From positions 4,301,001 through 4,365,000 of the forward strand of contig NZ_JAJONE010000001.1 in assembly GCF_024700075.1 (NCBI RefSeq): 64,000 nucleotides of DNA, written 5' to 3'. Shown piece by piece: positions 1 to 64,000 of the stretch. The position numbers were made by a program, and so were the translations under genes. The stretch comes from Hymenobacter sp. J193 (GTDB lineage: Bacteria > Bacteroidota > Bacteroidia > Cytophagales > Hymenobacteraceae). The notes under the pieces are model-generated. The model was not told where the DNA came from, ran no database searches, and saw only the letters and a program-made list of their open reading frames with translations. Each line of letters begins with the position of its first letter. The first letter of the stretch is position 1.

Positions 1-1
1 C

Positions 2-175
2 CCAATTGATGTACACGTAGAGCGCGTTGCCCGCAGCCTGGGTTTGCTCCAGCGCCAGCAGGTCGATTGGCTGGCCGCTGAGGAACTGACGGCCAACCTC
101 CGGCAGTTCGACGCGCAGGACCCGGTAAAGTACGATTTCGCGCTGTTTGGGCTGGGCGTGGCGGGCGAGCGGTAG
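2..175 (+). CDS. TIGR02757 family protein, C-terminal end (partial)
   Basis: An open frame enters from the left edge and stops at TAG 173-175, giving 57 residues. The visible tail reads as a helical segment with VERVARSLGLLQRQQVDW followed by LTANLRQFDAQDPVKYDFAL, ending in LFGLGV and a short basic tail. This matches my recollection of the C-terminus of TIGR02757 (DUF2400) proteins, a family of about 250 residues of unknown function common in Bacteroidota. The start and most of the gene lie outside the window. No downstream partner follows on this strand, because the decayed insertion sequence begins about 20 bases later. Confidence 0.6.
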   Translation, partial: PIDVHVERVARSLGLLQRQQVDWLAAEELTANLRQFDAQDPVKYDFALFGLGVAGER

Positions 176-193
176 CAAGCTGCTTAACCATAT

Positions 194-999
194 TAGGTTG
201 TACGGACAATTATCTTTGCCTTCGTGAGCCATCTGGATGAAATCAGTGACCGGGGTGGGCCGCTTTGGCCCCGCATCTATCGGGAAAAGCGGGCGACGTA
301 GGCCGAACAGGAGCCGATAACCGGCTCTTTCTCCATGCCGTATTCTGGGTAGCGCGCCATGGTTGTGCCTGGCGGGCGCTGCCAGCTCGCTTTGGCAAGC
401 ACGACACGCTGCGCAAACGCAGTCGGCGCTGGGCGCAGAAAGGCATTTGGTAACGCTTGTTCGAGGCCGTGCAGGAGCCTGATCTGGACTGGGTGATGCT
501 CGATTCCACCGTGGTGCGGGCCCATGCCCAGGCGGCGGGCAGCCGAAAAAAAGCCGCATCGGCGACGAAGCCCTCGGCCGCAGTCGCGGTGGCCTGACCA
601 CCAAAGTGCACGTGCTGGTCGACGCACGGGGTAACCCGTTGCGCATCGTGCTGGGGCCCGGTCAGCAAGCGGATTGCCAACGCGCCGCCGACTTGCTGCT
701 GGCTGCGCACGGTGCCGCGTATGTGCTGGCCGACAAAGGCTACGATACGGACGCTGTCCTGGCCAGTGTAACGGCCATCGGGGACCACGTCGTGATTCCC
801 AGCAAAAAGAACCGTTTGGTCCAACGGGGCATTGACCGCAACCTGTACCGCGACCGAAACAAAGTGGAACGCTTTTTCAGTCGTCTCAAGCAGTTTCGCC
901 GGCTCGTCACGCGCTACGAAAAAACAGCCAGTAGCTTTTTGGGCATGATCCATTTCGTCTCTGCCCTCTTGTGGCTCCGCTAAATGTCCGTGCAACCTA
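194..999 (+). mobile_element. Decayed IS5-family insertion sequence
   Basis: The element is bounded by imperfect 15-bp terminal inverted repeats. The left one at 194-208 reads TAGGTTGTACGGACA, and the right one at 985-999 is its reverse complement with one mismatch. Length is about 806 bp, normal for small IS5-group (IS427-like) elements. Inside is a two-frame DDE transposase broken by several lesions, described separately. No clear target duplication could be read at the edges. A TATCTTTG box at 211-218, just inside the left end, fits a Bacteroidota -7 promoter element and could have driven the transposase. It is the only insertion sequence recognised in the window. Confidence 0.8.
224..983 (+). 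pseudogene. IS5-family transposase, broken
   Basis: Joined by eye, the frames give a typical IS5 DDE transposase. An N-terminal stretch (HLDEISDR, then WAALAPHLSGKAGDVGRTG) is followed by RLFEAVQEPDLDWVMLDSTVV with the first catalytic Asp, then DEALGRSRGGLTTKVHVLVDARGNP, DKGYD with the second Asp, and RNKVERFFSRLKQFRRLVTRY with the catalytic Glu. Three changes break it. The frame shifts near 250-256, where one extra G is likely. An in-frame TAA lies at 451-453, just before RLFEAV. A switch to the -1 frame occurs at the A7 run in CGAAAAAAAGCC near 546-552. The last resembles the programmed -1 slip known for several IS5/IS427 elements, so it may be original. The first two are inactivating. Confidence 0.8.
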
Positions 1000-1028
1000 G
1001 CAACGAACTTTATAGTGGGTATAAAACC

Positions 1029-1065
1029 GCAAGGCCGTCTGTTCAGAAAGAACAGACGGCCTTGC
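1029..1065. terminator. Bidirectional hairpin after the IS relic
   Basis: A perfect 16-bp stem (arm GCAAGGCCGTCTGTTC) closes on the 5-base loop AGAAA. It lies between the plus-strand IS remnant and the stop of the minus-strand protease gene at 1102. The T/A-rich flanks suit termination, most likely for the minus-strand gene. Confidence 0.6.
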
Positions 1066-1101
1066 AATTCAGAAAGCCCTTTATCCTAAGGAATCTGGCA
1101 A

Positions 1102-2736
1102 CTAGTTTGTGAATTTGATATGGAGTGCCTCCGTTACTTGCTCGGCAGGAATAGCGAAGCCAATACCTTCAATTCCACGACCTACCAATTTGGCATTAAC
1201 AATGCCCAGGAGTTGGCCCGTCCGTGCCACGAGTGCACCTCCGCTGTTGCCACCATTAATGCTCACATCAGTTTGCAGAAAGGAGCGGCCATCTACCTTA
1301 CGGCGGCCACTTATAATACCCTTGGTTACCGTCTGTCCCAATTCTTTATCAGCAGGAGTGCCAATGGCAAATACATCTGCACCTATTTCGCTCAGACTGG
1401 TGGTTGGCAACTGGAAAGCAGTAAGACCTTCTGCATCGATCTTGAGCAGAGCCAAATCCATTTCAGGATTGAGGCGAACAACCTTTGCTTTTGAGCTCAT
1501 GCCATCCGCGAGTTGAATTTTTACTTCTTCCTGGTCTTCAACTACATGGGCGTTAGTCACTATATAGCCATCCGGAGAAATAATGCAGCCACTTCCGTGA
1601 CCGTCTTTGGTTTCTACAATAACCACACATCGTGCAGCGGTGCTTAGCCCCTTATCAGCCGCCATTGGCGTGCCGCGGCGCATGGAGATAGGTGCCTGCA
1701 CAGCATCGGAGTCACCCTTGCCACCGGCTGGTTTGGTTAGGGCCTCCGTAACTTGCTGATTGGCAAAGAACGTGTAGAAGGAGTTCTCAAATGCATCTTC
1801 GAAAGCAGCGCTGCCGCCCTGTTCAAATTTAATACTGGAACCAGCTGTCTTTTGCTCTACCACCGTTTGTCGGTTTTGGTTGAGCAGCTTCCAGGTTACT
1901 TCAACTGTGCAGCGTGTTTCGAAATGAGCTGATTTGTAGGGGGATGAGGCATGGACATTGTATTTAACGTCGCGCATTTCGCCCTGCAGCGTGTAACGAG
2001 AGTTGAGGCCAGCCGAGAAAATGCTTTTGGTTTCAGCATCGGGCACGGTGTAGCCGATATCTTTAAGTGACCCATTGACGGAAGATTTCAGGTGCTCAGC
2101 ATCGGTGTCGAGGGACTTCCCGAAATAGAGGATTTCCTGGGGTTCGCCCTGCACGAAAAGGTTGCCCATCTTGTCGCCGCCTTTAATGCGCACATTCATG
2201 AGGGTGCACTGAACAGATTGGCTGCCGGCCACTGCTTTGGGCATCTGGGGCATTGTTGCCTGAAGCTCCTTCTTATCGAGGCGGGAGTTGGCGCCAGTAG
2301 CATAGTCCGTAAGCAAGCCAAAGAGTCCTCCCAACATCAGCAGTAAGCCGGTCTGGCCGGTATACTCTGTGTCACCGTTGGAGTTGGTAGAAAAAGAAAG
2401 ACCCTTAGCCGTACCATATATGAGCGGCACATAGTTTAAATATGTCAGGCCCGTGGTTTTATCCGGATACAAAACCTGCGAATATTCTTTGTAGCCGTCA
2501 TGTTTGACCTTCACTTCGGAGCTCCGCTTACGCGGCACCCGTATGCTTACGGTGTTGGATTGACCGGCTACTGGCTTGGCTTCAACAGGTTTGTCGTTAA
2601 TATAATACGTACTCCCAGAAGGGGCACCTACCAACCGTACTGATTGCCGGGAGCCGGAAAGTATGGTGGCGCAGCTAGGTAGCAGCAAAGAGCCCAGCAG
2701 CAAACCACTGATAATTCGAGTAGAGGTTTTTTTCAT
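1102..2736 (-). CDS. Lipoprotein with C-terminal HtrA/DegP-type trypsin-like protease domain
   Basis: The chosen start gives MKKTSTRIISGLLLGSLLLPSC, a lipoprotein signal with the lipidated Cys in LPSC. An upstream in-frame start would add a tail that spoils the signal. Residues about 25-370 form an unrecognised N-terminal region with a PEGA-like beginning and two hydrophobic stretches (LTYLNYVPLIYG and LLLMLGGLFGLL). Residues about 380-540 are an S1C serine protease. His397 lies in TNAHVV, Asp427 in MDLALLKI and nucleophile Ser498 in GGNSGGAL, followed by GIEGIGFAIP. There is no PDZ domain, unlike classical DegP. Inference: an outer-membrane-anchored periplasmic quality-control or sensory protease. 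It appears monocistronic, and no partner gene was found. Confidence 0.8.
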   Translation of the reverse strand: MKKTSTRIISGLLLGSLLLPSCATILSGSRQSVRLVGAPSGSTYYINDKPVEAKPVAGQSNTVSIRVPRKRSSEVKVKHDGYKEYSQVLYPDKTTGLTYLNYVPLIYGTAKGLSFSTNSNGDTEYTGQTGLLLMLGGLFGLLTDYATGANSRLDKKELQATMPQMPKAVAGSQSVQCTLMNVRIKGGDKMGNLFVQGEPQEILYFGKSLDTDAEHLKSSVNGSLKDIGYTVPDAETKSIFSAGLNSRYTLQGEMRDVKYNVHASSPYKSAHFETRCTVEVTWKLLNQNRQTVVEQKTAGSSIKFEQGGSAAFEDAFENSFYTFFANQQVTEALTKPAGGKGDSDAVQAPISMRRGTPMAADKGLSTAARCVVIVETKDGHGSGCIISPDGYIVTNAHVVEDQEEVKIQLADGMSSKAKVVRLNPEMDLALLKIDAEGLTAFQLPTTSLSEIGADVFAIGTPADKELGQTVTKGIISGRRKVDGRSFLQTDVSINGGNSGGALVARTGQLLGIVNAKLVGRGIEGIGFAIPAEQVTEALHIKFTN

Positions 2737-3217
2737 AAAATGATGAAAGGGAAATGAGAAGAAAACAGGTACACGTATGCTGCTGGCTTCCGTCACCGGT
2801 AGCATAGGAGGCCACGGAATTGCAATGGCCGAAACAAAAGAAAAGAGAAACCGGCTAGTAGCGGCACCCTGGCCACGTTGGTGGTTTAGGTAGTATAATA
2901 GGCTGGTAATAAGAAGATTATTGTGGCATTTTTAGTGTATCGTCATGAAGTGGTATAGAGAAAAATACTAACAGGAACGTTTGGGCTAATCAGCTGCTGG
3001 GATTGGGTGATTGTACAATCGTAGTTTTCAAAAGTAGGTAGCTTTGGGCGTAGAAAAAAGCGTCAGCCTTCCATTAATTCAATTTTAAGTCTGGCTCATA
3101 CGATCCGGCAAACAGAATTTGATGCTATACTAACTCACTTGAATCTTTCGCCCGCCGAATGCTGTTTACTTTCGCATCCTCTTCCGATTCCCGCTTACTT
3201 CGTTTCGACTTTCTGAT
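2737..3217. other. Divergent intergenic region with possible mutS2 promoter
   Basis: This 481-bp AT-richer stretch separates the protease gene from mutS2 and holds no credible gene. On the plus strand TAGCTTTG at 3039-3046 fits the Bacteroidota -7 consensus TAnnTTTG. A TTG at 3011-3013 could be the -33 element, but the 25-bp spacing is longer than usual. No riboswitch-like or repeat structure was recognised. Confidence 0.35.
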
Positions 3218-5641
3218 TTGATTCTTCCCAATAACTTCGAGCAAAAAATCGGCTTCGCGCAGCTGCGTGAGATGCTGGAGGAGCGGTGCCTGAGCGCGCT
3301 GGGTCGCCAGTTTGTGGCTAAAATGAGCTTCCAGACCAACGCCGAGCAGCTTCAGAAGCTCCTGCTCCAGACCGACGAGTTCCGCCAGCTCCTGCACAGC
3401 GGCGCTGACTTCCCCAGTGCCCACTACCACGATGTAAACCCGCACCTGGTGCGCGCCTCGCTGCCCGGCGCTTACCTCGACGTGCCCGCTTTTTTCTCCG
3501 TGAAGATGAGCCTGCGCACCATTCGGGAGGCGCTGGTTTTCTTTACTCAGGCCGAGGATAGGCTCTACCCCACGCTGCGCCTACTAGGCATTGGCGTGCA
3601 GGTAGACCGCAACCTGCTGGCTGCCCTCGACAAAGTGGTGGACGACGAAGGCCAGGTACGCGACGATGCTTCGCCCTTGCTGCGTCAGCTGCGCCAGGAG
3701 CTTATCAACCGCCAGGGCATGCTGCGCAAGCAGATTGCGGGCATTCTGCGCCACGCCCGCCAGGAAGGCTGGGTGCCCGAAGGCTCCGAACCTACCATTC
3801 GGGGTGGGCGGCTGGTGCTGCCCGTCATTGCCGAGCATAAGCGCCGCGTAAAGGGCCTGATTCACGACGAATCGGCCTCGGGGCAGACGGTGTTTATCGA
3901 GCCGGAAGCCGTGTTTGAGCTCAATAACGACATCAAGGACCTCGAAAACGCCTACCAGCGCGAGCTGGTGCGCATTCTCACGGCCCTAACCGACCAGCTG
4001 CGCCCTCACATTCCTGACCTGCGCAAAGCCTACCAGTACCTAGGCTTGCTCGACTTCATCCGGGCGAAGGCCCGGCTGGCGCGGGAGCTGGAGGCCACGC
4101 TGCCTTCGCTCAGTTCCCGGCCGCTGGCCCACTGGAAGCAGGTGCGCCATCCACTGCTGTACTTCGCCTTCCAGAACCACCCCAAGGACGACCCCCGCGA
4201 AGTAGTGCCCCTGGACATTGAATTGAACCCCGAGCAGCGCATTCTGCTGATTTCGGGGCCGAATGCTGGGGGTAAGTCGGTGGCCATGAAGACGGTGGGC
4301 CTGGTGCAGTACATGCTGCAGTGCGGCCTGCTGATTCCGGCCGGCGAAACGTCCGAAGCCGGCATGTTCGATGATATTTTCCTGGATATCGGCGATGAGC
4401 AGAGCCTGGAAAATGACCTGAGCACGTACTCCTCGCACTTGCTCAGCATGAAGCAGTTCGTGACCCTGGCCGGCAAGCGCAGCTTGGTGCTCATTGATGA
4501 GTTCGGGACGGGCACGGAGCCGGCCCTGGGCGGGGCCATTGCTGAGGCCGTGCTGGAGCAGCTCAACCGCGCCCGGGCTTTCGGCGTTATTACCACCCAC
4601 TACACCAACCTGAAAAACTACGCCGAGCGTACGCCCGGCATCGTGAACGGGGGAATGCGCTATGACCCCGACCAGCTGCAGCCGCTTTACCGTCTCGAAA
4701 TCGGGAAGCCTGGCTCTTCGTTCGCCATCGAAATTGCCCGCAAAATTGGTTTGCCCAAGCAGCTGGTGGAGCGCGCTTCTCAGCTGGTAGGCAAGGATAA
4801 AATCCGCTACGACCGGCTGCTGGAAGGCTTGGAAAAAGAGAAAACTGAGCTGGAGCAGCGCACCGCCGAAGCTGCCAAGGCCGAGCGACGCCTCAAGAAA
4901 GCCGCCCAGGAATACCAGGACCTCAAACGCTACCTTGACGAAACCACCCTGGACGTGCTGCGCGAGGCCAAGCAAAAAGCTAAGCTCCTACTCAAGGACA
5001 CCAACCAGCAAATTGAAAGCACCATTGCCGACATCCGCCGCTCGCAGGCGGGCAAGGAAGAAACCAAGCAGGCCCGCGAAAAGCTCGACACCTTCGTGCG
5101 CGAAAAGCTTCAGATTGAGCCGCCCAAGCCCCGCGCTACCCGCGAGCTGGCTGAGGCGGGCACTCTCAAGCCCGGCGACAAAGTGGCGCTGATTGGGCAG
5201 GAAGGCCACGGTGAGCTGATGAGCGTGAAGGGCAAAACCGCCGAGGTTTCCTTCGGGGGCATGAAGACGCTGGTGAAAGTAGGCCAGCTCGAAAAGCTCA
5301 GCCGTTCCGAAATCCGGGAGCGGGAGAAGGAAGCCAGCCGCAAAGCCCCAGCCCAGTACGCTGGCCTGGGCCTCGATATCACGGGGCGTATGTCAGGCTT
5401 CAACACCACGCTGGATTTGCGCGGGGAGCGGGCCGAAGATGCGCTGACCAAAGTAATGGCCTACGTGGACGACGCCGTGATGCTGGGCATTTCGGAAATA
5501 AAGATCCTGCACGGCCGTGGCAATGGCGTGCTGCGCCAGATCGTGCGCGACTACCTGCGCAGCCAGCGCACCGTGGCCAGCGTAGCCGACGAGCACGCCG
5601 ACCGCGGCGGCGACGGAGCTACGGTAGCGGTGCTGAAGTAG
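3218..5641 (+). CDS. mutS2: Endonuclease MutS2
   Basis: MutS2 is a MutS homologue without the mismatch-binding domain. It acts in recombination control or in rescue of collided ribosomes. The 807-residue length is normal. The sequence has a core/lever region to about residue 330, Walker A GPNAGGKS at about 347-354, Walker B LVLIDEFGTG near 425, and the DNA-clasp region. A charged coiled coil rich in Lys and Glu covers about 530-650, and a C-terminal Smr nuclease-like domain follows (LDLRGERAEDAL, then ILHGRGNGVLR). The start is TTG at 3218, giving MILPNNFEQKIGF, because family members begin this way and no in-frame ATG precedes it. Monocistronic, ending at a strong terminator. Confidence 0.93.
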   Translation: MILPNNFEQKIGFAQLREMLEERCLSALGRQFVAKMSFQTNAEQLQKLLLQTDEFRQLLHSGADFPSAHYHDVNPHLVRASLPGAYLDVPAFFSVKMSLRTIREALVFFTQAEDRLYPTLRLLGIGVQVDRNLLAALDKVVDDEGQVRDDASPLLRQLRQELINRQGMLRKQIAGILRHARQEGWVPEGSEPTIRGGRLVLPVIAEHKRRVKGLIHDESASGQTVFIEPEAVFELNNDIKDLENAYQRELVRILTALTDQLRPHIPDLRKAYQYLGLLDFIRAKARLARELEATLPSLSSRPLAHWKQVRHPLLYFAFQNHPKDDPREVVPLDIELNPEQRILLISGPNAGGKSVAMKTVGLVQYMLQCGLLIPAGETSEAGMFDDIFLDIGDEQSLENDLSTYSSHLLSMKQFVTLAGKRSLVLIDEFGTGTEPALGGAIAEAVLEQLNRARAFGVITTHYTNLKNYAERTPGIVNGGMRYDPDQLQPLYRLEIGKPGSSFAIEIARKIGLPKQLVERASQLVGKDKIRYDRLLEGLEKEKTELEQRTAEAAKAERRLKKAAQEYQDLKRYLDETTLDVLREAKQKAKLLLKDTNQQIESTIADIRRSQAGKEETKQAREKLDTFVREKLQIEPPKPRATRELAEAGTLKPGDKVALIGQEGHGELMSVKGKTAEVSFGGMKTLVKVGQLEKLSRSEIREREKEASRKAPAQYAGLGLDITGRMSGFNTTLDLRGERAEDALTKVMAYVDDAVMLGISEIKILHGRGNGVLRQIVRDYLRSQRTVASVADEHADRGGDGATVAVLK

Positions 5642-5672
5642 AAGCTGAGGTTGTTCGAGGCTTCAAAACAGA

Positions 5673-5705
5673 AAAGGGTGGCTTCCAATATGGAAGCCAC
5701 CCTTT
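5673..5705. terminator. Bidirectional terminator between mutS2 and the PLD gene
   Basis: A 15-bp perfect stem (arm AAAGGGTGGCTTCCA) with a 3-base loop and a T run on both strands separates two convergent genes. Confidence 0.85.
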
Positions 5706-5729
5706 TTCAGCTACGAGCTAAAAGCGCAC

Positions 5730-8027
5730 TTACTGTACTACCACGCGGCTTACCTGCGTAGCTTCGGGCGTAACTACCTGCACCAGGTAGAGGCCGGGGC
5801 GCAGGCCGGTGGCATCTACGGTCAGGTCCTGGCCGGTGGCCAGCGGTTTGGTCAGCGTCAGGACTTCGCGGCCGGTAGCATCACGCAGGGTGATGGTGGC
5901 GGTCCGGGCTTTCGACTGAGTTAGCTTCAGGCTGAAAGAACCGTGGGCGGGGTTGGGGTACACCTGCAGGCCTTGCTGCTGAAGCTTGCCGCCGCGGGTG
6001 CCCGTTACCACGAAGTCGCACAGGGCTACTTTGGTGCTCTGGCCGGCCATACGAGCGGCAAACTCCTGGTAATACTGGTTGGTAATGAGGTTGTCGTGAA
6101 TGACAAGCGTGTTTTCGTCGTTGCCGTTGGCGGCCGAGTTGCTCCAGTTGTGCGAGCCAGTCCAGGTGGTGGGGTCAGAGTCGGGGGCGCCGGCATCAAC
6201 CAGCACGTACTTGTGGTGAAAGATGCCTTCCTGGGTTTGAGAGTATACCTGAGCCCGGTCGCCGAGCAAGGCGGTAAGTGCCGCAAACTGGTCGGGGCCG
6301 TCGGTTTTGTTGTCAACCAGCACTTCGGTGCAGTCCTTAATGCCTTTGGTTTCCACCCGCTCGCGGATAGCGTTTACCAGGTCGGAGCGCGTGATGAGCA
6401 TCGTGCCCACGTGCAGGTCGTGGTCGGCGGTGCCGATGGTTTCGAGCAGGCGCGTGTTCACGTTGTCGGAAGGGCTGAAGTACTGCTCCACCTGCCGGCC
6501 GCCAATCAGGAAGTGGTGGGGCGTGTTGTCCTGCTTGTCGGGCCCGAACTTGCCGGCGCCCGGCTTGTCGGTGCTGGAACCGAACATTTCCTCGAACTCA
6601 ATCTGGTAGGTGCGGGCCAAGGTCTGGTCCTGCACAATCACGGCTGAGTTGGGGTCGGTATTCATCTGGCCGCCCGTCAGGTTCATCGAGCCCGTCCACA
6701 CAATGGCCTTGTTGGGGTTTTCATCCTCCGCATCGAAGATCAGGAACTTGTTGTGCATGATGTTGCGGGCCGTATTGCGGCCCAGCTTGCCAATGCCGGC
6801 ATCGAGCAGCGGAATACCCACGGGCGGCACACCGGATTCGGTATTGTACACCACGCGCACGCGCACGCCCCGGGCGTGCGCCGCGTTCAGCGCCTCCGGA
6901 ATGCTCTTGATACCGGTGGTGTTAAAGCTATAAGCGGCCATATCGATGGTTTTGCGGGCCCGCTCAATGTACTTGATGAGCGTGTCGTCGTTGGCAAAGC
7001 TCAGCATCTGAGCGGCGTTGCCGGGCAAGGCCTTGGTCACATCCACCGAGCGGTTGAAGTAGACTTTGATGTCGCCGGTAGAGTTTGAAACCGTAGCCAT
7101 GGGCACGATGCCGGAGGTAGTGGTGCCTACTGCGTTGGTGGAGGAAACCCGCACGTAGTAGATGCGGCCGGCTTCCAGCCCGGTGAGGGCAGTGCTGTGC
7201 GAGGTGGTAGCCGTGGTGGTTTCTACCTGCTTGCCCAGGGTTGGGGTGAGGCCGTACTCCACCTTCGTGGTGCCGGGGTTTTCGGTGCTGAATACTACCG
7301 TGAAGCCGGTTTTCGTCAGGTTAGTCGACATTGGCTGGGCCGTAAGGTTGGGCGTGCCGCCCAGCCGGAAGTCGGCGTAGAGACGTGGCAGCAGCTGGTA
7401 GCCGCCCGAGCCCGTCGACGTAAACTGGCTCATGATGCCGATTATGTCGAACTGGCCGGCTGGGGCGGGCTTGCCCACGATGCCGGTAACGCCGGTAGAG
7501 GCATTGTTGGTGCGGAACGCCAGGCTGTTTTGGCCATTGAGGCGGTAGTTGGTGTTGCCGCCAAAGGTGGCGAAGGCCGCGCCCGTCGACGTCTGTACGC
7601 TGCTGTTGCCATCAATGCGCACCAGCCGCGACTCGTAGGCCTCGGCAAAAACCGTGGAAGCTTGGGCGGCCGAAACCGTCACGGGCGTTACGGTTTTGCC
7701 CGAAGCCAGCTTTTCTACCGATGTTACGGGGTCCATTTCCAGCAGGCCGTTGTAGTCCTTCAGCGTGCCGGTAATTTCGATACTGTCGCCGGGCACCAGG
7801 TTGTTGAAGCCCGCCGCCGAAGCAGAGTACGCGGCCAGTCCGGCTTCTTTGTCCTGCAGGTAGCGGATGACGCCCAGCTCCGGACCGTTGGTGACGATGC
7901 CGCGCACCGTCACGGTTTTGCCGGCGCCGCCCGCGCGGGCTTCAGCAATGGTAATCACGCTCTGAGCCAGCAGGGGCTGCGAAGCCAGCCCGCCGCACAG
8001 CAGCGCCAGAAAAGTAAATTTTTTCAT
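5730..8027 (-). CDS. Type IX-secreted phospholipase D-like protein (OB-fold, FN3, two HKD motifs)
   Basis: The start at 8027 gives the signal peptide MKKFTFLALLCGGLASQPLLA, and the protein has 765 residues. Domain order: an OB-fold-like region (about 20-110, with VITIAEARAGGAGKTVTVRG and PGDSIEITGTLKDY) as seen in secreted nucleases, then a variable beta region. A fibronectin-III-like domain follows at about 225-305. Two PLD half-sites come next: HNKFLIFD (His425) with TGSMN, and HHKYVLVD (His604) with TGSHN. The tail has YPNPAHGSFSL and GLYLVQV, a type A type IX sorting domain. Known HKD enzymes cleave phosphodiester bonds of lipids or nucleic acids. The OB fold hints at nucleic acid, but the substrate is not shown. 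It is likely released to the cell surface or medium. Confidence 0.85.
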   Translation of the reverse strand: MKKFTFLALLCGGLASQPLLAQSVITIAEARAGGAGKTVTVRGIVTNGPELGVIRYLQDKEAGLAAYSASAAGFNNLVPGDSIEITGTLKDYNGLLEMDPVTSVEKLASGKTVTPVTVSAAQASTVFAEAYESRLVRIDGNSSVQTSTGAAFATFGGNTNYRLNGQNSLAFRTNNASTGVTGIVGKPAPAGQFDIIGIMSQFTSTGSGGYQLLPRLYADFRLGGTPNLTAQPMSTNLTKTGFTVVFSTENPGTTKVEYGLTPTLGKQVETTTATTSHSTALTGLEAGRIYYVRVSSTNAVGTTTSGIVPMATVSNSTGDIKVYFNRSVDVTKALPGNAAQMLSFANDDTLIKYIERARKTIDMAAYSFNTTGIKSIPEALNAAHARGVRVRVVYNTESGVPPVGIPLLDAGIGKLGRNTARNIMHNKFLIFDAEDENPNKAIVWTGSMNLTGGQMNTDPNSAVIVQDQTLARTYQIEFEEMFGSSTDKPGAGKFGPDKQDNTPHHFLIGGRQVEQYFSPSDNVNTRLLETIGTADHDLHVGTMLITRSDLVNAIRERVETKGIKDCTEVLVDNKTDGPDQFAALTALLGDRAQVYSQTQEGIFHHKYVLVDAGAPDSDPTTWTGSHNWSNSAANGNDENTLVIHDNLITNQYYQEFAARMAGQSTKVALCDFVVTGTRGGKLQQQGLQVYPNPAHGSFSLKLTQSKARTATITLRDATGREVLTLTKPLATGQDLTVDATGLRPGLYLVQVVTPEATQVSRVVVQ

Positions 8028-8258
8028 GAAAAGAGAAAAAGGAACGCAGAAAGACCAAGCCAGAAAAACAGGCTTCAAATATCCATACTTTCTCCCAGAC
8101 TACGGTCAGGGTGAATAGCTTACCGTGTGAAGAATTTGTTATATTCCTTCGCAGGCAGATGCAGGGCAATATTCGCCTGTAGCTATGGAAAGCCCTACGC
8201 TGCTTCTGCACAATGCAAATGACAGGAGCAGCCACCCTTAGCAAACAAGCTGGCGGGC

Positions 8259-9287
8259 CTACAGAATATTCACTTCGGGGTGCAGCTCCACGCCAAACTT
8301 TTCGCGCACGGAGGCAATGATTTCAAACGCCAGGTCGCGGATGTCTTCCCCCTGCGCCCCACCGTGGTTTACCAGCACCAGCGCCTGTCGGTCGTGCACG
8401 CCGTGGGCGCCCAGGCGCCGGCCCTTCCAGCCGCACTGCTCAATCAGCCAGGCGGCGGGTACCTTCACGCCGCCTGGCACGGCGTAACCGGGCAGGTCGG
8501 CGTATTGCGCCTTCAGCTCGTCGTACTTCTGCTGGGAAAGCTCGGGGTTTTTGAAAAACGAGCCGGCATTGCCGATCTGCGTGGGGTCGGGGAGCTTGGA
8601 GCGGCGGATGCTCACCACGGCCTCGCTCACCTCGCGCGGGGTAGGCTCAGGGCCGATGCCCATATCGTCGAGGGTGGTGCGGATAGCCCCGTAGCTGACG
8701 TTGGCTTGGTGGCGGCGGCGCAGGCGCAGGACCACGCCCGTCACGATAAACCGGTTTTTCAGCGGCCCCTTAAATACGGATTCGCGGTAGCCAAAGCCGC
8801 ACTCGGCGTGCGTGAACGTGCGCAACTGCCCGGAGGTAATTTCCACGGCTTCGAGGTGATCGAAGGTGTCTTTCAGCTCAGCGCCGTAAGCCCCGATGTT
8901 CTGCAGGGGCGCGGCTCCCACCGTGCCCGGAATCAGCGACAGGTTTTCGATGCCGCTGAGCTCCTGCTCCAGGGTGTATTGCACCAGACCGTGCCAGCTT
9001 TCCCCGGCTCCGGCCCGCACCAGCGCCGTTTCCTCGTCCTGCTGCACGATATCGAGCCCGCCGATTTCGTTTTTGAGCACCACGCCGTCGAAGTCCCGGG
9101 TGAAGAGCAGGTTGGAGCCGCCGCCCAACACCAGCTTCTGGGCCTGCTGCACCTCGGGCAGGGCCAGCAGCGCCCGCAGCTCCTCCACCGACCGGAACCG
9201 GGCCAGCCACCGGGCCTTTACCTCCAGGCCAAAGGTGTTGTAAGGGCGCAGGGAAACGTTGGGTTCAAGGGCGGGGGCCGGCGTCAT
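8259..9287 (-). CDS. murB: UDP-N-acetylenolpyruvoylglucosamine reductase MurB
   Basis: MurB is the FAD enzyme that reduces UDP-GlcNAc-enolpyruvate to UDP-MurNAc in peptidoglycan synthesis. The protein has 342 residues, the usual size of type I (E. coli-like) MurB. The FAD-binding part shows LRPYNTFGLEVKA near the start, LVLGGGSNLLF and the ENLSLIPGTVGAAPLQNIGA segment. The C-terminal part carries NAGSFFKNPE with the catalytic Ser and KVPAAWLIEQCGWKG, ending in HPEVNIL. The ATG at 9287 was chosen over one 63 bases upstream because it gives the family N-terminus and sits just after a good -7 box. Single gene on this strand. Confidence 0.95.
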   Translation of the reverse strand: MTPAPALEPNVSLRPYNTFGLEVKARWLARFRSVEELRALLALPEVQQAQKLVLGGGSNLLFTRDFDGVVLKNEIGGLDIVQQDEETALVRAGAGESWHGLVQYTLEQELSGIENLSLIPGTVGAAPLQNIGAYGAELKDTFDHLEAVEITSGQLRTFTHAECGFGYRESVFKGPLKNRFIVTGVVLRLRRRHQANVSYGAIRTTLDDMGIGPEPTPREVSEAVVSIRRSKLPDPTQIGNAGSFFKNPELSQQKYDELKAQYADLPGYAVPGGVKVPAAWLIEQCGWKGRRLGAHGVHDRQALVLVNHGGAQGEDIRDLAFEIIASVREKFGVELHPEVNIL

Positions 9288-9315
9288 AAGGCAATACAAT
9301 GGATGGCTAAGAGGG

Positions 9316-9323
9316 CAAAGGTA
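9316..9323 (-). promoter_or_regulatory. -7 box of murB
   Basis: On the minus strand this reads TACCTTTG, an exact match to the Bacteroidota -7 consensus TAnnTTTG, 29 bases before the murB ATG. A TTG lies 24 bases further upstream (9348-9350) as a possible -33 element, with rather long spacing. Confidence 0.5.
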
Positions 9324-9352
9324 GCCGGTTGGGTGCGAAGGTGCGGCCAAGC

Positions 9353-9380
9353 AAAAGGCTGCCCTCGTGAGCAGCCTTTT
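9353..9380 (-). terminator. Terminator of the sugar transporter gene
   Basis: A 10-bp stem AAAAGGCTGC / GCAGCCTTTT with an 8-base loop lies 30 bases downstream of the transporter stop on the minus strand, upstream of the murB promoter. Confidence 0.7.
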
Positions 9381-9410
9381 GGCGGAAGGAAATTCCCGAA
9401 GTCTCGGTAG

Positions 9411-10820
9411 CTACCGCACCCGGTAGCCGCGCAAGGCGTAGTAGAGCAGGTAGGCGTAGCACAAAGCCGGCAGCACGAAAGCCACCCGCAGGCCGCCGCC
9501 GTGCGTAGCCACTAGACCCATCAGGGGCGGAATGATGGCCCCGCCCACAATGGCCATGATCAGGTAGGATGAACCCTGCTTGGTGAAGCGCCCCAGCCCG
9601 GTAATAGCCAACGGAAATACCACCGGCCAGATGATGGAGTTGCACAAGCCACACAGCACCACCAGCCACAAAGCCGTTTCGCCGTGGTTGAAGAGGGAGA
9701 GCAGCACGAACAGCGTACCAGCCGCGCACACGCCGGCCAGCAGCTTGCGGGCATTGAAACGGCTCAATAGCGGAATGCCAATAATGCGGCCCACCATCAG
9801 CCCGAACCAGTAGGAGGCCACCAGCACGGCCCCCACGGCTTTGGTGAAGCCCCCGGTGGTATCGATGGGCTCGGGCGCCTGGCCAAACAAGGCTACGGCC
9901 CAATTGGTAGCCAAGCTCAGACCCCGCACCAGCTCCTGGGTAAAGCCGCTCAATTGGCTGATGCCCTGGGCCTCGCCGTAGCGAATGATAAACGAGCCGA
10001 TGCCTACTTCCACGCCTACGTAAGTGAAAATGGCCACCACACCCAGCAGCAGGTGGCGGAAGTCAAGGGCCGAGCGGCGGCCGGTTTCGGCGGCGGCCTG
10101 GGCCGCTTGGGCTTCCTCATCGGCCGGAATGCTTTCGATTTCGGGCAGGCGTACCAGGAAAAACAGCGCGGCCAGCACGGCCAGGAAAAGCGCCAGCCCC
10201 AGATACAGCGGTTTTATAAGCGTGGCTTCCTGGGTAAGGCGCTGCTCCAGCGGCAGCTGCGCCAGCCGGGCTTTTAGCAGAGCCGAGCCCCCAAACAAAA
10301 TCAGACCACCAATGAGAGGCGAGATAGTGCCGCCCAGCCCGTTGGCTACGCCCACGATGCTCACCCGGCTGGCCGCAGTGCGGGCCGGCCCCAGCACCGA
10401 AACGTAGGGGTTGGCCGCTACCTGCAGGAGCGTGACGCCGGCCCCGAGCAGCCCCAAGGCCAGCAGAAACAGCCCGAAGGCGCGGGAGTTGGCGGCCGGC
10501 ACGAACAGCAGCGCCCCCAGCGCCATCACCAGCAAACCCAGCACAATACCCCGCTTGAAGCCCAGCTTCTCCAGCACCCGGCCCGCCGGCAACGACATCA
10601 GAAAGTAGGCCCCAAAAAAAGCCGACTGCACGGCCGTGGACTGGAAGTCGGTGAGCTGGCACACGTCCTTAAGGTAGGGCATGAGCACATCGTTGAAGTT
10701 GGTGACGGCCCCGAACAGGAAGAACAGCGTGGTCATCAGCACCATCGGGCCGACGTAGGACCGGGCTGGCGCGTGGGCAGAGGCGGAAGCAGCAGACGTA
10801 ACGGGAGCAGGAGCGGCCAT
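9411..10820 (-). CDS. FucP/GluP-type sugar:H+ symporter (MFS)
   Basis: This inner-membrane transporter has 469 residues and about 12 hydrophobic segments in two halves. The first helix contains the FucP-family stretch FFLFGAVTNFNDVLMPYLK. It is followed by QSAFFGAYFLMSLPAG, LGFKRGIVLG, and LQVAANPYVSVLGP with the ANPY motif. The later half has NSIIWPVVFPLAITGLG, typical of glucose/galactose and fucose permeases. The central loop carries an acidic/Ala-rich insert (ADEEAQAAQAAAETG). Family members import hexoses or fucose, but specificity cannot be told from the sequence. The Ala/Pro-rich N-terminal 20 residues are probably a soluble tail. It is monocistronic, ends in a terminator, and has no adjacent sugar enzyme. 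Confidence 0.88.
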   Translation of the reverse strand: MAAPAPVTSAASASAHAPARSYVGPMVLMTTLFFLFGAVTNFNDVLMPYLKDVCQLTDFQSTAVQSAFFGAYFLMSLPAGRVLEKLGFKRGIVLGLLVMALGALLFVPAANSRAFGLFLLALGLLGAGVTLLQVAANPYVSVLGPARTAASRVSIVGVANGLGGTISPLIGGLILFGGSALLKARLAQLPLEQRLTQEATLIKPLYLGLALFLAVLAALFFLVRLPEIESIPADEEAQAAQAAAETGRRSALDFRHLLLGVVAIFTYVGVEVGIGSFIIRYGEAQGISQLSGFTQELVRGLSLATNWAVALFGQAPEPIDTTGGFTKAVGAVLVASYWFGLMVGRIIGIPLLSRFNARKLLAGVCAAGTLFVLLSLFNHGETALWLVVLCGLCNSIIWPVVFPLAITGLGRFTKQGSSYLIMAIVGGAIIPPLMGLVATHGGGLRVAFVLPALCYAYLLYYALRGYRVR

Positions 10821-10899
10821 GCAGGAGCAGAATTGTAGGTAAAATATCCGCCTGCGGGCAGGCTAAGCAATGCTACGGAGTTTTTGGGAGAAGTCGGCC

Positions 10900-11490
10900 C
10901 TAGCTAGCCAGTTTCCAGCCCCGGCTTTCCAAGTACCAAGTACAAGTTCGGCAGAAGCCTGTTTCCTCATCTATAGGGTTGCGACCTTCGGCATCGCGCA
11001 TAAAGCAGGTGCGCGTGGCGCAATGCGGAAGCCCTTCTGTATGGCCGATTTCGTGCAGAACTACTTTGTAAAATTGCGTGCTCAAGTCGCGCCGCTTCAA
11101 TCGGAAGCTGGATATCACGCAGGCACGGCCCGGACAGTAGCCGAGGCCTATAATACCCCAGTCGTGTACGCCATTTTTGGTGGTGCTGATATCGAGTTGC
11201 GTAAGGCCAATGACAACGGTATCGGGTTGGTGCCGGCTGACGAGGAAGCGCAGCAATAAATCGGCACGGTAGCGGTGCCGTGGGGCGTAGTAGGCCTGTT
11301 TTGGCAATGCAACCGGCTGCCGCTGAAGAACCCGCGGATATAGTCGCCGAACCTGCTGGGAAACAGAATCCGTGAGACGCGCAGAGAAACCTCGAAAAGG
11401 TTGAATAACCAATACTGGTTGAGAACCTGGCAATAGTCCACAGCTACCAAGGACTAGTAAAGAAAGACTTAGCAGTAATATATGGCGCAT
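10900..11490 (-). CDS. Archaemetzincin-like zinc metalloprotease, lipoprotein
   Basis: The protein has 196 residues starting at ATG 11490. The first residues MRHILLLSLSLLVLGSC form a lipoprotein signal with Cys17. The zinc site is H146-E147-I-G-H150 with the third His at 156 in HEIGHTEGLPHC, followed by Cys162 and the Cys180/Cys183 pair (FCRTC). This spacing of HExxH, the late His and the four Cys is the archaemetzincin signature, in which the Cys residues bind a second zinc. Archaemetzincins are usually cytosolic, so the lipoprotein signal is unusual. LTQLDIS and GLGYCPGRACVIS upstream also resemble the family. It is divergent from the methyltransferase gene. The physiological substrate is unknown. 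Confidence 0.85.
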   Translation of the reverse strand: MRHILLLSLSLLVLGSCGLLPGSQPVLVIQPFRGFSARLTDSVSQQVRRLYPRVLQRQPVALPKQAYYAPRHRYRADLLLRFLVSRHQPDTVVIGLTQLDISTTKNGVHDWGIIGLGYCPGRACVISSFRLKRRDLSTQFYKVVLHEIGHTEGLPHCATRTCFMRDAEGRNPIDEETGFCRTCTWYLESRGWKLAS

Positions 11491-11670
11491 AACCTTTGGC
11501 TGCGCCGATGGCGTCAGTATTGGCAAGGTCAGCAGTATAGAGTCAAGTTACAAAGCTGCTGCACACACAGAGCAAGCAATTCTTACCATCGATATCTGCA
11601 AACGGCTGCCATTCGGTGCGCTACTTTCCCGACCTTTGCGGCTTCTCCCGCTTTCTTGTGCTTGCAGCTT

Positions 11671-12849
11671 ATGGCCGATAACCGCCGCTCCGCCCCGTTC
11701 TTTATGACTGCCACCACCCAGTTTGGGCTGGAAGAAGTGCTGGCCCAGGAGCTGCGTCACCTGGGCGCTAAGATTGAGAAAGTAGGCACCCGGGCCGTCG
11801 AGTTTACCGGCAACAAGCAGCTGCTCTACGAAGCCTGCCTGTGGTGCCGCACCGCCATGCGCATCCTGCGGCCCTTCGCCGACTTCTATGCCCGCGACGA
11901 AAAAGCCTTGTACCGCGAAGTAAGCCGCATTAGCTGGCAGGACTACCTCCAGCCCGACCAGACCTTCGCCATCACGGCCGTCGTGAATAAGTCGTCGTTT
12001 GAGCACTCCCTGTATGTGGCCCAGCTCACCAAGGATGCCATTGTGGACCAGTTCCGCAACCGCCTCGGGCACCGCCCCAGCGTGGACGTGAAAAACCCCG
12101 ACATCCGCCTGCACCTGCACATGATTGAAAACGAGGTGGTCCTCAGCCTCGATGCCTCCGGCGAATCCCTGCACAAGCGCGGCTACCGCCAAGGCACCAA
12201 CGTGGCCCCGCTCAACGAGGCCCTGGCCGCCGGCCTCATCCTGCTCAGCGGCTGGGACGGAAAAAAGCCCTTCATCGACCCTATGTGCGGCTCCGGTACG
12301 TTGCTCACCGAGGCCGCCCTCATTGCCCAGCGCATTGCCCCCGGCCTCTACCACCAGGGCAAGTTTGGCTTCGAGAACTGGCCCGACTTCGAAGCGTCCC
12401 TCTGGGAATCGGTGCAGATGGATGCGCGCCAGATGCGCCTCGAAGAGCCCCAGGCCTACCTGGCTGGCTCCGATCTAAGCCGGGAGTTTATTGAGCTGGC
12501 CCGCGAAAACGTGGCCGCCGCCGACCTCGAAGACTTTATCCGGCTGGGCGTACGCGACGTGAAGGAAGCCAAAGCTCCCGCTAAGGAAGAGTCGGGTATT
12601 GTGATGATGAACCCGCCCTACGGGGAGCGGATAGGGGAGGAGGCGGAAATGGAAGCCCTCTATAAAACTATTGGCGACACGCTCAAAACCGGCTTCCAGG
12701 GCTACGACGCCTACGTGTTTACCGGCAACCTGGAGGCGGCCAAGCGCATCGGCCTGAAAACCTCCCGCCGCACCCCACTCTACAACGGCCCCATCGACTG
12801 CCGCCTGCTCAAGTACGAACTGTACCAGGGCACCCGGAAGGTGAAGTAA
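11671..12849 (+). CDS. THUMP-domain 23S rRNA (guanine-N2) methyltransferase, RlmL-type
   Basis: The protein has 392 residues. An N-terminal THUMP RNA-binding region (about 15-165, with FGLEEVLAQELRHLGAK and KNPDIRLHLHM) is followed by a Rossmann SAM-dependent methyltransferase domain. That domain shows FIDPMCGSGTLLTEAALIA as the SAM motif I and MMNPPYGERIG as the catalytic NPPY motif IV. Family members methylate a guanine N2 in 23S rRNA (G2445 in E. coli); here the monofunctional half is present without RlmK. The ATG at 11671 was chosen because translation further upstream is low-complexity. An internal ATG 33 bases later (MTATTQFG) is a fair alternative. A near-match -7 box GACCTTTG lies about 40 bases upstream. 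Confidence 0.92.
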   Translation: MADNRRSAPFFMTATTQFGLEEVLAQELRHLGAKIEKVGTRAVEFTGNKQLLYEACLWCRTAMRILRPFADFYARDEKALYREVSRISWQDYLQPDQTFAITAVVNKSSFEHSLYVAQLTKDAIVDQFRNRLGHRPSVDVKNPDIRLHLHMIENEVVLSLDASGESLHKRGYRQGTNVAPLNEALAAGLILLSGWDGKKPFIDPMCGSGTLLTEAALIAQRIAPGLYHQGKFGFENWPDFEASLWESVQMDARQMRLEEPQAYLAGSDLSREFIELARENVAAADLEDFIRLGVRDVKEAKAPAKEESGIVMMNPPYGERIGEEAEMEALYKTIGDTLKTGFQGYDAYVFTGNLEAAKRIGLKTSRRTPLYNGPIDCRLLKYELYQGTRKVK

Positions 12850-12928
12850 GCGTCCGTTGATGTACTCCGCTTCGCTACTGTGCTGATGTGGCAACTGTGC
12901 TTCATTGTAGGTCCCGAAAACGAAGTAG

Positions 12929-12949
12929 GGGCGGGGCTTGTCCCCGCCC
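12929..12949. terminator. GC-rich hairpin between convergent genes
   Basis: An 8-bp GGGCGGGG / CCCCGCCC stem with a 5-base loop sits between the converging methyltransferase and hydrolase genes. There is no T tract, so termination is only likely. Confidence 0.4.
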
Positions 12950-12974
12950 GTCGTTGCCCGAAACCCAACCCGGC

Positions 12975-14156
12975 TTACCGGCCCGGCTTCTGCATCAGCT
13001 GCCCCAGCAACCCATCCAGCAGGGCCGGGCCTTCGGGGGCGTAGAGGAAGCTGTGGCCGCCGGTGGGGCGGGAGAGGAAGTGCCACTGCCGGGCCACCGA
13101 CTTCTGCTGCGCGTAGATGGCCGCCACCCGCGGGTAGGCAAACACCGCATCATCTTCGGCGTTCAGGGAGTAAATGGGTGCGCCGCGCCGCAGCTGCTTG
13201 AAGTTCAGCGGCCCGAGGGCGCTGACGGGCAGGGCCGCCACCGCAAAGAACCCGGCAAAGCCCCGCGGCGACTGGCACGCAAACCAGAAAGCCCCCGTGC
13301 CGCCGTTCGACATGCCACCCAGGTACACCCGGCGGCTGTCCACGTGGTAGCGCTGCTTGACTTGCGCTACCATCGTGTGCACGTTGTCCAGGGCCGCCCG
13401 CTGCTCCAGCCACCCGAAGGACTGGCGGCCGAAGGGGTAAAGTACCAGGGCATTTCGGGCAGCGGCGGCGGCAAAGATGGGCTCATGCACTACGTCCGGG
13501 TCAGCAACCCGAAACTGGGTGGCGGTGACGATGCCCCCGTGCAGGTACACCAGAAGGTCGGTGGGGCGGCTGGCATCATAGGTGGCGGGCACGTACACCA
13601 GGTAGGGCACCTGCACCGTATCTACGGGGGCATAGTACAAGGCAAAACCGGGCTTCGCGGGGGCAAATGCGCCTTTTCGCGCGGGTACCGGCAGAGCCTG
13701 GGCGCGGATTTTGTCCTGCCACGCGGCCGCCGCGCGGCGGGCATCCTCAGCGCGGCGGGTGGCGGCTTGCCGCAGGTTGGCCAGGAAGCGGGGCCACTCG
13801 GGCCGGCTGTGCAGGCTGCGCAGGTTTTCTGCCTGGGCCATATTATCTACGTCGGGGGCGCTGATGGGCAGGTTGGGCTGCCGGGAAAGCTGCAGCAGCC
13901 AGCCTACGGCCTGGGCCTGCCGGCCGGGACACTGGGCGGCGGCGCCGGCTCCGGCATACAGGTCGAACGGGCCGACCTGGGTGCTGTCGGCAAAGGCCAG
14001 GGCAAAGGACGTGGTGGCTTCGCAGTAGTTTTGCTGGCCGAGCTGTTGGGCAGCCGTTTCCAGCAGCTGGGCGTAGGTGGGCGCCTGAGCGCGGGCTTGG
14101 GGGGCCAGGAGCAGCAGCGCCAGTAGCAGGGTGGCAACGGTTAGAGCACGGGGCAT
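12975..14156 (-). CDS. Exported alpha/beta hydrolase (esterase/depolymerase-like)
   Basis: The protein has 393 residues. The Sec signal MPRALTVATLLLALLLLAPQ, with cleavage near ARAQA, is followed by a helical, Gln/Ala-rich region (about 25-150). An alpha/beta hydrolase domain follows: LLVYLHGG (oxyanion side), YLGGMSNGGTGAF with the nucleophile Ser in GMSNGG, an acidic residue in NAEDDAVF and the likely catalytic His in TGGHSFLY. The arrangement resembles secreted feruloyl-esterase or PHB-depolymerase-like hydrolases. The substrate is unknown. It is the last gene of a single-gene minus-strand unit. A TACTTTTG -7 box lies 8 bases before the ATG, and a 21-bp repeat array lies about 125 bases upstream. 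Confidence 0.72.
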   Translation of the reverse strand: MPRALTVATLLLALLLLAPQARAQAPTYAQLLETAAQQLGQQNYCEATTSFALAFADSTQVGPFDLYAGAGAAAQCPGRQAQAVGWLLQLSRQPNLPISAPDVDNMAQAENLRSLHSRPEWPRFLANLRQAATRRAEDARRAAAAWQDKIRAQALPVPARKGAFAPAKPGFALYYAPVDTVQVPYLVYVPATYDASRPTDLLVYLHGGIVTATQFRVADPDVVHEPIFAAAAARNALVLYPFGRQSFGWLEQRAALDNVHTMVAQVKQRYHVDSRRVYLGGMSNGGTGAFWFACQSPRGFAGFFAVAALPVSALGPLNFKQLRRGAPIYSLNAEDDAVFAYPRVAAIYAQQKSVARQWHFLSRPTGGHSFLYAPEGPALLDGLLGQLMQKPGR

Positions 14157-14163
14157 AGGGTAG

Positions 14164-14171
14164 CAAAAGTA
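14164..14171 (-). promoter_or_regulatory. -7 box of the exported hydrolase gene
   Basis: On the minus strand this reads TACTTTTG, an exact TAnnTTTG match 8 bases before the ATG, implying a very short or absent leader. No TTG is seen at the -33 distance. Confidence 0.4.
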
Positions 14172-14279
14172 AGTTGACGGGGGCTTAGATGCGGCAGCGA
14201 CACCCCCGGTTGCCTGGCTTGCCGCCCCACTACCGCCTCACCGCCACCGGAATCGCGCTAACCCACTCTGCCAGTTGGC

Positions 14280-14468
14280 GAAAGGGTTGCGCAAAAAAGT
14301 AAAAGCGCCCTGTAAATAGGCTGGAGTATCGTGCGAGCAGGCAAAAGTGCCGTGTCAATATGGAGAAGTCCTATGTAAGCAGGCGAAAGTGTCGTGTCAG
14401 CAGGAAGAAGTGCGCTGCGAGCACCCAAAAGTGACCTGCCAGGCCGCGCAAGCCCCCTGCGAGCCAAC
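14280..14468. repeat. Degenerate 21-bp tandem repeat array 1
   Basis: Units of exactly 21 bp can be set out at 14301, 14322, 14343, 14364, 14385, 14406 and 14427, with weaker units at each edge (14280 and 14448). The best units begin AAAAGTGCCGTG or AGAAGTG...TG and end in GCAGG-like bases. The array fills the gap between the minus-strand hydrolase (start 14156) and the plus-strand amylase (start 14577). Because 21 is a multiple of 3, frames stay open across it and give heptad-like peptides. Nothing argues that these are real proteins. It resembles array 2 at 27051-27239 in length and in its first 12 bases. Confidence 0.75.
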
Positions 14469-14576
14469 CACCGCCAGTAGCCCGTAGTAGTTTCCGAGTC
14501 CGCCGGCCCCGGGCACCTGCTTTTCCGGCGGCCATCCGCTAACTTGCCCTTTCCCGCCAACCTCCCCTTACTTACG

Positions 14577-16469
14577 ATGAACAGAACTGCATTGTATCGG
14601 CTGCTGCTGGCGGCCCTGCTGCTGCCGCTGTGGGCAGCGGCCCAGGCGCCGGCCATTACCCGCGTGAACCCCACCAGCTGGTTTGTGGGTATGAAAAATC
14701 CCAACGTGCAGCTCTTGGTGTACGGTCCCAACGCGGGTACGCTCACCTACACCATCACCTACCCCGGCGTGAAGCTGACCAAGGCCAGCACCGTCGAAAA
14801 CCCCAACTACGTCTTTCTGGACCTCACCATTGCCGCCACGGCCAAGCCGGGCAAGGTGAGCATCGTGGGCAAGAAAGGCACGCAAACCGTGACGCGCACC
14901 TGGGACCTGCTGCCCCGCAACCCGGCCGCTAAGGGGCAGGGCGTGACGCAGGCTGACTTCATCTACCTGGCCATGCCCGACCGTTTTGCCAACGGCGACC
15001 CTGGCAACGACAAGGTGGCTACCATGGCCGACCCCAACGCCGACCGCACCAACCCTTTCTACCGCCACGGCGGCGACCTGCAGGGCGCCGCTCAGCGCAT
15101 CGGCTACCTCAAGGACCTGGGCGTTACGGCCGTGTGGTTCACGCCGGTGCTCGAAAACGACCAACCCCTCACCAACGAAGGCGGCAACATGCGCTCGGCC
15201 TACCACGGCTACGGCTTCACCGACCATTACCAGGTTGACCGCCGCCTGGGCGGCAATGCGGCCTACAAAACCTACGTGCAGCAGGCCCACGCCGCCGGCC
15301 TGAAGGTGGTGCAGGATGCCGTGTACAACCATGTGGGCATCAACCACTGGTTTGTGCGCGACCTGCCCATGAAAAGCTGGCTGCACCAGTGGCCTGCCTA
15401 CACCAATACTTCCTATCGCCAGCAGCCCATTACCGACCCGCACTCGGCCTACATCGACCGGAAGGTGACCCTGGATGGCTGGTTTGTGCCCTTCCTGCCC
15501 GACCTCAACCAGCAAAACCCCTACGTGGCCAACTTTCTGATCCAGCACGCGCTGTGGTCGGTGGAGACGTTTGGGGTGGATGCCTGGCGCATCGATACCT
15601 ATATGTACAACGACCAGCCCTTCATGAACCGCTGCAACGCGGCCCTGCTGGCGGAGTACCCGAAGATTCACATCTTCGGGGAGTCGTCGGTGAACAACAC
15701 CATCGACCAGGCCTACTACGTACGCAACAAAATTGCCTTTCCCTTCAAGTCCAACCAGCCCGGCGGGCTCGACTTTGTGCTGGAAAACGCCATGCTGGCT
15801 GGCGTGAAGGAAGTAGGCACGCCCGGCGTTACCGGCTGGGACAACGGCCCGCAACGGGTATACCAGGCCCTGGCCCAGGATGCGGTGTATGTCTCGCCCG
15901 AAAAGCTGGTGACGTTCCTCGACAACCACGACCACAACCGCTACCTCTCCGAAGTGGGCGAGGACATCAACCGATTCAAGGTGGGGCTGACGTGGCTGCT
16001 GACCATGCGCGGCATTCCCAGCATGTACTACGGCACGGAAATTCTGATGAAGAACTTCAAGGACCCCAGTGATGCCGAGGTGCGCCGCGACTTCCCCGGT
16101 GGCTGGCCCGAAGACAAGGAAAACAAATTCACCGCCGCCGGCCGCACCGCCGCCGAAAACGACGCCTTTAACTTCGTGCGCACCCTAGCCACCTACCGCA
16201 AAACGCATCCGGCGCTAAGCTCGGGCAAGCTGATGCAGTACCTACCCGAAAACGGCCTCTACGTGTACTTCCGCTACGATACTACCGGCACCGTGATGGT
16301 GGCCACCAACACCACCGACAAAGCGGCCAGCCTGCCCACCGCCCGCTTCTCCGAGCGCCTGAGCGGCTTCGGCAAAGCCCGCAACGTGCTGACGGGTGAA
16401 GCCCTGAGCGACATCAAAACCCTGCAGCTGCCCGCCAAAACCGCCATGGTGCTGGAATTGCTGAAGTAG
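14577..16469 (+). CDS. Secreted GH13 alpha-amylase / cyclomaltodextrinase-like enzyme
   Basis: The protein has 630 residues with signal MNRTALYRLLLAALLLPLWAA. An N-terminal beta-sandwich (about 22-120, with ITRVNPTSWFVGMKNPNVQL) as in bacterial cyclomaltodextrinases is followed by a GH13 barrel from about 130. Visible motifs are FIYLAMPDRFANGD, DAVYNHVG (region I), VDAWRIDTY with nucleophile Asp340, FGESS with acid/base Glu369, and DNHDHNR with Asp452. A C-terminal beta domain ends in TAMVLELLK. Such enzymes open cyclodextrins and cut maltodextrins in the periplasm, like SusA/neopullulanase. No SusC/SusD pair is nearby. The start at 14577 was chosen for the signal peptide. It is transcribed away from array 1. 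Confidence 0.9.
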   Translation: MNRTALYRLLLAALLLPLWAAAQAPAITRVNPTSWFVGMKNPNVQLLVYGPNAGTLTYTITYPGVKLTKASTVENPNYVFLDLTIAATAKPGKVSIVGKKGTQTVTRTWDLLPRNPAAKGQGVTQADFIYLAMPDRFANGDPGNDKVATMADPNADRTNPFYRHGGDLQGAAQRIGYLKDLGVTAVWFTPVLENDQPLTNEGGNMRSAYHGYGFTDHYQVDRRLGGNAAYKTYVQQAHAAGLKVVQDAVYNHVGINHWFVRDLPMKSWLHQWPAYTNTSYRQQPITDPHSAYIDRKVTLDGWFVPFLPDLNQQNPYVANFLIQHALWSVETFGVDAWRIDTYMYNDQPFMNRCNAALLAEYPKIHIFGESSVNNTIDQAYYVRNKIAFPFKSNQPGGLDFVLENAMLAGVKEVGTPGVTGWDNGPQRVYQALAQDAVYVSPEKLVTFLDNHDHNRYLSEVGEDINRFKVGLTWLLTMRGIPSMYYGTEILMKNFKDPSDAEVRRDFPGGWPEDKENKFTAAGRTAAENDAFNFVRTLATYRKTHPALSSGKLMQYLPENGLYVYFRYDTTGTVMVATNTTDKAASLPTARFSERLSGFGKARNVLTGEALSDIKTLQLPAKTAMVLELLK

Positions 16470-16573
16470 AAGCTGTCATTGCGAGCAGTTCGAAACACTC
16501 CGTCCTAGATAACGCCAGACGCGTTTTTCTACCAGAAAGCCCTTTCCCGTTGCGTACGGAAAAGGGCTTTTTA
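16470..16573. terminator. Terminator after the amylase gene, with half of a dispersed repeat
   Basis: The hairpin AAAGCCCTTT (16536-16545) / AAAGGGCTTT (16561-16570) followed by TTT ends the amylase transcript. Just before it, at about 16476-16503, is GTCATTGCGAGC...ACTCCGTCC, a single arm of the dispersed palindrome family. The remaining bases up to 16820 hold no gene. TATCTTTA at 16810-16817 is a near-match -7 box for recQ. Confidence 0.65.
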
Positions 16574-16820
16574 CTTTAATAAGTTTTGTACGCTTGAAAG
16601 AAGTAGCAATTCAAAGCATCAAGCACGGATTGATTTTGCGTAGCAAAGTGGGGAGGAAGTCATAAAGCAGAGGAAATTCATCAGAGAAATAACTCTTCGC
16701 TTGTATGGGGTTGAAGGCCAACCGGCCGTACAGGATTTGCCCGCCAAGGTGCACTATTCCCGCCCGCCCGTAGTTATCTTACGTCTTTCACTCCGCCCCG
16801 ATAAGCCGTATCTTTACTCC

Positions 16821-19103
16821 ATGTTATTTGCCGCCGAACCCCTCGCCCCTACGATAGATTCTGCCCGTCGTGTCCTCAAGCAGTACTACGGCTACGATAC
16901 CTTCCGGCCCATGCAGGAGGATATCATCCAGCACATTATGGCGGGGCAGGATACGGTGGTGCTTATGCCCACCGGCGGTGGCAAATCGGTGTGCTTTCAG
17001 GTGCCGGCCGTGGTACAGGATGGGCTCTGTGTGGTGGTGTCACCCCTCATTGCCCTGATGAAAGACCAGGTGGAAGCCCTGAAAGCCAACGGTATTGCGG
17101 CGGCCTACATCAATAGCAGCGTGGGCCAGAGCGAGCAGCAGGCCATTACCGGCGACGCCCTCAACGGCTACCTCAAGCTCCTGTACGTGAGCCCCGAGAA
17201 GCTCTTGTCGGAAGGGTTTATGACTTTCATGAAGCGCCTGCGCGTCAGCATGTTCGCCATTGATGAGGCGCACTGCATTTCCAGCTGGGGCCACGACTTC
17301 CGGCCCGAGTACACCCAGCTGCGGGTTTTGCGGGAGCAGTTTCCGCAGGTGCCCATCATTGCCCTCACTGCTACCGCCGACCGCCTCACTCAGCGCGACA
17401 TCCAGGCGCAGCTGCGCTTGCACGAGCCGCGCGTATTTCTTTCCAGCTTCGATAGGCCCAACCTCAATCTGATTGTGCGGCCGGGCCAGGACCGGGTAGG
17501 AGGCATTCTGGAGTTTCTGGAGCGCCACCCCGGCGAGGCCGGCATCATCTACTGCCTCTCGCGCAAGCAGTGCGAAACCCTCACCCAGAAAATTCAGGCC
17601 AAGGGCGTGAAGGCCGGCTTCTACCACGCCGGCATGACGCCCAACCAGCGCGGCAGCGTGCAGGAAGCTTTTCTGAAGGACGACCTGCAGGTGATTGTGG
17701 CTACCATTGCCTTCGGCATGGGCATCGATAAGAGCAACGTGCGCTGGGTGATTCACTACAACCTGCCCAAGAACATTGAGGGCTACTACCAGGAAATCGG
17801 GCGGGCCGGGCGCGACGGCAGCCCCGCCACGGCCGTGCTGTTCTACTCCTTCGCCGATGTGATGAGTTTGCGGGATATGCTGTCCAAGGACGACCCCAAG
17901 CTTACCCAACTCAACCTTACCAAGCTGGAGCGCATGCAGCAGTTTGCCGAGGCCGCCAGCTGCCGCCGCAAAATCCTGCTCAACTACTTCGGCGAAACCC
18001 TGCCCCAGGACTGCGGCAACTGCGACATCTGCCGCAACCCGCCTACCACCTTCGATGGTACTGAGCTGGCCCAGAAGGCACTGTCGGCCGTGGTGCGGGG
18101 GCGGGAGCGGATGAGCCTGACCCTCCTGATTGACGTGCTGCGCGGCATGCGCAACCAGGCCGTGCTCAGCGGGGGCTACGACCAGATCAAAACCTACGGC
18201 GCCGGCCGCGACCTGCCTTACCTCGACTGGTACAGCTACATCCACCAGATGCTTAACGACGGGCTGCTCTACATTGCCTACGAGGAAGGCTACGCGCTGA
18301 AAATAACGGACCTGGGACGGGAAGTACTGCAGGCCCAGCGGCCCGTGTCGATGAAGAAATTCCAGCCCACCGAAAAAGCCGAGAAGCCTGCCAAAGGCCG
18401 CAAAGGGGCCGCTGCCAAAGCCGCCGCGCCGGCCGCCACCCGCGAAGCTCAGCTGTTTGAAGCCCTGCGCGCCCTGCGCAAGCGCATTGCCGACGAGCAG
18501 GGGGTGCCGCCCTACGTCATCTTCACCGACTCTACGCTGCAGGAAATGGCGGTGGAGCGCCCCGTCAACCGCACGGCTATGCTGGCTATTTCGGGCGTGG
18601 GCATGAAGAAGTTTGAAAACTACGGTGAAGCCTTTATTCGGGAAGTGCTGACTCATGGCGGCAACCCCGCCGCTCTGGCCGAACTGGACGACGAGGACGC
18701 CGATGCCTTTGAGCTTCAGGAACCCAAAGCTCCCCGTATCCGGCGCCCGAAGGAAGCACCCGCCGCTGCAACTGCTAGCGCTGCTACTACGGACGCGAAT
18801 AGCACGATGGAAACGACCTTCCAGCTGCACCGCATGGGCCTGAGTGTGGAGGCCATTGCCGAGCGGCGCGGCCTGGCCGTGGGCACTATCCAGACGCACC
18901 TGTCCACGCTCTACGGCCGGGGCTACGAGCTGCGCATCGAGGACTTCCTGAAGCCGCAGGAGCTGGCCGAAATCCAGACGGCCCAGGCCCAGCTTGGCAA
19001 CAGCCCCATGCTGCGCGACCTGTTCGACCACCTGCGCGAGAAGTACGACTACTTCCGCCTCCGCCTGGCCCTCATATACTTCAAGAAGCTGCGCGGGGAG
19101 TAA
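16821..19103 (+). CDS. recQ: ATP-dependent DNA helicase RecQ
   Basis: RecQ is a 3'-5' DNA helicase in recombination and fork repair. The protein has 760 residues starting at ATG 16821 (MLFAAEPLAPTIDSARRVL); an upstream frame would add an unrelated tail. Motifs are QEDII (Q motif region), Walker A LMPTGGGKSVCF, FAIDEAHCISSWGHDFRPEY (DEAH and the RecQ aromatic loop), VATIAFGMGIDKSNVRWVIH, and YYQEIGRAGRDG (motif VI). The zinc site has C-x-R-R followed by CGNCDIC. A winged-helix RQC domain follows, then an HRDC domain at about 530-610. A charged Lys/Ala linker precedes HRDC. A C-terminal helix-turn-helix (AIAERRGLAVGTIQTHLSTL) is typical of Bacteroidota RecQ. Single-gene unit. Confidence 0.95.
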   Translation: MLFAAEPLAPTIDSARRVLKQYYGYDTFRPMQEDIIQHIMAGQDTVVLMPTGGGKSVCFQVPAVVQDGLCVVVSPLIALMKDQVEALKANGIAAAYINSSVGQSEQQAITGDALNGYLKLLYVSPEKLLSEGFMTFMKRLRVSMFAIDEAHCISSWGHDFRPEYTQLRVLREQFPQVPIIALTATADRLTQRDIQAQLRLHEPRVFLSSFDRPNLNLIVRPGQDRVGGILEFLERHPGEAGIIYCLSRKQCETLTQKIQAKGVKAGFYHAGMTPNQRGSVQEAFLKDDLQVIVATIAFGMGIDKSNVRWVIHYNLPKNIEGYYQEIGRAGRDGSPATAVLFYSFADVMSLRDMLSKDDPKLTQLNLTKLERMQQFAEAASCRRKILLNYFGETLPQDCGNCDICRNPPTTFDGTELAQKALSAVVRGRERMSLTLLIDVLRGMRNQAVLSGGYDQIKTYGAGRDLPYLDWYSYIHQMLNDGLLYIAYEEGYALKITDLGREVLQAQRPVSMKKFQPTEKAEKPAKGRKGAAAKAAAPAATREAQLFEALRALRKRIADEQGVPPYVIFTDSTLQEMAVERPVNRTAMLAISGVGMKKFENYGEAFIREVLTHGGNPAALAELDDEDADAFELQEPKAPRIRRPKEAPAAATASAATTDANSTMETTFQLHRMGLSVEAIAERRGLAVGTIQTHLSTLYGRGYELRIEDFLKPQELAEIQTAQAQLGNSPMLRDLFDHLREKYDYFRLRLALIYFKKLRGE

Positions 19104-19346
19104 GGCGAGACGGGTGAAATAGTGAACTGGTGAGTTTCCGTTCAGGTGGGCAGGTCTGGCGGTAAGCTCATCCATCGAAGCTGGCGCGTCTAATCGCCGC
19201 AGAGTAGATGCCAGTCTCCCAACTGGCGGCCGCACCCGCCGCCGTTCAGCACCCACACCACTACCAAAAAAATAATTACTATATCACATCATAAGAATAT
19301 ACATGCTACGTTATGTAGCAGAATTCCCGCCTAGCTCTCTGAAAGT

Positions 19347-20060
19347 ATGTTGCCGTCGGTTTCCGTTGCGCGGGTTTTGCAGCTCCTGACCGGCGCGGGC
19401 GTAGCGGCTTTCACCCTGCTGATGGCGACCAAGGTGTGGCCGTACTTATCCTTCGAGCCGGGTATTCACTTCCTTACCACCAAGTCAGACGCCACGAACG
19501 AAAGCGGCTTATTTCGGGCGGGATTCTACGTGCACATCACCAGCAGCCTGTGGGTGCTGGCGGCGGGGCTGGCGCAGTTTTTCCCGCAGTGGTTTCGGGG
19601 AAGAGCAGCTTGGCACCGACGCCTGGGCAAGCTCTACGTGGTAACCATTCTGGCCTTGGCGGCGCCCTCGGGGCTGGTACTGGCGGCTTTTGCCAATGGC
19701 GGGCTGGTAGCCAAAGTAGGCTTCACGCTGCAGTGCGTAGTATGGTGGCTGAGCACCTGGCAGGCCTACCGCCTGGCCCGGCAGCGCCGCTGGGAAGCCC
19801 ACACGGAGTGGATGATTCGCTCCTTCGCCGTGACCCTGGCCGCTATGAGTTTGCGCCTCGAAAGCTATGGGCTCTTCTACCTGTTCGGCACCAAGCCCAT
19901 CGAAACCTACCTCACCGTCACCTGGCTTTCCTGGACGGGCAACTTGGTGCTGGCGGAAGTGCTGGTGCAGGCCGGGCTGGCGCGCCGGCTACTTCGGCAG
20001 GCGCGGTTTGTGGCTCCCACTGCCCGGCGGCCGGAGCCAACGGTGCCAGTGGCTTCGTAG
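19347..20060 (+). CDS. DUF2306 integral membrane protein
   Basis: The protein has 237 residues. About six hydrophobic segments alternate with short loops. The stretch SSLWVLAAGLAQFFPQWFRGRAAWHRRLGKLYV, with its His-Arg pair, and WEAHTEWMIRSFAVTLAAMSLRLE with another conserved His are the hallmarks of DUF2306, an uncharacterised membrane family possibly binding heme or another cofactor through these His residues (inference). The C-terminal 25 residues are basic and Pro-rich. The preceding 243 bp after recQ are AT-rich, with a small hairpin TGCTAC/GTAGCA at 19304-19320 upstream of the ATG and no other gene. The next gene starts about 90 bases on, so the two could share a transcript. Confidence 0.7.
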   Translation: MLPSVSVARVLQLLTGAGVAAFTLLMATKVWPYLSFEPGIHFLTTKSDATNESGLFRAGFYVHITSSLWVLAAGLAQFFPQWFRGRAAWHRRLGKLYVVTILALAAPSGLVLAAFANGGLVAKVGFTLQCVVWWLSTWQAYRLARQRRWEAHTEWMIRSFAVTLAAMSLRLESYGLFYLFGTKPIETYLTVTWLSWTGNLVLAEVLVQAGLARRLLRQARFVAPTARRPEPTVPVAS

Positions 20061-20152
20061 TCCGCCCTGGGTCAAAAAGCACTGTATGGGCTCCTAAGCA
20101 GTCGGATCAACAGCCGCGCATTAGCCTGATACTCATTTTTAAGAGCAAAACG

Positions 20153-20920
20153 ATGAAGCTGCTTCTGATGCTGGTGGCCCTGTTGGCTGCCGCGGCGGGC
20201 TCGCCGCCCCTCAAATCGTCCAAAACTGCCCCGGCCCACGCCCGCAAACCGGCCAGCTCCCAAAGCCTGTTTCGCCAGTTTAACCTGACGCCCCTATGGC
20301 ATCTGCACGCAAAAAGAGCGGAGGCGCAGGTCATGCTGGGCTGCATGGGCGCGCAGTACCGGCGCCTGGAACTGGTGTACCAAAAGGTGCGGCGCGACGG
20401 CAAGAATCCTGCTCTCTACCACGTGGAAGGCAAAAGCCGGGAGCGGGAGCGGATTATGCCCTTCCGCGGCACCATCACCCTTACCACCATCCGTAAAGTC
20501 AGCTCGGACGTCAGGGTCCCTGGCTTTAAGGCGCTGGGGCATTATGAGGTTGCGGGCCGGTTCCGGCTCACGGAAAGCCCGGCGGAGGCAGGTGCGGGTG
20601 TGTTCACCGGCACGCTGAGCATGGCTTTTTCGCACACGGCCGGGGGCCTGGCTTATATGCCCGCGCAGGAAGAAGAGTTTGGCTTCCGTTCCCGTGGTGA
20701 GGGCGCTACCTTCACCAGCCAGTGGACCAGTGCCGCGCACCCAAAGCCAATTAAGATTGTGTGGGCCAGCAACTTTATGGATATTGCCTACACCGTGATG
20801 GACCAGTTCTACATCGGCGACCGGGGCATGCACATCAATCCTAAATACGCCCGTGCCGGCTGGAACCGCTACTGGGAAAACGACGAGTGGTGGGCCGAGG
20901 CCAAAGAACCCGTTTTGTAG
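20153..20920 (+). CDS. Exported protein of unknown function, paralogue A
   Basis: The protein has 255 residues. Signal MKLLLMLVALLAAAAGSPPL is followed by a basic linker. The mature part has alternating beta-like segments with MPFRGTITLTTI in the middle and, near the end, INPKYARAGWNRYWENDEWW. The gene just downstream encodes a lipoprotein with the same two landmarks (MPFEGEITLT and NPKYAKLGWNTYWQNDEWW), so the two are tandem paralogues. No known family could be named. The predicted place is the periplasm. The stop at 20920 and next start at 20949 are only 28 bases apart, suggesting an operon. Cysteines are few and no catalytic motif stands out, which favours a binding or structural role (inference). 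Confidence 0.65.
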   Translation: MKLLLMLVALLAAAAGSPPLKSSKTAPAHARKPASSQSLFRQFNLTPLWHLHAKRAEAQVMLGCMGAQYRRLELVYQKVRRDGKNPALYHVEGKSRERERIMPFRGTITLTTIRKVSSDVRVPGFKALGHYEVAGRFRLTESPAEAGAGVFTGTLSMAFSHTAGGLAYMPAQEEEFGFRSRGEGATFTSQWTSAAHPKPIKIVWASNFMDIAYTVMDQFYIGDRGMHINPKYARAGWNRYWENDEWWAEAKEPVL

Positions 20921-20948
20921 TTTAGCTTACTTTTTACCGCTTCGTCTT

Positions 20949-21854
20949 ATGCAAAAGCTTATCCTGACCTCGGCCCTGCTAGGCTTGCTGGCCTGCCAGC
21001 AGCAATCCGCTACCAAGCCCGCTACTGCCGCCACGCATTCTCCTCTAAGCACGCCTCCGGTAGCCGTGCCCGCATCAGCTTCCATCGATTCTGACGCTCC
21101 CGCTGACCCCGCCGTGCTGGCCCAGGATGCCCAGCAGTTTCTTGCCCGGTACGATCTGAGCAAGTTTATCCAGATGAATGGCTCTGGCAGCTATGAGTTG
21201 ATGAACGGGTTTTTTGGTCCCGATAATTACCGCATCCAGTTTGCCATGCTGGAAGTGAAGCCCGACTCGGCCCGGCCCGGCCACTTCTGGGTGAAAGGCA
21301 AAAACCGCTTTAAAAAGAGTATCATGCCTTTCGAGGGTGAAATTACTCTCACCGGGCTTCACAATCAGCCATCTTATCTGCCCGCCAACGACGAGAAGCT
21401 TAGCGCTGAGATAAAGGCGTCAATTGCGGCCTGGAACAAAAGGGACATGTACTGCGCCACGGGCACTTTTCTCTTGCGCGAAACCTCGCAGGGGCCGGGA
21501 GCAGGCACTTTCCAGGGAAAAATGCTGATTGATTTTGAAGTAGATGAAGAAGGCGAACTGAACCTGATTTCCCGTAATAAAGACTACGGCGCCCAAAGTG
21601 GCGGAATACTTCTGCAGGGCTTCTGGAGCAGCCGGGATGGCAGTCGGCGCAAGGCCCTCACGCTGGTAGACGATATTTTTGGATTCAACCAGCACATTCT
21701 ATCCAATTTCACCATCGGGGAGCGGGACCCGGACTTCAACCCGAAATACGCGAAGCTGGGCTGGAATACGTACTGGCAGAACGACGAATGGTGGGCTGAG
21801 CCGGGTACCGGTACCAGCTTCAGCGGCCGCCGAGAAAGAGCCGGCAGCAGTTGA
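20949..21854 (+). CDS. Lipoprotein of unknown function, paralogue B
   Basis: The protein has 301 residues. MQKLILTSALLGLLACQ is a lipoprotein signal with Cys16. A Thr/Ala/Pro-rich linker of about 45 residues follows, as is common for lipoproteins reaching across the periplasm. The folded part shares with paralogue A a central MPFEGEITLTG and the C-terminal NPKYAKLGWNTYWQNDEWW. Another aligned point is the TFLLRETSQGPGAGTFQGKM segment, which matches GRFRLTESPAEAGAGVFTGTL in paralogue A. A Ser/Gly/Arg-rich tail after EWWAEPG is extra. Function unknown. It probably shares a transcript with paralogue A. Confidence 0.65.
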   Translation: MQKLILTSALLGLLACQQQSATKPATAATHSPLSTPPVAVPASASIDSDAPADPAVLAQDAQQFLARYDLSKFIQMNGSGSYELMNGFFGPDNYRIQFAMLEVKPDSARPGHFWVKGKNRFKKSIMPFEGEITLTGLHNQPSYLPANDEKLSAEIKASIAAWNKRDMYCATGTFLLRETSQGPGAGTFQGKMLIDFEVDEEGELNLISRNKDYGAQSGGILLQGFWSSRDGSRRKALTLVDDIFGFNQHILSNFTIGERDPDFNPKYAKLGWNTYWQNDEWWAEPGTGTSFSGRRERAGSS

Positions 21855-22002
21855 GGTAGCCAGCACCGATAGTTTATAAGGTGCCATAAAATTTTTAGCA
21901 AAAATTTCAGCTAATTGAATTAGTATTCGCGTAGTGGGGTTCGTATCTTCGTGAGCCGGTACTTGCTTGCTGTTGCGGCGTCTTCCCGGCCCTCCCTGCC
22001 CA

Positions 22003-22817
22003 ATGATCAACACGAATCTTAAATTCTGGCGGCGCGAACTGAGCCTGACGCAGGCGCAGATAGCCGAAAAACTTGGCATCAAACGCTCGTTGGTAGGCGC
22101 CTACGAAGAAGGCCGCGCCGAGCCCAAGCTCACCACCCTGGTGAACATGGCCCGGCTGTTCGGTATTTCCCTCGATCAGCTGGTAACTACTGACTTCAGC
22201 AAAAGAAAAACGCCAAAACGGCCCAGCAGCTGCAGCAGGCCCAGGCTACTACGCTGGCCGAAACGGCTGTCTCCAACCGGCCCGGCGGTAACCTGCGCAT
22301 TCTGGCCCTCACGGTAGATAAGGAGCAGAACGAGAACATTGAGCTGGTGCCCCAGAAGGCTGCGGCCGGCTACCTCAATGGCTACGCCGACCCCGAATAC
22401 CTTGAAGAGCTGCCCAAGTTCCGCCTGCCCATGCTGGGCAACACCGGCACTTACCGCGCCTTCGAAATTGCCGGCGACTCGATGCTACCAATAGCCAGCG
22501 GCACCGTTATCGTGGGCCGCTACGTGGACGACTGGCTGAGTTTGAAGGATGGCACGCCCTGCATCGTGGTGAGCTCCAAGGAAGGCATCGTGTTCAAGCG
22601 CGTGTTCAACCGCCTCAAGGATGGCGCCATGCTGTCCCTGCACTCCGACAACCCCCTGTACTCGCCCTACGAAATTGACGTGGAGGACGTGGTGGAAATC
22701 TGGGAAGCCAAAGCCTACATCAGCAGCACCTTCCCCATTGCCGACCTTTCACTGACCCGCCTGGCCAGCATCGTGCTCGACCTGCAGCAGCAGGTAAGCA
22801 CCATGAAGAAAGCCTAA
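22003..22817 (+). pseudogene. Xre-family regulator with S24 peptidase (LexA/CI-like) domain, frameshifted
   Basis: The first frame from ATG 22003 encodes a helix-turn-helix (LTQAQIAEKLGIKRSLVGAYE) up to DFSK. The rest lies in the -1 frame: a Gln/Ala linker, then an S24 domain with EIAGDSMLPIASG (catalytic Ser in GDSM) and VFKRVFN (the likely catalytic Lys), ending in a short coiled coil (LDLQQQVSTMKKA). The break is at the A5 tract 22206-22210. One extra A would restore a normal protein of about 271 residues. The gene is probably a one-base deletion or a base-calling error. A programmed slip is unlikely because no X-XXY-YYZ site is present. Intact relatives repress their targets until self-cleavage or ligand binding. 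Confidence 0.75.
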
Positions 22818-22842
22818 GGTAACCGGACGTAAAGTTGACATT

Positions 22843-22996
22843 GCGCGGCGCAGCCAATGCAATCCGGCATGAGCAACGCGCAAAGTCCTGAAATGTGAAA
22901 AGCCCTTACCCGCGCACAGCGAGTAAGGGCTTTCTGGTTTTATAATATGTCTGGTTTTGTTCGGGACGGACTGCTTCGCTGCACTCGTAATGACGG
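22843..22996. terminator. Terminator nested in a degenerate dispersed palindrome
   Basis: The hairpin AAAGCCCTTAC / GTAAGGGCTTT at 22899-22933 ends the Xre/S24 gene. Around it, about 22843-22870 (ACATTGCGCGG...GCAATCCGG) and about 22967-22994 (CGGACTGCTTCG...TAATGAC) are diverged arms of the dispersed GTCATTGCGAG family. This is the same nesting seen at 59965-60122. Confidence 0.6.
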
Positions 22997-23071
22997 GGCT
23001 GGTTGCTACGGCGCTAACCTCCCGCCGCCTGCCCGCGTAAGGCTATGCATCACTCTCAACTCCTGACTTCG

Positions 23072-23791
23072 ATGCTTAAGCTTATTCCCGCCACCGACCG
23101 CCACCACGCCGCGCCCGTACACTGGCTCAGCAGCCATTTTCTCTTCAGCTTCGCCGATTACTACGACCCCAAGAACATCCACTTCGGGCCCCTGCGCGTG
23201 TTCAACGACGACGTGGTTCAGGGCAAATCGGGCTTTCCGCAACACCCGCACTCCGAAATGGAGATTGTGACCCTGGTGCTGGAAGGCGAGCTGTGCCACG
23301 CCGACACGATGGGCAACAAGTCCACGATCAAGAAGGGCGAAGTGCAGCGCATGACGGCCGGCACCGGCCTCGCCCACTCCGAGCAGAACGACAAGGACGA
23401 CGCGGCCCATATCTACCAGCTGTGGTTTCTGCCCAACCAGAAAGGTCTGGCGCCCAGCTACGAGCAGAAGGATATCGACTTTTTGGATTCCAAAAATGAG
23501 CTGGTGCCCTTAGTTTCGGGTCAGAAAGTGCTGGAAGACGTGGTGTACATGAACTCCAATTCCACGGTGTACTGGTGCAATCTGGCCGCCGATAAAACAG
23601 TCACGTTTAAGACGTTTCCTATTCGCAATACTTTCCTGTACGTGAAGGAAGGCAGCCTCTACATCAACGGGGTAGACGTGGGGCCGAACGACCAAATCCG
23701 CTCCACCGACGAAAACGTACTGGAAATACGCGCCTCCAAAGACGCTCAGTTTATCCTGATCGACTTGCCGGCCAGCGAAGCCAACTATTAG
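23072..23791 (+). CDS. Pirin family protein
   Basis: The protein has 239 residues from the ATG giving MLKLIPATDRHH, the usual pirin start; an ATG 27 bases upstream would add nine residues. It is a bicupin. The N-terminal cupin holds the metal ligands in FPQHPHSEMEIVT and in the TGLAHSEQN segment (His and Glu). HIYQLWFLPNQKG and the start of the second cupin follow. Bacterial pirins are iron proteins; some are quercetinases or regulators of metabolic enzymes. The role here is unknown. It is a single gene with terminators on both sides and no regulator adjacent except the broken Xre/S24 gene upstream. Confidence 0.9.
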   Translation: MLKLIPATDRHHAAPVHWLSSHFLFSFADYYDPKNIHFGPLRVFNDDVVQGKSGFPQHPHSEMEIVTLVLEGELCHADTMGNKSTIKKGEVQRMTAGTGLAHSEQNDKDDAAHIYQLWFLPNQKGLAPSYEQKDIDFLDSKNELVPLVSGQKVLEDVVYMNSNSTVYWCNLAADKTVTFKTFPIRNTFLYVKEGSLYINGVDVGPNDQIRSTDENVLEIRASKDAQFILIDLPASEANY

Positions 23792-23812
23792 GCGTCGCAA
23801 GCTCAACCTTTC

Positions 23813-23850
23813 GGCGGGCTGATAGTTACTCTTATAACTGTCAGCCCGCC
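23813..23850 (+). terminator. Terminator after pirin
   Basis: A 16-bp stem GGCGGGCTGATAGTTA with its complement (one wobble pair) is followed by CCTTTTATCTT. The same T-rich end contains TATCTTGT, a near-match -7 box for the next gene. Confidence 0.75.
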
Positions 23851-23866
23851 GTTCCTTTTATCTTGT

Positions 23867-24586
23867 ATGCTTACTGCCTTTCCAACTCAGCTGGTGCCCG
23901 AAGATGAGGCGGCCCGTTTGCGCACGTTGCACCTCTATCAGATTATCAACACCCAGCCGGAGCCGATTTTCGATGCCTACGTCGCCTGGGCGGCCCAGCT
24001 GTTCAACACGCCTATTTCGCTGATTTCCTTTGTCGATGACGATTACGTGTCGTTCAAGGCCGTGGCCGGGGCCGAGGGCGTGCCCGGCTTGCCCCGGCAG
24101 GAGAGCATGTGCTCGGCGGCCATCCTGCCCGATGTGCCCGTCGTCGTATCCGACTATAAAGCCGAAAGCTGTCAGCTGATCAAGCCCGATGTGGCCCAGG
24201 CTATGGGGCTGAGCTTCTATGCCGGCTCGGCCCTGCGGATGCCCAACGGGGCCCGCATTGGCATGATGGCCGTAATTGGCCGCGAGTTCCGTACCGTTTC
24301 GGCCGACGAGGAAAGCGTGCTGGTGCGCCTGGCCGACTTAGTTAGCCGCACCGTGGAGCTGCGCTTTCAGTACCTGCAGGCCCAGCTGCCCGCCGAGTGG
24401 GAAGACGCCCAGCAGGAACTCACCGAAACCCTTGACGACAACGCTACCCTCACGCGCTACCTCAGCTCCCGCAACCACGGTATCAACCTCGATGACGACG
24501 AAGTGCTGGACCTGGTAGTACGCCGCCTGAATGGTGTAGAAAAAGTACTAACCCGCCGCCTGCGCGACGTGCCACAAGCGGCGTAA
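23867..24586 (+). CDS. GAF-domain protein
   Basis: The protein has 239 residues with no signal peptide. Residues about 20-165 form a GAF domain: LRTLHLYQIINTQPEPIFD, NTPISLISFVDDDYVSFKA, RQESMCSAAIL with Cys, VVVSDY, FYAGSALRMPNGARIGMMAVI, then SVLVRLADLVSRTVELR. This resembles the stand-alone GAF modules that precede histidine kinases and cyclases, but no catalytic domain follows. The C-terminal 70 residues are acidic and helical. Such proteins may bind a small ligand or sense redox (inference). It is a single gene between two terminators. The ATG at 23867 is the first in frame. Confidence 0.8.
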   Translation: MLTAFPTQLVPEDEAARLRTLHLYQIINTQPEPIFDAYVAWAAQLFNTPISLISFVDDDYVSFKAVAGAEGVPGLPRQESMCSAAILPDVPVVVSDYKAESCQLIKPDVAQAMGLSFYAGSALRMPNGARIGMMAVIGREFRTVSADEESVLVRLADLVSRTVELRFQYLQAQLPAEWEDAQQELTETLDDNATLTRYLSSRNHGINLDDDEVLDLVVRRLNGVEKVLTRRLRDVPQAA

Positions 24587-24601
24587 TGTTCCCGATTTAG
24601 A

Positions 24602-24636
24602 ACAGAAAAGCCGGCCCATTGGGCCGGCTTTTCTGT
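24602..24636. terminator. Bidirectional terminator
   Basis: A 16-bp perfect stem ACAGAAAAGCCGGCCC / GGGCCGGCTTTTCTGT with a 3-base loop lies between the converging GAF gene and the 24638-25072 gene. Its edge touches the stop codon of the latter. Confidence 0.88.
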
Positions 24637-24637
24637 G

Positions 24638-25072
24638 TTATGGAATGAGGGTTTTCCAGATTGCTAAGGGAGTATCAGGAGTTATTTCATTTGCGTAAGC
24701 CGGTGAATCCGGGAATATTGCTTCGTGTAAAACTGTTGCTAGGTTGGTTGACTGAAGCGTGCGTCGAAAGGGTAGATTATGCTCATAAGTAGCAGCTACC
24801 ATACTAAAGCTTAGATAACCAGCCATGCCATCGTACCAGCAGTAAAAGCACATAGGGTAGTATGCTTCGGATTGTTGCACTAGTTGCTTACGCTTCATGT
24901 CAACAACCGCCAGCACCCATTCCTCCAGATCAGCTACCGCAAGGCGCTGAATTTCGGCTGGGGGTAGGAACAAGTAAAACAGGTTACCATCCCCTTCCTG
25001 TATTACCTCGGCCGAAGTATGTAAAATACAGTCAGCGGCTACTTGAAGCTGAGACTCTAACAGTGGATGCAT
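24638..25072 (-). CDS. Hypothetical protein, 144 residues
   Basis: Not recognised. It is a soluble protein with no signal peptide or membrane segment. Aromatic-rich parts (GNLFYLFLPP, YYPMCFYCWYDGMAGYLSFSM) and an acidic first half suggest a compact alpha/beta fold. Base composition is clearly more AT-rich than the neighbours, which may mean recent acquisition. The start is 18 bases after the stop of the upstream M2 peptidase gene on the same strand, so the two probably form an operon. Cysteines occur as CFYC, possibly redox-active, but this is speculative. Confidence 0.55.
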   Translation of the reverse strand: MHPLLESQLQVAADCILHTSAEVIQEGDGNLFYLFLPPAEIQRLAVADLEEWVLAVVDMKRKQLVQQSEAYYPMCFYCWYDGMAGYLSFSMVAATYEHNLPFRRTLQSTNLATVLHEAIFPDSPAYANEITPDTPLAIWKTLIP

Positions 25073-25090
25073 TACGCTGGCTGACTTGCA

Positions 25091-26941
25091 CTACATCGTG
25101 TACTTGCGGCCTTTGTTCTGCTGTTTCAGGTAGGCCATCAGAGGCTGGAAGTATTCGACCATGGCGCGGGCTGAGAGGTCTTCGCCGGTTTTCTCCTTGA
25201 GCACCGTGCGCCAGTCTTTGCTGGCGCCGGGGCGCATGATATCGGCCAGGAACGCGCCTACTTCCTTGCTACCGTAGTAGTTGGTGGCGTGCGGGTCCTG
25301 CTTGAGGATGTTCTTGCTGATATGGTCGTGGAGCTGGAACAGGATGACGTAGCTCAGGGCGTAGTCGTAGTACTGGGCCGGGTCGTCGTTGATGTGGGTT
25401 TTGGTGGCGGGGTCGAGGTACTGCTCGCCGCGGCCTGCCGGCGGGACAATGCCCTGGTACTGCTTGGCCAGCTCCCACCAGCGGGCGTTGAGCTGGTCGG
25501 CAGGCAGCTTATCGGCGTAGAAGGAATTTTCCCACTCACTCATCACGCCCGAGGCAAAGGGGATGAACACGGCGTAGTTGAGGGCTTCCTTGAGCAGGGT
25601 CTGCGTCTGGTCGGTTTTGGCGTTGGGGTCTACCAAACCCAGCCCGGCCAGGAAGGGCTTTTGAGTGGCAGCCAGCCCCATGAGGGAGCCCATGGCTTCG
25701 TGGTAGGCACGGTTGGCTCCGCCCCGCAGTAGCACCGGTACGTCGGGGTTGGTGTAGGTGAGGTAGTAGTAGATGTGGCCGAGCTCGTGGTGGGTGGTTT
25801 CGTACCACTCGGTGTTGCCTTCCACGCTCATGAGGCTGCGCACGTCATTTTGCAGGTCCATGTGCCAGGCCGAGGCGTGGTTGTTCTTCTTATAAGCGGC
25901 CCCCTTAGGCAGCGGGTAGAGGCTCGACTTCTCATAGAATACCGGCGGCAACGCCGGGAAGCCCAGGCTTTGGTAGAACCGCTCGGCCTGCTGCACCTGC
26001 CACTCGGCTCCCTTTTTCGCCAGCACGGGGTCGAGGTTGAGGCCCTTCACGTCTACCATGGCGCTCCAGTCCTGGCCCCAGCGGTTGGGCAGCCAGGAGG
26101 CGGGCAGGTAGTCGGGTACTTGCTTTTGCTTGTATTTTTTGGCCAGCTCGTAGCGGGCGTACGTGTGCAGCTCGCGGTAGAGGGGGCGCAGCTCCTCGTT
26201 GATTTTGCGCACCAGCGTCATCATTTCCTCCCGGCTCATACCGTAGTCGGAAGCCTGGTAGCTGAAGTAGTCGGGGTAGCCCAGGGCCTGCACGGTTTGG
26301 TTGCGCAGGTCGCGCAGGTTCAGTAGGCCGACTTTGAGCGTGGGGCCGATGGCCTTGCTGGCTTCCCAGATCTGCTGGCGCTTGAGCGGGTTGGTTTCCC
26401 TGCGCAGCAGTTCGTCCAGGTCATTCGTGGTTACCGACTTGCCCTGGTACTTGTAGTCGAAGCCGTAGAGCTTTTCGGTTTGCTGGGTTTCGGCCTTGAT
26501 GCGCGCCTTCACCACATCGGCAATGGTCTGGGGCGAGTTGGCGGCGTTGTAGAGGGCCGTTTGCAGCTGCTTCACCTGCAGGTCGCTCAGCTCGGCTTTG
26601 TGCTCCAGCAGCTCACGCAGGCGCTGAATGTTCTGCACCGAGCCCGTGAAAGCGGCCATCCGCTCGTTGGCCCGGGCCGTGGCCCCGGCGTTGGCCGTGT
26701 CGCCGGCCACAATGTGCGTGTTGGAGCGCCACTCCGCCTCCGCCGACGCGGTGTAGAGGCGCTGATACTCGGCTGAGTAGGATTTCAGAAACGCATCAGC
26801 CTGCTGGCTCCAAGTGGGCGCGGCCGGAGTTGCTACGGTTTCGGCGGGTGGGGCAGGGGTGGTGGCTACGGGGGCTTTAGCCGTGGGCGCGCAGGCCGCC
26901 AGCAGCGCAGCCGTGAAGATGGGAAGCAGGTTCTTGTTCAT
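25091..26941 (-). CDS. M2-family peptidyl-dipeptidase (ACE-like), lipoprotein
   Basis: The protein has 616 residues. The start at 26941 gives MNKNLLPIFTAALLAACAP, a lipoprotein signal with Cys18, followed by an Ala/Pro/Thr linker. The catalytic motif is H385-E386-L-G-H389 inside ETTHHELGHIYYYLTY. The third zinc ligand is the Glu of YHEAMGSLMGL. Both match the M2 family (angiotensin-converting enzyme: HHEMGH and HEAVGD). Most of the protein is helical, as expected. M2 enzymes remove C-terminal dipeptides from peptides. The likely site is the periplasm, in peptide scavenging. A near-match -7 box TACCTTAG lies at 26979-26986 on the minus strand, and a 21-bp repeat array begins about 110 bases upstream. 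The small gene 24638-25072 probably follows in the same transcript. Confidence 0.9.
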   Translation of the reverse strand: MNKNLLPIFTAALLAACAPTAKAPVATTPAPPAETVATPAAPTWSQQADAFLKSYSAEYQRLYTASAEAEWRSNTHIVAGDTANAGATARANERMAAFTGSVQNIQRLRELLEHKAELSDLQVKQLQTALYNAANSPQTIADVVKARIKAETQQTEKLYGFDYKYQGKSVTTNDLDELLRRETNPLKRQQIWEASKAIGPTLKVGLLNLRDLRNQTVQALGYPDYFSYQASDYGMSREEMMTLVRKINEELRPLYRELHTYARYELAKKYKQKQVPDYLPASWLPNRWGQDWSAMVDVKGLNLDPVLAKKGAEWQVQQAERFYQSLGFPALPPVFYEKSSLYPLPKGAAYKKNNHASAWHMDLQNDVRSLMSVEGNTEWYETTHHELGHIYYYLTYTNPDVPVLLRGGANRAYHEAMGSLMGLAATQKPFLAGLGLVDPNAKTDQTQTLLKEALNYAVFIPFASGVMSEWENSFYADKLPADQLNARWWELAKQYQGIVPPAGRGEQYLDPATKTHINDDPAQYYDYALSYVILFQLHDHISKNILKQDPHATNYYGSKEVGAFLADIMRPGASKDWRTVLKEKTGEDLSARAMVEYFQPLMAYLKQQNKGRKYTM

Positions 26942-27050
26942 GCAGGCAAGGAAAACGAAACAGAAAACGGGTGGACTGCTAAGGTACGTATCCGCAAGAT
27001 TTTGCCTGGTTCGGCGTTCCATAGTTTCGCTCACCAATGGGTGAGAGCAT

Positions 27051-27239
27051 ACAAGCGGTGTGAAGGCATGTAGAAGTGGTATGAAGCCTCGTAGAAACGG
27101 TGGGAAGATGCATAGAAGCGGTATGACGACCCGTAGAAACGGTGTGAAGGCATGTAGAAACGGTGGAAAGCCTTGCAGAAGTGGTGTGAACGGGCATAGA
27201 AGTGGTAGGAACGAGCGTAGAAGTGGTGCGCATCGGCAT
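27051..27239. repeat. 21-bp tandem repeat array 2 (nine copies)
   Basis: Nine head-to-tail units of exactly 21 bp start at 27051, 27072, 27093, 27114, 27135, 27156, 27177, 27198 and 27219. Units begin AGAAGTGGTGTG or AGAAACGGTGTG, carry GAA in the middle and end in GCAT, CCGT or similar. There are no spacers, so it is not CRISPR. The array lies between the mtfA-like gene and the M2 peptidase gene. It is preceded by the small hairpin CTCACC/GGTGAG (27030-27045) and followed at once by a terminator. All frames stay open because 21 is a multiple of 3. It is clearly related to array 1. Confidence 0.85.
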
Positions 27240-27243
27240 AGAA

Positions 27244-27273
27244 AAACCCTGGCTCATCGAAGAGCCAGGGTTT
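27244..27273. terminator. Terminator of the mtfA-like gene
   Basis: A 12-bp stem AAACCCTGGCTC / GAGCCAGGGTTT with a 6-base loop lies 23 bases past the mtfA stop on the minus strand, at the edge of array 2. Confidence 0.8.
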
Positions 27274-27295
27274 CTTCTATAAAATACGGGGTCTT

Positions 27296-28237
27296 TTAGG
27301 CGGCCTGCTGCTCCATCAAATGGCACTCCTTGTACTTTTTACCGCTGCCGCAGGGGCATGGGTCGTTGCGACCGAACTTCTTCCGGGAGCGTAGGCGCTT
27401 GAGCCACTCCCGCGGGTCGGTGGCCCACTGCAGGAAACGGCTCCTGGGGTTCTGGCGGAAGGCGAGCAGCAGGAGGCCGTAGAGCTCAGGGTGCTCGGCC
27501 TGGAGCTTCTCGGGCTTTTCGAAGAAGTACTCCGTCACCACGGCAAAGAACTCCGCCTCATTGGTGCCCGCGTAGTCGTTGATTTCGGAGTTGCCGGCCC
27601 GAATGGCGGCTATTTCGCGCGCCATCACGGCTTCCCACTCCGGGCGCAGGGCCGCCGGGAAAGTGAGGGCCGGCACTCCGTCAATCACGCCGTCGGCCTC
27701 ATCCAGCAGGTGAGCAAACTCATGGATGCCCACATTCTGGCGGTCCAGCGAATCCTTGAAGCCCTGCTCCAGCGAGGACTTGGAAAGGTGCATGTAGTGA
27801 GAGGTCTGGAAATTGCGCACCGAGCCCAGCAGCGTACCCGCCAGCGGGGCATGCTCCTTGTTGGGGTCCTGCTTTTCCTGCCAGGCGTCGGGCACCACCA
27901 GCACCTCGCTCAGGTTGCCGTACTCCCAGTCGGGAAAGCCAAACACCGGGATAATGGCCGAGGCCGCCACCAGCACCCGCGTCACGTCATCGATATCGGT
28001 CTGGATGCCCGTCACGCGCGTCTGGGCCAGAAACACCTGAATGCGTTTCTCGAACCGGGGCTTGTCAGCTTCGGAAAGAGATAGGTAAAAGGCCACCCGC
28101 TCGGTGAGGACCTGGCGCCAGGCTTCAGGAAATGCTTCGGCCAGGGCGGCCTCTTTGGTGCGGGCCTCCCGCGTGGCGTAGCGGTAAAACAGGAAAATCA
28201 CTACCGCCACGAAGGCCGCGAAAATCAGGTATTGCAT
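27296..28237 (-). CDS. MtfA-type zinc peptidase (M90) fused to a SEC-C zinc motif
   Basis: The protein has 313 residues. An N-terminal membrane segment (YLIFAAFVAVVIFLFYRYA) is followed by the M90/MtfA (DUF980) peptidase. Its zinc site is H172-E173-F-A-H176 (IHEFAHLLDEADG). A distal Glu lies in TNEAEFFAVVTEYFFEKP. The last about 20 residues are a SEC-C motif (NDPCPCGSGKKYKECH) with three Cys and a His for zinc. In E. coli MtfA is a soluble peptidase linked to the Mlc glucose regulator. Here it carries both a membrane anchor and a SEC-C tail, which in SecA binds SecB or ribosomes. Inference: a membrane-tethered protease acting near the translocation or translation machinery. Single gene. Confidence 0.88.
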   Translation of the reverse strand: MQYLIFAAFVAVVIFLFYRYATREARTKEAALAEAFPEAWRQVLTERVAFYLSLSEADKPRFEKRIQVFLAQTRVTGIQTDIDDVTRVLVAASAIIPVFGFPDWEYGNLSEVLVVPDAWQEKQDPNKEHAPLAGTLLGSVRNFQTSHYMHLSKSSLEQGFKDSLDRQNVGIHEFAHLLDEADGVIDGVPALTFPAALRPEWEAVMAREIAAIRAGNSEINDYAGTNEAEFFAVVTEYFFEKPEKLQAEHPELYGLLLLAFRQNPRSRFLQWATDPREWLKRLRSRKKFGRNDPCPCGSGKKYKECHLMEQQAA

Positions 28238-28297
28238 GGCCGCCCTTAACGGAGGGAATGGTTCTATGGTTGGATGGTTTTTTTTGCTGAACGGCAG

Positions 28298-28379
28298 TAA
28301 CAGTTGTCATCCTGAGTGCAGCGAAGGATCTGGGTACTATTCCTCAGATCCTTTGCTGCGCTCAGGATGACAACTGTTA
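28298..28379. repeat. Dispersed long palindrome (TCATCCTGAG type)
   Basis: Arms of 35 bases (28298-28332 and 28345-28379) pair with two mismatches around a 12-base loop. The core is GTCATCCTGAG...GCGAAGGATCTG. It lies between mtfA and the DUF5916 gene, 16 bases past the stop of the latter. It belongs with the related palindromes at 34278, 37834, 55196 and 59965. Confidence 0.8.
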
Positions 28380-28394
28380 TAGATTCTTTTTTCG

Positions 28395-30956
28395 TTACCG
28401 GCGGCGGCGCAACGCCAAGTAGTCGAGGTAGTAGAGCACCTTCACCGAAAGGGAGTTGTTGTGCGGGGTGTTGATGGTGTTGTTGAAGTTGTCGAAGTAC
28501 TGGGGCGTAGCCTGCTCGGCCAGCAACTCGGTGTTGCCCGCATTTTTCCAGACGATGTTCACCTGCGAGCCGGGCGCAAACCACCAGCTGTACACCGCGT
28601 CCACGTTGAAGGCGTTGTAGGTGTTGTCGCGGTTGCGGCGGTAGTCGGCCAGAAATTCCTGCCCGTCTTCTTTCAGCACAGTAAAATCCTGGTAGCGCAC
28701 GTTGCTGGTGTAGTGGCGCAGGCGCAGGGTAAACGACATGCGGTTGGTGAAGGTGTAGGCGACGGAGGCCACGTTCGTGACGGTGGCCACGTTGCGGCGG
28801 CCCAGCAGAATCTGCCCCTGGAAGGGCAAATCCAGGTATTCGTCGGTGCTCAGTCCCCCGTTCACGTAGCCAATCTGGTTGCGCGCCAGATTCCAGTCGA
28901 GGCTGTAGCGGAAGGTAAGGTGGTCATTGACGCGGAAGCGTGGGTAGAAACCGGCGCGGTAGCGCAGGCGGCGGGGGCGAGGGCCCGGCAGCCGCTCATC
29001 CTGGGCGTAGTAGGTAGCTCCGGCATTCACGCCTACCGACAGCCGTTTCCGCGTGTCGGAGTTCAGGAAACCAATCCAGTCGGTGTTGGCCGGCACCCGC
29101 ACGTAGTAGTCGCCCAGCGGGAAGGTGCGCGGCTCGAAGAAGTCGTGCGACACGGGCGTGTGCATGAAGTCGTAGCCCACCTGCAGGAAGTTCTTGGTGA
29201 AGGTGGTGTTGAAGCCGTTGTAGAAGTACATGTTCTGGAAAAGCGTCGGCCGGTAGAGCAGCTGGTGGCCCACTTCCGAGTAGAAGTTCATGTTGTTTAC
29301 CTTCCAGAAGGGCTTGAAGATGCGGTAATTGGCGTAGGCGCTCTGGGTGATGTTGTTGTTGCCGAACAGGATGCCCAGGTCGTTGGGGTTGTAGTGGTCC
29401 GACTCGATGCGGTGGTTGAAGCCCCAGGTAAAGTTGCCGCTGACCTTGCCCACGCCCACCGTGTACTTGAAGCCGTTCTGGTCGTCGATAGCCTCGTCGG
29501 AGCCGAACCGGGTGCCGCGTCGGCGCGAATACACGATGCTGCCATCCACGGCGTAGGAGTTCTTTTTGTTGGCGAAGCGGAACAGCCCGCCCGTTACGTT
29601 GGCGTCGTAGGTGCTGCCCCAGCGCGTCACGTTGGTGTTGATGAGCGAGACGTAGGAGTTGTTTTTCAGGCTTTGGTCCAGCACCGCAATGTTATAGTTC
29701 GAGAATGGCTGGGTCAGCGCTTCCCGCTCCTCGCCGGTTTCGGTGTTGCGCACCGTGGCGTACACGTCGTTACTAAAGGCATTAAACAGCCCGATGCCCA
29801 GGCCCTTACTGGTGCGCCCCGAAATCTTGGTGGCGTTCAGCAGGCGGGTTTCGGCCGGGTTGCGCACGAGTTTCTCGTTATCCGCCAGCCCCACGCCGTA
29901 GAACCCGATGGGCGTGGCGCCCACGCGGCGGGAGTAAAACAGGTTGCCTTTGTTGAAAAGCTCCGTGCCTTCGGTGAAGAACTGGCGGTTTTCCTGAAAC
30001 TGCACCTCGAAGGGCGAGAGGTTCAGCACCTGGTTGTCGCTCTGCACCTGCCCGAAGTCGGGCACCAGCGTGGCGTCCAGCGTGAAGCTTTCGTTGATGC
30101 CCCACTTCACATCAGCGCCCCCATTGAAGGAAGTCGTGGTGCGGCGCGTACCCTCGGCGTTCAGCGGGTTGTGGTTCACGTAGCTGGAAATATAGGGCGT
30201 GAGCGAGAGGCGAAGCGGAGGCTTCAGGCCCTTCAGCCCGGTCAGCTCGCCCCACTGGTTCACGAAGCCATCCACTTCGTGCTTCACCTCACTCCAGAAA
30301 AAATCCTGGCGCAAAGCCTGGCGCCGGCGCATAAACTGCAGGCCCCACTGCTGCACCTCAGCCGTGCTGAAGCGGATGGCGGAGTAGGGAATGCGCATTT
30401 CGGCTACCCAGTCGGTGCCGCGCTGGGCAGTGCGGGCGTCCCACACGGCGTTCCAGGCAAAGTCCTCGCCGCTGGCCGGGGAGTAGCGCGCATCGGCCTG
30501 CACCCCGCCCGCCGTCACAATAAAGCCGTAGCCGTTCTGCTTGTCGTGGTAGGTGTCGAGGAAGATGCCGAAGAAGTCGGTGTTGGGCAGGTGGTCCCGC
30601 TCGCCCAGTTCCCGCTTGATGGAGTCGGGGGCCACGTCGTGCATGATGGTGCCCACGTAGATGGCCGCGTCGTCGTAGAGGATGCGCACCTCGGTGGGGT
30701 GCTGCTCGCGGGGGCCGGGCTTGGGCCGGTTCTGAATGAAGTCGGTAGCCACCGGGGCCTGCTGCCACAAGGCTTCATCGAGTATCCCATCCAGCTTGAT
30801 GGCTTCGCTGATGCGCACGGCCTGCAGCTGGCGCTTGGGTGCGGCGGCCACCGGAGCAGCAGCAGCCGGGGCAGATGGGGAGGTTTGGGCCACGGCCCGG
30901 GGTGCCCCGAGCCCCAGCATCGCCAGGGCAAGGAGGAGAATAGTACAGGTTTTCAT
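28395..30956 (-). CDS. DUF5916 outer-membrane protein with N-terminal CBM9-like domain
   Basis: The protein has 853 residues starting at ATG 30956 with signal MKTCTILLLALAMLGLGAP. A CBM9-like sugar-binding domain (about 50-230) shows IKLDGILDEALWQQA, then DDAAIYVG and MRIPYSAIRFS. The DUF5916 region follows, with many alternating beta strands (GADVKWGINESFTLDATLVPDFG, QVQSD, FFTEGTELF) and a basic tail ending RRR, consistent with an outer-membrane barrel. The function of the family is unknown; the CBM9 part suggests binding of glycans at the surface (inference). It is transcribed in the same direction as the DUF4097 module upstream but separated by about 127 bases, so co-expression is only possible. 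Confidence 0.85.
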   Translation of the reverse strand: MKTCTILLLALAMLGLGAPRAVAQTSPSAPAAAAPVAAAPKRQLQAVRISEAIKLDGILDEALWQQAPVATDFIQNRPKPGPREQHPTEVRILYDDAAIYVGTIMHDVAPDSIKRELGERDHLPNTDFFGIFLDTYHDKQNGYGFIVTAGGVQADARYSPASGEDFAWNAVWDARTAQRGTDWVAEMRIPYSAIRFSTAEVQQWGLQFMRRRQALRQDFFWSEVKHEVDGFVNQWGELTGLKGLKPPLRLSLTPYISSYVNHNPLNAEGTRRTTTSFNGGADVKWGINESFTLDATLVPDFGQVQSDNQVLNLSPFEVQFQENRQFFTEGTELFNKGNLFYSRRVGATPIGFYGVGLADNEKLVRNPAETRLLNATKISGRTSKGLGIGLFNAFSNDVYATVRNTETGEEREALTQPFSNYNIAVLDQSLKNNSYVSLINTNVTRWGSTYDANVTGGLFRFANKKNSYAVDGSIVYSRRRGTRFGSDEAIDDQNGFKYTVGVGKVSGNFTWGFNHRIESDHYNPNDLGILFGNNNITQSAYANYRIFKPFWKVNNMNFYSEVGHQLLYRPTLFQNMYFYNGFNTTFTKNFLQVGYDFMHTPVSHDFFEPRTFPLGDYYVRVPANTDWIGFLNSDTRKRLSVGVNAGATYYAQDERLPGPRPRRLRYRAGFYPRFRVNDHLTFRYSLDWNLARNQIGYVNGGLSTDEYLDLPFQGQILLGRRNVATVTNVASVAYTFTNRMSFTLRLRHYTSNVRYQDFTVLKEDGQEFLADYRRNRDNTYNAFNVDAVYSWWFAPGSQVNIVWKNAGNTELLAEQATPQYFDNFNNTINTPHNNSLSVKVLYYLDYLALRRRR

Positions 30957-31083
30957 AGCGCAGAAAGGTTGTGGAGGCAGCGGGTATTGACGAAGAACGA
31001 GGGCGGAGGCTGCAGGCCTTGGCAAGCCCGCTAATCAGCTTGTAAGTCTGATCGGGCGTGGAAACTCTCGCTTCGGGAAATGG

Positions 31084-31815
31084 TTACTTGCGCCGGCGAA
31101 AATAAATGTCGCTGCTGATGGATTCGAGCTGAACGAGCGGGCCGTTGCTGCCCAGGTTGCCACGCAACTGGTAACCAATCAATGGGTTGTCCTTGCGGTT
31201 GCTGAAGGCCACATCATGGTCGGTATACACTTCACCGGTAATGGTTTTCAGCGCCAGCTCCGCCGAGGAAGCGGCCCAGGTCACGTCCACGAAGCCGCTG
31301 ATGGACTTGGCCTCGATAGCGCCGGAGAGGCCCTGGATATCGATGTTGCCGCTGATAGTTTTCACGCACAGCGTCACGCCGGGCGGCACGGTAATGTCAT
31401 ATTCCACGTTCAGGCACACGCGGTAAGAGGTATTTTCGTCGGAGCCATCCGTGCCTTTCTTGCTGCTCCCGTAGTTATTACCGAACTGCGTGCCGCCATC
31501 CGGGCAGTCCCCGGACTGAGCATTGCGCAACAGGGCCATGTCGAGGTCGGAGTTGAAGCGAACTTCCTCCGCCGATTGGTCCTGTGTGAGCTGCAGCGCC
31601 TCGTTCAGCCGGTTCTGGTTGATATCCACGGTGGCTTTCAGGGATATTTTGCCGGCCGCCCCCGCCCGGATGCGGATGTTGGTGGCGTGCTTGAGGTTGA
31701 GGAACACCCGCTGGCCCGAGCTAAGGGCTACGGATTTCTCAATGATTTTCTGGGCCTGGGCGGGCTGGCAGAAACCGGCAATCAGGCAAAGCAGGAGAAC
31801 TAGAAACCGGGACAT
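31084..31815 (-). CDS. DUF4097-type exported beta-repeat protein (module 1, last gene)
   Basis: The protein has 243 residues with signal MSRFLVLLLCLIAGFCQPAQA. The mature part is short beta repeats in which charged and hydrophobic residues alternate. Repeat cores are KTISGNIDIQ, KSISGFVDVTW, KTITGEVYTD and ESISSDIYFRRRK. These (S/T)(I/V)(S/T)G-(D/E) cores mark DUF4097, thought to form a right-handed beta-helix-like surface. An insert at about 105-130 with Cys (SGDCPDGGTQFG and YRVCLNVEY) is not seen in the other three members and may form a disulphide. It lies 56 bases after the preceding DUF4097 gene and is probably the last gene of the sigma/anti-sigma operon. Likely an envelope protein under that sigma factor. 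Confidence 0.82.
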   Translation of the reverse strand: MSRFLVLLLCLIAGFCQPAQAQKIIEKSVALSSGQRVFLNLKHATNIRIRAGAAGKISLKATVDINQNRLNEALQLTQDQSAEEVRFNSDLDMALLRNAQSGDCPDGGTQFGNNYGSSKKGTDGSDENTSYRVCLNVEYDITVPPGVTLCVKTISGNIDIQGLSGAIEAKSISGFVDVTWAASSAELALKTITGEVYTDHDVAFSNRKDNPLIGYQLRGNLGSNGPLVQLESISSDIYFRRRK

Positions 31816-31871
31816 GCTATTCAGGAGTTGAGGTTGATAGGTTGGGAAGTAGGTCAGGCGTTACGCGGAGC

Positions 31872-32639
31872 TTATTTGGCCTTGCGCACGTAGATGTCGC
31901 CGCTTACCGACTTGAGCGAAACCGGGGTGCCACCGCCGTTCACGGTGCCGTTCACCACCTGGCCGCCCACATGGTTCAGGTCGCCCTGGGTTTTGGGCAG
32001 CGTGATGTCGAAGTCGGTGTAGATTTCGCCCGAAATGGAGCGCAGCTGCAGGGTGGCTTTGCTGGCGGCGGGCATGGTCACGTCCACGTCGCCGCTCACG
32101 GCCGAAATGGAGCTGGGGCCGGGCCGCATGGCCGAGTAGCGCACCGTTATGTCGCCGCTGACGGTGTTGGCCACCACGGGGCCGGCCACGTTCAGCAGCT
32201 TCACGTCGCCGTTTTTCATGTTCACTTCCAGGTTGCCGCTCACGTCCCGGATTTGCAGGTCGCCGCCGTTCCAGTTGGTTTGGTTGTACTCCACGGCGGT
32301 AGCGCGGGGCACCCGAATGACGTAGGTAGCTTCTTTGCGGGAGGCCCGGGCAATGCGCACAGTGTTGTCCTGCTCGGTCACCGCAATGCCGAGGTTGGTG
32401 TTGTCGACGGCCGTATTGTACACGGCTTTCAGGCCTTCGGCGCGCTTGGGCGCTGGCTCGAAGCCATTGCCGCGAATCACCAGCTCGTTGCCATCGTAGC
32501 CTTCCACGGTCACGTCGGAGCCCTGCATGTCGATGATGACCTTGCGGTCTTTGCTGAGTTTGGTTTTGTACTCCTGGGCGTGGAGAGAAACGGTGGCGGC
32601 CAGCAGGCCGCAGAAGGTAAGGATCAGGGGCTTTTTCAT
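31872..32639 (-). CDS. DUF4097-type exported beta-repeat protein (module 1, third gene)
   Basis: The protein has 255 residues from ATG 32639, giving the signal MKKPLILTFCGLLAATVSLHA. An upstream in-frame start would bury the signal. The repeats are very regular: RDVSGNLEVNMKNGDVKLLN, NTVSGDITVRY, SAVSGDVDVTMP, RSISGEIYTDFDITLP, KSVSGDIYVRKAK. The first half binds strongly basic segments (KLSKDRKVIIDMQGSDVTVEG). There is no enzyme motif. It lies about 150 bases after the HEAT anti-sigma gene. In the sister module the same position is held by 35343-36221, whose layout and repeat type match. The role is unknown; an exported target or ligand of the anti-sigma factor is plausible. Confidence 0.85.
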   Translation of the reverse strand: MKKPLILTFCGLLAATVSLHAQEYKTKLSKDRKVIIDMQGSDVTVEGYDGNELVIRGNGFEPAPKRAEGLKAVYNTAVDNTNLGIAVTEQDNTVRIARASRKEATYVIRVPRATAVEYNQTNWNGGDLQIRDVSGNLEVNMKNGDVKLLNVAGPVVANTVSGDITVRYSAMRPGPSSISAVSGDVDVTMPAASKATLQLRSISGEIYTDFDITLPKTQGDLNHVGGQVVNGTVNGGGTPVSLKSVSGDIYVRKAK

Positions 32640-32788
32640 AAGAGCTTGTTGAAAAATGAGGGCAAGGAGCAGCCCGCCGGACTCGCACGTTCCGACAACC
32701 AAGGGCAGCCTTTGTATTGAAAAAAGAAGGAGAAGAGAAAAGCAGAAAGCAGGGGGAGTATTCGGCCCGAACTTTCCCGCGGGCTTGG

Positions 32789-33628
32789 TTAAATCAGTTT
32801 GCCGAGGCCAGCCTGGGCCTGGTCGCGCACCACCGGCAGGGCGTCTTTGCGGCGGGCCAGGCGCTGCAGCGGGGGCACGGCCCGCGGGTCGCGCAGGGCC
32901 ACCATCAGCTCGATCAGGGTAATCTGCACGTTCGGGTCCGTCTGAATGGGCAGGGAGTGCACAAAGGCCTCGGCCACGCGCGGGTCGGCGCGGAGGCGGA
33001 ATAGCGCCTCACCGGCAGCCACACGCACGTTGGGGTTAGGGTCGAAGTTGAGCGTATTGATGAGCACCTGCACGGTAGGGTCGCCGGGCGTTAACTCCTC
33101 TCCCGAAGCCGTCACCAGCTGAATCCGGTCACTCGCGGAAGCCGGTTGAGAAGCCGTGCCGGCCAGGTTGGCGGCCAACTGCTGAGCCGGGGCCGGGCTG
33201 TCAGTCGGGTTAGCCGCCACTTCAGGGTTTTGTCCGGGGCGGCTGGGCAGGTAGCGGCCCAAGAGTACTCCGCCAGCTACCAGCAGCACCGCGGCCGCCA
33301 CACGCAGCCACTGGCTGGCTACCGCTGCGGCCCAAAGCGGCACTACCCGAGCAGGGGCAGCGGGTGCAGGAGTAGCGGATGCGGTCAGTAGAGCCTTTTG
33401 CTCCTCCAGCATAGCCAGAAAGTTGGAGCGCATGGCCGTGCGGGGCGCTTCGGGCAAGGCCGCGTCCAACTCGTGGCTGAGCAGCCGGAGCTGCTGTAGC
33501 TGGTGCTGACAAGCGGGGCAGGAAGCCAGGTGGGCGGCTACTTGCTCAGCCTCGGCGGCGAGCAGGCTGCCATCGGCGTAGGCCGGCAGCAAAGCTTCGA
33601 AGTCGTTGCAGGAAGTGAACGTATGCAT
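32789..33628 (-). CDS. Anti-sigma factor with zinc finger, TM segment and periplasmic HEAT repeats (module 1)
   Basis: The protein has 279 residues. The cytosolic N-terminus carries a zf-HC2 anti-sigma zinc finger, with Cys at about residue 7 (SCNDFEALLPAYADGSL) and HLASCPACQHQL supplying the His-x3-Cys-x2-Cys ligands. One TM helix follows at about 100-125 (LRVAAAVLLVAGGVLLGRYL). The periplasmic part has a Pro/Ala-rich linker, then HEAT-type repeats (DPTVQVLINTLNFDPNPNVRVAAGEALFRL, then DPNVQITLIELMVALRDPRAVPPLQRLA). Such factors hold an ECF sigma factor at the membrane and release it on a signal. The HEAT part is probably the sensor or partner-binding part. The gene sits 16 bases after the sigma gene stop. 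Confidence 0.88.
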   Translation of the reverse strand: MHTFTSCNDFEALLPAYADGSLLAAEAEQVAAHLASCPACQHQLQQLRLLSHELDAALPEAPRTAMRSNFLAMLEEQKALLTASATPAPAAPARVVPLWAAAVASQWLRVAAAVLLVAGGVLLGRYLPSRPGQNPEVAANPTDSPAPAQQLAANLAGTASQPASASDRIQLVTASGEELTPGDPTVQVLINTLNFDPNPNVRVAAGEALFRLRADPRVAEAFVHSLPIQTDPNVQITLIELMVALRDPRAVPPLQRLARRKDALPVVRDQAQAGLGKLI

Positions 33629-33644
33629 GGAAGGCGGAGAGTTG

Positions 33645-34220
33645 CTAATCCGAGAAATACACTTTGCGCAGGGCCTGCAGGGCGCGGTGGGCTTTCACGC
33701 GGGCGGCTTCGGCGGTGCAACCCAGGAGCTGGCCTATTTCGTCGTAGCCAAAGCCCTGGAAGCGGTTGAGCAGCAAGATTTCGCGTTGGTTGGTGGGTAG
33801 TTGGGCCAGCGCTTCGTGGAGGTCGTCGTAGTGGCCGCTGACGCGCATCTGGGAAAAGGCTGCGCCGCGTAAGCCACCGTGGCGCTCCACCTCATCCACG
33901 TCGGCCGTACGCAGCTTTTCCTGGCGGTGCCAGTGGTCGGCGTAGCTGTTGCGGGCCATCTGAAACACCCAGGCTTTGAAGGGCTGGCCGGGCTGGTAGC
34001 TGGCCCGGTATTTCAGCACCCGCTCAAACACGCTTTGGGCCAAATCTTCACTGGTTTCCCGGTCGTTGCAGAGGCGGTAGAGGTAGTTGAACAAGGGCCC
34101 GTGGTAGCGCTCAAACAAGGGCACGAGCTGATCGAGGTCGTTGGCCTTCACGGCAGCCATCAGGTCTTCGTCGCTCGGGCGGGCGGTGGTCACGGAGAAA
34201 GTTTTTGGAGGGTTGTGCAA
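33645..34220 (-). CDS. ECF sigma-70 factor (module 1)
   Basis: The protein has 191 residues. Sigma region 2 shows LFERYHGPLFNYLYRLCND, EDLAQSVFERVLKYRASY and FKAWVFQMARNSYADHWHRQEK. Region 4 shows LPTNQREILLLNRFQGFGYDEIGQLLGCTAEAARVKAHRALQALR. This places it in the extracytoplasmic-function group. It directs RNA polymerase to specific promoters when freed from the anti-sigma factor encoded next. The ATG at 34220 lies close after a palindromic region. Sister of 37076-37648, with similar motifs but a different N-terminus and region linker. It probably controls this operon itself, but no shared promoter box could be confirmed. Confidence 0.92.
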   Translation of the reverse strand: MHNPPKTFSVTTARPSDEDLMAAVKANDLDQLVPLFERYHGPLFNYLYRLCNDRETSEDLAQSVFERVLKYRASYQPGQPFKAWVFQMARNSYADHWHRQEKLRTADVDEVERHGGLRGAAFSQMRVSGHYDDLHEALAQLPTNQREILLLNRFQGFGYDEIGQLLGCTAEAARVKAHRALQALRKVYFSD

Positions 34221-34277
34221 GGAGTACCGGCCGCAAGCCCATTCGTTACAGGGGTAGTGAAATTTTTTTGATGACCT

Positions 34278-34333
34278 GAAAAACCCTGAACGTCATGCTG
34301 AGCGAAGGCGAAGCATGACGTTCAGGGTTTTTC
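34278..34333. repeat. Palindrome (TCATGCTGAGC type) between the two modules
   Basis: A perfect stem GAAAAACCCTGAACGTCATGCT with a 12-base loop lies 58 bases upstream of the module 1 sigma gene and downstream of the module 2 terminator. The core CGTCATGCTGAGCG...GAAGCATGACG belongs to the dispersed palindrome family. A run of T after the second arm could also terminate transcripts. Confidence 0.75.
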
Positions 34334-34363
34334 AAACAGACCTTTCAGGATTAAAAATGAAAA

Positions 34364-34401
34364 AAGCCAGCGGCTCTCCCGGGAAGGGAAGCCGCTGGCT
34401 T
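34364..34401 (-). terminator. Terminator of module 2
   Basis: A 12-bp stem AAGCCAGCGGCT / AGCCGCTGGCTT followed on the minus strand by T-rich bases (34352-34363) lies about 120 bases after the last DUF4097 stop of module 2. Confidence 0.7.
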
Positions 34402-34519
34402 ATCAAGTTGGTATCATCAATAGCCGTTCTGCTGCGCCCAGCCCGGCCGGCACCGGCTGGTGGGAGTCACTCACCACAGCTACCCACCGGTGGCGGCCGG
34501 GGCTGAGCGCAGAGAAGGG

Positions 34520-35346
34520 TTATTTCGCCCGGCGGATGTAGATGTCGCCGTTTAGGGTTTTCATCATAAACTCGGGGCCACCGTTGTTGATTTTGCCGTA
34601 GGTCCAGGTGTCCTGGGCCACGCGGTAGGTGCCGTCTTTGGCCGTGCGCGTCACTTTAGCGGGGTTGCTGTCTACGCTCAGGTCAAAGTCGCTATAGATG
34701 TCGCCGTGGTCGGACTTGAGCTTCACCGAAACGTTGGCCCGGGCCGGCAGCGTTACGTCTACCTTGCCGTTGATGGTGGAGAAGGCCATGGGGGCACCGG
34801 CGGTTATCTGCTTGAAGTCGGCAATGACCTCGCCGTTCACCGTGTTCAGCACCGCCGAGCCGGCCACGTCGTTGAGGCGGATGGAGCCGTTCACGTTGGA
34901 TATTTCCAGCTCGCCTTCCACGTTGTCCACCACAATGTCGCCGTTCTGCACGGTGGCCAGCTTCAGGGAAAACTGGCGCGGCACTTTGATGACGAAATCC
35001 ACCGGGTTTTGCCAGGACTGGGTTTTCACGTACACCTGGTTGTCGCGCTCCTGGGCTGTTACGTCCAGGCCACTGGCTTGGGAGATGCGGCGCATGCCCG
35101 AGGCATTTTCGTTGCCGGCCGACTCGCGCCGCCCGCCCCGCGTGGCTACTTCAATAACTACTTCCTTGCCGGCGTAGCCCGTGACTTTGATGCCGCCGCC
35201 CACGAGCTTGAGGTGCAGGGTACCCGGCTTGCCGGGGAGCTGAGGGCCACCGTCATCTGCTCCCTGGCAGCCTGCTGGGCCTGGGCCGGATGCAGCCAAA
35301 AGAGAGCGGCGAAGGCGAAAAGAAGTTGAAATATGCGCTGATTCAT
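34520..35346 (-). pseudogene. DUF4097-type exported protein (module 2, last gene), frameshifted
   Basis: The start ATG at 35346 gives a clear signal (MNQRIFQLLFAFAALFWLHP, ending AQAQQ) and MTVALS, after which the frame is lost. The continuation lies in the -1 frame from about 35243: PGKPGTLHLKLVGGGIKVTGYAGKEVVIEV, then repeats ENVEGELEIS-like, NTVNGEVIADF, STINGKVDVTLP and KTLNGDIYIRRAK. One missing base at about 35233-35243 explains it. The ATG overlaps the stop of the upstream DUF4097 gene (ATGA-type overlap), so translation would be coupled. The rest is intact, so this is a very recent lesion or a base-calling error. Confidence 0.8.
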
Positions 35347-36221
35347 CGGGTTTGCTGTTTAATGGTGACGTCGCCGTTCAGGGTTTCCAGGCGAATGTTG
35401 GGGCCGCCCTTGCCGAGGCGCACGGCCGTTTCCTTGCGGAGCTTGTACTTGGTGCCGGCTCCTTCGCGCTCGGTATTCTGGGTGATGGTGGCGGGCAGAT
35501 TTTCCGTCTGCGGGAAGTCGGTGTACATTTCCCCGTGCATGCTCTTGAAGTAGAGGTCAGCCGAGGCCGTGGGCGGGTAGCTCACCGTAATGTCGCCGTT
35601 GATGGTCTTGTAGGAAGCCGCGGCCATGGGAGCCGCCGTGAGGGCTACTTCCACCGGGCCGTTCACGGTGTGGGCTTTGGATACTTCGCGGGCATTTTTG
35701 ATGATGATGCCGCCGTTCACGTTGCTGGCTTGCAGCAGGCCGTTCACGTTTTCTACCCGCACCTCGCCGCCGTTCACCGTCGACAAGGTCACTTTCATGT
35801 CGCGGGGCACTTTCACGGTGAAGTCGAGGCTGAACTGATAGTGCCGCTCGTCACTGCTCCAGTGCTGGCTGTGCAGGGTATGGCGGGGGCGCGAGTCGAA
35901 AGGAGCCTGCTGGTACACAATTACGCTGTCGTTGCGCTGCAGGAAGCCTGGCTGCACGTCTTTCCGGGCTTCGGCCAGGGCCGTGGCGTCGTCGGCTTTC
36001 AGGGTTTTGGTGACTTCCACCACTACTTTGTTGCCGGTGGTGCCTTCTACCCGCACCGAGCCGAAGATGTTGTAGAGGGCCAGGGTGCTGCGGCCGGCGT
36101 CGCCGGAGAGGGTGAATTCGCGGCTTACTTTTTCCGTGGCTTCCCGGTCCTGGGCTTGCAGCGAGCAGCTAGGCAGCCACAGAAGTGTCCAGAGTAGCAG
36201 AGTTATGATGTGTGGTTTCAT
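35343..36221 (-). CDS. DUF4097-type exported beta-repeat protein (module 2, third gene)
   Basis: The protein has 292 residues with signal MKPHIITLLLWTLLWLPSCSL. A Cys near the end of the hydrophobic stretch (LPSC) allows a lipoprotein reading. Repeats are STVNGGEVRVENVNGLLQASNVNGG, HTVNGPVEVAL, KTINGDITVSYP, KSMHGEMYTDFP and ETLNGDVTIKQQTR. The core is TVNG rather than SVSG, so it belongs to a different subgroup from module 1. The start overlaps the end of the HEAT anti-sigma gene by 53 bases. The stop overlaps the start of the last gene by 4 bases. All four module 2 genes are therefore packed with overlaps. Confidence 0.85.
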   Translation of the reverse strand: MKPHIITLLLWTLLWLPSCSLQAQDREATEKVSREFTLSGDAGRSTLALYNIFGSVRVEGTTGNKVVVEVTKTLKADDATALAEARKDVQPGFLQRNDSVIVYQQAPFDSRPRHTLHSQHWSSDERHYQFSLDFTVKVPRDMKVTLSTVNGGEVRVENVNGLLQASNVNGGIIIKNAREVSKAHTVNGPVEVALTAAPMAAASYKTINGDITVSYPPTASADLYFKSMHGEMYTDFPQTENLPATITQNTEREGAGTKYKLRKETAVRLGKGGPNIRLETLNGDVTIKQQTR

Positions 36222-37101
36222 CGGAGTTCGAGGGGGTTGAGGGAGCCGCGGGGGCGCGGTCGTGGGACAAAGACTGAATGCTCTGCTCGATTTTGGTTTT
36301 CACTTGCTCGTTGAGGTTGTCCTGCTGGAGCAGCTTGCGCAGGGGGCGCACCGAGCGGCGCTCCTGGAGCTGCACCATCAGATCGGCCAGCGCCGACTGC
36401 ACCAGGGGGGACTCCTGGTAGGTGAGGGAGCGAACCAGCCCTTGGCGCACGGTGGGGTCGTCGGCCATGCTGCCCAGAGCGTCCAGGGTAGCTAGGCGCA
36501 CGTTCACGTTGGGGTCTTGGTTGAGGGTGCTGAGTAGGGCCGCCAGCACCCGCTCGTTGGTGGGGGCTACTTGCTCGGCCTCACTCACGGCCTGCAGGCG
36601 CTGCACGGCCGAGGGGTTGTTGAGGCGCGAAATCAGCCCTACCTGCCGGGCCGTGGCGGCCGGGCTTTCCGTTGAAACCTGGGCCAGGGGCTCGTCAGCT
36701 CCCGCACTGGTTTCACCGCCTCTGAGCCCGTAGCCGATACCCAAACCTGCCAGCAACAAGACCAGGCTATAGGCCAGGCGCTGGGCAAAAGCCGGCTGCC
36801 ACCACTGGCGCAGCCGCTCCAGCAGCCCCGCCACCGACCAGCGCTGCCGTTGCTGCTCCTCGGCCTTGAAGTCGGCCAGCATGGCGTAGAAGTTGGGCCG
36901 CAGCTCTTCGCTGGGTGCCGGCACGGGCAGGTTGCCCATAGCGGCCCAGAGCTGCTGCACGCCTTCCAGCTCGTGCTGGCAGTCGGGGCACTGGGCCAGG
37001 TGAGCAGCCAAGGCTTGCTGGTCCGTTTCGGGTAGCTCGCCCGCCAGCCAGCTCATCAGCTCCTGCTGCACTTCTTCACAGTTTCTGAATCTTGCTTCCA
37101 T
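36169..37101 (-). CDS. Anti-sigma factor with zinc finger, TM segment and HEAT repeats (module 2)
   Basis: The protein has 310 residues. The N-terminal zinc-finger region (MEARFRNCEEVQQELMSWL, then HLAQCPDCQHEL) gives the zf-HC2 ligands. One TM helix lies at about 108-126 (LAYSLVLLLAGLGIGYGL). The periplasmic part carries HEAT-like repeats: NPSAVQRLQAVSEAEQ, DPNVNVRLATLDALGSMADDPTVRQGL and SPLVQSALADLMVQLQERRSVRPL. A Ser/Thr/Asn-rich tail follows. The layout matches 32789-33628 very closely. It overlaps the sigma gene by 26 bases upstream and the DUF4097 gene by 53 bases downstream, giving coupled production. Confidence 0.88.
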   Translation of the reverse strand: MEARFRNCEEVQQELMSWLAGELPETDQQALAAHLAQCPDCQHELEGVQQLWAAMGNLPVPAPSEELRPNFYAMLADFKAEEQQRQRWSVAGLLERLRQWWQPAFAQRLAYSLVLLLAGLGIGYGLRGGETSAGADEPLAQVSTESPAATARQVGLISRLNNPSAVQRLQAVSEAEQVAPTNERVLAALLSTLNQDPNVNVRLATLDALGSMADDPTVRQGLVRSLTYQESPLVQSALADLMVQLQERRSVRPLRKLLQQDNLNEQVKTKIEQSIQSLSHDRAPAAPSTPSNSDETTHHNSATLDTSVAA

Positions 37102-37648
37102 TCTCCATTTGCAAATAGATGTCCTTCAATTGGCAGAGGGCCCGGTGCGCGCGCACCTTCACGGCCCCCTCCGTGATGTTGAGCAGCTGCGCTATCTGCT
37201 CGTATTTCAGCTCCTGAAAGCGGCTCAGCACCAGCACCTCGCGCTGGTCGGGGCTGAGGCGGGCCAGGGCCCGGTGGAGCTGCGCTTCTTCCTGGGTGCG
37301 CTGCAGGTGGGCGTCGGCCGACGTGCCGCCCGCAATTTTCTCGGCCCAGTCGGCAATGTCCTGGTGGTGGGCCGAGGGCTTGTTTTTCTTGGCGGCATCG
37401 GCCAGCACGTTGCGCGCCAGGTGGTACATCCACGTCCGGAACTCGCCCTCCCCGGTGAAGGTGTGCCGGTACTTGAGCATGCGGTAAAACACGTTCTGCA
37501 CCAAGTCTTCGCTGGCCGTGGCATTGCCGTTGGAGTGGTAGAAGAACGCCAGCAACGGCCGGTGGTAGCGTTCAAACAACAGGCCCATCTTCTCCACCTG
37601 GCCAGCCTTCACCTGGAGCATGAGCGAGTTGTCGGTAAGCGAGTTCAA
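37076..37648 (-). CDS. ECF sigma-70 factor (module 2)
   Basis: The protein has 190 residues. Region 2 shows LLFERYHRPLLAFFYHSNG, EDLVQNVFYRMLKYRHTF and FRTWMYHLARNVLADAAKKNK. Region 4 shows LSPDQREVLVLSRFQELKYEQIAQLLNITEGAVKVRAHRALCQL. It is the same ECF type as 33645-34220 and heads an identical gene order. The end overlaps the anti-sigma gene by 26 bases. The upstream intergenic stretch (37649-37949) carries a long palindrome but no recognised -7 box. Confidence 0.92.
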   Translation of the reverse strand: MNSLTDNSLMLQVKAGQVEKMGLLFERYHRPLLAFFYHSNGNATASEDLVQNVFYRMLKYRHTFTGEGEFRTWMYHLARNVLADAAKKNKPSAHHQDIADWAEKIAGGTSADAHLQRTQEEAQLHRALARLSPDQREVLVLSRFQELKYEQIAQLLNITEGAVKVRAHRALCQLKDIYLQMENGSKIQKL

Positions 37649-37833
37649 GGTGTTGGCTGGTAGGTTGGTGGCGAATTCGGACGTGGAAACTGTGCCTTTT
37701 CGGGAAGGTTACCGCCGAACGAGAAAATATTTTTCGGGGAGGGCTGCTGCGTTTTGATAGAATATCAGACAGGCTACCACAAAGTCATGGTGAGCGAAGC
37801 CAAGGCATTTCGCGTGCTGACGTTGTGGAAGTA

Positions 37834-37920
37834 ACCGTCATGCTGAGCGGAGTCGAAGCATCTCTACCGAACGATTCAACTAAGCGGTAGAGATGCTTCG
37901 ACTTCGCTCAGCATGACGGT
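37834..37920. repeat. Dispersed long palindrome (TCATGCTGAGC type)
   Basis: Arms of 36 bases (37834-37869 and 37885-37920) pair with one mismatch around a 15-base loop. The cores are ACCGTCATGCTGAGC and TCGAAGCATCTCTACCG. It lies 29 bases past the stop of the phosphatase-like gene. A further fragment (GTCATGGTGAGCGAAGCC) sits at about 37785-37802. The rest of the 301-base gap between 37649 and 37949 is empty. Confidence 0.85.
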
Positions 37921-37949
37921 CTTTTTCTAGTTATAGAGGAAGCATCCTC

Positions 37950-38330
37950 TTAAAGCACGTCCTCTCCTAGATGCTCGCTTAGCCGTTCGCGGAGCAAATC
38001 CTGAAGGATGTGGTCCATGAACTGGAATTTGTCGGGGATGCGCAGCACCACTAGGCGCTTGCCGGTTAGCGCATCGGCAAACTTCTGGCGGAGGGAGTCG
38101 GCGTGCTTGCGCTCCATCACCAGCACCACATCGGCCCAGCCGAGGTGGCCGGCCGTCACGCGCACCCGGGCGCCGGGCTCGGTGCCGGCCGAGCGGGCCT
38201 CGTAGTGCGGGTGCTGGTCGAACAGCCGCTCGGCGGTGAGGCTGCGCCAGCGGTTCTGGCTGCAGATGAACAGCAATTTTTGGGACTGAAAGTCAGCGGA
38301 ATTGGCGGTGGCGGGAGAGGAAGTCGGCAT
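37950..38330 (-). CDS. Low-molecular-weight phosphatase-like protein (COG4551 type)
   Basis: The protein has 126 residues. The P-loop C-x5-R-S is FICSQNRWRS, with Cys23 and Arg29. YEARSAGT and the WADVVLVMERKHADSLRQKF region follow, and the late acidic part has IPDKFQFMD with the likely general-acid Asp. This matches small predicted protein tyrosine phosphatases rather than the larger arsenate-reductase-like group. The target in the cell is unknown. It is a single gene facing the bglX-type gene in the divergent direction, with about 64 bases between starts. The ATG at 38330 gives a short Ser/Ala tail before the core. Confidence 0.8.
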   Translation of the reverse strand: MPTSSPATANSADFQSQKLLFICSQNRWRSLTAERLFDQHPHYEARSAGTEPGARVRVTAGHLGWADVVLVMERKHADSLRQKFADALTGKRLVVLRIPDKFQFMDHILQDLLRERLSEHLGEDVL

Positions 38331-38394
38331 AAGTCTCGCAAAGATGCCGTAAGTTCGCCGTGCTCCCCTGCATCATTTCCCTACACGCCGTATC

Positions 38395-40638
38395 ATGCGC
38401 CGTCCATTCTGCAAAGCCGTGGCCACTGCCACGGTGGGAGCCTGCCTTGTAGTAGGCAGTACCACGCCGCTGCTTGCCCAGCGCAAAACCCTCGAACAAA
38501 AGGTTGACTCCGTGCTCCAGCTGATGACGCTGGAGGAAAAAGCCGGCCAGCTCAACCAATACACCGGCGACGCCGTTACGGGCCCCGCCGTAAACGACCC
38601 CACCAAGCTGGAGCAGATCCGCACGGGGCGGGTGGGCTCCATGCTCAACATCCGTGGAGCTCAGCGTACCCGCGAGCTGCAGGCCGAAGCCCTCAAGTCG
38701 CGCCTGAAAATCCCGCTGCTCTTCGGCCTCGACGTCATCCATGGCTACCAGACCACGTTTCCCATTCCCTTGGGCGAGGCCGCCAGCTGGGATATGACGG
38801 CCATCCGGCAGTCGGCGCACATTGCGGCCGTGGAGGCTGCCGCCGCCGGCCAGCACTGGACGTTTGCCCCCATGGTGGACATTGCCCGCGACCCGCGCTG
38901 GGGTCGCGTGATGGAAGGCGCCGGCGAAGACCCTTACCTCGGCTCTCAGATTGCCCGGGCCCGGGTGCTGGGCTTCCAGGGCGAAAAAATAGGCGCTACC
39001 GATGCCGTGCTGGCCTGCGCCAAGCACTTTGCGGCCTACGGCGCCGCCCAGGCCGGCCGCGACTACCATACCGTGGACATGAGCCGCCGCCTGCTGTGGG
39101 AGGTATACCTGCCTCCGTTTAAAGCAGCCCTCGATGCCGGCGCGGCCACGTTCATGAACTCCTTTAATGAGCTGGACGGTATTCCCGCCACCGGCCACCG
39201 CTACCTGCAGCGCGACATCCTCAAAGGCCAGTGGAAATTCCAGGGCTTTGTGGTGAGCGACTGGGGCTCGATAGGGGAGATGGTAAACCATGGCTTCGCC
39301 AAAGACAATGCCGACGCCGGCCGCCTGGCTATGCTGGCCGGCTCCGACATGGACATGGAAAGCCGCTCCTACGTGAACAGTCTGCCTGCCCTGGTGAAGA
39401 GCGGCCAGGTGCCCGAAGAACTGGTAAACGACGCCGTGCGCCGCATCCTGCGCAAGAAGTTTGAGCTGGGTTTGTTCCAGAACCCGAACCGCTTCAGCGA
39501 CGTGGCCCGCGAGAAAAAGCTGGTGGGTGCCCCCGAGCATCGGCAGATAGCCCGCGACGTGGCCCGCAAATCCATTGTGCTGCTAAAGAACGAAGGCAAC
39601 GTGCTGCCGCTGGATAAGAAAACCAAGCGCATTGCCCTCATCGGCCCGCTGGGTACCAGCAAGCTCAACCACGCCGGCTTCTGGGCCGTGAACTACGACT
39701 CGACCGGCTACGTGAGCGTGCTGGAAGGGCTGCAGAACAAGTTTGGGAAAAAGGCTAACATCCAGTACGCCCGGGGCTGCGGCATCAAGGGCGAGTCGCA
39801 GGCGGGCTTTGCGGAAGCGGTGAAAGCGGCGCAGCAGTCGGATGTGGTGGTAATGGCCGTGGGCGAGGCCTACGACATGAGCGGCGAGGCCAAGTCGCGT
39901 ACGGATATTGGTCTGCCCGGTCAGCAGGAAGCCCTCATCAAGGCCGTGGTAGCCACCGGCAAGCCCGTAGTGGTGCTGATGATGGCCGGCCGGCCGCTCA
40001 CCTTCAACTGGACGGCCGAGCACGCCCCCGCCATCCTGTACACGTGGTGGCTGGGCTCAGAGGCCGGCAACGCCATTGCCGACGTGCTGACCGGGGACTA
40101 CAACCCCGCCGGCAAGCTTCCCATGACGTTTCCGCGCAGCCTGGGCCAAGTGCCCATCTTCTACGCCGCCAAAAACACCGGCCGCCCCTCCAGCGGGGAC
40201 AAGGACGTGCTCTACAAATCGGCCTACATCGACCAGACCAACCGGCCCCAGTACGCCTTCGGCCACGGCCTGAGCTACACCAAGTTCACCTACGGCAACC
40301 TCAAGCTCAGCACGACGCAGCTGGGCGCGGGCCAGTCGCTCACCGTTTCCTGCACGCTCACCAACGCCGGCAAAACGGCCGGGGAGGAAGTGGTGCAGCT
40401 CTACCTGCGCGACCTGGTAGCTAGCGTAACGCGCCCCATCCAGGAGCTCAAGGACTTCCAGAAAGTGCAACTCAAGCCCGGCGAAACCAAGACCCTCACC
40501 TTCACCATCACCCCCGAGAAACTGTCGTTCTACAACCAGGATATGCAGTGGACCACCGAGCCCGGCGAGTTCCGCCTCATGCTTGGCAGCGCCTCCGATG
40601 ATATCCGGCTGGACAGCAAGTTTGAGTTGCAAAAGTAA
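38395..40638 (+). CDS. bglX: Periplasmic GH3 beta-glucosidase (BglX-type)
   Basis: The protein has 747 residues with signal MRRPFCKAVATATVGACLVV, cleaved after TTPLLAQ. The N-terminal GH3 barrel shows EEKAGQLNQYTGD, LLFGLDVIHGYQTTFPIP, AGQHWTFAPMVDIARDPRWGR, KHFAAYGAAQAGRDY, and GFVVSDWGS with nucleophile Asp289. A second alpha/beta sandwich domain (about 400-620, with GEAYDMSGEAKSRTDI and the acid/base region) is followed by a C-terminal fibronectin-III-like domain (TLTNAGKTAGEEVVQLYL). Known members release terminal glucose from beta-glucans and cello-oligosaccharides. It is a single gene before the PepSY-like and trehalase genes. Confidence 0.93.
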   Translation: MRRPFCKAVATATVGACLVVGSTTPLLAQRKTLEQKVDSVLQLMTLEEKAGQLNQYTGDAVTGPAVNDPTKLEQIRTGRVGSMLNIRGAQRTRELQAEALKSRLKIPLLFGLDVIHGYQTTFPIPLGEAASWDMTAIRQSAHIAAVEAAAAGQHWTFAPMVDIARDPRWGRVMEGAGEDPYLGSQIARARVLGFQGEKIGATDAVLACAKHFAAYGAAQAGRDYHTVDMSRRLLWEVYLPPFKAALDAGAATFMNSFNELDGIPATGHRYLQRDILKGQWKFQGFVVSDWGSIGEMVNHGFAKDNADAGRLAMLAGSDMDMESRSYVNSLPALVKSGQVPEELVNDAVRRILRKKFELGLFQNPNRFSDVAREKKLVGAPEHRQIARDVARKSIVLLKNEGNVLPLDKKTKRIALIGPLGTSKLNHAGFWAVNYDSTGYVSVLEGLQNKFGKKANIQYARGCGIKGESQAGFAEAVKAAQQSDVVVMAVGEAYDMSGEAKSRTDIGLPGQQEALIKAVVATGKPVVVLMMAGRPLTFNWTAEHAPAILYTWWLGSEAGNAIADVLTGDYNPAGKLPMTFPRSLGQVPIFYAAKNTGRPSSGDKDVLYKSAYIDQTNRPQYAFGHGLSYTKFTYGNLKLSTTQLGAGQSLTVSCTLTNAGKTAGEEVVQLYLRDLVASVTRPIQELKDFQKVQLKPGETKTLTFTITPEKLSFYNQDMQWTTEPGEFRLMLGSASDDIRLDSKFELQK

Positions 40639-40720
40639 ATAAGCCGCCTTTCCAGGTAGGTCGCACCACGCCAACATGCCCGAAACTGTCCGTACGCCGG
40701 CTGGTTTCGGGCATGATGGC

Positions 40721-40747
40721 TTGGGAGGGTAGCATTCGGCTAGTTTG
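40721..40747 (+). promoter_or_regulatory. Possible promoter of the PepSY-like gene
   Basis: TTG (40721-40723), a 17-base spacer and TAGTTTG (40741-40747) resemble a Bacteroidota -33/-7 pair, but the -7 has one base fewer than TAnnTTTG. It lies 50 bases before the ATG. Confidence 0.3.
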
Positions 40748-40796
40748 TATATTGAAGGGCACCGCCGCTCACGTGCTCATCCTTTTGCTGCTGACT

Positions 40797-41306
40797 ATGA
40801 ATAAAGTGTTACTCGTCCTGGCCTTGGCCGTTGGGGGCCCCGTCTCGGCGCTTGCCCAAACCTATTACGCGCAGAATGCCGATCCTGCCCACAAAGTGAA
40901 GGTTCCGGCCTACGTGGTGAAAAAGTTCAGCCAGGCCTTTCCGGGCGCGCCCATCGATTCGTGCTACGTGTTCGGCAACACGGATAAAGGCGAGGAATCC
41001 TACAGCTTTTTCACCCACCGGGTAAACCGCGTCCTGGAAGCTAACTTCAACGAGCGGGGCGAGCTGACCGAGTCGGCCACGGAGGTGTCAGTAGAATCCT
41101 TGCCCGATGCGCTCCAGGCCGCCCTCACGCCCCAGCGCCTTGGGGCCGCCCGCCTCGGCCGCGTGACGAAAACCGTCTACCATCAGGAAGCCAATCGGGT
41201 GGAGTACCGGGTGGAGTGCCTCAGCGACGATGCCGGCAAGAGCAGCGCCCACTTCCAGTATTTCACGGAAGATGGTCAGCCCATTTCCGCCGAAAGCCGG
41301 GAGTAA
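40797..41306 (+). CDS. Exported PepSY-like (DUF2874) protein
   Basis: The protein has 169 residues with signal MNKVLLVLALAVGGPVSALA from ATG 40797. The mature protein holds VPAYVVKKFSQAFPGAPIDSCYVF, a stretch typical of PepSY-like DUF2874 domains, then alternating beta strands (YSFFTHRVNRVLEANFNERGELTESATEVSVESLPDALQAAL) that repeat the pattern of helix plus sheet. DUF2874 proteins are small periplasmic proteins of unknown role, resembling beta-lactamase-inhibitor folds. It sits between bglX and the trehalase gene, 158 bases after the former. Its start is separated by its own possible promoter, so it is probably independent. Confidence 0.72.
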   Translation: MNKVLLVLALAVGGPVSALAQTYYAQNADPAHKVKVPAYVVKKFSQAFPGAPIDSCYVFGNTDKGEESYSFFTHRVNRVLEANFNERGELTESATEVSVESLPDALQAALTPQRLGAARLGRVTKTVYHQEANRVEYRVECLSDDAGKSSAHFQYFTEDGQPISAESRE

Positions 41307-41435
41307 GCGGTTATGCTCCGACCGAAATACGCGTTGCCAGCTGCGTAGGCGCCAGGTCTGCTGGCCAATGATGCTCCATATGTGGTGGGATGCTCATTAG
41401 ATAGCCCTTACGCATGGGCTTGCGTACTTTGGGGC

Positions 41436-43037
41436 ATGATGAAGTCATCTTTACTACGCGCTGGGCTCAGCATCTGCCTGTGGCTACTGCTGGTACCAGC
41501 GGGGCGGGCGCAGCCTTCGCCCCGGCAGTTGTTCCCCACCGTTTTCGAGGCCGTGCAGCTCGGGGGCGTTTTTCCCGACAGCAAAACCTTCGTGGATGCC
41601 CGCCCCAAAGCCGCCCCGGCCGTAATTGAGGCCGCCTTTCAGCAGCAGAAAAACCAGCCCGGCTTTTCGCTGAAGCAGTTTGTGGCGCACTACTTCGAGC
41701 TGCCCGCCGTGCCCACGGCCGGCTACCAAAGCCGCGTAGCTGCCGGCCTGCGCCACCACTTAGACACCCTCTGGACGGTGCTGCAGCGCCAGCCCCAGGA
41801 TTCGGTGGGGCGCTACGGCTCCCTGCTGCCACTGCCCAAGCCCTACGTGGTGCCTGGTGGGCGCTTTCGGGAAGTGTACTACTGGGACTCGTACTTCACC
41901 ATGCTCGGCTTGCGCGAAAGTGGACGCACCGCCCTGCTGCGCGGCATGGTCGCTAATTTCGCCAGCCTGATAGACCGCCAGGGTTTTATTCCAAATGGCA
42001 ACCGTACCTATTACCTTACCCGCTCACAGCCCCCGTTTTTTGCCTTGATGGTGGAGCTGTTGGCCCAGACCCAGGGTGACACCGTGCGCCCCCGCTACCA
42101 GCCCCCGCTGCTACGCGAGTATCAGTACTGGATGGCCGGCGCCGACTCCCTGGCGCCTGGCACCGCCACCCGCCGCGCCGTGCGCCTACCCACGGGTGAA
42201 ATCCTCAACCGCTACTACGACGCCGGCGACTATGCCCGCGAGGAATCCTACGCCGAGGACGTAGCCACTGCCCGCCAAGCCACCCAGCCCAAGCCCGAGT
42301 TCTACCGCCACGTGCGCGCCGCCGCCGCTTCCGGCTGGGACTTCAGCACCCGCTGGTTTCGCGACGAAAAGACCCTGGCTTCCATCCGCACCCTGGAGCT
42401 GGTGCCCGTGGATCTGAACTGCCTGCTCTACGGCCTGGAGCAGACCCTGGCCCGCGGCTACCGCCAGCAAGGGCAGCTCAGCCTGGCTCGTGCCTTCGAG
42501 CAAAAAGCCCAGGTCCGGCGAAAAGCCATCCGCCGTTACTGCTGGGATACGTCGGCCGGCTGGTTCGTGGATTATGATTTCGTGGACCGGCAGCCGACGC
42601 GCCTGCGCACCCTGGCCGGCGTGTTCCCGCTGTTCTTCCATCTGGCCTCCGCCAGTGAGGCCCACCAGGTGGCCGCCGGCCTGCAGCGCGACTTCCTGAA
42701 AGATGGCGGCCTCGTCACCACGCTCAACCACAGCGGCCAGCAGTGGGACGCGCCCAATGGCTGGGCACCCCTGCAGTACATGGCCATCGAAGGGCTGAAC
42801 CAGTACAAGCAACAGGCGCTGGCCCGCACCATTGCCACCCGCTGGGTGGGGCTGAACCTGCGCGTGTTTCAGCAAACCGGCAAGCTGCTGGAGAAATACA
42901 ACGTCGAAAACACCCAGCTCACGGCCGGCGGCGGGGAGTACCCCACCCAGGATGGCTTCGGCTGGACCAACGGCGTGCTGCTGCGCCTGCTCAACCAATA
43001 CCAGCTGTGGCCGGAGGGGCCGGAAGTGGGGAAGTAG
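41436..43037 (+). CDS. Periplasmic trehalase (GH37)
   Basis: Trehalase splits trehalose into two glucose units. The protein has about 533 residues. MMKSSLLRAGLSICLWLLLV forms the signal; two adjacent ATGs (41436 and 41439) both fit. The GH37 signatures are both present: PGGRFREVYYWDSYF at about residues 140-154, and QWDAPNGWAPLQYMAIEGL in the last quarter. Others are FIPNGNRTYYLTRSQPP and AAASGWDFSTRWF, all within the alpha/alpha barrel, with GGGEYPTQDGFGWTNGV near the end. The length fits family members (about 540). With the GH3 and GH13 enzymes in this window it extends a periplasmic oligosaccharide capability, but they are not one operon. Confidence 0.93.
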   Translation: MMKSSLLRAGLSICLWLLLVPAGRAQPSPRQLFPTVFEAVQLGGVFPDSKTFVDARPKAAPAVIEAAFQQQKNQPGFSLKQFVAHYFELPAVPTAGYQSRVAAGLRHHLDTLWTVLQRQPQDSVGRYGSLLPLPKPYVVPGGRFREVYYWDSYFTMLGLRESGRTALLRGMVANFASLIDRQGFIPNGNRTYYLTRSQPPFFALMVELLAQTQGDTVRPRYQPPLLREYQYWMAGADSLAPGTATRRAVRLPTGEILNRYYDAGDYAREESYAEDVATARQATQPKPEFYRHVRAAAASGWDFSTRWFRDEKTLASIRTLELVPVDLNCLLYGLEQTLARGYRQQGQLSLARAFEQKAQVRRKAIRRYCWDTSAGWFVDYDFVDRQPTRLRTLAGVFPLFFHLASASEAHQVAAGLQRDFLKDGGLVTTLNHSGQQWDAPNGWAPLQYMAIEGLNQYKQQALARTIATRWVGLNLRVFQQTGKLLEKYNVENTQLTAGGGEYPTQDGFGWTNGVLLRLLNQYQLWPEGPEVGK

Positions 43038-43116
43038 CAGTATCCTGATTTTTTTCAGCCATCTTCCGCAAAATATCCTTCGCAGTAAACTGTAAAGCCA
43101 GGTTGGGCAGAGTAGC

Positions 43117-44178
43117 TTACTCCGGTTGCGCCAGATATTCCTGCACCTTTTCCTGGTCGTACTTCGTCAGGTGCAGCTGCTCCTGCACCGGCTGCCATTG
43201 GGGGCTGGGGTACCGGAGCAGGGCGGCTTGTAGTGGCACCTGCAACTGTTGCTGCCGCCACGTTCCGGTTCTGAAAATCTGTTGAAACAGCTGCACGGTT
43301 TCGGCGCGAGGATAGCGGGCCAGGGCCAGGCAAAGCCAGCGCCAAGTATCTGCGTTATAGTATTTCCAGGCCAGGTTACGGCTGAACAAGCGCCGCAGCT
43401 TCGGGTAATAGGTTTCGTGCGGAAAAGTTTGCACAACCTCCAGCGCAAGTTGGCCCCGGCTGTTGTGCTGCCCGGCCCGATAGCCCAGGCTACGCCGGAT
43501 TAGTGGCCGGTCTGCGGCGCGCTGATAGCGGGCTAATGGCAGCAGGGCTGCGGGCGTACCCCAAGCCGAGTGGGCCAGGTGCCGCACCCGCCGGTAATAG
43601 CGCGGGTTTACGGGCAGCGTTGAGAGCAGTTGGGCCTGGGCCTCCAAGCATATACTCGGCTGAAACAGCAGCAAACTATCGATGATGACTTGCTGCGCCG
43701 GAGTGAGCGTAAAATCGCCGGGGCCAGATTCGCCGGGATTAACAAGCGCCAGCCAAAAGTCACCGACCACCACGCTGGAACGGCCATGATGTGAGTATCT
43801 TGCCCACATCTGCTGCCCGTCGCGTAGGTGAGTCAGAAGCAGCGGAAAAACTTCAGGCGCCCTTCTTCGCACTAATATCGAGAAGGCATAGGTTCGCAGA
43901 CTAGGTTTGAGTTGATTAGATAAGTACGTCAGCTCGGCGTTGGTGGCCTGGCATAAACCATGACGGCCAAGGCTGTCGGCCGGACAGGAGCTGCCCATGC
44001 CGTAGCCAACGGTATTGTCCTGCCCCAGGCGCGAGTGGCGCAGCTTTATCACGGCCTTGCGCGTAGCCGCCGACAGTCGTTGCGCCTGGCCAGCGGTATG
44101 GGCCAGCACGAGCAGCGCTATAATCAGCGAAAGAACCCGGCCCAATTTGATAATTCGTAATGGACCCCAAGATAACAA
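43117..44178 (-). CDS. Exported helical protein of unknown function
   Basis: About 353 residues in the longest reading. No ATG is available. TTG at 44178 gives the longest form, and TTG at 44145 gives a cleaner signal (GRVLSLIIALLVLAHTAGQA), so the true start is uncertain. The mature part is rich in Leu, Arg and Tyr and made of short helices (YYRRVRHLAHSAWGTPAALLPLARYQ, YYPKLRRLFSRNLAWKYYNADTWRWLCLALARYP), suggesting an alpha-helical repeat fold of HEAT/TPR kind. Two Cys lie near SSCPADSLGRHGLC. No known family is named. A small hairpin AGAGAGTA/TACTCTCT (44178-44198) lies at its 5' edge. Function unknown. Confidence 0.6.
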   Translation of the reverse strand: MLSWGPLRIIKLGRVLSLIIALLVLAHTAGQAQRLSAATRKAVIKLRHSRLGQDNTVGYGMGSSCPADSLGRHGLCQATNAELTYLSNQLKPSLRTYAFSILVRRRAPEVFPLLLTHLRDGQQMWARYSHHGRSSVVVGDFWLALVNPGESGPGDFTLTPAQQVIIDSLLLFQPSICLEAQAQLLSTLPVNPRYYRRVRHLAHSAWGTPAALLPLARYQRAADRPLIRRSLGYRAGQHNSRGQLALEVVQTFPHETYYPKLRRLFSRNLAWKYYNADTWRWLCLALARYPRAETVQLFQQIFRTGTWRQQQLQVPLQAALLRYPSPQWQPVQEQLHLTKYDQEKVQEYLAQPE

Positions 44179-44297
44179 GAGAGTAGGGTTTACTCTCTCC
44201 GTTGCGAGTTATGCCTCCATAGCCAGCCGTAGCGTATTAATACGAGCGAGAAGCCGGGGGCAACGTAGCGCCGCCTTGGTTCGGAAAAGTGCGCAAG

Positions 44298-45686
44298 CTA
44301 TTCCACTACCGACACGCGCACTTTCTTGCCTTTCACCTTGGCGCCCAGCAGGCGTTCTACCACCTCTGGGGCCATTTGGCGGGGCACGGCCACGTAGCTG
44401 TAGTAGTCGAACACCTCGATGTGGCCTACCTGGTCGCGGGTCACACCACCCACGTTCACGAAGGCACCCACCAGGTCGTGGGCGCTTACTTTATCCTTCT
44501 TGCCAGCCGAGACGTGCAGAGTCACGTTTTCGGGGCGGGGAGCTTTGGGCGCGGCGGGCGGCAGCTTGGGCGCGTGCATGGGCGTCCACTTGATGCCTTC
44601 TGCTATGGGCCACTTCTGCACGTGGGCTTGCTCTTTAGGAGTAGCCAGCAGGTGGGCCGTGCCGGCGGCGCCGGCGCGGGCCGTGCGGCCGGCGCGGTGC
44701 TGGAACCCGTCCGCTTTGTCGGGCGCATCGTACTGCACCACGGTATCTAGCAGAGTCACGTCGAGGCCGCGGGCGGCTACGTCGGTGGCTACCAGCACCT
44801 GGGCCGAACCGTTGCGCAGCTTCATTAGGGCCTTGTCGCGCTCGGGCTGGGGCATTTTGCCGTGCAGCATTTCGGCCGCCACCCCGCGCCCGTGCAGGAA
44901 GCGCGCCAGCTCGGCGCACCGCTCGCGGGTGTTGCAGAAAATGAGGGCGCGGCCGGTTTCGGGCTGGTTGAGCAGGTGCAGCAGGGCGGCGGGCTTTTGC
45001 TCCAGCGTGCCCACGTGGCCCAGCAGGGTGAGGTTTTCGGGCAGCTCGTCAGTGTCTTCGCCGGCATTTACCACGCGGGGCCGGGTGAGGTTCTTGCGAA
45101 TCAGCTCCAGTACTTTGTCCGACATGGTGGCCGAGAACAGCAGGGTCTGGCGGCGACGCGGCAGGCGCTTGATAATCTCCACCAGCTCTTCCTGGAAGCC
45201 CAGTTCCAGCAGCTTGTCGGCCTCGTCCAGCACCAGCACTTTCAGCTGGTTGGGAATGATGCTGCGCCGCTCGAAGTGGTCGAGCAGGCGGCCGGGGGTG
45301 GCCACTACCACGTGCGGAGCCTGCTTGAGCGAGGCTGTTTCCTCGCGGAACGCGTGGCCGCCGTAGAAGGCCGCTACGCGCAGGTTGGGCAGGTATTTGC
45401 CGAGCTTCTTGAGGGCGTCGCGCACCTGCAAGGCCAGCTCCCGGGCAGGCACCAGCACAATCACCTGCACGGCATCTACCTGCACATCCAGCTGCTGCAG
45501 CACCGAAAGGCCGTAGGCGGCAGTTTTGCCGGAGCCAGTAGGTGCCTGCCCTACCACGTCCTGCCCGGCCAGCGCCATCGGAATTACCTGCTCCTGCACG
45601 GGCGTAGGGGCAGCAAAAGTCAGCTCTTCGAGAGCCTGAAGCAAGGTAGGGGCAAGGCCGAGGTCGGCGAAGGTAAGGGTACTCAT
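44298..45686 (-). CDS. DEAD-box RNA helicase with DbpA RNA-binding domain
   Basis: The protein has 462 residues. Motifs are the Q motif (FAAPTPVQEQVIPMALAG), Walker A APTGSGKTAAYG, PARELALQ, TPGRLLDH, VLDEADKLLELGF (DEAD), SATMSD, then LIFCNTRERC, ATDVAARGLDV and HRAGRTARAG. The last about 75 residues form a DbpA-type RNA-binding domain (NVTLHVSAGKKDKVSAHDLVGAF, then GHIEVFDYYSYVAVP). DbpA acts in maturation of the large ribosomal subunit through 23S rRNA helix 92, so a ribosome-assembly role is likely. It lies alone. A TACCTTTG -7 box lies 21 bases before the ATG. Confidence 0.9.
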   Translation of the reverse strand: MSTLTFADLGLAPTLLQALEELTFAAPTPVQEQVIPMALAGQDVVGQAPTGSGKTAAYGLSVLQQLDVQVDAVQVIVLVPARELALQVRDALKKLGKYLPNLRVAAFYGGHAFREETASLKQAPHVVVATPGRLLDHFERRSIIPNQLKVLVLDEADKLLELGFQEELVEIIKRLPRRRQTLLFSATMSDKVLELIRKNLTRPRVVNAGEDTDELPENLTLLGHVGTLEQKPAALLHLLNQPETGRALIFCNTRERCAELARFLHGRGVAAEMLHGKMPQPERDKALMKLRNGSAQVLVATDVAARGLDVTLLDTVVQYDAPDKADGFQHRAGRTARAGAAGTAHLLATPKEQAHVQKWPIAEGIKWTPMHAPKLPPAAPKAPRPENVTLHVSAGKKDKVSAHDLVGAFVNVGGVTRDQVGHIEVFDYYSYVAVPRQMAPEVVERLLGAKVKGKKVRVSVVE

Positions 45687-45706
45687 CAGTGCACGGGATT
45701 AGCCGG

Positions 45707-45714
45707 CAAAGGTA
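45707..45714 (-). promoter_or_regulatory. -7 box of the helicase gene
   Basis: On the minus strand this reads TACCTTTG, an exact TAnnTTTG match, 21 bases before the ATG. No clear TTG at -33 was found. Confidence 0.45.
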
Positions 45715-45804
45715 CGTATTGTTGAATGGCTGGATGGGTTTCGGAATGGCTGCCTCCGCAGGCAACCCGAAAACAGCCCGGTAACCACAAAATCATTCAG
45801 CCAT

Positions 45805-46743
45805 TCACTCCTCCACCACGTCTACCAGCCGGTAGCGCACGGCGGATTTCTTGGGGCGGATATCGATGCCGATGTAGTGGGCGTAGACTTTCGTGAAGCA
45901 GGCGCCGAAGTAGAAAATCATGGCCGAGTAGAACACGAACAGCAGCACCAGCACCAGGCTGGAAGCCGGCCCATAAATCGGCCCCAGGTTGCGCTGCACC
46001 AGCAGGTGACCCAAAATGTATTCCCCGATATCAATGAACACGGCCGTGAGGACGGCCCCGCGCAACACGGCCCGCCAGGGCACTCTGGCCAAACTCAGGT
46101 TGCGAAACGTGGCCGCAAACCAGGCTGCCAGAATCAGCAGGGAAACTGCCTGATTGAGCAGCTGAACCAGAAAGTAGCCGAAGGTGGCGTCGAAGTCCTT
46201 GATATAATCGGCGAAGAGGGCCAGAATAGTATCGGAGGTGAAGGCCAGCACCGTGAGCAGAGCTGTAGCCAGCAGCGCCCCCAGGGAGCGGACCCGCTCT
46301 TTCAGCACCTTGGAAAGCTGGCGAGTGGTGCGCCGGGGCCGGATGTTCCAAAGCTGGTTGAGCGAGTTCTGAATGACCACGAACAGCGTGGTGGCAATAA
46401 AGAGCAGAAACCCAAAGCCCAGCCAAGACACCAGCCGGCTGCGCTCCACGTTGGTCACGTTATCCAGAATCTGCTGTACAAGCTCCGCCGCCGACGCCCC
46501 CAGCAGGTTGGCCAGCTTGGTAAGCAGCAGCCCGCGTACCAGGCTGGCCGAGTAGAGGGAGCCCAGCAGCTGCACCAGAATAATGAGGATGGGCGGCAGG
46601 GCAAAGGAAGTGAAGAATGCCGTAGCTGCTCCCAGCCGCAGCGGGTCGTTGGCGCCCAGCTCCTGGGCCGCCTTGCGCAGCAGCAGAAAGAAATCCGTCC
46701 ACAGTTTGGGCCGGGGCTGGCCGGGCTCTCGTACTTTTGTCAT
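45805..46743 (-). CDS. YihY/BrkB family membrane protein
   Basis: About 312 residues. The start could be at 46755 (MRQLMTK) or 46743 (MTKVREP), and the second is preferred. About six TM segments (LGAATAFFTSFALPPILIILVQLLG, LVSWLGFGFLLFIATTLFVVI, LGALLATALLTVLAF, LLILAAWFAATF, AVLTAVFIDIGEYILG, LVLVLLFVFYSAMIFYFGACF) with long basic loops match the YihY/BrkB family. NSLNQLWNIRPRRTTRQL is a typical conserved loop. Members are integral membrane proteins of uncertain role, once mistaken for ribonuclease BN. TATCTTCG, a near-match -7 box, lies at about 46792-46799 on the minus strand. The gene is divergent from the DUF2062 gene, and their 5' ends nearly touch. Confidence 0.82.
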   Translation of the reverse strand: MTKVREPGQPRPKLWTDFFLLLRKAAQELGANDPLRLGAATAFFTSFALPPILIILVQLLGSLYSASLVRGLLLTKLANLLGASAAELVQQILDNVTNVERSRLVSWLGFGFLLFIATTLFVVIQNSLNQLWNIRPRRTTRQLSKVLKERVRSLGALLATALLTVLAFTSDTILALFADYIKDFDATFGYFLVQLLNQAVSLLILAAWFAATFRNLSLARVPWRAVLRGAVLTAVFIDIGEYILGHLLVQRNLGPIYGPASSLVLVLLFVFYSAMIFYFGACFTKVYAHYIGIDIRPKKSAVRYRLVDVVEE

Positions 46744-46787
46744 CAGTTGCCTCACCCACCCGGTGAGCTTAGGGCCGCGGGTGCGCT

Positions 46788-47357
46788 GTGCGAAGATACG
46801 CGCCGCCGGAGCACTTTTTCATCTACTTTCAGCCCCTTTCTGTGTCGATACCGCCTCCGCCCGCGCCCGAATCTGCCCCGCCCGGCTGGCTGCGGCGCAA
46901 GCTGCTTATGCCGTTGCTGAACATCCTGAAGCAGGGGCTTACCCCTCGACAATTGTCCCTGACGGTGGCGCTGGGCATCAGCTTTGGGCTGGTGCCGCTG
47001 CTGGGCGTCACCACGCTCATGGCCACCGCCGTGGGTTTGCGGCTGCGGCTGAACGTGGCCGCTCTGCTGCTGGTAAGCCACCTGATGAGCCCCCTGCAGC
47101 TGCTGGCCCTGATTCCGCTGCTGCAGTGGGGTGCCCGGCTGCTGGGCGGAGCCGGGCAGCGCCTGAGCTTGGCGCGCCTGCAGTATTACTTCAGCCACGA
47201 CTGGGCCGGGGGGCTGAGCTTGCTGTGGCGGGCCGAGCTGGGCGCGCTATTGTTGTGGGCGGCCGTGTCGGTGCCGGTGGTGGCGGGGCTGTATGTGGCC
47301 CTGCAGCCGGTTTTTGCCCGCCTGCTGGCCCGCCAGGCCCGCGCAAATGGGGAGTAG
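46788..47357 (+). CDS. DUF2062 membrane protein
   Basis: The protein has 189 residues from GTG 46788 (a later GTG at 46842 gives SIPPPPAPESAPPGW and is equally possible). A Pro-rich start is followed by KQGLTPRQLSLTVALGISFGLVPLLGVTTLMATAVGLRLRLN, the DUF2062 core of membrane helices, then HLMSPLQLLALIPLLQWGARLLGGA and two more hydrophobic segments. Some DUF2062 domains are found fused to glycosyltransferases or hydrolases, but here the domain stands alone. Function unknown. A short inverted repeat (47388-47421) follows the stop. The gene pairs head-to-head with BrkB. Confidence 0.75.
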   Translation: MRRYAPPEHFFIYFQPLSVSIPPPPAPESAPPGWLRRKLLMPLLNILKQGLTPRQLSLTVALGISFGLVPLLGVTTLMATAVGLRLRLNVAALLLVSHLMSPLQLLALIPLLQWGARLLGGAGQRLSLARLQYYFSHDWAGGLSLLWRAELGALLLWAAVSVPVVAGLYVALQPVFARLLARQARANGE

Positions 47358-47387
47358 CACCAACGAAACCCAGGCGGACTATAAACA

Positions 47388-47421
47388 CCACAGCTTCCGC
47401 CTGGGAAGACGGAAGCTGTGG
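47388..47421. terminator. Hairpin after the DUF2062 gene
   Basis: A 12-bp perfect stem CCACAGCTTCCG / CGGAAGCTGTGG with a 10-base loop lies between the converging DUF2062 and SseB-like genes. There is no T run. Confidence 0.5.
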
Positions 47422-47443
47422 CTGACGAACATTCCGGCGTAAA

Positions 47444-48405
47444 CTACGCCTTCTGGTATACCGGCTCGGTCTGGCGGAAGTAGGCGGCCAGCGGATCATC
47501 TGCGGCCGTGCTGATAACCATCATATCTATCAGCTCGCCTTCGCGCAGGTGGGGCTGCACAAACGGGCCCATGTCCTGGAGAAACGCGGGGTCTTCCCCC
47601 TCAATATCGAAGCCCAGCAGCAGACGGGGCGGCTCGGGACTGCCTTCCACCTGCAGCTGCGCCAGATACACGGCTTTCACCAAAGGCTGAGCCTGGCTGA
47701 ACTCGCGCACGGAATCGGCCAGGGCGGTAGGGTAGTCGGCGGGCTGACCGAGCTGCACCCGGGCTTCGGGCGCCGCTTCCTGGGACGTGTCTTCGATCAG
47801 GTTGCCCGAGAGCAGCTCTTCCAACTCCTGGGCCGTGAGCAGCTTGCCTACGGGCGAGAACGGGTTGAGCACGCACTCGGCCCCACGCACCATGTTGAAG
47901 AAGTCGAAGCCGCGCATGCGCAAGTAGGGCATGCCCTCGGGTACGATACCGCCCTCAAACACCCGCTCCACGGAGCTGAAGATGGGCAGCTTGTTGTCGT
48001 TGAGCATCTGCAGCTGTATCTCCGAGCCAGGCTCAATGGTGATTTCGCCGGTGTCACGACCCTCAGCAGGCAGCGGCAGGATGATCAGCTCGTGGCTCAG
48101 CAGCTGCTGGTAAAAGATAGGACGAAATTCCGGCTCGTTGGCGGCGCGCATCAACGCTTCTTCCAGCGCATTAGTGGGTACAAATGCCGGCTGGGGCGGC
48201 ATCGGGGGAATGGGCGGCACGGGCATCGGCGGCATCACCGGAACCGGCGTAGCCGTGGGCGAAGTGAACTGCTGGCGCGAATAGCGCGGCCCTTTGCGCT
48301 CCGGCGTGGGCGCCGGGGCATCGGGCGTAGTCGGTGCTGCGGGCTGGGCGGCCGGCGTGGGGGTAGGGGCGTCGTTCTTCTTTTTAGGAAATCAAATAGT
48401 CCCAT
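47444..48405 (-). pseudogene. SseB-like protein, frameshifted
   Basis: The start ATG at 48405 gives MGLFDFLK, the usual beginning of a Bacteroidota SseB-type protein. Then the frame breaks at the five-T tract 48381-48385 (five A on the coding strand). The continuation is in the -1 frame: KNDAPTPTPAAQPAAPTTP, RKGPRYSRQQF, then a Met/Pro-rich stretch (VMPPMPVPPIPPMPPQP). The folded part follows (NALEEALMRAANEPEFRPIFYQQLL, PIFSSVERVFEGG, GECVLNPFSP-like). The SseB C-terminal domain comes last (LVKAVYLAQLQVEGSPEPPRLLLGFD). One extra A would restore about 320 residues. SseB relates to enhanced serine sensitivity in E. coli. The lesion is probably real or a base-calling error. Confidence 0.72.
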
Positions 48406-48489
48406 TGCGGAGTCAAATTCGGGGTGAAGCTGCAAGCTAAGGAGGTTTTGGGGAAGATGCACCCCGCCACTGCCGCTAAAACCGTGTGC

Positions 48490-49227
48490 CTACTGGGCGG
48501 TTTGGTGCCAGCGCCGCAGAAAATCCTGGCGGAAGGCGGCCCCAAGGGGTAGCACCTGCCCGGCCACCGTCAGCTGCTGACTTTCCAGCCGCTCCACCCG
48601 GCGCAGGGGCACTACGTAGGACTTATGTACCCGTACAAATTCGGCTTCTGGCAGCTCCGTGAGCAGGCGGCGCAACGTATCCGTCACCACCAGGCGGCCG
48701 CCCGCGGTATGCACCTTTACGTAGTTGCCGTAGGCTTCCAGCAGCTGAATATCGGCCAGGGGCACCCGGTGGGTGGTGGCACCATCGCGCAGGAGCAGCG
48801 CTGCCGAAGCCTCGGGTGCCGTAGCCGGGCCAGGCGCCGGAGTTGAATTAACAGCAGCTGCCGGCGTGGTAGGGCGCAGGCGGCCTACGGCTTTCAGAAA
48901 CCGGGGAAAGGGCACGGGCTTTACCAAGTAGTCAATCACGCCGTGCTCGTAGCTTTCCAGAGCAAACTCGCTGTGGGCTGTCGTCAGGATGACAGGAGGC
49001 CGCTGCGGCAGAGCCTGCAGCAACTCCAGCCCGCTCATTTCGGGCATCTGAATGTCCAGCAGCACGGCATCCACGGGGTGCTGGTGCAGAAACGCCAGGG
49101 CCTCGGCGGCGGTGTAGCAGTGGCCAGCCACGGTGAGGTGGGCCACCCGCCCAATGTACGTGCGCAGCACCTCATGCGCCAGGGGCTCGTCATCCACAAT
49201 CAGCAAACGCAGGAGAGCAGGGTTCAT
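48490..49227 (-). CDS. LytTR-family response regulator
   Basis: The protein has 245 residues. An N-terminal receiver domain has RLLIVDDEPLA, phospho-acceptor Asp58 in AVLLDIQMPEMSGLELLQ, the conserved Thr in ILTTAHSEFALESYEHGVIDYLVKP and its Lys. A Pro/Ala-rich linker leads to a C-terminal LytTR DNA-binding domain (LADIQLLEAYGNYVKVHTAGGRLVVTDTLRRLL, then FVRVHKSYVVPLRRV). It regulates genes after phosphorylation by the kinase encoded just upstream. Its start overlaps the kinase stop by 4 bases, so the two are co-translated. The targets are unknown, and LytTR sites could not be identified here. Confidence 0.92.
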   Translation of the reverse strand: MNPALLRLLIVDDEPLAHEVLRTYIGRVAHLTVAGHCYTAAEALAFLHQHPVDAVLLDIQMPEMSGLELLQALPQRPPVILTTAHSEFALESYEHGVIDYLVKPVPFPRFLKAVGRLRPTTPAAAVNSTPAPGPATAPEASAALLLRDGATTHRVPLADIQLLEAYGNYVKVHTAGGRLVVTDTLRRLLTELPEAEFVRVHKSYVVPLRRVERLESQQLTVAGQVLPLGAAFRQDFLRRWHQTAQ

Positions 49228-50252
49228 AGGGTCAGGTCCAGGTCGGTGCAGAATTCGGTGGCCGAGGCTTCGGCGCGCAAGGTATGCCGGCCGGGGTATA
49301 AAAGAGCCAGGCGCTGGCGGGTGTTGGCTAGGCCCGTACCCGCCCCGCCGCCGGCATCGGTGGCCGGAGGCAGGGCGTTGCGCAAACTCAGCTGCAGCTG
49401 CCCATCCTCCAGCGTCAGCTTTATCGTCACGAAAGAGCCCTGGGCGCGGCGCGTGCCGTAGGTGAAGGCATTTTCGATGAGGGCCAGAAACAGCAGAGGC
49501 GGTACCGTGAAGCCAGCCGCCTGCTCGGGGGCGGGTAGTTCGACCACCAGCGGGCAGCGGGCTCCCAGGCGCAGGGCCTGCAGGGCGGTATAGCTGCGCA
49601 GGTAGTCCAGCTCTTCCTGCAAGGGTACGCGGGGGCGCTGGGTGCTGTCCAGCTGGTAGCGCATGAGGCCGGAAAGCGCCAGGAGCATATCGGGCGTCTG
49701 GGGGCTTTGGGTGAGGCTGAGGGCGTAAAGGCTGTTGAGGGTATTAAACAGGAAGTGGGGGTTCACCTGGGCCTCGAGCAGGCGCAGCTGCTGGTCGCGC
49801 TCCAGCAGCTGGGTGCGCAGGCGGGTGCGGCGCTGGGTGATGGAGCGCCATACCATAAGCACGCCCATGGCCAGCAGCTGCACAAACAATACGTTGAAGC
49901 TGCTGTGCCCCCAGGAATCCTGGGCGTAGAAGCCGGCAAACACCAGCTTGAGTACCCCGCCCAGCAGCAGTGACCAGGCCAGCAGCGCGGCCAGGTACAG
50001 AAAGTACCGGCCCTGGTCGAGCAGGCGGGGCACCAGCACCAGGTGGTTTACATACACCGCGCCCACGGTGGGCAGCAGCAGGTACACCAGAAACTCCCGA
50101 AAGACGTGCCAGGGGAAGTCCCCGGTCAGGAAGCGGCGGTCGGCCACCACCGACAGGGCAAGCATGGACGACCACACCAGCGCGTCGCGGAATGTAAGCC
50201 GAAGCCAGGCGGGCAGCCCCGCACGGGAAGCCGGAAGAATAGAAGTAGCCAT
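49224..50252 (-). CDS. Sensor histidine kinase, LytS/His_kinase type
   Basis: The protein has 342 residues with four TM segments in the first 140 residues (about 25-45, 52-73, 82-104, 118-135) and no large periplasmic domain. The phospho-acceptor motif is LEAQVNPHFLFNTLNSLYAL with His166. The ATPase part has LALIENAFTYGTRR (N box) and GGGAGTGLANTRQRL (G box). This is the PF06580 class that pairs with LytTR regulators in Bacteroidota. The TM-only sensor suggests detection within the membrane or of lipid state (inference). The gene overlaps the regulator gene by 4 bases. A near-match -7 box TACTTTCG lies at 50291-50298 on the minus strand, 40 bases upstream. Confidence 0.92.
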   Translation of the reverse strand: MATSILPASRAGLPAWLRLTFRDALVWSSMLALSVVADRRFLTGDFPWHVFREFLVYLLLPTVGAVYVNHLVLVPRLLDQGRYFLYLAALLAWSLLLGGVLKLVFAGFYAQDSWGHSSFNVLFVQLLAMGVLMVWRSITQRRTRLRTQLLERDQQLRLLEAQVNPHFLFNTLNSLYALSLTQSPQTPDMLLALSGLMRYQLDSTQRPRVPLQEELDYLRSYTALQALRLGARCPLVVELPAPEQAAGFTVPPLLFLALIENAFTYGTRRAQGSFVTIKLTLEDGQLQLSLRNALPPATDAGGGAGTGLANTRQRLALLYPGRHTLRAEASATEFCTDLDLTL

Positions 50253-50495
50253 ACAGTAGCCGGGGCCTTACCAACCGGCAAGGTTCAGGACGAAAGTAGA
50301 GGATAGGGCTGCGGCCACCAACCCCGCGTGACCAACGCGGGTTATCCCGGCAGGTAAGGCGTTCATCCTTTTTTCCGGTGGGTTGGTCCGGCCGTTTTTT
50401 ATTCCTGCCATAGGTCCGGCAGTTTTGGGCATCGAAACGGCGCTGTGCAGCGCGGATTTCGAAAAAGCCTTTCCTTTTGTTCGACAATCTGATCT

Positions 50496-51905
50496 ATGAA
50501 AACATCTTCACTCCTGGCCCTTGCCCTCGGCAGTCTGCTAACCACTACAGCTGCACTGGCTCAATCCTCCAATGGACCTGCCGGCACTTGGCAGGGTAGC
50601 TTAAAGCTGCCTTCCGGCGACTTGCAGGCAGTGTTTACCCTGGCGGGTAGCCCGGCCGCGCTCAGCGGCACGCTGTCGGTTCCCCAGCAGGGCCTGAAAG
50701 ACATGCCTCTCACCCGGGCCGTGCTGCGCGCCGATAGTCTGTACCTGACCCTTACGCCCTTGGAAGCGCGCTTTATTGGCCGGTTTTCCGCCGATCAGCA
50801 GCAGGTTTCCGGCCTGTGGCAGCAAGGCGGGGCCGAAATGCCCCTCACGCTGACGCACGGCGCGGCCCCCGCAAAGGCTGCCCTGCGCCGCCCCCAAACC
50901 CCCAAGGGGCCGTTCCCTTACCAGAGCCAGGACGTAAGCTTCTCCAACCCGAAAGCCAAGCTGAGCCTGGCTGGCACGCTCACCCTGCCAAAAGGCAAGG
51001 GCCCCTTCCCGGCGGTGGTGCTGGTGAGCGGCTCCGGGCCGCAGGACCGCAACGAATCCATTCTCGGCCACCAGCCCTTCCTGGTGCTGGCTGACTACCT
51101 CACCCGCCAGGGATTTGCCGTGCTACGCTACGACGACCGGGGCACGGCCCAGTCCGGGGGCACGTTTGAGGGGGCTACCACCGCCGACTTTACCACCGAT
51201 GCGCAGTCGGCCCTGACCTACCTGCGCACCCGCCCCGACATCAAGCCTGCCCAAGTAGCGTTGATCGGCCACAGTGAAGGCGGGCTGGTGGCCTGGCAAG
51301 CGGCCTCCCAGCCCGGCGGACCTAACCTAGTGGTGACGCTGGCTGGCCCCGGCCTTGCCGGCGACGCCGTACTGCTACGCCAGCAGCAAGACATTGGCCG
51401 GGCGCAAGGCATGGACACGGCCTCGCTGGGTGAGATGGGGCGCGTAAACGGGGCGCTGTTCGCCGAGCTGCGCCGCCAGCCGGCCAGCACCAGCACCGAG
51501 GCGCTGACCAAGCTGCTGGTTGCTCGTGTGCAACAGCTGCAACCCCAGGTAAGCTCGGAGGAAGCCCAGCAGGGAGTAGCCCAACTCACCGGCCCATGGA
51601 TGCGCTATTTCCTTACAACGGACGTGGCTACTTATCTGCGCCAGGTGAAAGTGCCCGTGCTGGCCCTCAACGGCGCCAAGGATACCCAGGTGGCAGCCAG
51701 TCAAAATCTGCAGGCCATTGAGCAGGGGCTGAAAGCTGCTGGTAACCGCGACGTCACGGTGCGGTCGTTGCCCGGCCTCAACCACCTCTTTCAAACCGCC
51801 GACACAGGAGCCCCCCAAGAGTACGTGGGCCTGGAAGAAACCTTCTCCCCGGCGGCTCTGGAAGCTGTGGGCTCTTGGCTAAAGGCGCACACAAGCAGCA
51901 AGTAG
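50496..51905 (+). CDS. Exported alpha/beta hydrolase (S9-like) with N-terminal beta domain
   Basis: The protein has 469 residues with signal MKTSSLLALALGSLLTTTAA, cleaved near LAQS. Residues about 25-135 are a beta-rich domain (WQGSLKLPSGDLQAVFTLAG). An alpha/beta hydrolase follows: LAGTLTLPKGKGPFPAVVLVSGSGPQDRNESILGHQ (oxyanion side), VLRYDDRGTAQSGG, nucleophile Ser in LIGHSEGGLVAW, Asp in VLALNGAKDTQV and His in PGLNHLFQ. It resembles exported dienelactone-hydrolase or S9-type proteins in Bacteroidota. The substrate is unknown. The gene lies divergent from the two-component kinase with 243 bases between, and ends at a perfect terminator. Confidence 0.85.
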   Translation: MKTSSLLALALGSLLTTTAALAQSSNGPAGTWQGSLKLPSGDLQAVFTLAGSPAALSGTLSVPQQGLKDMPLTRAVLRADSLYLTLTPLEARFIGRFSADQQQVSGLWQQGGAEMPLTLTHGAAPAKAALRRPQTPKGPFPYQSQDVSFSNPKAKLSLAGTLTLPKGKGPFPAVVLVSGSGPQDRNESILGHQPFLVLADYLTRQGFAVLRYDDRGTAQSGGTFEGATTADFTTDAQSALTYLRTRPDIKPAQVALIGHSEGGLVAWQAASQPGGPNLVVTLAGPGLAGDAVLLRQQQDIGRAQGMDTASLGEMGRVNGALFAELRRQPASTSTEALTKLLVARVQQLQPQVSSEEAQQGVAQLTGPWMRYFLTTDVATYLRQVKVPVLALNGAKDTQVAASQNLQAIEQGLKAAGNRDVTVRSLPGLNHLFQTADTGAPQEYVGLEETFSPAALEAVGSWLKAHTSSK

Positions 51906-51917
51906 TTAAAATAGAGG

Positions 51918-51971
51918 AAGTGAGAGCTGTGAAGTAGGTGTCATACAACACCTACTTCACAGCTCTCACTT
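51918..51971. terminator. Perfect bidirectional terminator
   Basis: A 24-bp stem (arm AAGTGAGAGCTGTGAAGTAG, continuing GTGT) with a 6-base loop lies between the converging hydrolase and cytochrome genes. It touches the stop of the latter. Confidence 0.9.
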
Positions 51972-51972
51972 T

Positions 51973-52395
51973 TCATTGACCGTCGGAGCCGTTGCAGGGT
52001 GCCAGCAGTTCCGATACTTCCCGAATGGTGTACGGCTCGTTGTGGTTGCCCCAGTTCTGCTGCACAAAGTTCAGCAGGTTGGCAATCTGCGAGTCGGTCA
52101 GGTCGGGGTGGCCAGGCATCACCTGGTTATATTCTACCCCGTTTATCACCACCGGCCCGCGCTGGCCCTGGCGCACCAGGCAGGGCAGAGTAGCGCGGTG
52201 GCGCGTCACGTAGTCGGAGGCGGCTACGGGCGGAATCAGGCGGCGCAGGCCTTCGCCCTGTTCCCCGTGGCAGCTGGCGCAGTGCGACTGGTAGAGCTTG
52301 GCGCCTTCGTTCTGGCGGTTGGAAAAGCAACCCGCCAAGCACAGTGCCGCGAGGAGCACGGCCACTGCTTGCAGACAAGTGCGCAGCGGAAGCAT
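51973..52395 (-). CDS. Monohaem cytochrome c lipoprotein
   Basis: The protein has 140 residues. The start MLPLRTCLQAVAVLLAALCLAGC gives a lipoprotein signal with Cys23. The haem site is CASCH (SHCASCHGEQGEG), and NQVMPGHPDLTDSQIANLLNFVQQNWGN supplies the distal Met and the closing helix. This fits small class I cytochromes c anchored to the membrane, which shuttle electrons to a terminal oxidase. The neighbour SCO gene and the lipoprotein gene upstream make a three-gene transcript (53515 to 51973) with 1-base and 4-base overlaps. Together these suggest support for cytochrome oxidase or copper and electron handling. Confidence 0.88.
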   Translation of the reverse strand: MLPLRTCLQAVAVLLAALCLAGCFSNRQNEGAKLYQSHCASCHGEQGEGLRRLIPPVAASDYVTRHRATLPCLVRQGQRGPVVINGVEYNQVMPGHPDLTDSQIANLLNFVQQNWGNHNEPYTIREVSELLAPCNGSDGQ

Positions 52396-53084
52396 TAGGG
52401 TTTAGGCTGGTTGGCTTCCTCTTCGTTCAGCAGCACGGGCAGCTCCCGGATGAGGCGGTCCACCTCGGCTTTCACCATTCCATCGTAGAGGCCGCGCACG
52501 TGGCCTTTGCTGTCGACTAGCGCAAAGGTGCCGTTGTGGGCCACGCCGCCCGGCGCTTCCTTATCAGGCTGGGCCGCGGTGAAATAGGCGTGAGCCAGCC
52601 CAAAGACGGTGTCGCGCGCGGCCGTGGCGAAGTGCCACTGGCTGGCGTCCTTCACGCCCAGTCGCTCAGCGTAGTCGCGCAGCACAGGAATGGAGTCGTG
52701 GTCGGGGTCGATGGTATGGGAGAGGAAAGCCACGCGCGGATTGCCCTTGTACTGCTCGTACACCCGCAGCAGCTCACTCTGCATTTTGGGGCAGATGCTG
52801 GGGCAGGTAGCAAAGAAAAAGTCCGTGACGTACACCTTGCCGGAAAACGTGGCTTTATTGACGGGCTGACCCTGCTGGTTGGTGAGCTGAAAGGTCGGCA
52901 CCACGGCAAACACTGTATCGGCCGGGCCACCGTCGGCTCGGGGCTTCACTTCCCGCTCCCCGATGTAGGGCAGGGTAGCCGCTTTTTCGGAGTTGGAATC
53001 GAGTGAGCAAGAAGCCAGCAGCAGGCCAGCCGACAGCGCCAGCGCACCACCGCGCAGCGCCTCGAGGGAGAAGTAACGCATCAT
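52395..53084 (-). CDS. SCO1/SenC family copper-binding lipoprotein
   Basis: The protein has 229 residues. The signal (FSLEALRGGALALSAGLLLASCSL, Cys26) anchors it as a lipoprotein. The thioredoxin-like domain holds the copper-binding CPSIC (Cys94, Cys98 in FATCPSICPKMQ) and a later His in GGVAHNGTFALVD; SHTIDPDHD is typical. SCO proteins deliver copper or reduce Cys for the CuA site of cytochrome c oxidase. Two Met codons open the frame (53084 and 53081); the longer is listed. The stop overlaps the cytochrome gene by one base and the start overlaps the upstream lipoprotein by four bases. It is the centre of a small respiratory operon. Confidence 0.92.
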   Translation of the reverse strand: MMRYFSLEALRGGALALSAGLLLASCSLDSNSEKAATLPYIGEREVKPRADGGPADTVFAVVPTFQLTNQQGQPVNKATFSGKVYVTDFFFATCPSICPKMQSELLRVYEQYKGNPRVAFLSHTIDPDHDSIPVLRDYAERLGVKDASQWHFATAARDTVFGLAHAYFTAAQPDKEAPGGVAHNGTFALVDSKGHVRGLYDGMVKAEVDRLIRELPVLLNEEEANQPKP

Positions 53085-53515
53085 AACGAAGAAGGAGAAG
53101 CGGCCGTAGGGGCCGCGGGCAATAGGGCCTGCGCGGAGTCGAGGCTGCTGTTCATGAGAAGGCCAACGGAATCGATGCGCTGCTGCTGCCGGGCAAAGTA
53201 GGTTAGCTGCCGGGCGGGCGCCATGGTATCGGCGGGCTTGCGGTACTGGTGCATCCAGCTCATCATGGCGCTTTCGGCGGCTAGCAGGGCGCGCCTACGG
53301 GCACCCGCACCCGCGGAGTCGGCAGCGGGCAGGGCCTGAAGCTGCTGGCGGCGGGAATAGAGCTGGTCCATCCGCGCCATCAGCGAGTCGTGAGAGGCCA
53401 GCACGCGCTGCTCAGCGGCAGTTACCTGCTCGGCAGGATTGGGCGAGGAAGAGCAGGCCGTCAGCAGACCGCTCAGGCCACTTAGTAGGGCAACAATAAT
53501 CGAAAACGTACGCAC
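53081..53515 (-). CDS. Small coiled lipoprotein at the head of the SCO operon
   Basis: The protein has 144 residues from GTG 53515, which gives the signal RTFSIIVALLSGLSGLLTAC (Cys lipidated). A longer ATG reading would prefix a Cys/Pro-rich tail that looks like another frame's shadow. The mature part is helical and rich in Ala, Gln, Arg and Ser (TAAEQRVLASHDSLMARMDQLYSRRQQL, MMSWMHQYRKPADTM), with coiled-coil character. No enzyme motif. A TACATTTG -7 box (53520-53527, minus strand) lies only 4 bases before the GTG, implying a leaderless transcript. Its stop overlaps the SCO start by 4 bases, so it heads the operon. Confidence 0.68.
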   Translation of the reverse strand: MRTFSIIVALLSGLSGLLTACSSSPNPAEQVTAAEQRVLASHDSLMARMDQLYSRRQQLQALPAADSAGAGARRRALLAAESAMMSWMHQYRKPADTMAPARQLTYFARQQQRIDSVGLLMNSSLDSAQALLPAAPTAASPSSL

Positions 53516-53564
53516 GCGGCAAATGTACGGCACGATTGGCAACCATGCTCGTCCCGTGGCCGGG

Positions 53565-54077
53565 TTACCAGTTGGAATGCAGCTCGGCGTAGTGCCACAG
53601 CCAGGCAGCCAGTGCCCAGGCTCCCCACAGCAACAGCCCGAAGCCCAGCAGCAGCACAATGGCTACTACTACCATCAGCCCTTTACCGCTGCCCTGGTAG
53701 CGGCCCTCCTGGTAGTGGCGGCGCAACAGCTGCACGTTCCGGTCGTTGGCTTTATAGGCGAAGTCGAAAATGTTGCCCAGGATGGGAATGGAGCCGATAA
53801 GTGAATCTAGCACCACGTTGATAACCATGCGCATAATCAGGCTGCCGCTTGCTCCATGGCGGAACATGGTCATGATCAGCACGCCGGAAATGGCCATCGA
53901 CGGCAGGTTGCCCACCACCGGAATCAGGCCCATGATGGGGTCGAGACCGAAGCGCCAAGTGGTACCGGGCACGCGAAACTGGCTGTCCATAAGCCGGGAA
54001 ATATGCGAAACCCAGCGCAGGCGCTCATCCTGGTCGAAGGACGTGGGAGTAGCCGGAGAAACAGGAGAGGAGGCCAT
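53565..54077 (-). CDS. DUF4112 membrane protein
   Basis: The protein has 170 residues. MASSPVSPATPTSFDQDERLRWVSHISRLMDSQFRVPGT precedes the DUF4112 core: RFGLDPIMGLIPVVGNLPSMAISGVLIMTMFRHG and LIGSIPILGNIFDFAYKANDRNVQLL, then GLMVVVAIVLLLGFGLLLWGAWALAAWL. These give three hydrophobic stretches. DUF4112 is an uncharacterised family of bacterial membrane proteins with two GxxP-type repeats. The stop is 49 bases before the downstream lipoprotein start, so co-transcription with the SCO operon is possible but its -7 box argues for separate starts. The ATG at 54077 is the only reasonable one. Confidence 0.8.
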   Translation of the reverse strand: MASSPVSPATPTSFDQDERLRWVSHISRLMDSQFRVPGTTWRFGLDPIMGLIPVVGNLPSMAISGVLIMTMFRHGASGSLIMRMVINVVLDSLIGSIPILGNIFDFAYKANDRNVQLLRRHYQEGRYQGSGKGLMVVVAIVLLLGFGLLLWGAWALAAWLWHYAELHSNW

Positions 54078-54201
54078 AGGGGAGAGGTTATGGCCTTCTA
54101 ACGCAACTCCGCGGAAAATGATAAACCAACCTATTACGCCGAGCAGCAGTTATACCCTGACGACCTAATCATCAACTATCACCCCCTTACCAATCACCAC
54201 T

Positions 54202-55185
<984 letters not shown>

Positions 55186-55195
55186 AATACGCACG

Positions 55196-55286
55196 GTCAT
55201 GCTGAGCTTGTCGAAGCATCTCTGCCGCTTCGTCTGGATATCATTCAAACAAAGCGGTAGAGATGCTTCGACAAGCTCAGCATGAC
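55196..55286. repeat. Dispersed long palindrome (TCATGCTGAGC type)
   Basis: Arms of 35 bases (55196-55230 and 55252-55286) pair with one mismatch around a 21-base loop. The cores are GTCATGCTGAGCTTGTCGAAG and its complement. It lies between the converging aldo/keto reductase and DAC-domain genes, starting 11 bases after the former stop. The arms share TCGAAGCATCTCTACCG with 37834-37920. Confidence 0.85.
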
Positions 55287-55308
55287 GTTTAGCTGAAGGC
55301 CCAATTCT

Positions 55309-56763
55309 CTATTTCCCCAGCGGCGGGAGCAGGTCAATCCAGCCGTCTTCGCTCACTACGATGGCCAGGCAGGGGTAGCGGCTGGTTTCCACGTAACGGA
55401 CGGCGGAGTTGAAGCGGGAGCCGCGCGAGGAGTCACCTTTAGCCGTGGCCAACCCGTCGAGGATGGCGCCGATGCCGAAGCAGGTACCCTGCGGGTCGAT
55501 GAGCACGGCTCCGTCGATGTTGGTGACCAGCCGCACCATGGCCGGCGTAATGCGTGTGGGCGTAACGCGGTAGCACTGCGTGGCCAGGCGGCGGGCTTCC
55601 TGGGCGGCGCCGTCGGAGATAAGCAGGATGGTGCCGGTAGGCTGGGAGGTGGCACTTAGCGCCAACGACCACAGGTACTCCACCCCCGAGGCGGCCATGT
55701 CGGGCCAGTTGCGCCGGATGGCCCGCTCGAAGTTTCGCTCATCTACCCGGGAGCGGGGCAGGCGCGGCGTGTTCGATACCACGCGCATCATTACCTCCCC
55801 GGCGTGGCTCAGGTCCCAGCTATAGTGCTTGGTGAAGTGCACCATAAACAGGGGCTCGTAGTTGGGGTCGTCCAGCTCTACCACCTCGCCCAGACCAAAG
55901 AGGTTGGCCGCGTCGCTCATCAGCGCCACATTTTCCTCGCTCAGCTCCAGGAGCTTGCGCATCGACCGATGGTCGCGCAGGGCAATAGGCGTTTCCAGCA
56001 GCAGCACGGGCCGCACGGCCGGGTGGTTGCGGCGCGAAAGAGCCATCAGGCCCACGCCTTCGTCGCCCTCGTGGCGCAGGGCGGCAATGCCGTTGCAGGC
56101 GTCGTAGAGGCCGTGGTTGCCATTGCCGACGGCCAGCATAAAGCGGCGGCCGGCGGCCCGCAGCAGCTCGTTGTAGTCGCGGTCGAGAATGGGGCGGTCC
56201 TCATCCAGGTCCGACTCACGCAGGGCCCGCAGGCAGTCGTGCAGAAACTCCTGCACCGTGGCTTGCAGCAGGGAGCCGGCGCGGCCGTGCGGGGCCGAAG
56301 GCAGGGCGTAGTGGCTATGATAGGCCTCGGCGTTCATCTGCAACACCACCAGAATCTGGTAGTTGTTTACGCTCACTGGTTGGGAGCAGAACGACACGCG
56401 GGCCTCGGCTGGGGTAGCCGCTTCCAGGTCGGCAATGGTGGCTTCGGTGGCGCGGCGCAGCAGATTGTACCACCGCAGCTTCTCAAACCGGTCGTGGTCG
56501 TTGGGGTGCAGGTGGTACACCACTTCGCGCGGGCCTTCGGGCTCCAGCTGCATGGCCCGCGTTTTCACATCCTGAAACTGGGCGGGCCGGTAGCGGTGCG
56601 TGGGGGGCTCAATCACCACGGCGGCAGGCTCGTTGGCTTCCTTGGCGGCCGCCAGCCCGAGCAGGAAAACCTCGGGGCGCAGGTTACGGTCGAGCAAATT
56701 AAAAATTCCTTCGGCAAACAGCTGGGCGGAAACGCGGAAGAGGCTTTTCTGAGAGTCCCACAT
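55309..56763 (-). CDS. Diadenylate-cyclase (DisA_N-like) domain protein with a long N-terminal region
   Basis: The protein has 484 residues. The start at 56763 gives MWDSQKSLFRVSAQLFAEGIFNLLDRN; an earlier ATG would add an unrelated Pro/Leu stretch. Residues about 1-340 are helical and alpha/beta-like but not recognised (PAAVVIEPP, REVVYHLHPNDHDRF, GLGEVVELDDPNYEPLFMVHF). The last about 140 residues match the DAC fold: Asp417-Gly-Ala in IDGAVLIDPQGTCFGIGAILDG, then GDSSRGSRFNSAVRYVE and ATCLAIVVSEDG-like segments. Classical c-di-AMP synthases have DGA and RHR motifs. Here the second is Arg450-Phe451-Asn452. Reported DisA work requires RHR, so this may use another nucleotide or be inactive (inference). 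No phosphodiesterase lies nearby. Confidence 0.72.
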   Translation of the reverse strand: MWDSQKSLFRVSAQLFAEGIFNLLDRNLRPEVFLLGLAAAKEANEPAAVVIEPPTHRYRPAQFQDVKTRAMQLEPEGPREVVYHLHPNDHDRFEKLRWYNLLRRATEATIADLEAATPAEARVSFCSQPVSVNNYQILVVLQMNAEAYHSHYALPSAPHGRAGSLLQATVQEFLHDCLRALRESDLDEDRPILDRDYNELLRAAGRRFMLAVGNGNHGLYDACNGIAALRHEGDEGVGLMALSRRNHPAVRPVLLLETPIALRDHRSMRKLLELSEENVALMSDAANLFGLGEVVELDDPNYEPLFMVHFTKHYSWDLSHAGEVMMRVVSNTPRLPRSRVDERNFERAIRRNWPDMAASGVEYLWSLALSATSQPTGTILLISDGAAQEARRLATQCYRVTPTRITPAMVRLVTNIDGAVLIDPQGTCFGIGAILDGLATAKGDSSRGSRFNSAVRYVETSRYPCLAIVVSEDGWIDLLPPLGK

Positions 56764-56964
56764 GGGCAACGATGGGCAGCCGCGCAGCGGCACTAAAGGG
56801 GCAGGTAGCCCGTGTACGCAAAACCCGGGGCAAAAGGTGGCTATGCGCGCTGGTTTTAGGCCAACTATCATTCGGCCCGCAGGTTGTACCCCGGCAAGGC
56901 ACTGCGGCTGGCAACTTTCTGAAGCAGCTTTAGTATCTTGGTAGTACCGCTTTATCCCACCGCT

Positions 56965-57222
56965 ATGTATGTAGATCTACGGTTTTCGATCCTGCTCGCA
57001 GTGGTACTGCTGCCCCTGCTGACGGGCTACTGCGCCTACACGCACGGTCGGTCGTTCCGGCTGTGGTTTGCGCTGGGCTGTCTGCTGCCCGTAGGTTCCT
57101 TTTTCGTGCTCGTGGCCCTGCTATACCGCCAGCTGACCGACCCCGGCGAGCAGCTGTTGCTGGAAGCCAAAGCCATTCTGGCCACCGCCGAGGAAGAAGA
57201 GTTGATGAAGAAGGAAGAATGA
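56965..57222 (+). CDS. Small membrane protein, 85 residues
   Basis: From ATG 56965 (MYVDLRFSILL) it encodes 85 residues with two TM helices (FSILLAVVLLPLLTGYCAYTH and LWFALGCLLPVGSFFVLVALLY). A short amphipathic, Glu/Lys-rich tail (LLLEAKAILATAEEEELMKKEE) follows. An earlier in-frame start would add nine residues. No known family is named. TATCTTGG at about 56934-56941 is a near-match -7 box. The gene lies divergent from the DAC-domain gene and convergent with the flavoprotein gene. A short fragment of the dispersed repeat (CTATTGCGAGGCG) follows its stop at about 57224-57236. Confidence 0.5.
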   Translation: MYVDLRFSILLAVVLLPLLTGYCAYTHGRSFRLWFALGCLLPVGSFFVLVALLYRQLTDPGEQLLLEAKAILATAEEEELMKKEE

Positions 57223-57258
57223 GCTATTGCGAGGCGAGGCCGAAGCAGTGACACGGTG

Positions 57259-58512
57259 TCAGTCCTGCTTTAAATATCCCAGCATGGCGCGGGCAACCCA
57301 GGCACCGGTACTAAAGCAGCCTTGCAACAGATAGCCGCCGGTAGGGGCTTCCCAGTCCAGCATTTCACCAGCTACGAAGGTGCCCGGCCGCTGGCGTAGC
57401 ATCAGTTCCTCCGTTACTTCCGGCCATGCCACGCCCCCAGCCGAGCTGATAGCCTCTTCGAGCGGGCGCAAACCGGCAATGGGGATAGGAAGATGGGTGA
57501 GCAGGCGGGCCAGAGCGTCGGCGTTGGTGGGTAGCTCGGGCACCAGTTCCCGCAGCAGCGTAGGCACCGGCGGCTTCAGGCGCAGCGTCTCGGCGAGGAA
57601 CTTCGGCCACGACTGAGTTGCCCGCCGCTGCCGCAGCTTTTCGGTGAGCTGAGCCAAGGGCACATCGGGCTTGAGGTTGAGGTGCAGCTGCGCCGGGGCA
57701 CCATCGGCCAGCGCAGTCCGTAGCTCCGGGGTAAGGGCATATACCGGCGTACCTTCCAGTCCGTAGTCGGTGAGCATGATTTCGCCGCGCACGGGGAGAC
57801 CAAGGCAACTCAGGGCCACATTCTTGAGGGGTGCCCGCCCCACTTTCTCCCGAAAGAAGTCTGACCAAGCTACCTCGGCCCCGCAGTTGCCGGGCGCAAA
57901 CGGCACGCACCGGATGCCTAGCTCTTCCAGCAGTGGCACCCAGCGGCCATCGGAGCCGGTTTTGGCCCAGCTCGCGCCACCCAGGGCTAGTAGCGTAGCG
58001 GCGGGGTGCAGCACGGTTTCTTCGCCGGTGGTTTCGTTCAGTAGGCGCAGGCCGCTAGCCCCGGCAAAGCCGAGCCAGCGGTGGCGGGTATGCACTTGCA
58101 CGCCCAGCGTGTGCAGGCGGCGCAGCCAGGCGCGTAGCAAATCGGCGGGCTTGTGCTCGGGCCGCGGAAATACCCGCCCACTGGTGCCCACAAAGGTGTC
58201 GATGCCCAGGTCCAGCGCCCAGGCGCGCAGGTCGGCGGGGGAGAAGTGCGTCAGAAACCGATGAAATAAGGCCGCGTGGGGCCCGTAGCGGCCGGCAAAC
58301 GCTTCGGCGGGCTCGGCGTTGGTGAGGTTGAAGCCACCGTGCCCGGCTACCAGAAACTTGCGGCCTACGGTGTTCTGCGCCTCAAATACGGCTACTCGAC
58401 GGCCCGCCTCGGCCAGCCGCTGGGCGGCCAGCATGGCCGCCGGGCCACCACCAATAATGGCTATTTCGGGATAGGAAGAAGCGGGCTGCACCCGGCAAAA
58501 GTACGCAGCCAT
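57259..58512 (-). CDS. HI0933-like NAD(P)/FAD-dependent flavoprotein (TIGR03862)
   Basis: The protein has 417 residues. EIAIIGGGPAAMLAAQRLAEAGRRVAVFEAQNTVGRKFLVAGHGGFNLTN is the FAD dinucleotide-binding signature and HI0933 motif. LALGGASWAKTGSDGRWVPLLEELG is the second, and the C-terminal GTFVAGEMLDWEAPTGGYLLQGCFSTGAWVARAML is the third family block. Family members of about 400 residues are flavoproteins of unknown reaction, resembling fumarate reductase or UbiH-type folds. A TACTTTTG box (58496-58503, minus strand) falls inside the listed N-terminus, so translation may truly begin at GTG 58491 (VQPASSYPE). The ATG at 58512 is listed because it is the earliest start in frame. Confidence 0.87.
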   Translation of the reverse strand: MAAYFCRVQPASSYPEIAIIGGGPAAMLAAQRLAEAGRRVAVFEAQNTVGRKFLVAGHGGFNLTNAEPAEAFAGRYGPHAALFHRFLTHFSPADLRAWALDLGIDTFVGTSGRVFPRPEHKPADLLRAWLRRLHTLGVQVHTRHRWLGFAGASGLRLLNETTGEETVLHPAATLLALGGASWAKTGSDGRWVPLLEELGIRCVPFAPGNCGAEVAWSDFFREKVGRAPLKNVALSCLGLPVRGEIMLTDYGLEGTPVYALTPELRTALADGAPAQLHLNLKPDVPLAQLTEKLRQRRATQSWPKFLAETLRLKPPVPTLLRELVPELPTNADALARLLTHLPIPIAGLRPLEEAISSAGGVAWPEVTEELMLRQRPGTFVAGEMLDWEAPTGGYLLQGCFSTGAWVARAMLGYLKQD

Positions 58513-58759
58513 TTTTAGGGGTGAAGGAGTGTATGAGTGAATGCGTGCGAACGGTGGGGCTTGAGCCCTCGGGCTGTTTGGCTGGTTCTGGCGGGGCGGG
58601 ATGCTGGCTGCTCAAGCTCGCGCCCTGCCCTCGACCCGGATACGGCCTCCCCAACCACGCCGGTGAGCTGCAGCGCGGCAAGTGAAGGGAGGTAGTCCGA
58701 CCTTGGGCCGCTTTCCTGCGTATCCGGAGCTCCTCTTTGTTGATTTTCTTGACGCGCGT

Positions 58760-59947
58760 ATGGGTCCTTACTCTATTCTGATTGGGCTGAGCCTGGCCAT
58801 TATTCTCTCGTATCTGTTTGATCTGGCGGCCCGCGCCACCCGCATTCCGTCGGTGCTGATGCTGCTGGCCACGGGCATTGCCCTGCGCCAGACGGCCGAC
58901 TACTTTGACGTGGCCGTGCGTGTGCCGCAGCTGATGCTGGAGCTGTTTGGCATCATCGGGCTGATAATGATTGTGCTGGAAGGCGCCCTGGATTTGGAGC
59001 TGCGCCGCGAAAAAGCCCCGCTTATCCGGCGCTCCTTCGTGGCGGCCCTACTGATATTGGTGGTACAGGCCGGGGCCATTGCCTGGCTGCTGCACCTGTA
59101 CGTGGGCGCCTCGTTTCAAAGCTGCCTGATCAATGCCGTGCCGCTGGCCGTTATCAGCTCGGCCATTGCCATTCCCAGCGTGGCCAACCTGGGCGGTGAA
59201 AAGCAGGAGTTTATCGTGTACGAAAGCACGTTTTCCGACATTCTGGGCATCATGCTCTTCAACTTTGCGGTGCAGGACAACTTTGCTCAGGGCGTGTCGG
59301 TCGTCACGTTTGCGCGCGACGTGATGGCCGTGCTGGTGGTGGCCGTGCTCAGCACGGCCGCGCTGGCGTTTCTGCTCGACCGAATCCGGCTGCACGTCAA
59401 GTTTTTCCTCATCATTGCCTTCCTGGTGCTGGTGTACTCGCTGTCCAAGAAGCTGCACCTGTCCTCGCTGATTGTGGTGCTGGTCTTCGGGCTGGTAGTC
59501 AACAATGCCAAGCTGTTTCTGCAGGGGCCGCTGGCGCGCTGGTTCCGTCCCGAACGCCTCAGCGAGGAGCTGCACCAGCTCAAGAGCATTACCGCCGAGT
59601 CGGCCTTCCTGATTCGCACGTTCTTCTTTCTGCTGTTCGGCTTTTCCATCACCATCGGCAACGTGCTCAATGGCGGCCTGCTGCTGCAGGGTGTGCTGAT
59701 TGTGGCTGTGCTCACGCTCATTCGCTTTTTCTACCTGCGCTACGTGGCCCGCACCGACCTCGTGCCCGAACTGTTTATTGCGCCTAAAGGCCTTATCAGC
59801 GTGCTGCTCTTCTACAGCATTCCGCAGGAGCACCTTATCGGCGAAATCAGTGAGAACATCCTTTTTGTCGTCATTCTGCTCACCGGCGTGATGATGATGG
59901 TAGGTTTGATGCTGGCCCCCAAAACACCCCAGCTAGGCGAGTACTAG
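58760..59947 (+). CDS. Cation/proton antiporter (CPA family)
   Basis: About 395 residues from ATG 58760 (MGPYSILIGLSLAIILSYL); the frame opens earlier, but those residues do not look like membrane protein. There are about 11-12 hydrophobic segments. LMLLATGIALRQTADYF, ELFGIIGLIMIVLEGALDLELRRE, LINAVPLAVISSAIAIPSVANLGG and ESTFSDILGIMLFN fit the CPA fold. In the usual arrangement, the Ser/Asp-rich unwound helices (here SAIAIPSV and TFSDILG) carry the ion site. No TrkA-N or cytosolic domain follows, unlike KefB-like members. Probably exchanges Na+ or K+ for H+. The gene is followed by a palindrome with a nested terminator. Confidence 0.85.
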   Translation: MGPYSILIGLSLAIILSYLFDLAARATRIPSVLMLLATGIALRQTADYFDVAVRVPQLMLELFGIIGLIMIVLEGALDLELRREKAPLIRRSFVAALLILVVQAGAIAWLLHLYVGASFQSCLINAVPLAVISSAIAIPSVANLGGEKQEFIVYESTFSDILGIMLFNFAVQDNFAQGVSVVTFARDVMAVLVVAVLSTAALAFLLDRIRLHVKFFLIIAFLVLVYSLSKKLHLSSLIVVLVFGLVVNNAKLFLQGPLARWFRPERLSEELHQLKSITAESAFLIRTFFFLLFGFSITIGNVLNGGLLLQGVLIVAVLTLIRFFYLRYVARTDLVPELFIAPKGLISVLLFYSIPQEHLIGEISENILFVVILLTGVMMMVGLMLAPKTPQLGEY

Positions 59948-59964
59948 CAGTGAGTGAGTGAATT

Positions 59965-60122
59965 GTCATTGCGAGCGAAGCGAAGCAATCCGACCTCTGA
60001 AACGTGCTAAGCCTCCCTAACACAGAAAGCCCCTGACGTCTATACTGGCGTCAGGGGCTTTCTGGTAAATGGGGGCGCCTGGTATGGTACAGGACGGATT
60101 GCTTCGCTTCGCTCGCAATGAC
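59965..60122. repeat. Dispersed palindrome (TCATTGCGAGC type) enclosing a terminator
   Basis: Arms of 28 bases (59965-59992 and 60095-60122) are perfect inverted copies; each holds GTCATTGCGAGCGAAGCGAAG and its complement. They enclose about 100 bases including the terminator at 60023-60064. This is the clearest example of a palindrome wrapped around a terminator between two convergent genes. Confidence 0.88.
60023..60064. terminator. Terminator between the antiporter and ClC genes
   Basis: A 16-bp perfect stem CAGAAAGCCCCTGACG with a 10-base loop, inside the palindrome arms. Confidence 0.85.
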
Positions 60123-60148
60123 ACAGCTTCAACTGGGCCATTTCACTG

Positions 60149-61927
60149 CTAGTCTGATTCTTTGAGCAGCTGGCGGCGGTAGGCAGCCAGGATGGCGGAT
60201 TTCAGCAGGAAGCCGGCGTAGCGGCCGTTTTCAACCACGGGCAGTGCCCAGGCGCCTACCTGCTCCATGCAGCGCAGGGTATCCAGCATCATATCATCGG
60301 GGTTGACGATGGCGGGGGGCTGGGTCATCAGGTCAGCCACAAGGGTGGTGGTATAGTGTTCGTCGTCGAAGAGGGCGTCGCGCACGGTGTCCAGGCTCAC
60401 AATGCCCAGCAGCTCCCCGCGCTCATTTACTACCGGAAACAGGTTGCGGGTGGCGTGGCGGAAGATGTCAACCAGCTCGCCCAGCGTATTTTCGGGCCGT
60501 ACCGTCACGAAGTCGTTCTGGATAAGATGGTGCAGATCCAGCTGGGAAAGCAGACCCCGGTCGCGGTCCTGATGCATGTAGATGCCCTGCTTGGCCAGCT
60601 TGCGGGTGTACACCGAATACGGCTCGAAGTACTTGGTAACCAGATAGGAACAAGACGTAACGGCCATCAAAGGCACGAACAGGGCGTAGCCGCCGGTAAT
60701 TTCGGCAATGAGGAAGATGGCCGTGAGCGGGGCGTGCACCACGCCGGCCAGCATCCCGGCCATACCCAGCACAATGAAATGCACTTCCGGCACCGGGGTC
60801 ATGCCACTCAGGTTGATGATGCGGGCGTACACGAATCCGGCCAGCGCCCCCACAAACAGTGAGGAGCCAAACATGCCCCCGTTGCCGCCCGAACCCACCG
60901 TAATGGTGGTGGCCACCACTTTCAGCAGCATACTGCCAATGGCCACCAGCAGCACCAGCAGCACGCTGTCGTCGCGGTACACGGCAAACAAGGAGCCATC
61001 CACCAGCCGCTCCGACTGCCCGCTTAGCAGCAGCTGCACAATGTCGTACCCCTCGCCGTAAAGCGGAGGGAAGATGAACACCAGCAGCCCCAGCGCTATG
61101 CCGCCCGCCACAATCTTATGGAAGGGGTTGGGCCACCGCTCATATAGCCGCTCCGCCAGAAAGTACACCCGAATCATGTAGACCGAGAGCAAGGCCGTGA
61201 ACATGGCCAGCATGAGGTAAAACGGAATGGCCTCCACGGGCCAGGCGGTGGTAATAAGCACGAACGGCTGCCCGGCGTACAGCAGCTTGGACACCACCGT
61301 GGCTGTGGCCGAGGAAATAAGCAGGGGAATGAAAAACGGCGCCGACAGCTCCGAGAGAATGGCCTCCACCGCAAACAGCACCCCCGCAATGGGCGAGTTG
61401 AAGATGGCCGCCACGCCCGCAGCCGCCCCGCACCCTACCAGCAGGCGCCGCTCGCGCCGGCCCACCCGCAGAATGCGCCCCACGTTGGAGCCAATGGCCG
61501 AGCCCGTGACGGAAATAGGCGCCTCCAGCCCCGCCGAGCCCCCAAACGTAACGGTCAGAAACGAGGTGACCATCTGAGAATAGAGCTTGCTGCGCGGCAC
61601 GATGCTGCCCTGGCGGGCAATGTTGTACACGATGGGCCCCACACCCCGGCTCAGCTGCCCGCCCAGCACGTAGCGCGTAAACAGCACCGACAGCGAAATA
61701 CCGATGATGGGGTAAAGCGACAGTGCAAACACCCGGTACTGCTCGGGCACCCAGGCAAAAATGAGCCCCTGGCTGACGTGCACGGAGTTTTTGAGCAGTA
61801 CCGCCGCCAGGCCCGCCAGCAGGCCCACCACAATGCTGAGCAGAATCAGGTATACCCGGTCGTTGACGTGGCGCAGCCGCCACAGCAACAAAGGGCCCAG
61901 CAGCCGGTGGATAACGTTTTTGGGCAT
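60149..61927 (-). CDS. ClC-family chloride channel/transporter with CBS pair
   Basis: The protein has 592 residues; the start at 61927 gives MPKNVIHRLLGPLLLWRLRHVND. The ClC membrane part of about 12 helices contains SRGVGPIVYNIARQGS, VTFGGSAGLEAPISVTGSAIGSNVGR (the GxEGP region appears as GLEAP, keeping the gating Glu), CGAAAGVAAIFNSPIAGVLFAVEAIL, and GSGGNGGMFGSSLFVGALAG. The cytosolic tail has a CBS pair: LGELVDIFRHATRNLFPVVNERGELLGIVSLDTVRDALF, then DLMTQPPAIVNPDDMMLDTLRCMEQVGAWALPVVENGRYAGF. ClC proteins exchange Cl- for H+, or pass Cl-. CBS domains bind adenine nucleotides to regulate. It is a single gene, with the MscS channel gene about 180 bases upstream on the same strand. Confidence 0.93.
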   Translation of the reverse strand: MPKNVIHRLLGPLLLWRLRHVNDRVYLILLSIVVGLLAGLAAVLLKNSVHVSQGLIFAWVPEQYRVFALSLYPIIGISLSVLFTRYVLGGQLSRGVGPIVYNIARQGSIVPRSKLYSQMVTSFLTVTFGGSAGLEAPISVTGSAIGSNVGRILRVGRRERRLLVGCGAAAGVAAIFNSPIAGVLFAVEAILSELSAPFFIPLLISSATATVVSKLLYAGQPFVLITTAWPVEAIPFYLMLAMFTALLSVYMIRVYFLAERLYERWPNPFHKIVAGGIALGLLVFIFPPLYGEGYDIVQLLLSGQSERLVDGSLFAVYRDDSVLLVLLVAIGSMLLKVVATTITVGSGGNGGMFGSSLFVGALAGFVYARIINLSGMTPVPEVHFIVLGMAGMLAGVVHAPLTAIFLIAEITGGYALFVPLMAVTSCSYLVTKYFEPYSVYTRKLAKQGIYMHQDRDRGLLSQLDLHHLIQNDFVTVRPENTLGELVDIFRHATRNLFPVVNERGELLGIVSLDTVRDALFDDEHYTTTLVADLMTQPPAIVNPDDMMLDTLRCMEQVGAWALPVVENGRYAGFLLKSAILAAYRRQLLKESD

Positions 61928-62107
61928 AGCAGCGGAAAAAGCCGGCAGTTGGTGATAAGGCTGTCGGCGGCAAGGGTGGGAACGGGCACTTCGGCGGCGC
62001 GCAGCGGGAGCAGCACGGAGTAGGAGCCGGGCCACGCGCCCGGCCGCTCTGCCGCACTAACGGACAAGATGGAGAACTTACGCTGGAATAAGCCGAAAAA
62101 AATCAAA

Positions 62108-62947
62108 TTACTGCACCGCCGCCGGGTGCGGGTAGCCCTGCTCCACTAACATTTCCCTGATTCCCTGCATCAGCTCGCTTTTTAGCAGCTGCGTGCCGCG
62201 CCGGTAATCCTCGGAGAAAGTCCAGAAATACACGTGCAGGGTAGCCACGGTACCGTCGGTTTTCTCTACGATAACGTAGGGCGTGTGCGGCTCCTCATTT
62301 TCCACGTCTTGGTACTGGCGCACGAATTCCAGTACGAGCTCCTGCACCTTGTTGGGGCGCTTGTCCTGCTCAATGTCGATGGAAACCAGGAAGTCCTGGC
62401 GGATGTGCCCGTCGCGGGTGAAGTTGATGAGCGGCTCGCGCAGCACCAGCGCGTTGGGCAGGTAGATGTGCTTGCCGTCGAAGGTTTTGATGAGGGTGGT
62501 GCGCAGGTTGAGGGCCTCCACGCGGCCCATCAGCTCCTTGTTGTCGCGAATCTGAATGGTGTCGTGAATGCGGAAGGGCCGATTGAAGGCCAGCACCACG
62601 CCCGCCAGGAAGTTCTCGGCAATATCCTTGAGGGCAAAGCCTACCACAAAGGCCGTAAGGCCGGCCGCGCCCAGCACGCCCGTAACCACGCCGGCGGCCC
62701 CTATCACCTGCATGGCCAGCAGCAGCCCCAGGCCTATGAAAGCCCACTTGCTCAGGCGGGTCAGAAACTCGGCCAGGAGCGGGTCGTGGGAGCGGGCCTG
62801 CAGGCGCCCGCCCAGCAGACGGCTCAGCCGCTGCGCCACAAATACGGCAATAGCCAGCAGCACCAGGGCTACGGCCAGCTTAGGCAGCAGAAACAGAAAG
62901 TGGGCCCAATAAGTAGTCAGTACCTCGTAGAGGTCGTGTAGCAGCAT
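62108..62947 (-). CDS. Small-conductance mechanosensitive channel MscS-type
   Basis: The protein has 279 residues with three membrane helices (about 15-37, 60-82 and 88-112). The last is the pore helix with AAGVVTGVLGAAGLTAFVVGFALKDIAENFLAGVVLAFNRPFRIHDTI, matching the MscS pore and vestibule boundary. The cytosolic part has VEALNLRTTLIKTFDGKHIYLPNALVL and the alpha/beta vestibule. Length and layout equal E. coli MscS (286 residues). It opens on membrane tension to release solutes in hypo-osmotic shock. The gene lies upstream of ClC on the same strand, so both could be stress-related. The ATG at 62947 gives MLLHDLYEVLTTYWAHF, a normal N-terminus. Confidence 0.93.
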   Translation of the reverse strand: MLLHDLYEVLTTYWAHFLFLLPKLAVALVLLAIAVFVAQRLSRLLGGRLQARSHDPLLAEFLTRLSKWAFIGLGLLLAMQVIGAAGVVTGVLGAAGLTAFVVGFALKDIAENFLAGVVLAFNRPFRIHDTIQIRDNKELMGRVEALNLRTTLIKTFDGKHIYLPNALVLREPLINFTRDGHIRQDFLVSIDIEQDKRPNKVQELVLEFVRQYQDVENEEPHTPYVIVEKTDGTVATLHVYFWTFSEDYRRGTQLLKSELMQGIREMLVEQGYPHPAAVQ

Positions 62948-63041
62948 AGCGAAAAGGCAAAGAGGACGTAAGCAAAACCCCGCCGGCGGGGGCTGGCGGG
63001 GCTGTTTTCCTCGGAGGTACGCAAAAAGCTGGCGGCGGGGT

Positions 63042-63443
63042 TCAGACCAGGGCGGGCCGGTTCATCCAGCGCCAGAACACCCATCCGCCCACGGTGTAGG
63101 CCACCACATCGAGCGGGTCGGCCACCATGCCCGGCTTGAAGAACGGCATCAGCAGCTCAAACCAGATGGCAACGACAACCCAGGTGCTGGCAATCCATGC
63201 CAAAGGCAGGACAAAGTCAGGACGCCGGAAATAAAAGCGCCGTAGCACCCACAGCGCCAGCGTCAGCTCCAGCGGCAGCGTGAGCAGGTCGCCCAGGTGG
63301 GAGTTGATGAAGGCCGGCAGTGGGGGCCACGGCGCCCAATAGCGGTTGATGCAGGAGAAAAGGTAGAGCACAGCTCCCCCGATAAACAGCGGCTGCCGCA
63401 GCTCCTGCGGCAGTGTTACCCGGCCAACGCGGTTACTACCCAT
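63042..63443 (-). CDS. Small integral membrane protein, 133 residues
   Basis: The protein starts at ATG 63443 (MGSNRVGRVTLPQELRQPLF). Four hydrophobic segments are seen: LFIGGAVLYLFSCIN, LLTLPLELTLALWVLRRFYF, PLAWIASTWVVVAIWFELLMPFF and VVAYTVGGWVFWRW. No known family is named; the shape is a small four-helix membrane protein. Its start overlaps the end of the zinc-ribbon gene by 28 bases, so the two are co-transcribed and possibly coupled. The family of the zinc-ribbon gene does not reveal its role. Confidence 0.62.
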   Translation of the reverse strand: MGSNRVGRVTLPQELRQPLFIGGAVLYLFSCINRYWAPWPPLPAFINSHLGDLLTLPLELTLALWVLRRFYFRRPDFVLPLAWIASTWVVVAIWFELLMPFFKPGMVADPLDVVAYTVGGWVFWRWMNRPALV

Positions 63444-63721
63444 ATCATAAAAGCCAGGAGCGCCGCAAAAGCCAGTTGCCCGCCCCGAATGATGTATTTG
63501 AAAAAACGGACGAAAGAGCTGTCCTCGGGCTTTATCTCGATGAGCATGACCGAGGACATCTTCGCGTTGACCAGCTCTTCCCGCTCCTGCTCGTTGCGTC
63601 GCAGCTGCGGGTCCAGCAGCTGCCCGCACCGCTCGCACCGGTCGTCGCTGTGCTGTCGCCAGGCCGACCAGTGGCTGCAGTGCGGGCATTTTTTGGAGGA
63701 GGAAAGCAGGGAAGTATCCAT
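63416..63721 (-). CDS. Zinc-ribbon membrane protein, 101 residues
   Basis: From ATG 63721 (MDTSLLSSSKKCPHCSHW) the first 40 residues hold a zinc ribbon of two knuckles, CPHC and CERC (CPHCSHWSAWRQHSD, then RCERCGQLLDPQL). A charged segment and one TM helix (LAFAALLAFMIWVVTAL) follow. Small proteins of this type are common in Bacteroidota but uncharacterised. It overlaps the next small membrane gene by 28 bases. A -7 box TACTTTTG lies 5 bases before the ATG. Confidence 0.65.
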   Translation of the reverse strand: MDTSLLSSSKKCPHCSHWSAWRQHSDDRCERCGQLLDPQLRRNEQEREELVNAKMSSVMLIEIKPEDSSFVRFFKYIIRGGQLAFAALLAFMIWVVTALAG

Positions 63722-63725
63722 GGCC

Positions 63726-63733
63726 CAAAAGTA
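63726..63733 (-). promoter_or_regulatory. -7 box of the zinc-ribbon gene
   Basis: On the minus strand this reads TACTTTTG, an exact TAnnTTTG match 5 bases before the ATG. A TTG occurs 24 bases further upstream, as at murB. The spacing suggests a nearly leaderless transcript. Confidence 0.45.
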
Positions 63734-63794
63734 CGCGGCAATTGCCGGCTGCCCGGGCAAATCGGCCTACATAATGATGTGACTTTTCGCCTGC

Positions 63795-64000
63795 TTATTC
63801 CTCCATGATGTCCTCGTTCCAGAGGGCGGGCTCGGCGGCAATGAATTCCTCCATCATCTGCACGCACTCGGGCAAATCCAGGTCCACTACTTCCACGCCG
63901 TGGCTTTCCATGAACTCGCGGGCTCCGTCAAACGTGCGCGACTCGCCCACGACTACTTTCGGAATCTTGAACTGCACGATGGTGCCGGCGCACATAAAGC
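63795..64000 (-). CDS. Cytosine/nucleoside deaminase family protein, C-terminal end (partial)
   Basis: The frame reaches the right edge of the window; the visible part is about 68 residues. MCAGTIVQFKIPKVVVGESR holds the second Cys of the zinc-binding PCxxC motif of the CDA fold, with the first half outside the window. The rest is REFMESHGVEVVDLDLPECVQMMEEFI and an acidic tail (EPALWNEDIMEE). The IPKVVVGE segment is close to yeast cytosine deaminase and related guanine/cytosine deaminases. The reaction would be hydrolytic deamination of a free base or nucleoside. The N-terminal part with the catalytic Glu is not visible. Confidence 0.72.
   Translation of the reverse strand, partial: FMCAGTIVQFKIPKVVVGESRTFDGAREFMESHGVEVVDLDLPECVQMMEEFIAAEPALWNEDIMEE

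Follow-up and report, generated by a model that had tools for sequence, protein, structure and literature searches.

The four-gene module described here is a new form of ECF/anti-sigma envelope switch, in which an ECF sigma factor and a membrane anti-sigma factor with a HEAT domain are encoded together with two exported toastrack (DUF4097) proteins. It probably monitors the cell envelope. Two copies, modules A and B, lie side by side in the window, by which we mean the whole stretch of 64,000 nucleotides analysed from Hymenobacter sp. J193.

Architecture of the two modules

The first-pass annotation had described two runs of identical composition on one strand, and this description holds. Both runs are read from the minus strand, and the gene order sigma, anti-sigma, DUF4097, DUF4097 is the same in each. 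The first gene encodes an ECF sigma factor and the second an anti-sigma factor made up of an anti-sigma domain, a single TM helix and a HEAT domain; the last two encode exported toastrack proteins. Features are listed in the direction of transcription.

37684..37712, minus strand: predicted autoregulatory promoter of module A, GTAACCTT-N14-GTTTCCA, of ECF -35/-10 type
37076..37648, minus strand: module A ECF sigma factor, TTG start; Sigma70_r2 and r4 (Pfam)
36169..37101, minus strand: module A anti-sigma factor; zf-HC2 8-42, TM about 104-126, HEAT about 147-280 (Pfam and AF2 model)
35343..36221, minus strand: toastrack A1, exported
34520..35346, minus strand: toastrack A2; PF13349 E 3.2e-9; signal-peptide and body frames disagree
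34358..34402, minus strand: terminator-like hairpin between the modules; -32.6 kcal/mol, z -5.6 (34350-34425)
34221..34249, minus strand: predicted autoregulatory promoter of module B, GTAACG-N15-GGTACTCC
33645..34193, minus strand: module B ECF sigma factor (Pfam); listed ORF start 34220, GTG at 34193 likelier
32789..33628, minus strand: module B anti-sigma factor; zf-HC2, TM, HEAT (Pfam)
31872..32639, minus strand: toastrack B1, exported; PF13349 E 1.1e-15; ATG at 32639 chosen by us within ORF 31872-32702
31084..31815, minus strand: toastrack B2, exported; no Pfam match of its own, member of the second-toastrack group
31059..31087, minus strand: candidate A-type promoter before the DUF5916 gene, behind module B; 1 mismatch, PWM 20.7, 0/200 shuffles
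28395..30956, minus strand: DUF5916 (PF19313) protein with a CBM9-like N-terminus (Pfam); associated regulon gene

The later start is preferred for the module B sigma factor because the predicted B promoter ends at 34221. The tighter-overlapped copy is the higher-coordinate run, module A, with overlaps of 26 nt (sigma/anti-sigma), 53 nt (anti-sigma/DUF4097) and about 4 nt (last pair); successive genes of module B are separated by about 16, 149 and 56 nt, all these lengths depending on start codons that were partly our choice. In toastrack A2 the signal-peptide frame (start 35346) differs from the body frame (ORF 34520-35299). The counterpart in the nearest relative, L146, is intact when frames are compared, and the break in J193 reflects either an error in sequencing or a genuine disruption of the gene. 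The hairpin between the two runs is stable and carries a U-tract. Over 30950-38000 as a whole, generic scans for terminators (6 vs 8.0) and sigma-70 promoters (2 vs 1.3) gave counts at chance level.

Both sigma factors matched Sigma70_r2 and r4, with PF04542 and PF08281/PF04545 above cut-off; neither matched sigma region 3 in Pfam, so that both consist of region 2 and region 4 only. As had been claimed, the paired proteins align, the sigma factors with 39% identity over 176 columns and the anti-sigma factors with 32% over 293. An AF2 model of the module A anti-sigma factor (mean pLDDT 74.5) places N-terminal helices at 8-19, 25-37, 39-56 and 67-100, which gives the N-terminal helical anti-sigma domain, encoded beside an ECF gene, of a class I anti-sigma factor. 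The zinc finger of the first-pass annotation is present, with zf-HC2 as well as HEAT_2 matched by Pfam in both window anti-sigma factors, but it does not define the family, since only 42 of the 90 members retain HxxxCxxC. A periplasmic position for the HEAT repeats likewise stands in part: they follow a single TM helix and show no sign of being cytosolic, with the periplasmic side deduced from topology. Hydropathy predicts a single TM segment in 165 of 180 anti-sigma factors. HEAT is the best-kept part of the protein, at 41% mean identity compared with 25% in the anti-sigma domain, and this conservation fits a fixed protein partner. When the HEAT model was searched against PDB, the best matches were designed alpha-repeat/HEAT proteins and armadillo proteins, nothing specific.

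Recurrence across Bacteroidota

A census was taken of 90 HEAT anti-sigma genes from the window and 80 fetched Bacteroidota loci. The prediction of a recurrent, self-contained module is borne out: instead of lacking co-location in other genomes, the order sigma, anti-sigma, toastrack, toastrack recurs in 80 of the 90, and on that count the order lies above chance; in a named set that partly overlaps with the census, the figure is 84 of 90. A sigma gene adjoins the anti-sigma gene upstream in 88/90 of the named set, and at least one toastrack gene lies downstream in 89/90 of the census. Toastrack number varies, with none in L098 and one, three or four in several modules.

Pfam alone is a weak detector of toastracks, and we therefore built our own iterated profiles, checked with Pfam and one predicted fold. 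Among the four exported window proteins, PF13349 scored above cut-off in two (34520-35299 and 31872-32702). A third, 35343-36221, scored below threshold (E 0.0017) and yet has a predicted toastrack fold; the fourth, 31084-31815, lacks a PF13349 match in Pfam and is provisionally placed as a toastrack by homology and position. As an independent check, PF13349 at E<=0.01 matched 82 of 89 first toastracks and 63 of 80 second toastracks.

That these proteins are exported, as first proposed, is supported by a home-made heuristic, which gave a signal-like N-terminus to 177 of 178 first toastracks and to 159 of 166 second ones. This speaks strongly against a PSP/Lia-type module, in which intracellular toastracks would scaffold a sub-membrane complex. 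The available text of PMC11237479 presents the toastrack as a recurrent PSP partner and argues that it is intracellular, and there are weak matches to LiaG and LiaX NCBIfam models (best scores 46.9 and 29.3 bits, under cut-offs of 285 and 350); but none of the ten window proteins at 28395-38330 has a Pfam match to PspA, PspC, LiaI-LiaF-TM, LiaF or two-component families, and we consider such a module very improbable. Scarcely more credible is a role of the DUF4097 proteins as secreted adhesins in a module that governs surface attachment. Solved structures related to toastracks are titled 'putative adhesin', and databases name relatives 'adhesin domain-containing', but these are titles only. 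None of the Pfam families matched by the 89 + 80 scanned partner proteins is a surface-sorting domain, and pairing with an ECF circuit and with outer-membrane barrel genes better matches envelope upkeep. The RseB family is also absent among the Pfam families matched by these partners.

Ancient divergence of modules A and B

The anti-sigma factors fall into two deeply separated tree groups, A and B, which are represented in the same families and classes. The toastracks resolve into A1, A2, B1 and B2, with the minimum of label changes, 3, in the four-label joint tree. A/B label changes number 2 for sigma, 1 for toastrack-1 and 1 for toastrack-2. The anti-sigma split together with the four toastrack groups indicates that the whole module was duplicated long ago. 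Judged from these trees, the modules are inherited as units, and the two copies in the window are old paralogues rather than products of a local duplication.

The adjacency of the copies, in identical order and on the same strand, could suggest instead a recent tandem duplication in strain J193 without wider meaning. The tree and identities rule this out, leaving it a probability close to nil: identities are only 39% (sigma) and 32% (anti-sigma), A and B each extend across many families and classes, head-to-head module pairs occur in other loci (L089, L133), and the A and B promoters are distinct. The difference in repeat core, SVSG in one module and TVNG in the other, does track the A and B groups, but it does not prove different ligands; that the copies respond to different signals, as once suggested, is a possibility only.

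Promoter codes and associated genes

The promoter code lies beyond the scope of the first-pass annotation. A set of 61 genomes from the genus of the window was scored for presence and absence of each pattern. The A pattern was found in 29/29 A-bearing and 0/32 other genomes (Fisher 4.6e-18), and the B pattern in 37/44 B-bearing and 0/17 other genomes. GTAACCTT occurs in 102 of 124 A upstreams, compared with a shuffled mean of 0.6, and is absent from the remaining 22; the B dyad was not seen in 13 of 42 B upstreams. Order-wide, the A pattern was found in only 9 of 194 genomes, with 1 match for the reversed control, and the -10 letters of A differ among families. Each lineage thus appears to have its own autoregulatory promoter, and because these promoters differ, the A and B modules probably govern different regulons.

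The DUF5916 gene, a fifth gene downstream of both runs, was likewise outside the first-pass annotation. Among 51 module-bearing genomes of the genus, 28 have a DUF5916 gene on the same strand within 6 kb downstream. The DUF5916 product is presumed to be located in the outer membrane. Promoters before DUF5916 were scored by PWM. In several genomes the wiring looks crossed: the DUF5916 gene has a predicted A promoter although it follows module B, or a predicted B promoter although it follows module A. A-like sites also occur behind module A (L241; weaker in L130, L138 and L150/L171), and in one genome or another both codes reach DUF5916 genes. Of the 18 extra A/B sites, 13 stand before a gene of one of three kinds (standalone toastrack, DUF5916 or OMP_b-brl_3 receptor) and five before none of these.

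In the J193 genome itself, sites were considered up to 1 mismatch; with two allowed, counts were uninformative against the reversed control (A 18 vs 14, B 50 vs 109). The remaining A site with 1 mismatch lies ahead of an ORF of 295 aa which, by reading, resembles a serine hydrolase, and both 1-mismatch B sites precede nothing recognisable. The standalone toastrack of this genome yielded no B promoter, and neither it nor the second DUF5916 gene has a convincing promoter.

Of the 14 extra B sites, eight lie before standalone toastracks that belong to a single orthologous family, and this suits an effector role equally well. The toastracks could then be outputs that brace or patch the envelope, with HEAT responding to another cue, for example a lipid, peptidoglycan or a barrel that is misassembled. 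This is a possible reading, short of an even chance, and agrees with the DUF5916 and OMP_b-brl_3 genes behind extra sites and with the three or four toastracks of some modules. Against it, the two distinct toastracks per module are strictly kept as separate orthologous groups, and modules without a toastrack are nearly absent (1/90); this retention suggests that toastracks take part in the circuit.

Proposed mechanism

We judge the chances to be even that the modules act as self-regulated switches for envelope monitoring, each with toastracks docked on HEAT. In such a switch the anti-sigma factor would hold the ECF sigma factor at the membrane, and the periplasmic HEAT domain would act as a docking scaffold on which the two operon toastracks sit and keep the anti-sigma factor holding, by analogy with the guarding of RseA by RseB. 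Putative binding of toastracks to HEAT is plausible. Disturbance of the outer membrane, or of beta-rich envelope proteins, would draw the toastracks off HEAT; the anti-sigma factor would then be inactivated, probably by regulated proteolysis, and the sigma factor freed. Freed sigma would transcribe its own operon, replenishing anti-sigma and toastracks as negative feedback, and also DUF5916 and outer-membrane barrels. A and B would be two ancient parallel versions of this switch with distinct promoter codes.

A more ambitious statement, which we regard as unlikely, is that of a Bacteroidota-wide, previously undescribed form of transmembrane signalling: two ancient parallel ECF circuits, each with a periplasmic HEAT scaffold gated by a dedicated toastrack pair, whose separate promoter codes converge, often cross-wired, on a DUF5916 envelope protein, so that two matched sensors would read the envelope and drive one shared output.

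The module ties toastrack/DUF4097 proteins, together with DUF5916, to a defined circuit. It thereby offers a concrete handle on an exported protein family of unsettled role and mode of action, and makes the question of periplasmic or cytosolic toastracks testable, in a compact form with a readable promoter code and in easily grown environmental bacteria. A and B also provide the phylum with two existing ECF switches that may be orthogonal to each other. Literature searches on HEAT anti-sigma, DUF4097-sigma, DUF2807 and DUF5916, with most subscription papers outside their range, found no account of the module, and the word DUF5916 was absent from the literature searched.

Comparison with known systems

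FecI/FecR-type and glycan-utilisation ECF systems of Bacteroidota combine an ECF sigma factor, a TM anti-sigma factor and outer-membrane receptors. The modules have the first two in common with them and include outer-membrane receptors among their presumed targets, but here the receptor genes are remote, behind extra sites in only some genomes, and the window anti-sigma factors have no FecR match in Pfam. Both sigma factors resemble NF058625, the PG0214/GFO_1088 family of ECF sigma factors, at 82.5 and 75.9 bits, under its 130-bit cut-off; that family has a Bacteroidota setting.

RpoE/RseAB consists of a sigma factor, a membrane anti-sigma factor and the partner RseB, and is autoregulated. Class I membrane anti-sigma (ASDI) systems such as RpoE/RseA-RseB and SigW/RsiW have the same sigma/anti-sigma adjacency and likewise an N-terminal anti-sigma domain, one TM helix, a periplasmic part, an autoregulated promoter and one or more extra envelope genes in the operon; the ASDI features among these follow PMC7406223. 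Compared with such systems, the modules have HEAT as the periplasmic part, two toastracks instead of RseB, and the zinc motif in 42/90.

The toastrack partners of PSP/Lia systems (LiaG, LiaF and LiaX; DUF4097/DUF2154/DUF2807) have the toastrack fold and a link to envelope stress in common with the module proteins. In the portion of PMC11237479 available, 4QRK and 4OPW serve as example toastrack folds, the link to envelope stress is made, and one toastrack context is noted in which a DUF2089-like protein stands next to a sigma factor of the operon. The toastracks of the modules differ from these partners in carrying signal-like N-termini and in standing under the control of an ECF sigma factor and its HEAT anti-sigma factor.

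Gene layout in the window

Modules A and B lie consecutively on the minus strand of a 5.66-Mb genome in 7 contigs, for which Hymenobacter guriensis is a close relative (anti-sigma identity 96%). The first-pass annotation had read each as a run of ECF sigma factor, anti-sigma factor with one transmembrane helix and HEAT repeats, and two exported DUF4097 proteins (here toastracks), and that gene reading is correct for both:

37648-37076, minus strand: module A sigma factor
37101-36169, minus strand: module A HEAT anti-sigma factor
36221-35343, minus strand: toastrack A1
35346-34520, minus strand: toastrack A2
about 34193-33645, minus strand: module B sigma factor
33628-32789, minus strand: module B HEAT anti-sigma factor
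32639-31872, minus strand: toastrack B1
31815-31084, minus strand: toastrack B2

Three things are added to it: the promoters treated below, a DUF5916 gene directly behind module B (CBM9-like N-terminus and PF19313 by Pfam), and, in toastrack A2 (34520-35346), an interruption of the frame: the signal-peptide frame is out of step with the body frame, and the counterpart in the nearest relative's locus, L146, is intact. Between the modules stands a stable hairpin with U residues behind it, and they are therefore taken as two separate transcription units.

The gene immediately ahead of module A, at 37950-38330 and in the same orientation, encodes a 126-aa protein with a match to PF01451, the low-molecular-weight phosphatase family. 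The start codon of sigma A (37648) is TTG, and the TTG-AAC start recurs in relatives, L087, L089 and L148 among them; perhaps it keeps the sigma level low. A partly palindromic repeat, CGTCATGCTGAGCG, occurs at 34291-34304, 37836-37849, 37905-37918 and 55274-55287 (4 matches with at most one mismatch in the window vs 0.02 expected), including the intergenic regions ahead of both modules, and looks like a dispersed element of the REP/MITE type.

Recurrence of the four-gene module

Whole-genome searches returned anti-sigma matches in 51/61 genomes of the genus, 66/194 of the order and 81/395 of the phylum, many low-scoring ones in the last spanning one domain only. A first set of 80 regions was picked by score and spread before neighbors were inspected, and its ORFs were annotated with iterated profiles; these loci gave 88 HEAT anti-sigma genes, or 90 with the two in the window. 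A sigma gene precedes and at least two toastracks follow on the same strand in 80 of the 90, bearing out across Bacteroidota the recurrent co-location with DUF4097 genes on which the first-pass reading depended. At least one toastrack comes next downstream in 89/90, the exception, L098, having none. Pfam alone confirms 82/89 first and 63/80 second toastracks. Another set, made up of the best 80 named loci among 386 relatives, covers Hymenobacter, Spirosoma, Dyadobacter, Runella, Larkinella, Fibrisoma, Emticicia, Chitinophagaceae and others, with a Prolixibacteraceae MAG and a Flavobacterium; 84/90 of its cases are in module order, several misses falling at contig ends, in a set that shares species with the first and was likewise retrieved through the anti-sigma.

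Two local variants were seen. In L109 and L110 (family f19) the order is sigma, toastrack, anti-sigma, toastrack; in L104 and L105 (family f18) a module with a single toastrack is followed by two ORFs on the opposite strand and, past these, by a second ECF-like sigma ORF.

Two lineages of the module

The anti-sigma tree (90 rows), a quick search with no bootstrap, a midpoint root and several long branches, separates an A group of 54 rows (SH-aLRT 93) from a B group of 34 (SH-aLRT 99), with L127 and L143 outside both. Families f1, f4, f5, f9, f11, f14, f18, f19, f26, f27 and f43 appear in both groups, f43 being represented in B by L133 alone. When A/B labels assigned by profile score are placed on trees of the other genes, they change twice on the sigma tree (88 rows) and once on each of the toastrack 1 and toastrack 2 trees (80 rows each, modules with fewer than two toastracks omitted). 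On a joint FastTree tree of 152 toastracks, drawn only from modules with exactly two, the labels A1, A2, B1 and B2 require three changes, the minimum. From these label-change counts, the ancestral module most likely already held two different toastracks and underwent duplication as a unit before these families diverged.

Among the 61 genus genomes, 22 carry both modules, 7 only A, 22 only B and 10 neither. The two are less than 15 kb apart in 12 of the 22 with both. Among the fetched loci, L089 (G070) and L133 (G350) hold head-to-head pairs.

Lineage-specific promoter-like elements

After removal of duplicates, 166 of 176 upstream stretches remained (124 A, 42 B). GTAACCTT occurs in 102/124 A upstreams (50 Markov shuffles: mean 0.6, maximum 2), and TGTAA[CT]G in 30/42 B upstreams (shuffles: mean 1.4, maximum 5). 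The A element consists of CTGTAACCTT and, 14 nt further on, GTTTCCAC. For B, the element pairs TGTAACGAAT with GGTACTCC in the genus of the window, while other families have TGTAA[CT]G and CGTCT; a dyad is visible in 29/42 B upstreams.

Across the 61 genus genomes, GTAACCTY-N14-GTKTCCA is present in exactly the 29 that bear A (Fisher p 4.6e-18), with 29 of its 33 sites ahead of module A and 2 sites for the reversed pattern. GTAACG-N15-GGTACYCC is found in 37/44 B-bearing genomes and 0/17 others, with 37 of 51 sites ahead of module B and 2 for the reversed control. Since the patterns were derived from some of the same genomes, finding them there is to some extent guaranteed, which does not hold for their absence elsewhere or their near-uniqueness. 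Order-wide, a narrower A pattern hits 9/194 genomes at one site each (reversed control 1); in 8 the site lies closely ahead of a HEAT anti-sigma module and in G157 it lies in another place. None of the 128 order genomes without a module match has a site.

Additional sites and DUF5916 genes

The additional sites point to a regulon, as judged from the genes behind them. The 14 extra B sites precede 8 standalone toastracks, 1 DUF5916, 2 OMP_b-brl_3 receptors and, in 3 cases, nothing recognizable; the 8 toastracks (four verified by Pfam, eight by profile) form one orthologous family with mean identity of 61%. The 4 extra A sites precede 1 DUF5916, 1 OMP_b-brl_3, 1 alpha/beta hydrolase and 1 protein without a family. 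The standalone toastrack of the window's own genome has no detectable B site. One of two 1-mismatch A sites in that genome, 31059-31087, lies before DUF5916.

The other 1-mismatch A site of that genome (G000:C1:4638952-4638980, locus L325) lies 18 nt before a 295-aa ORF that has a signal-like start and reads like a serine hydrolase.

All 61 of the 61 genus genomes have DUF5916, so having the gene is not by itself a marker of the module. A same-strand copy stands no more than 6 kb downstream of 22/44 B modules and 8/29 A modules, in 28/51 genus genomes, counts that omit 8 partial-match rows and for which chance expectation is <1 by simple length arithmetic. DUF5916 directly follows a module in 22/90 and 5/90 cases. 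For 27 module-adjacent DUF5916 genes, second promoters were scanned with 200 shuffles per test; over the 81 tests, <1 result of 0/200 is expected by chance. An A-type promoter stands before DUF5916 behind module B in the window, L146 and L159, and a B-type promoter behind module A in L151, L126, L129 and L133 (each 0/200), the near-identical window and L146 counting once. Both codes thus reach DUF5916 genes, in a small sample. That they are cross-wired there is a tentative reading, against which stand an A-like promoter behind A in L241 (0/200) and weak A-like matches behind A in L130, L138 and L150/L171, one sequence (1 to 2/200). The remaining genes have a weak second promoter or none.

Proposed working of the module

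Taken together, the parts of the module most likely form an ECF switch whose own operon supplies the negative feedback. What the toastracks do is the most uncertain step in this scheme. They may be guards docked on the presumably periplasmic HEAT domain to hold the anti-sigma, a role favored by the inheritance of two toastracks per module as a fixed set and by the conserved HEAT domain, and one to which we give roughly even chances. They may also be outputs, products of the regulon, a role favored by the standalone copies behind B sites, and toastracks may be both guards and outputs.

Comparison with known systems

A literature search confined largely to freely accessible papers gave no account of toastrack-linked HEAT anti-sigmas. 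On its testable features, the module is of the ECF/class I anti-sigma kind. Its working would resemble that of RpoE-RseA-RseB, but no RseB was matched. The toastrack fold is common to the module and to PSP/Lia partners, but the other parts of PSP/Lia are absent near the modules and the toastrack location proposed there also differs. PMC11237479 mentions a toastrack setting in which a sigma factor is linked and a DUF2089-like protein is present, an architecture different from that of the module described here.
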